From the NCBI GenBank assembly GCA_022562855.1, contig JADFON010000018.1, positions 1 through 13,265 on the forward strand: a stretch of 13,265 nucleotides of DNA, in the 5' to 3' direction. Each line of letters opens with the position of its first letter. Position 1 is the stretch's first letter. The position numbers and the translations under genes were made by a program. This stretch comes from Candidatus Zhuqueibacterota bacterium. Its GTDB lineage: Bacteria > SM23-31. Shown here one piece after another: positions 1-13,265 of this stretch. Under the pieces are notes generated by a model. That model searched no databases and had not been told where the DNA came from. It saw only the letters and a program-made list of their open reading frames with translations.

Positions 1-585
1 ATAAGCACCATTTGGACTTTGCTTGAGTCCGAATACATTAAAATAACGTAAGCCGATAACATCGGTTTGATAGGTTTTAGCAAAAACATCGGCATACAAC
101 TCATTCACATATTTTGTAACAGCATAAGGCGATAAGGGCTTTCCGATAGTGTTTTCAACTTTTGGCAAGTCTTTACTATCGCCATAGGTAGAACTGGACG
201 CTGCATACACCATACGCTTTACGGTCTTGTTTTCCTTTAAAGCTATCATCATATTTAAAAAACCCGAAATATTAACTGCATTTGTGATTGCCGGATCTTC
301 TATAGAACGAGGCACTGAACCCAATGCAGCTTGATGCGACACATAATCGATGTCTTTCATTGCAGATTTACAGGTTTCTAAATCTCGAATATCACCTTCA
401 ATAAGTTCAAAGGCTGGATGGTCTTTAAATTCAATAAGGTTTTTTTTATAGCCATTAGAAAAATCGTCCAAAACACGTACTCTTTTTGCACTATGTTTTA
501 ATAAATAACCCACAAGATTAGAACCAATAAACCCAGCTCCTCCAGTTACCAAAAATTTATAATCTTTTATATTATTCTGATTCAT
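1..585 (-). CDS. UDP-N-acetylglucosamine 4-epimerase, WbpP/TviC type (partial, C-terminus beyond window)
   Basis: An extended short-chain dehydrogenase that by family knowledge interconverts UDP-GlcNAc (and its uronic acid) with the galacto form, supplying sugars for surface polysaccharide. The frame is open from the ATG at 583-585 to base 1 and gives 195 residues; the family is about 320-345, so roughly 40% is missing. Visible features are the NAD-binding TGGAGFIG (residues 14-21), the Ser-rich active-site strand SSSTYGD (130-136), the catalytic Y154-x3-K158 (YAVTK) and LRYFNVFG (179-186). [10 protein letters not shown] and [19 protein letters not shown] are typical of WbpP/TviC rather than classical GalE. 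It lies 53 bases after the small membrane protein gene. Its leader is AT-rich (GAAATAAAAATG region) with no clear Shine-Dalgarno. A hand count gives about 35% G+C, below a sampled stretch of larC, and the protein reads like Bacteroidota homologues. Substrate specificity is inferred. Confidence 0.9.
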
Positions 586-638
586 TTTTATTTCTGCTTT
601 CAACTTGATAAATAAAATCTTTTTTTGATAGATTTACA

Positions 639-1310
639 TTAAATCCAGGAATACTTTCTAATTATATCGCCCGAAAGAGCATATATATGTATCATTTCAC
701 TTGGAACCCTTGTAATATCTTTATTTCCTGAAAGAATTCTAAGAGCATAAATATAATAATCGTCATTTTCTAATTTTGGGAAGGAAAAATGACCGTTTTC
801 ATCCACTATTGTTTTTAGCACTATTTTATTCTTTAATAATTCATAAATCACCCCATTGTATCCCGATTGTTCATCGATTAACTGTAGCCGCTTTTCACGG
901 TAAAGGTCCTCCGCTCTGTCTTTTTCTCCAATAACCTGATCGAGATAATTCTTATTTTCTATGTACAACCGATTGGAAGGGGCGATACCCCTGAAGCTGG
1001 CGTCAAATATCAACTCTTCTTCGCGGGCTATTGTTACTAATACTTCGATTTCATTCTTAAGGGAGTCAATTGATTCATCAAGAAGTGCAACATTTTTTTC
1101 GTAGTATACATTGAGGGAATCGAGAAAAGGACCAATTTGAGAGGAAACTACAAATACATAAAGGGTGTCTTCTAATAGTTCGGAAGGATCTTCAGATAAT
1201 TCAAAAACAATATCACCTTCCAGTGAGCCCCACATTGCAGCATAATAAACAATTGCATATACTAACATTGAAATAGTAAATGCAATAATTAATCCAATAA
1301 ATATCCGCAT
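639..1310 (-). CDS. Hypothetical membrane-anchored coiled-coil protein with C-terminal beta-sandwich-like domain
   Basis: I do not recognise a named family. The 223-residue product begins with one hydrophobic segment (about residues 4-26) preceded by a short basic start (MR), so it is probably a signal anchor with the rest in the periplasm. An acidic stretch follows (30-48), then heptad-like charged helices (about 62-98 and 115-146) suggesting coiled coil. The last part contains IVLKTIVDENGHFSFPKL (163-180), which resembles the beta-sandwich of carboxypeptidase regulatory-like or transthyretin-like domains; this resemblance is by eye only. The ATG at 1308-1310 shares its A with the TAA stop of the upstream PQQ-propeller gene (TAATG), so translation is probably coupled. 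No good Shine-Dalgarno is seen. The context suggests a role alongside the propeller lipoprotein and barrel protein, but the function is unknown. Confidence 0.85.
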   Translation of the reverse strand: MRIFIGLIIAFTISMLVYAIVYYAAMWGSLEGDIVFELSEDPSELLEDTLYVFVVSSQIGPFLDSLNVYYEKNVALLDESIDSLKNEIEVLVTIAREEELIFDASFRGIAPSNRLYIENKNYLDQVIGEKDRAEDLYREKRLQLIDEQSGYNGVIYELLKNKIVLKTIVDENGHFSFPKLENDDYYIYALRILSGNKDITRVPSEMIHIYALSGDIIRKYSWI

Positions 1311-2467
1311 TAGTTTTTGTTTTGTCCAAATACGTATAAAAATCTTGATTCGACCGGGAATATCAACTTCCCATCGTAATAAGCCGGGTTGCCAACAACA
1401 CGACCCTCAACCGGGAATTCCCAGATCTTTTTCCCGCTGACTGCGTCAAGACCATAAACCATTTTATTCAATGCGCCAAAATACACTGTGCTCCCGATCG
1501 TTATGCAGGATGTGTTAACGACTGTCTCTGTGTCGAACCGCCATCTTTCTTCACCTGTAATCTTATCGATCGAATAAATTTTACCGTCGTTACACCCGAA
1601 GGTGATACTCTCCTTGGTAACTGACGGAGTCGTGTAAATTGCTCCATTTGTATTAAACCGCCAAAGCTCGCTACCTGAACGCGCATCAAGAGCAAGTAAT
1701 GTGTTATCAAGCGTTCCCCAGAATATCCTGCTGCCATCGGAGGATGGAGTAGCGCGAAGGATCATACCTGAATTGTACTGCCAAACTTCTTCTCCGGTGG
1801 ATTTGTCAAGCGCTGATATTATCCCCTTAAGAGAACCGACAATAACAAGATCGTCCACTACAATTGTTCCGGACAGAATCTCGGAGTCCGCCTGGTATTC
1901 CCAGACAATATCCCCGGATTCTTTGTCAAGATTGTAAACCAAACCCGACCTGTTTGCTGCAAATAAGTTGTCGCCTGATACCGTCAAAGCGCTTTCAAAA
2001 ACCCCAAGATTCTTTCGCCAATTAAACCGCCCTCTCACCGCATCAAAAGAGTTGATCGTGAATCTGCCGTCTACTGCTGCAAAATAAAGGGTATGATTAT
2101 CATAGACAGGCGCGCTGATCATTTTGTATTTGATTTTAATCTTTCCAAGCAGTTTGCCTTTTGTCAGGTCGTACGCCTGAAGATATCCTTTTTGTGTGCA
2201 GCAAAATACTGTATTATCGCCTGTTACGATTGTTGAACCAACCATTGATAGAGGCTTTAGTCTGAATAACAATTCGGGATTCTCGATGTCATCCGCTTCA
2301 CGGGCAAAAGAATGAAAACCGTCACCTCCTATCTCAGTCCATTGAATGTCTGATTCTAATGGCGACACCCTGAAACCGCTGGCACATGCAAAAACAGCGA
2401 GTGAGACAAAAAGTAAAAACAGAAATAACTTTGCACAATTAGGTTGAGTTCGGATTTTTTTGTTCAT
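1310..2467 (-). CDS. PQQ-type beta-propeller lipoprotein (BamB-like)
   Basis: A predicted lipoprotein made almost wholly of PQQ-enzyme-type propeller repeats, the fold of BamB, which scaffolds outer-membrane protein assembly. I chose ATG 2465-2467 (385 residues): it starts MNKKIRT and runs straight into a hydrophobic signal segment ending VFAC, with Cys28 as the likely lipid-attachment site. The open frame extends ten codons further to a TTG at 2497, but that would put an odd acidic extension in front of the signal peptide. Blade signatures of the form LDxxSGxxxW occur at residues 141-150, 180-189, 220-229, 260-269, 300-309 and 340-349, with a weaker one near 100; the last five are exactly 40 residues apart. 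No catalytic or PQQ-cofactor residues are evident, so a binding or scaffold role is more likely than dehydrogenase activity. It lies just after the barrel protein and overlaps the next gene by one base. Identity as a functional BamB is inference. Confidence 0.88.
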   Translation of the reverse strand: MNKKIRTQPNCAKLFLFLLFVSLAVFACASGFRVSPLESDIQWTEIGGDGFHSFAREADDIENPELLFRLKPLSMVGSTIVTGDNTVFCCTQKGYLQAYDLTKGKLLGKIKIKYKMISAPVYDNHTLYFAAVDGRFTINSFDAVRGRFNWRKNLGVFESALTVSGDNLFAANRSGLVYNLDKESGDIVWEYQADSEILSGTIVVDDLVIVGSLKGIISALDKSTGEEVWQYNSGMILRATPSSDGSRIFWGTLDNTLLALDARSGSELWRFNTNGAIYTTPSVTKESITFGCNDGKIYSIDKITGEERWRFDTETVVNTSCITIGSTVYFGALNKMVYGLDAVSGKKIWEFPVEGRVVGNPAYYDGKLIFPVESRFLYVFGQNKN

Positions 2468-2553
2468 AAAAATAGAATTTTTAAATTCTTCTTTCAATTT
2501 TAAGGGGTTTTATTTATTCAACGTTAATAAGCGATTTCTTCTGAAATACTTTA

Positions 2554-5496
2554 TTAGAAATCCCATCCGAAAAAGAATTGTTTAAACGTTTTACCACTGA
2601 TAGAGGAGAAATTATTTTGAATTCGTTTCCCAATATCAAGCCGCAAAACCAACGCACCGGCTAAATTAAACCTGAACCCAATCCCTACACTTCCGAGTTT
2701 TCTGGGAAATTCCACTCCATCCAGTCTTGTAAATTCACTTCCGCTATCGTTTATCCTTGCCGCATCCAAAAAGAGGGCGCCCCTAATTGCTCCAAATCCC
2801 ATTCTACCGAACGGAAACCGAATGCCGAAATTATCAATAAAGGGAAACCGGTACTCCACAGAAAGAAAATTTATTTCCTGTCCCCAAATCTGCCATAACG
2901 GGTATCCCCGTAAATCCCAGCTTCCGCCAATATAGAAACGCTGTGCTTCCCTGCCTCTGTTTATATTGGTCATCAGTCTCACGGCAAGAGCGGTACTGTT
3001 TGAAAGACGAAAATATTTTCTCAAATCAATAATAAGTGTATTATAACTGACATTATTATAACTAATATCCTTCGTTTTTCCTAAGGTCACTATATAGCGC
3101 GCGCCGTCAAGGGGACCTGTAGGACCCCACATCGAATTGTCTTTTACATATGATAAGTAAGCACCCGTTAGAAGCGCTATTCTCTCCTGGTCGTCCAGAA
3201 GCTTGTCTCTTTCCGACCTTCCGAAATTTGTGCTGAAATCAAACCGCTCGAATAATGATATCGGATAACTCATTCCAAAAAAACCACCATAATACCGCTC
3301 ATTAAAAAAGAAATCCGCCTCATTAAACCGCCGCCCTGAAAAATGGAATATCCCGTAGTTATAGTTTATTCTTTTCTTTAATAAAGATCTCATCAAAGTG
3401 AAGTTAAAACTTCGAAATATATTTTCTTTTGTTTGAGAATTATTGTACAGCAAAAGAAAATACCTGTCATTTCCAAGTAAATCGCTGATGGCAAATCGCG
3501 CTCCTCCATTGGTGCCGAATAGCGGATCATTGGTTACCTGACCCTGGGCAATGTCTAAACTGTATTTCTTCTCATACACGCCCGCGTTTTGATCGTGGAC
3601 AATGTCTATTTCTCCCGGTTTCCAATCTGAATCGTCATTGGTTATCTCATCTGTTTCCAGAATTGGTTTTTCTTCAAATATATCTAAAGCATTTTCCAGG
3701 TAACGAAGTTGATAACTGTACCGTTCAAATGCTGTAAAAAACAATCCACCTTCCGGCGTAAACTCCGGATCAAATACACCGGTTGTAAAATTCGTGACCT
3801 GTTTTGTTTCTCCCGGTTCATAAAATATTGCGGCGTTTTGCAAATCTTCGCTGCCGATATCCTTGTTCTCGTCACCCAATCCCGACTCAAAAGAAATAGT
3901 AGTGGTTCTTCCTTTATTGCCGCTTGGAAGGACTTCATACATGTGCGTCATAAATACATTTGCAACGCCGTTCCTGTTCGAAGTATATGCTAAGTAATTT
4001 CCCTCGTAAGACCAAACAGGGGATCTGTCAACATGTAAACCATTCGTGATCTGGTATATTTCTCCCGTATCAAGCTCTTTGACGAATAAATTATAAGCGC
4101 CCTGCTCTCCATATGCGGTTCGAGAAGAAGAGAAAACCAGCGAGCCACCATCGGGAGACCAAACAGGATTTTTGTCATCGTAAAAATCATCTGTTTCCTG
4201 AGAGAGAAATCCGCTTTCAATATCCAGTGTATAGATATCCCGGTTACCGGCAATATTTAATCCGGCAAATGCGATAGCGCTCTTGTCAATAGACCAGGAG
4301 GGCGATGATATAGTTATGATTCCGGGAAATTTGAAATCATCGACCAGTTTATTCGCGTTTGTGTCGTATAAATAAAGAATATCGGTTTCTCCGCTTTTCG
4401 TTGAAAAGGCGAGGATTCCGTCCTCGTTTATGTCAATCTTACTGCTTAAAAAATGGATCACTTCGTATTGTTCGGTGCGCTCCCCCTTTATTACAATCTC
4501 AGGTTTTTGACCACCCGGTTTCAAGGATAGTTTTACAATATTTGTATATCCTGTCGTATTGGAGATATAATAAAGGAAATCGCCGTATTCCGTCCTATGG
4601 TAAGCGGGAGCTTCATTTAATCCGCGGTCGGTAACCTTTTCTGCAGCCATCCTTGGAAATTCATTATTTTCAAGAAGAGGGTAATACTGCTTCTTTAATG
4701 AGTAGACCCATTCATCATTCAGTTCGGCGTAACCTTTGCCAATAACAAGCTTAAAAACATCCTCAAATTTCTTTCCGCGTGTAATATTCTCCATAAACAT
4801 CAATATTTTTTCTTCGCCATAAGTTTTTTCAATATAGCGCAGAAAATTCTCACCCTCTTTATACATCAGATAGCTGCCCGCTATCGCACCAAAACTCGTA
4901 ATCGGGACGAGAGTTCCTTCCAGCACCTGGTCTACCAAAACCATTTCTGACTGGGTATCCCATTCTCCCGACCAAAGCTCTGCCAAGCCTTCGATAAACC
5001 ACAATGGCGGCTGTACCTGCCTCGTTTTCCCTTCGTTCTTCTGTACCCAATATATCTTACTATGCATAAAGACGTGAACAAGTTCGTGGTGTATTACCCG
5101 TTTGAACCTGAACGTTGAGCCGTCACTTGGAATAACGACTCTGCCTTTAAAGAACTCGAAGAAACCACCTATACCTTCCGGGAGAAAAGAAGCTGTTGTA
5201 TTTGTCTGCTGGAAAAAAAGATGGGCGCTGTAAAAAATAAGCGGTATTTTTTTGGTGATGGTATGACTGAATTTATTTTCAAGAATCTTGTAGCTTTCTT
5301 CTGCGTAAAAAGCGCCTTGCTCGGCTAACTTTTTCATTTCAGGATAATAATATATGTTAAAATGGTCTGTAGTAAGAACCATCCAGTCAAAATCGGTATA
5401 CTGGATTTTATTCCTTCCGTAATAAAATCTTTGTGAAAGAGCGTCATTTGAGGTGAATATTAAAACAAGGATAATTGAGAAAAAATATTTTTTCAT
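2554..5496 (-). CDS. Outer-membrane chimera: HExxH metallopeptidase domain, TolB-like propeller, Omp85/BamA-type barrel
   Basis: A 980-residue exported protein. Signal peptide: residues 1 to about 22 (MKKYFF..., cleavage probably after ALS). Residues about 25-270 look like a peptidase-MA/gluzincin domain with H137-E-L-V-H141 and, 28 residues on, FIEGLAELW, where E169 or E173 is the probable third zinc ligand. Residues about 290-600 carry TolB/PD40 repeats (SPSWSIDKSAIAFAG at 398-412, NPVWSPDGGSLVFSSSR at 443-459, SPVWSYEGNYLAYTSNRNG at 492-510, a weaker one at 576-590). Residues about 655-980 are a beta-barrel with the Omp85 loop-6 motif in GGSWDLRGYP (857-866) and a terminal aromatic beta-signal (FFFGWDF). 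No POTRA repeats are apparent; the propeller occupies their place before the barrel. The ATG at 5494-5496 has AAAGG about 11 bases upstream. Such proteins are known from FCB-group genomes as uncharacterised PD40 or BamA/TamA family proteins. Protease activity, substrate and barrel role are unproven. Confidence 0.9.
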   Translation of the reverse strand: MKKYFFSIILVLIFTSNDALSQRFYYGRNKIQYTDFDWMVLTTDHFNIYYYPEMKKLAEQGAFYAEESYKILENKFSHTITKKIPLIFYSAHLFFQQTNTTASFLPEGIGGFFEFFKGRVVIPSDGSTFRFKRVIHHELVHVFMHSKIYWVQKNEGKTRQVQPPLWFIEGLAELWSGEWDTQSEMVLVDQVLEGTLVPITSFGAIAGSYLMYKEGENFLRYIEKTYGEEKILMFMENITRGKKFEDVFKLVIGKGYAELNDEWVYSLKKQYYPLLENNEFPRMAAEKVTDRGLNEAPAYHRTEYGDFLYYISNTTGYTNIVKLSLKPGGQKPEIVIKGERTEQYEVIHFLSSKIDINEDGILAFSTKSGETDILYLYDTNANKLVDDFKFPGIITISSPSWSIDKSAIAFAGLNIAGNRDIYTLDIESGFLSQETDDFYDDKNPVWSPDGGSLVFSSSRTAYGEQGAYNLFVKELDTGEIYQITNGLHVDRSPVWSYEGNYLAYTSNRNGVANVFMTHMYEVLPSGNKGRTTTISFESGLGDENKDIGSEDLQNAAIFYEPGETKQVTNFTTGVFDPEFTPEGGLFFTAFERYSYQLRYLENALDIFEEKPILETDEITNDDSDWKPGEIDIVHDQNAGVYEKKYSLDIAQGQVTNDPLFGTNGGARFAISDLLGNDRYFLLLYNNSQTKENIFRSFNFTLMRSLLKKRINYNYGIFHFSGRRFNEADFFFNERYYGGFFGMSYPISLFERFDFSTNFGRSERDKLLDDQERIALLTGAYLSYVKDNSMWGPTGPLDGARYIVTLGKTKDISYNNVSYNTLIIDLRKYFRLSNSTALAVRLMTNINRGREAQRFYIGGSWDLRGYPLWQIWGQEINFLSVEYRFPFIDNFGIRFPFGRMGFGAIRGALFLDAARINDSGSEFTRLDGVEFPRKLGSVGIGFRFNLAGALVLRLDIGKRIQNNFSSISGKTFKQFFFGWDF

Positions 5497-5684
5497 ACCG
5501 TCAGCCTTTTTTTCAACAATAAACCTGACTATTGAATTATATTTCGCACCTCATCAACACCAATCTAATTATTTACAATGCTTTATGCAATAATATTCCC
5601 AATTTTAAATATGTAATTTACACAACTTTGGTAAAAATCGTATTCAAGGTAAATTCAAGCATTTTTTTAGATATTAGCAGAGAG

Positions 5685-5717
5685 ATTGCCACATTCCGGT
5701 AAACCGGAATTCGCAAT
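5685..5717. repeat. REP-like palindromic hairpin
   Basis: ATTCCGGT (5693-5700) pairs with ACCGGAAT (5703-5710) across a two-base AA loop, and ATTGC (5685-5689) pairs with GCAAT (5713-5717) outside a small asymmetric bulge. On the minus strand it reads GTCATTGCGAATTCCGG followed by the return arm ending GTGGCAATCTC. This resembles the TCATTGCGA...GCAATCTC dispersed palindromes common in many bacterial genomes (family knowledge, not a search). It is nested inside the inverted-repeat element. Confidence 0.6.
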
Positions 5718-5741
5718 GACACAATGGGAGCATGCGTGGCG

Positions 5742-5790
5742 CCCCAAACTTAGCCTGCCACTATTTGGCTCCGTTTTTCGGGGTTTGGGG
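5742..5790. repeat. Inverted repeat enclosing two small hairpins (possible three-way junction)
   Basis: CCCCAAAC (5742-5749) pairs with GTTTGGGG (5783-5790). Between them lie AGCC/GGCT (5752-5755 with 5767-5770) and CCG-TTTTT-CGG (5771-5781). The three stems could form a cloverleaf-like junction in single-stranded DNA or RNA. It is not followed by a T-run on either strand, so it is not an obvious terminator. It lies in the GC-rich core of the inverted-repeat element. Confidence 0.45.
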
Positions 5791-5873
5791 GTGTGATTGT
5801 TGCGTTAAATTCAAAAATTTACCAAAGTTGTGTAAATTATAAAAGTTTAACACTACACACACCTTTACAATAA

Positions 5874-6506
5874 TTATTGAACAAAATTGTGACCAAGAAT
5901 GTTCTCGATAATTTTAAGACTTTCTTTGCGCAAAGCGGATATGGTCTTGTTGTTATAAATTACGTAATCCGACTTCTTTATATTATCTTCTTGTGAATCT
6001 TGCAGTTTCATCCTTTGCAATACACTTTCCGGGGAAACGATATTCTGATTGACTGCTCTTTTTATCCTCAATTCGTCATCAGCCGCTACAGTTACAACTA
6101 CGTCAAAATCCCTCTCTATCCCGGATTCGAAAACAAGAGCAGATTCCACCGCGATCATGGTATATTTTCCCGATAACTTTACCCTGCTGACGGTTTCTCT
6201 GATCTCTTTTCTCACCGGTGGATGTATAACTGCATTGATTTTCCGGATCGTTTCCCTGCTTTGAAAGATTTTCTTACTCAGTAACTTCTTGCTAATTTTA
6301 CCGTCAATTCCGCAGATTTCGCTGCCAAACTCGTCAATGACCTTTTGATGAACCGCCTCGTTCTTCCAGAGGATGTTTTTTGCAATATAATCGGCATTTA
6401 TAATAAAAGCTCCCTGTTCCTGAAAGAACTTCGATGCTGTGGACTTTCCGCTTCCTATTCCCCCGGTAATGGCAATTACCGGACAGCTATTTTCTACAGA
6501 TTTCAT
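5874..6506 (-). CDS. coaE: Dephospho-CoA kinase
   Basis: Catalyses the last step of coenzyme A synthesis, phosphorylating the ribose 3'-hydroxyl of dephospho-CoA with ATP in the cytoplasm. The 210-residue product has the usual family length. It carries the P-loop GGIGSGKST (15-23), INADYIA (36-42) at the position of the family's DAD motif, IHPPVRKEI (94-102) and the ESALVFESG segment (111-119) that corresponds to the conserved PLLFE region. The first Asp of the DAD motif is Asn37 while Asp39 is kept, a mild departure. The ATG at 6504-6506 lies 19 bases after the pilus ATPase stop, so the two are probably co-transcribed. No clear Shine-Dalgarno precedes it. Confidence 0.95.
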   Translation of the reverse strand: MKSVENSCPVIAITGGIGSGKSTASKFFQEQGAFIINADYIAKNILWKNEAVHQKVIDEFGSEICGIDGKISKKLLSKKIFQSRETIRKINAVIHPPVRKEIRETVSRVKLSGKYTMIAVESALVFESGIERDFDVVVTVAADDELRIKRAVNQNIVSPESVLQRMKLQDSQEDNIKKSDYVIYNNKTISALRKESLKIIENILGHNFVQ

Positions 6507-6525
6507 GAGATTGCAACGGCTATTG

Positions 6526-7638
6526 TTATTCCTCTTGAAAAGATTCTAATGCCAGGTCCCCCGTTTCAAGTTCGCCGCTTTCTTCCAACTTGATGCGAAG
6601 TTTTAAGTCGTTTGCGCTGTCGGCGGCTCTTATAGCGGTTTCGTAATCTATCTCTTCCTTTTTGTAAAGTTCATACAAATGCTGGTCAAAAGACTGCATA
6701 CCCTCGTGCGTACTTGCAGCAATCACACCTTTTAAACCTGCCGTGTCTCCTTTGTGTATAAGCTGGGCTACGCGCGGAGAACCGAGCATAATTTCGAAAA
6801 TCCCGACCATGCCGTCGCCATTCGATTTTGGAACCAGGCGCTGACATATAACACAATGCAGATTCAGAGACAACTGCATGTATATCTGCCTGTGTTCCTC
6901 AGCAGGGAAGAAATTCAGAATTCTTTCAAGCGTTTGATTGGCATTATTGGAGTGAAGCGTGCTAAAAACAAGATGCCCGGTTTCGGCGAATGATATTGCA
7001 GCCTCCATAGTCTCTCTATCCCGAATCTCGCCAATAAGGAGAACATCCGGCGCCTGGCGCAATGCGCTTTTCAATGCGTTCTTGTAGGACAGCGTATCCA
7101 TTCCAATTTCACGCTGCGTTATGATGCTTTTTTTGTGAGAATGTATAAATTCCAACGGGTCTTCAATCGTTATTATATGCCCTGATTTATGCCTGTTTCT
7201 GTAGTCAATTATGGCGGCAAGAGTTGTCGATTTCCCCGAACCCGTAGATCCTGTTACAAGGACCAAACCACGGGACAAAAGGGCTAAGTCAGCAAAAGCT
7301 TTCGGAAGATTTAAGTCCTCAAATGTTAAAATTTTCAACCTAATTTGTCTGATTACCATGGCAATCGAGTTGCGCTGACGCATGATATTTACACGAAACC
7401 TTCCTAAACCGGCAAGACTGTATGCCAGATTCTGCTCCAATACTTCTTCGAAATCGTTGACCTGATCCTCACGCATCAGTTTATAAGCCATTTCCTTAAT
7501 TTGCTCGTTGGTCAGATTTTCATTGCCGACCCGGACAAATTTACCTCTTGCGGTCATTGACGGGGGAGCCCCGACAGTTAAATAAAGATCGGATGCCTCC
7601 TGCTTGACCATTGTTTTTAACAATGAGTCCAAATTCAT
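6526..7638 (-). CDS. pilU: PilT/PilU-family type IV pilus retraction ATPase (PilU-like)
   Basis: A cytoplasmic hexameric secretion ATPase that powers depolymerisation of type IV pili for twitching motility. The 370-residue product has the N-terminal PAS-like region (about 1-100, starting MNLDSLLKTMVKQEASDLYL) and a RecA-like core with Walker A GSTGSGKST (130-138), the Asp box IEDPLEF (158-164), Walker B LLIGEIRDRE (200-209) and the His box GHLVFSTLHS (221-230). The C-terminal stretch GMQSFDQHLYELYKKEEIDY...ADSANDLKLRIKL matches PilU as I recall it (GMQTFDQALY...ADSPNDLRLMIKL) better than PilT, whose AIRNLIRE motif is absent. The ATG at 7636-7638 has only a weak upstream GGA. No other pilus gene is in the window. 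The PilT/PilU family is certain; the PilU subtype is probable. Confidence 0.93.
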   Translation of the reverse strand: MNLDSLLKTMVKQEASDLYLTVGAPPSMTARGKFVRVGNENLTNEQIKEMAYKLMREDQVNDFEEVLEQNLAYSLAGLGRFRVNIMRQRNSIAMVIRQIRLKILTFEDLNLPKAFADLALLSRGLVLVTGSTGSGKSTTLAAIIDYRNRHKSGHIITIEDPLEFIHSHKKSIITQREIGMDTLSYKNALKSALRQAPDVLLIGEIRDRETMEAAISFAETGHLVFSTLHSNNANQTLERILNFFPAEEHRQIYMQLSLNLHCVICQRLVPKSNGDGMVGIFEIMLGSPRVAQLIHKGDTAGLKGVIAASTHEGMQSFDQHLYELYKKEEIDYETAIRAADSANDLKLRIKLEESGELETGDLALESFQEE

Positions 7639-7657
7639 CGGTTATTTTCCGCTATGC

Positions 7658-7673
7658 AGTATAATTTTATACT
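7658..7673. promoter_or_regulatory. Inverted repeat upstream of pilU (possible operator or -10 region)
   Basis: In the 112-base gap before pilU, AGTATAA and TTATACT form 7-base arms around a two-base spacer, about 20 bases before the ATG. The minus-strand copy contains TATAAA and TATACT, which could be -10 elements, but no well-spaced -35 is visible. This gap is the only room for a promoter between the ECF ATPase genes and pilU. Function is uncertain. Confidence 0.3.
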
Positions 7674-7750
7674 TTCCCTGCGCATATGATTGGTCACTAC
7701 GTGATAATTCATCAGTTCCACTATATGAGATTGACCGGTATATCAAAAAA

Positions 7751-8617
7751 TTATGAACTGCCGTCGACTGAGTTTCTTTGAAAAAGTGAAATCCCGGTTA
7801 GCGATTGAACCAAATCCTCAATTGTATAAATCTCATTGAGCGGAATATTATATCTCCTGGAAATGGACTCGCAAAGCACAGTTATTTCAGGCTTCTCAAC
7901 ATGACCACCGTATCTGTCATCGCCGTTAACAAACATATTCTTTTTTAATCCGTCGTACTGTATCTTCCCCTCGCCAATAACAATTATTCTTTCGCATATC
8001 CGGAACAGAAAATCTATGTTATGAGAAACCACGCAGACCGTTTTCCCCTTTTGATTGATCCCTTTTAGTAATTTTTCAATATCGTCTATCCCCCTTTTGT
8101 CCAATCCGATAGTAGGCTCATCGAGGAACAAAAAATCCGGGTCGTGAACAGTCACGCCCGCCAAAGCGACCTTTCTTCTTTCACCGCTGCTTAGCTGGAA
8201 AGGAGACCGTCCGGCAAATTCTTCGGGAGGTAGTCCCACATTTTCAAGCGCTTCACTTACTATTCTCTCTAAGTCTTCACCATTATCACTACGTTGTTTC
8301 ATTCCGAATGCAATGTCGGCATAGACTGTTTCTTCAAATAACTGCTTCTCGGGAAATTGAAAAACGAGACCAATGCACTTTCTGAATTTGCTCCAATTTT
8401 TAGCATTATTTAGAACCGAATCGTTTATAATCACCGTCCCGGACAGGGGAGCCAAAAACCCTGTACATAATTGCAAAAAGGTGGATTTCCCCGAACCTGT
8501 TTTGCCGGTTATCCCAATCAACTCACCTTGTTCTATTGTGCAGGATATACTCTCGAATACTTTTACTATCGAATCAGTTTCATAATTAAAACAAATGTTT
8601 TCGAGCACAATTTTCAT
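7751..8617 (-). CDS. ecfA2: ECF/cobalt-type ABC transporter ATPase, EcfA2-like
   Basis: Energy-coupling ATPase of an energy-coupling-factor or cobalt/nickel importer (CbiO family), acting at the inner membrane. The 288-residue product has Walker A GKTGSGKST (38-46), Q-loop VFQFPEKQLFEETVYADIAFG (Gln87; FPEKQLF is typical of EcfA2), signature LSSGE (142-146), Walker B FLFLDE (162-167) and an intact switch His199 (SHN). The C-terminal tail (about 225-288) matches the extra domain of these ATPases. The ATG at 8615-8617 is 7 bases after the stop of the partner ATPase gene, so the two are surely co-transcribed and probably form a heterodimer. No EcfT follows; the next gene is pilU, 112 bases on. 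Nickel transport is suggested only by adjacency to larC. Confidence 0.92.
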   Translation of the reverse strand: MKIVLENICFNYETDSIVKVFESISCTIEQGELIGITGKTGSGKSTFLQLCTGFLAPLSGTVIINDSVLNNAKNWSKFRKCIGLVFQFPEKQLFEETVYADIAFGMKQRSDNGEDLERIVSEALENVGLPPEEFAGRSPFQLSSGERRKVALAGVTVHDPDFLFLDEPTIGLDKRGIDDIEKLLKGINQKGKTVCVVSHNIDFLFRICERIIVIGEGKIQYDGLKKNMFVNGDDRYGGHVEKPEITVLCESISRRYNIPLNEIYTIEDLVQSLTGISLFQRNSVDGSS

Positions 8618-8624
8618 AAAAAAA

Positions 8625-9449
8625 TTATTGACTGGAAATAGCTGATGAAAAATCGAAAATGTCAGGTTCTATTTCTATCCCCGGAACAGAATTCTTTAAT
8701 CTATATTCGACAGGTATTTCTAATCCGATTTGCCTGAGCAGGGGTTGCTTTTCCGAAAAAATCTTCTCAGGTGTATCGTCTGCTGCAACTTTTCCATCAT
8801 TCAAAACAATTACACGGTCACACTTTATTGCTTCACGGGAAAATTGAGTTATCAACAGTATAGTAAAACCGGTCTCATATTGTGTGCTGAATTCCTTTCT
8901 CAATTGGTTGAATAAAAATCTTCTTTCATTTAGGTCGAGGAACGATGTCGGTTCATCGAGTATCAGGTATTGGGGATTTGCGACCATTATAGAAGCCACA
9001 GCAAGTTTTTGCTTTTGACCACCGGAAAGCCGGTTTGGAGATCTCTCTTTTAAACTATCCAAATTGAACCGCATTAATATCTCCCGCACTTTTTCTCTCA
9101 TTTCGATTTCCGGTGTTCCTTTGTATTCTAATGCAAAGGCAATTTCACGTTCAACAAAATTCGTAATCAACTGGTCGTCCGGGTTTTGAAACACTATTCC
9201 TATAATATCCCTTATTTTGCCGGAACTTATCAATTCTTCGCTATTTTCGCCGTTTATCGTAATTGTCCCGGACGTTGGGGATATCAAACCCGCAAGACAC
9301 CTTGCAAGCGTCGATTTACCCGATCCATTCGGACCTATTACTGCTGTAAATTCATTCAAGCTGAATTCAACAGAAACCTCATTAAGAGCTCTCTTTATGA
9401 CGTGCCGTTCATCCGAATAATCTACAATAACATTGCAGCATTTAATCAT
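8625..9449 (-). CDS. ecfA1: ECF/cobalt-type ABC transporter ATPase, EcfA1-like, with altered H-loop
   Basis: Partner ATPase of the EcfA2-like protein. I chose ATG 9447-9449 (274 residues, MIKCCNVIVDY); a TTG at 9461 would add only four residues and lengthen the overlap with larC. With the ATG, start and larC stop overlap as ATGATTAA, implying translational coupling. Motifs, numbered from this ATG: Walker A GPNGSGKST (39-47), Q-loop VFQNPDDQLITNFVEREIAF (Gln88), signature LSGGQ (141-145), Walker B YLILDE (161-166). The H-loop reads LLITQFSREA: the switch residue is Gln202 instead of the usual His (codon CAA on the minus strand), while the partner keeps its His. One of the two ATP sites may therefore be weak or regulatory. 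Membrane and substrate-binding subunits are not nearby. Confidence 0.92.
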   Translation of the reverse strand: MIKCCNVIVDYSDERHVIKRALNEVSVEFSLNEFTAVIGPNGSGKSTLARCLAGLISPTSGTITINGENSEELISSGKIRDIIGIVFQNPDDQLITNFVEREIAFALEYKGTPEIEMREKVREILMRFNLDSLKERSPNRLSGGQKQKLAVASIMVANPQYLILDEPTSFLDLNERRFLFNQLRKEFSTQYETGFTILLITQFSREAIKCDRVIVLNDGKVAADDTPEKIFSEKQPLLRQIGLEIPVEYRLKNSVPGIEIEPDIFDFSSAISSQ

Positions 9450-10608
9450 CAGGATTACCAAGAATTTTTATTTTATCATATATTTCCATAAGGGGGATAT
9501 TTTCTTTATCCGCGATTTTTTTGCATTCCTCAAATTCGGGAATAATTCGCTTTTTACCATTCAGCATCACGGCTTTTACTTTTACGCTTCCCCATGGGGT
9601 GTCGAGCGATTCAGATGTCCGTTTTAATTTATGTCTGAACGTTTCGTGCATTCTTACACCAAGCGTTGCAGATTCATGAAAAAGAACGTCCAGGCATTTG
9701 TCATGATTTTCTTTTGCCGTCAGAATCGTCAGATTATGACCCGGTCTTCCTTTTTTCATGATAATAGGAGTGATATACGCATCCACAGCGCCAGCCTCAA
9801 TTATTTTATCAACAAGGTAGGGATATAACTCACCTGTAACGTCATCAATATTTGTTTCAAGCACCATCATAACGTCCTGATCGACATGCTCAATCGGTTG
9901 ACCCATGATAATCCGTAATACATTCGCAAAATCATCTAAATCCCTGTCGCCGCAGCCGTATCCGGTATTTTCGATTCTTACCGGCAGTAATTTTTCCGAG
10001 AACTCCGCAACAGTTGTTATCAGTGCAGCGCCGGTTGGCGTGGCCAACTCAAAGCCCACTTCTTTCTTTATAACCGGAAATCCCTTGACAAGCTCAAGGG
10101 TTGCCGGAGAAGGAACGGAAATTGTCCCGTGCGCACATTCTACTGAACCCGAACCAAGGCTGATTGCTGAAGAGAAGCATTCGGTTATCCCCAATTGTTC
10201 CATACCCCAGATTGAACCGACAATATCAATTATCGAGTCCATAGCCCCTACTTCATGGAAATGAATTTCTTCCATAGGCTTTTGATGAATTTTCCCTTCC
10301 GCTTCGGCAATTCTTGTAAATATTTTGCCGGTTTTTTCCTTAACATCATCCGACAACTCAGGTGAATCCAAAATTCTCAAAATATCGGGTAGTTTCCTGT
10401 GATGATGTTCTTCATCCGTTTTAACGGATACCTTTACCCCGCGAATACCTTTTCTGCTTACAACTTCACTCGAGAGGGAAAAGGAGGATATTCCAAGAGA
10501 TCTCAGTTTGGATTCAAGTTCATCTTCGTTTAATCCGAGATCGATTAACGCACCGAGTACCATATCGCCGCTGATCCCGGCAAAACAATCAAAATATGCT
10601 ATGCTCAT
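9442..10608 (-). CDS. larC: Nickel insertion protein LarC (pyridinium-3,5-bisthiocarboxylate mononucleotide nickel chelatase)
   Basis: LarC inserts nickel into the pyridinium bisthiocarboxylate mononucleotide to form the nickel-pincer cofactor of LarA-type racemases and epimerases, in a CTP-dependent cytoplasmic reaction. The 388-residue product is full-length and in one frame, unlike the frameshifted larC1/larC2 of Lactiplantibacillus. Signatures: DCFAGISGDM (7-16), a His cluster HHH (68-70) followed by KLPDI, IHFHEVGAMDSIIDIVG (115-131), HGTISVPSPAT (160-170), ATPTGAAL (189-196), NIDDVTGE (253-260) and KKGRPG (285-290). The ATG at 10606-10608 has a short upstream GGA. It is the first gene after the terminator at 10658-10683 and overlaps the ECF ATPase gene downstream. 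LarA, LarB and LarE are not in the window, so the client enzyme lies elsewhere. Confidence 0.95.
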   Translation of the reverse strand: MSIAYFDCFAGISGDMVLGALIDLGLNEDELESKLRSLGISSFSLSSEVVSRKGIRGVKVSVKTDEEHHHRKLPDILRILDSPELSDDVKEKTGKIFTRIAEAEGKIHQKPMEEIHFHEVGAMDSIIDIVGSIWGMEQLGITECFSSAISLGSGSVECAHGTISVPSPATLELVKGFPVIKKEVGFELATPTGAALITTVAEFSEKLLPVRIENTGYGCGDRDLDDFANVLRIIMGQPIEHVDQDVMMVLETNIDDVTGELYPYLVDKIIEAGAVDAYITPIIMKKGRPGHNLTILTAKENHDKCLDVLFHESATLGVRMHETFRHKLKRTSESLDTPWGSVKVKAVMLNGKKRIIPEFEECKKIADKENIPLMEIYDKIKILGNPDD

Positions 10609-10657
10609 AAAAATCCGTATATTCTCGCTAACATAATAATAAACTGCTTTAAAATAA

Positions 10658-10683
10658 TAACGGCGGTATCACTACCGCCGTTA
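10658..10683 (-). terminator. Rho-independent terminator after the response regulator gene
   Basis: TAACGGCGGTA (10658-10668) pairs perfectly with TACCGCCGTTA (10673-10683), an 11-base GC-rich stem with a four-base loop. On the minus strand the stem is followed by TTATTTTAAAG, a modest T-rich tail, so it should end transcription coming from the response regulator and separate it from larC. The plus-strand side (AATATAT) is also AT-rich but no gene points that way. Confidence 0.8.
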
Positions 10684-10760
10684 AATATATAAAACTAATT
10701 CAAAAGAAACAATTATTCATGTCGAATTAGCGTGAATTTTCTTATCAGGATAAAGGACAT

Positions 10761-12104
10761 TTACGTTTTGACAAATTTCCATAAACTCGCCTGCGCCTTG
10801 CTGACAAGGACCTCAAAAGTCTGACCGTCCATCGGGAAATCGGCATACCCGTAATCAAGTAATATCCCGTTTTTGCTCATTATTTTATCAGCCTCTGCGG
10901 CTGACTTTATTTTTGCGGCAATTTGTTCGGTTAAAATTTTTGTCTTTCCCTGGAGTATAACCATAAATGAGTCAAGGCCGACTTTTACTGCAGAATCGAT
11001 TGGAGAAAGGTGCTTGAGTATATTCTTGTAAACCGAATCTCTTATATCCAGAATCATAATTCCAAAATTAGTCTTCTTTTTCAAATATAATTTAAAGATC
11101 AGAATACTTAAAGTCCCTCTGTATTCTCCCGCCTTTTTAATTGTATTGAACAATTCATTCTTGGCTCCAGCCAGTGAATCGGTCAGCAAAGCCTTTCGTT
11201 CGTTTGTGTATTGTCCGAGCCTTATCATCGGGGCAATTTGTACAGACATTACTTCAAGAAGTTTCAATTTTTCTAAATTATCGGGTTTATTTATGTCAAG
11301 ATCATGTATGGTAATTATTCCGACAAAATGATTCTGAGCGTTTAGCGGAATTGCGATAAAATTATTGATTTTATTTTTGTCCGAATCGGAAACCCCGTTA
11401 ATATAGTTGTCGTCTTTTTTAAAATCTGAAATATCCACAGTCTCCGAAGACCTCATAGCTTGACCAATGATGCCCTCATTCAATTTTATCTTGAAATCTT
11501 TAACTGTTTTCTTAGTAAATCCACAGCTTTTCTCTATATGGAACTCACCTTTCTGCTCATCTTGCAGCATAATGGACACCATACCAATGTCCATGCTTGT
11601 TTCGATCGTACCGAGGGCAAAATTGAGGATTTCGTTGATCTCTTCACTGGTGTTAATAATTTTACTTATCTCATAAAGCATAGAAATATCGGCAAGAGCA
11701 TTTTCAAATTTTCTGTTTAATTCCTGATTTTCCCTTTTGAGTCTTATCCTCTCTGAGGCTTTGTTAATAGTAAATAGTATTTCAGATATATTAAAGGGTT
11801 TAAAAAGGTAATCATAAACATTTTGCTTTAAAGCTTTGATCGCTGATTCGAGGCTTGCATACCCGGTAATAACTATTACTTCTGTTTCTGCCGATTTCTT
11901 CTTCGCCGCTTTTGCAATTTGAATGCCGTCAACTTTCGGCATTTTCAGGTCGGTAAGGACAATATCGTAAGTTTTGGATTGAATTTCCTTTAACGCTTTT
12001 TCGGGATCCTGAAAAGAGTTGACATTGTATCCTTTGTTTTGAAGCACTTCTGACAGTATTTCAGTAATTCCAGCTTCGTCGTCAACTACAAGAATATCAT
12101 ACAT
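10761..12104 (-). CDS. Response regulator: REC, GAF and degenerate GGDEF-like domain
   Basis: A cytoplasmic signalling protein. I chose ATG 12102-12104 (447 residues, MYDILVVDDE) because AAAGGAG lies 8 bases upstream and the REC domain starts at once; a TTG at 12146 would add 14 residues across that ribosome site. REC (1 to about 115) has Asp8/Asp9, phospho-acceptor Asp52 (LTDLKMP), Thr80 and Lys102 (FKPF), a complete acceptor set. A helical linker (about 113-140) leads to a GAF domain (about 145-295). Residues about 305-447 look like a GGDEF fold: ILDIRD (351-356), KVGLDSFMVILQG (374-386) where GGDEF should be, and DYGYADFPMDGQTFEVLVSKAQASLW (417-442) matching the SIGIA-YP-DG-ADxALY end. GLDSF replaces GGDEF, so cyclic-di-GMP synthesis is unlikely. 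It follows the FapA-family gene by 70 bases, probably in the same unit. No histidine kinase is in the window. Confidence 0.9.
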   Translation of the reverse strand: MYDILVVDDEAGITEILSEVLQNKGYNVNSFQDPEKALKEIQSKTYDIVLTDLKMPKVDGIQIAKAAKKKSAETEVIVITGYASLESAIKALKQNVYDYLFKPFNISEILFTINKASERIRLKRENQELNRKFENALADISMLYEISKIINTSEEINEILNFALGTIETSMDIGMVSIMLQDEQKGEFHIEKSCGFTKKTVKDFKIKLNEGIIGQAMRSSETVDISDFKKDDNYINGVSDSDKNKINNFIAIPLNAQNHFVGIITIHDLDINKPDNLEKLKLLEVMSVQIAPMIRLGQYTNERKALLTDSLAGAKNELFNTIKKAGEYRGTLSILIFKLYLKKKTNFGIMILDIRDSVYKNILKHLSPIDSAVKVGLDSFMVILQGKTKILTEQIAAKIKSAAEADKIMSKNGILLDYGYADFPMDGQTFEVLVSKAQASLWKFVKT

Positions 12105-12112
12105 TGAGGTTA

Positions 12113-12119
12113 CTCCTTT
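12113..12119 (-). promoter_or_regulatory. Strong Shine-Dalgarno deciding the response regulator start
   Basis: AAAGGAG on the minus strand, 8 bases before the ATG at 12102-12104. It is the best ribosome site in the window; most other genes here have weak or no match. It rules against the TTG start at 12146. Confidence 0.85.
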
Positions 12120-12174
12120 AAACGTAATTTCATCCAAAAAAAGCAATTAAGATGAAATGAAAAAGGCAGGTTAT

Positions 12175-13265
12175 CTACGCATACCGGGTTTGGAAAGTAA
12201 TTTTCATGTCTCCTTCCTTGGAAAAAACGGAAGCTGCTCTGTAAGTAAATTCTGTCATCATTTTGCTTTGGTCAATGCTGAGTAAAACATTTCTATAAAT
12301 GGTGGTGCCTGCTATTTTCTTCTGATCTTCACTTACCATAACTTTGAATTCCTTTTTCAGTTCATTTTTCTTTTTTTGAACTTCTTCTCTCTTTAGTTCA
12401 ATTTTCTTTAATTTAATCAACAGAACCTTGAGTTCTTTTTGTTTCGATTCGGGAAACTTTGGGAGCTTTTTTTTCAAAATTTCGATAAATTCAATCTCTT
12501 TTATAAGGCTTTGTGACGTTTTTTGGAGATATTGTTCATCACGTTCAATAATGAGCATTTTTTCGTATAAATCGCCTTCAACCCTGCCTCCCACTTTTAC
12601 CTCGGTCCGAAGATAACTTGCGGATCCGATAGCTTTGGCTTCGATAGCTCTTTCTGCATAGAGTTTGCCGCCTATAATCGATCCTCTTCCTTCTGTAGCC
12701 CGAATTTCATTTTCAGCGCTCACTATAGAATTCATGATGTATTCACCAACGGTAACATTATTTCCTGCTTCAATAGTCGCTTCATTTATGAATTCCGCCC
12801 GAATGTCTTTGGCAGCGATTATTCTTGCTTTTTCCTGACCTACAACCCCTCTTGCAATAAACACACTCCCTTTTGTCGAAATGATTTCTGCCCCTTCAAC
12901 TACGCCTTTGATACGTATGTCACCTTCGGTTTTTACTTTAAACCCGGTGAGAACGTCACCAGAAACAGCAATATCTCCTGTAAACTCTATATTACCCGTA
13001 GAAAAATCAACGTCGCTATGAATAGCGAGTATGTTCTCGACGTTTAGCTTTTCTTTTTCGTGTACTATCCTGCCGCTTAGCTCAGCATATAATGAAAGAT
13101 CATCTTCCGAAATATACGTGTTTTTACCCAGTGGGAGTTTTTTGTCCTTTCCGGTGGAATCGATAGGATTACCAAAAACATCCATCCCGTCCTTGCCTTT
13201 TGTAGCGGGAATCTTAACAGCAAGAAGCTGGTCTTTTTCTACTGTTTTCAAAAGGCTTATCTGGT
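12175..13265 (-). CDS. FapA/DUF342 family polymer-forming protein (partial, N-terminus beyond window)
   Basis: The frame is open from the window edge to a TAG at 12175-12177 and gives 362 residues; a TTG at 13251 is merely internal, as the frame continues upstream (Gln-Ile-Ser-Leu before it). It matches the FapA family (formerly DUF342, 'flagellar assembly protein A'): GKDGMDVFGNPIDSTGKD (visible residues about 23-40), SDVDFSTGNIEFTGDIAVSG (about 83-102), then right-handed beta-helix repeats (GDIRIKG, GSVFIARG, IEAGNNVTVGEYI) to about residue 225. A Lys/Glu-rich coiled coil follows (about 235-310), and a short C-terminal region ending ITFQTRYA. Family members are soluble and their role is poorly understood; some affect flagellar function or cell-surface assembly. 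No flagellar gene is seen here. The response regulator gene follows 70 bases on, which suggests a joint regulatory or motility role. Confidence 0.88.
   Translation of the reverse strand, partial: QISLLKTVEKDQLLAVKIPATKGKDGMDVFGNPIDSTGKDKKLPLGKNTYISEDDLSLYAELSGRIVHEKEKLNVENILAIHSDVDFSTGNIEFTGDIAVSGDVLTGFKVKTEGDIRIKGVVEGAEIISTKGSVFIARGVVGQEKARIIAAKDIRAEFINEATIEAGNNVTVGEYIMNSIVSAENEIRATEGRGSIIGGKLYAERAIEAKAIGSASYLRTEVKVGGRVEGDLYEKMLIIERDEQYLQKTSQSLIKEIEFIEILKKKLPKFPESKQKELKVLLIKLKKIELKREEVQKKKNELKKEFKVMVSEDQKKIAGTTIYRNVLLSIDQSKMMTEFTYRAASVFSKEGDMKITFQTRYA

Follow-up and report, generated by a model that had tools for sequence, protein, structure and literature searches.

Gene organization of the locus

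The window, which is the whole stretch of 13,265 nucleotides analyzed here, belongs to a 2.5-Mb draft genome (~80% estimated completeness) of a Candidatus Zhuqueibacterota bacterium and lies on its contig C392. The reverse strand carries a gene for a fusion of a peptidase, a propeller, and an Omp85-type barrel, followed directly by the gene for a BamB-like propeller protein and by a third, smaller gene (Table 1). The gene coaE is found upstream of the fusion gene in the window and in the genomes G004 and G001, and the upstream genes in relatives include PtsI, HPr, bact-PGI_C, and polyprenyl synthetase, which are housekeeping genes and depend on the lineage. The window also contains an adjacent pair of ABC ATPase genes (7751-9461) resembling an energy-coupling-factor (EcfA-type) pair, a LarC-like nickel-insertion gene adjoining this pair (9442-10608), and an NAD-dependent epimerase/dehydratase gene cut by the contig end (1-603). 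Rfam gave no RNA family within the window, PHROGs gave no match, and promoter and terminator scans were at or near chance level.

Table 1. Features of the fusion gene and of the two genes downstream of it (positions in the window; residues of the encoded protein).
Feature	Positions	Strand	Evidence
Peptidase-propeller-Omp85 fusion protein, 980 aa (stop codon included in positions)	2554..5496	-	ORF list, profile matches, model
Probable signal peptide, residues 1-22	5431..5496	-	Hydrophobic N-terminus; model helix 5-15; weak sequence conservation
Gluzincin (Peptidase_MA_2) domain, residues 23-276	4669..5430	-	Pfam; 48/50 relatives; best-conserved domain
HELVH zinc-binding motif, residues 137-141	5074..5088	-	H137, E138, H141 invariant in 50 members
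WFIEGLAE, residues 166-173, with E169 as the expected third zinc ligand	4978..5001	-	E169 invariant
Y212, candidate catalytic tyrosine	4861..4863	-	Invariant; aligned with the Tyr of a PDB collagenase
Six-bladed TolB-like propeller (PD40 repeats), residues 282-606	3679..4653	-	PD40; TolB structures; profile against TolB
Omp85-type 16-strand barrel, residues 645-980	2557..3564	-	PF01103; 16 model strands; BamA barrels
LRGY motif of loop 6, residues 862-865	2902..2913	-	R863 invariant in 50 members
BamB-like propeller protein, 395 aa, lipobox VFAC; conserved downstream partner	1310..2497	-	PQQ_2; BamB equivalog; operon conservation
Third operon gene: N-terminal TM helix, central charged region, possible beta-sandwich C-terminus	639..1310	-	Position in relatives; hydropathy

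Domain architecture of the fusion protein

As established computationally, the fusion protein consists, from the N- to the C-terminus, of a probable signal peptide, a gluzincin peptidase, a TolB-like propeller, and an Omp85 barrel whose strands span residues 645-978. The families matched in Pfam by 50 full-length relatives, which are 31-49% identical to the window protein, include PD40 (50/50), Peptidase_MA_2 (48/50), and Omp85 (28/50), with POTRA absent among them. The mean pairwise identity within these 50 members is 51% for the peptidase, 45% for the barrel, and 36% for the propeller. An AlphaFold2 model built on the alignment of 50 sequences had a mean pLDDT of 85.2 and a pTM of 0.85 (73 and 0.73 in an earlier model from nine sequences), the overall pTM being the sole measure behind the predicted arrangement of the domains relative to each other. 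The model has no unassigned folded region ahead of the barrel that could be a POTRA domain.

The propeller has a PD40 score of 38.7 bits and six blades in the model. It matches TolB structures with Z 26.5-27.8 (rmsd 2.4 over 247 residues at Z 26.5), and its profile matches TolB with E 2.5e-22; the score for the TolB equivalog TIGR02800, in turn, is 77.9 bits vs. a cut-off of 343.15. Between propeller blades 1 and 2 there is a strongly conserved loop, GERT..(F/Y)E..H (residues 338-348, about 4453-4485 on the reverse strand), in which E345 is invariant and H348 is present in 94%; purely speculatively, and by analogy, this loop might be a regulatory plug like His246 of BepA.

The barrel has 16 long strands in the model, from residue 645 to 978, and matches BamA barrels with Z of about 22-23, including those of E. 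coli (Z 22.2) and Deinococcus (Z 22.7, rmsd 4.1, 306 residues). In the genome search, PF01103 (Omp85) scored 34.1 bits vs. a cut-off of 24, while hmmscan did not list this family for the window protein, either whole or with the barrel alone. Because the genome search put Omp85 above the cut-off, the hmmscan result is probably an effect of sensitivity, likely of the speed filters. Loop-6 RGF/RGY and FxD strand motifs are markers of the Omp85 superfamily, and both are present in the fusion protein (R863-G864-Y865 and F909-x-D911), with R863 and D911 invariant in the 50 members. The protein thus has the 16-strand C-terminal barrel of the superfamily and lacks the POTRA domain, of which at least one is needed in one definition (PMC11116518); the 2014 survey defines the superfamily by the barrel (PMC4104836).

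These results bear out the first-pass annotation, which had read from the open reading frame a protease, TolB-type PD40 repeats, and a barrel with the loop-6 LRGY motif on one chain without visible POTRA domains. The profile comparison and the full-chain structure prediction that it proposed agree with this reading, with Peptidase_MA_2 and PF01103 above their cut-offs, PD40 at the score given above, and no POTRA fold in the model.

Peptidase domain and catalytic site

In the first-pass annotation, a credible gluzincin site had been read from HELVH (residues 137-141) and a downstream EGLAE, and both motifs are confirmed, EGLAE at residues 169-173. Peptidase_MA_2 matched residues 132-267 with 40.1 bits vs. 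a cut-off of 32.4, and Pfam and the motif alignment both place in the protein the HExxH motif and the downstream glutamate ligand of the gluzincins. The residues H137, E138, H141, E169, and Y212 are all invariant in the 50 relatives, a conservation established by computation, and the spacing of 32 between H137 and E169 is the usual one. In the model, HELVH is predicted on a helix formed by residues 128-154 and E169 on a helix formed by residues 165-176. The fold was assigned from Pfam, the motif, this helix placement, and a weak profile match to a collagenase, the structural matches in the PDB having covered the propeller and the barrel.

In that weak match of the peptidase domain to a PDB collagenase chain (E 0.017), Y212 is aligned with a tyrosine located 44 residues past the glutamate of WWSEG, and the distance from E169 to Y212 in the fusion protein is 43. 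The same spacing of 44 separates Glu520 and Tyr564 of the Grimontia collagenase, in which an alanine variant of Tyr564 lost peptide hydrolysis (PMC9304777). Tyr599 of ColG was also considered as the counterpart of the candidate catalytic tyrosine and was dropped, Tyr564 of Grimontia being the supported one.

Among 145 sampled genomes, nearly all of the ~70 matches to the protease domain lie inside open frames of 870-1530 aa, and therefore this domain hardly occurs apart from the fusion. The constraint on the peptidase domain, as judged from its conservation, makes it unlikely that this domain is a relic. It is also quite improbable that the protease fold serves as a docking domain only, making the protein a non-cutting assembly factor; peptidase folds can be re-used for binding, but the five residues named above are invariant, and the HExxH motif and the WxxEG glutamate are retained even in the distant paralogs L149-L151.

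Distribution and paralogs

A tblastn search of genome contigs with the fusion protein confirmed at least 395 relatives. The best 80 of these come from Ignavibacteria, other Bacteroidota including Rhodothermales, Calditrichota, KSB1, Neomarinimicrobiota, and Zixibacteria, with further sources in Gemmatimonadota, Eisenbacteria, Glassbacteria, and Fermentibacteria. These are lineages of the FCB group, in whose genomes the first-pass annotation had placed the architecture. Chance is excluded as an explanation, because at least 395 relatives were confirmed and the catalytic residues are invariant.

Genomes often have one to three copies of the fusion gene, from different subfamilies. The window's own genome has a second fusion paralog cut by a contig end (G000:C420:2-328). 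The divergent paralogs L149:5408-8404, L150:5019-7967, and L151:5237-8272 share the N-terminal peptidase and the propeller and end in a barrel-like C-terminus, with a HEFTH/HEFAH motif, the WxxEG glutamate at a longer spacing, and no BamB-like neighbor. In the nearest relative (L145:7976-10836, on contig C43 of G001), the fusion gene is broken into two frames near the propeller-barrel linker; the break may be real or may come from a frameshift in the assembly.

The window's genome also encodes another, separate Omp85 protein (G000:C112), in which POTRA was matched three times. The fusion protein is therefore an added module and not the BamA of the organism, and the array of POTRA domains that precedes the barrel of BamA is missing from it.

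Operon and gene neighborhood

The neighborhood was sampled by clustering all ORFs that neighbor the fusion gene in the window and in 80 loci. The BamB-like family occurs in 57 of the clustered loci, 55 times at +1 and in the orientation of the fusion gene, and 47 of the 57 neighbors have a lipobox by a simple rule. The predicted start of the BamB-like gene overlaps the fusion gene by an equal number of bases (offset -13) in 22/57, and this constant overlap therefore suggests that the two genes are translationally coupled. The operon was counted over a supported clade of 70 entries, taken from a FastTree tree of 105 proteins: the BamB-like neighbor is present in 58 and absent in six, and a contig end precludes judging in the other six (58/64 assessable). 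Its occurrence in the clade spans at least seven lineages (Ignavibacteria, Rhodothermales, Calditrichota, KSB1, Neomarinimicrobiota, Zixibacteria, and Gemmatimonadota). The distant paralogous subfamilies have no BamB-like neighbor where this could be assessed, except for two Eisenbacteria, and therefore the protease-barrel unit can exist without this neighbor.

The protein encoded at 1310-2497 has a propeller and a lipobox, and the pairing of its gene with the Omp85 fusion is strong. It matched PQQ_2 with 157 bits, and its score for the BamB equivalog TIGR03300 was 205.3 bits vs. a cut-off of 285.2. In an independent genome-wide search of seven genomes, five had the neighbor of the fusion as their best BamB-like match, a 5-Mb genome on a single contig being one of the five, and in the window's genome TIGR03300 matched this neighbor only.

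The BamB-like gene and the third gene overlap at stop and start (TAATG), and homologs of the third gene are found in the corresponding place in three relatives from the window's class. In most lineages the third gene belongs to a PEGA-domain family (PF08308; 29 loci by BLAST clustering), and in the window's class it encodes an unrelated protein with a single TM helix. Gene order, as computed here, indicates that the fusion gene heads a conserved operon, in which it is followed by the BamB-like gene and then usually by a small third gene. The survey of conserved neighbors proposed in the first-pass annotation thus found the BamB-like gene directly downstream in the great majority of assessable clade members, and the notion of a "self-contained" machine is probably wrong, since the operon adds this protein and, in most cases, another envelope protein.

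The third gene is also relevant to the reading in which the protein is a regulatory protease, with the barrel and propeller sensing the state of the envelope and the protease cleaving a signaling or lipid-associated protein, for example the third operon protein. Its product in the window's class is anchored in the membrane, the gene being coupled to that of the BamB-like protein, and PlpD suggests that Omp85 scaffolds can be re-used for homeostasis; however, depending on the lineage the third gene is of the PEGA family, codes for the unrelated TM protein, or is absent, in contrast to the constant protease, and this reading is very improbable.

A PorZ-like family (type IX secretion system) was found four to seven genes downstream of the fusion in nine loci titled Ignavibacteria or Bacteroidetes (L038, L039, L041, L049, L051, L053, L056, L057, and L078).

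A further reading is substrate-specific maturation or export, in which the barrel would export or insert one class of proteins (e.g., surface proteins or lipoproteins) and the protease would remove a pro-segment in transit. The TpsB two-partner relatives of Omp85, described in the 2014 survey as single-substrate exporters (PMC4104836), are consistent with this, as are the paralogous subfamilies, whose one to three copies per genome would fit specialized clients, and the PorZ-like gene. However, no candidate client gene recurs beside the 80 loci and the window other than the propeller and third-gene partners, the PorZ linkage is restricted to the two groups of loci named above, and the fold of the barrel is nearer to BamA than to a transporter, which leaves this reading unlikely.

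Comparison with known systems

A WD40-Omp85 subfamily, with an N-terminal TolB-like propeller and a barrel without POTRA, was named by Heinz and Lithgow in 2014, who likened it to a BamA-BamB fusion (PMC4104836). The fusion protein shares with it the propeller N-terminal to a POTRA-less barrel, a likeness drawn from the description in that survey, whose text contains no peptidase, operon, or functional test for WD40-Omp85. Within the open-access literature, only this survey was relevant to WD40-Omp85 or to a PEGA/BamB operon, no characterized function or experiment was found for any member of the fusion family, and a 2025 paper on the Flavobacterium BAM had no mention of BamB, a propeller, or a BAM-linked peptidase. 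The statement of the first-pass annotation that the architecture has no described function is supported as far as this literature extends; the propeller-Omp85 combination itself had already been named in 2014.

The fusion protein resembles BamA in the 16-strand Omp85 barrel, the RGY-type motif of loop 6, and the link to a BamB-like lipoprotein, and differs from it in having a peptidase and a propeller in place of POTRA and in coexisting with a POTRA-bearing Omp85. As is proposed for the fusion protein, BepA is a periplasmic zinc metallopeptidase handling outer-membrane barrel proteins at an Omp85 protein; at BamA, it acts on substrates either by aiding their assembly or, for LptD that has stalled, by degradation (PMC8423444; PMC7950410). 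However, BepA is a separate protein of the M48 family with a TPR domain and a spacing of 65 between H136 and E201 (PMC7950410), vs. 32 in the fusion protein, in which Peptidase_M48 had no Pfam match at E<=1.

PlpD, a patatin-like Omp85 protein (former type Vd), also has an enzyme domain N-terminal to the barrel, but this is a lipase and not a protease, and PlpD contains a POTRA domain and lacks a propeller; a patatin-like domain had no match in the window protein at E<=1. The order of signal peptide, enzyme, and C-terminal Omp85 barrel could, according to the former type Vd idea, belong to a surface protease whose barrel carries its own peptidase and propeller to the exterior like an autotransporter, and the weak resemblance of the peptidase profile to secreted bacterial collagenases (E 0.017) would agree with it. 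This is nevertheless improbable, since PlpD, the model of the idea, keeps in the periplasm the enzyme that was earlier thought to be secreted (PMC11116518), the BamB-like lipoprotein of the operon is a periplasmic type of partner, and a folded six-bladed propeller would be a poor passenger.

The M9 collagenases/Peptidase_MA_2 share with the fusion protein the HExxH motif, the WxxEGxAE glutamate, and a conserved tyrosine about 44 residues further on; the sequence similarity is weak, and the matched chains are not outer-membrane barrels. The six-bladed PD40 propeller is shared with TolB, from which the fusion differs in falling below the equivalog score. The family PF00149, named Metallophos in Pfam, is a phosphoesterase family, with no match in the window protein at E<=1 and none in the list for the 50 members. 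This family defines the "Omp85-metalloprotease" subfamily of Heinz and Lithgow, and therefore that subfamily is not the fusion family; the likeness is in name only, and the name appears to be a mistake.

Proposed function and implications

The propeller and the peptidase are located where POTRA domains would be and are most likely periplasmic, by analogy with PlpD, the best-studied fusion of an enzyme with Omp85, whose enzyme is periplasmic. Here it is proposed, with a probability of about 0.4, that the fusion protein forms the core, at the outer membrane, of a machine dedicated to assembly and quality control (or processing), for which we infer the orientation in the periplasm, the proteolytic activity, the formation of a complex, and the nature of the clients. 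The C-terminal barrel would sit in the outer membrane, with the propeller and the zinc protease hanging beneath it in the periplasm and replacing the POTRA domains, and the BamB-like propeller lipoprotein and the small third protein of the same operon would make up the rest of the complex. The clients, outer-membrane or exported proteins, would engage the seam of the barrel and the propeller, and the protease would cut stalled clients or trim those needing maturation, so that one locus may do the jobs of the separate BamA, BamB, and BepA in E. coli. This proposal keeps the processing of the "processing or secretion machine" suggested in the first-pass annotation, secretion being one of several readings and the enzyme of PlpD being periplasmic (PMC11116518). 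In a wider and more tentative form, the family may be a POTRA-free second outer-membrane assembly machine, found across the FCB group beside a POTRA-bearing Omp85, which with its built-in protease and its own BamB-like lipoprotein would insert or mature outer-membrane proteins and destroy failures at the site of insertion.

As far as the open-access literature shows, the fusion family is a real, widespread, and uncharacterized variant of Omp85, and its complete peptidase and BamB-like operon are additions to the published picture. The usual picture of an Omp85 protein is a barrel fed by POTRA domains, and a widespread branch in which these are swapped for a protease and a propeller, with a BamB-like protein of its own, raises the question of what POTRA domains are needed for. 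The locus is a compact system for studying the coupling of outer-membrane insertion and proteolytic quality control and, if the proposal is true, it would be an unnoticed part of the envelope biology of several large, mostly uncultured phyla.
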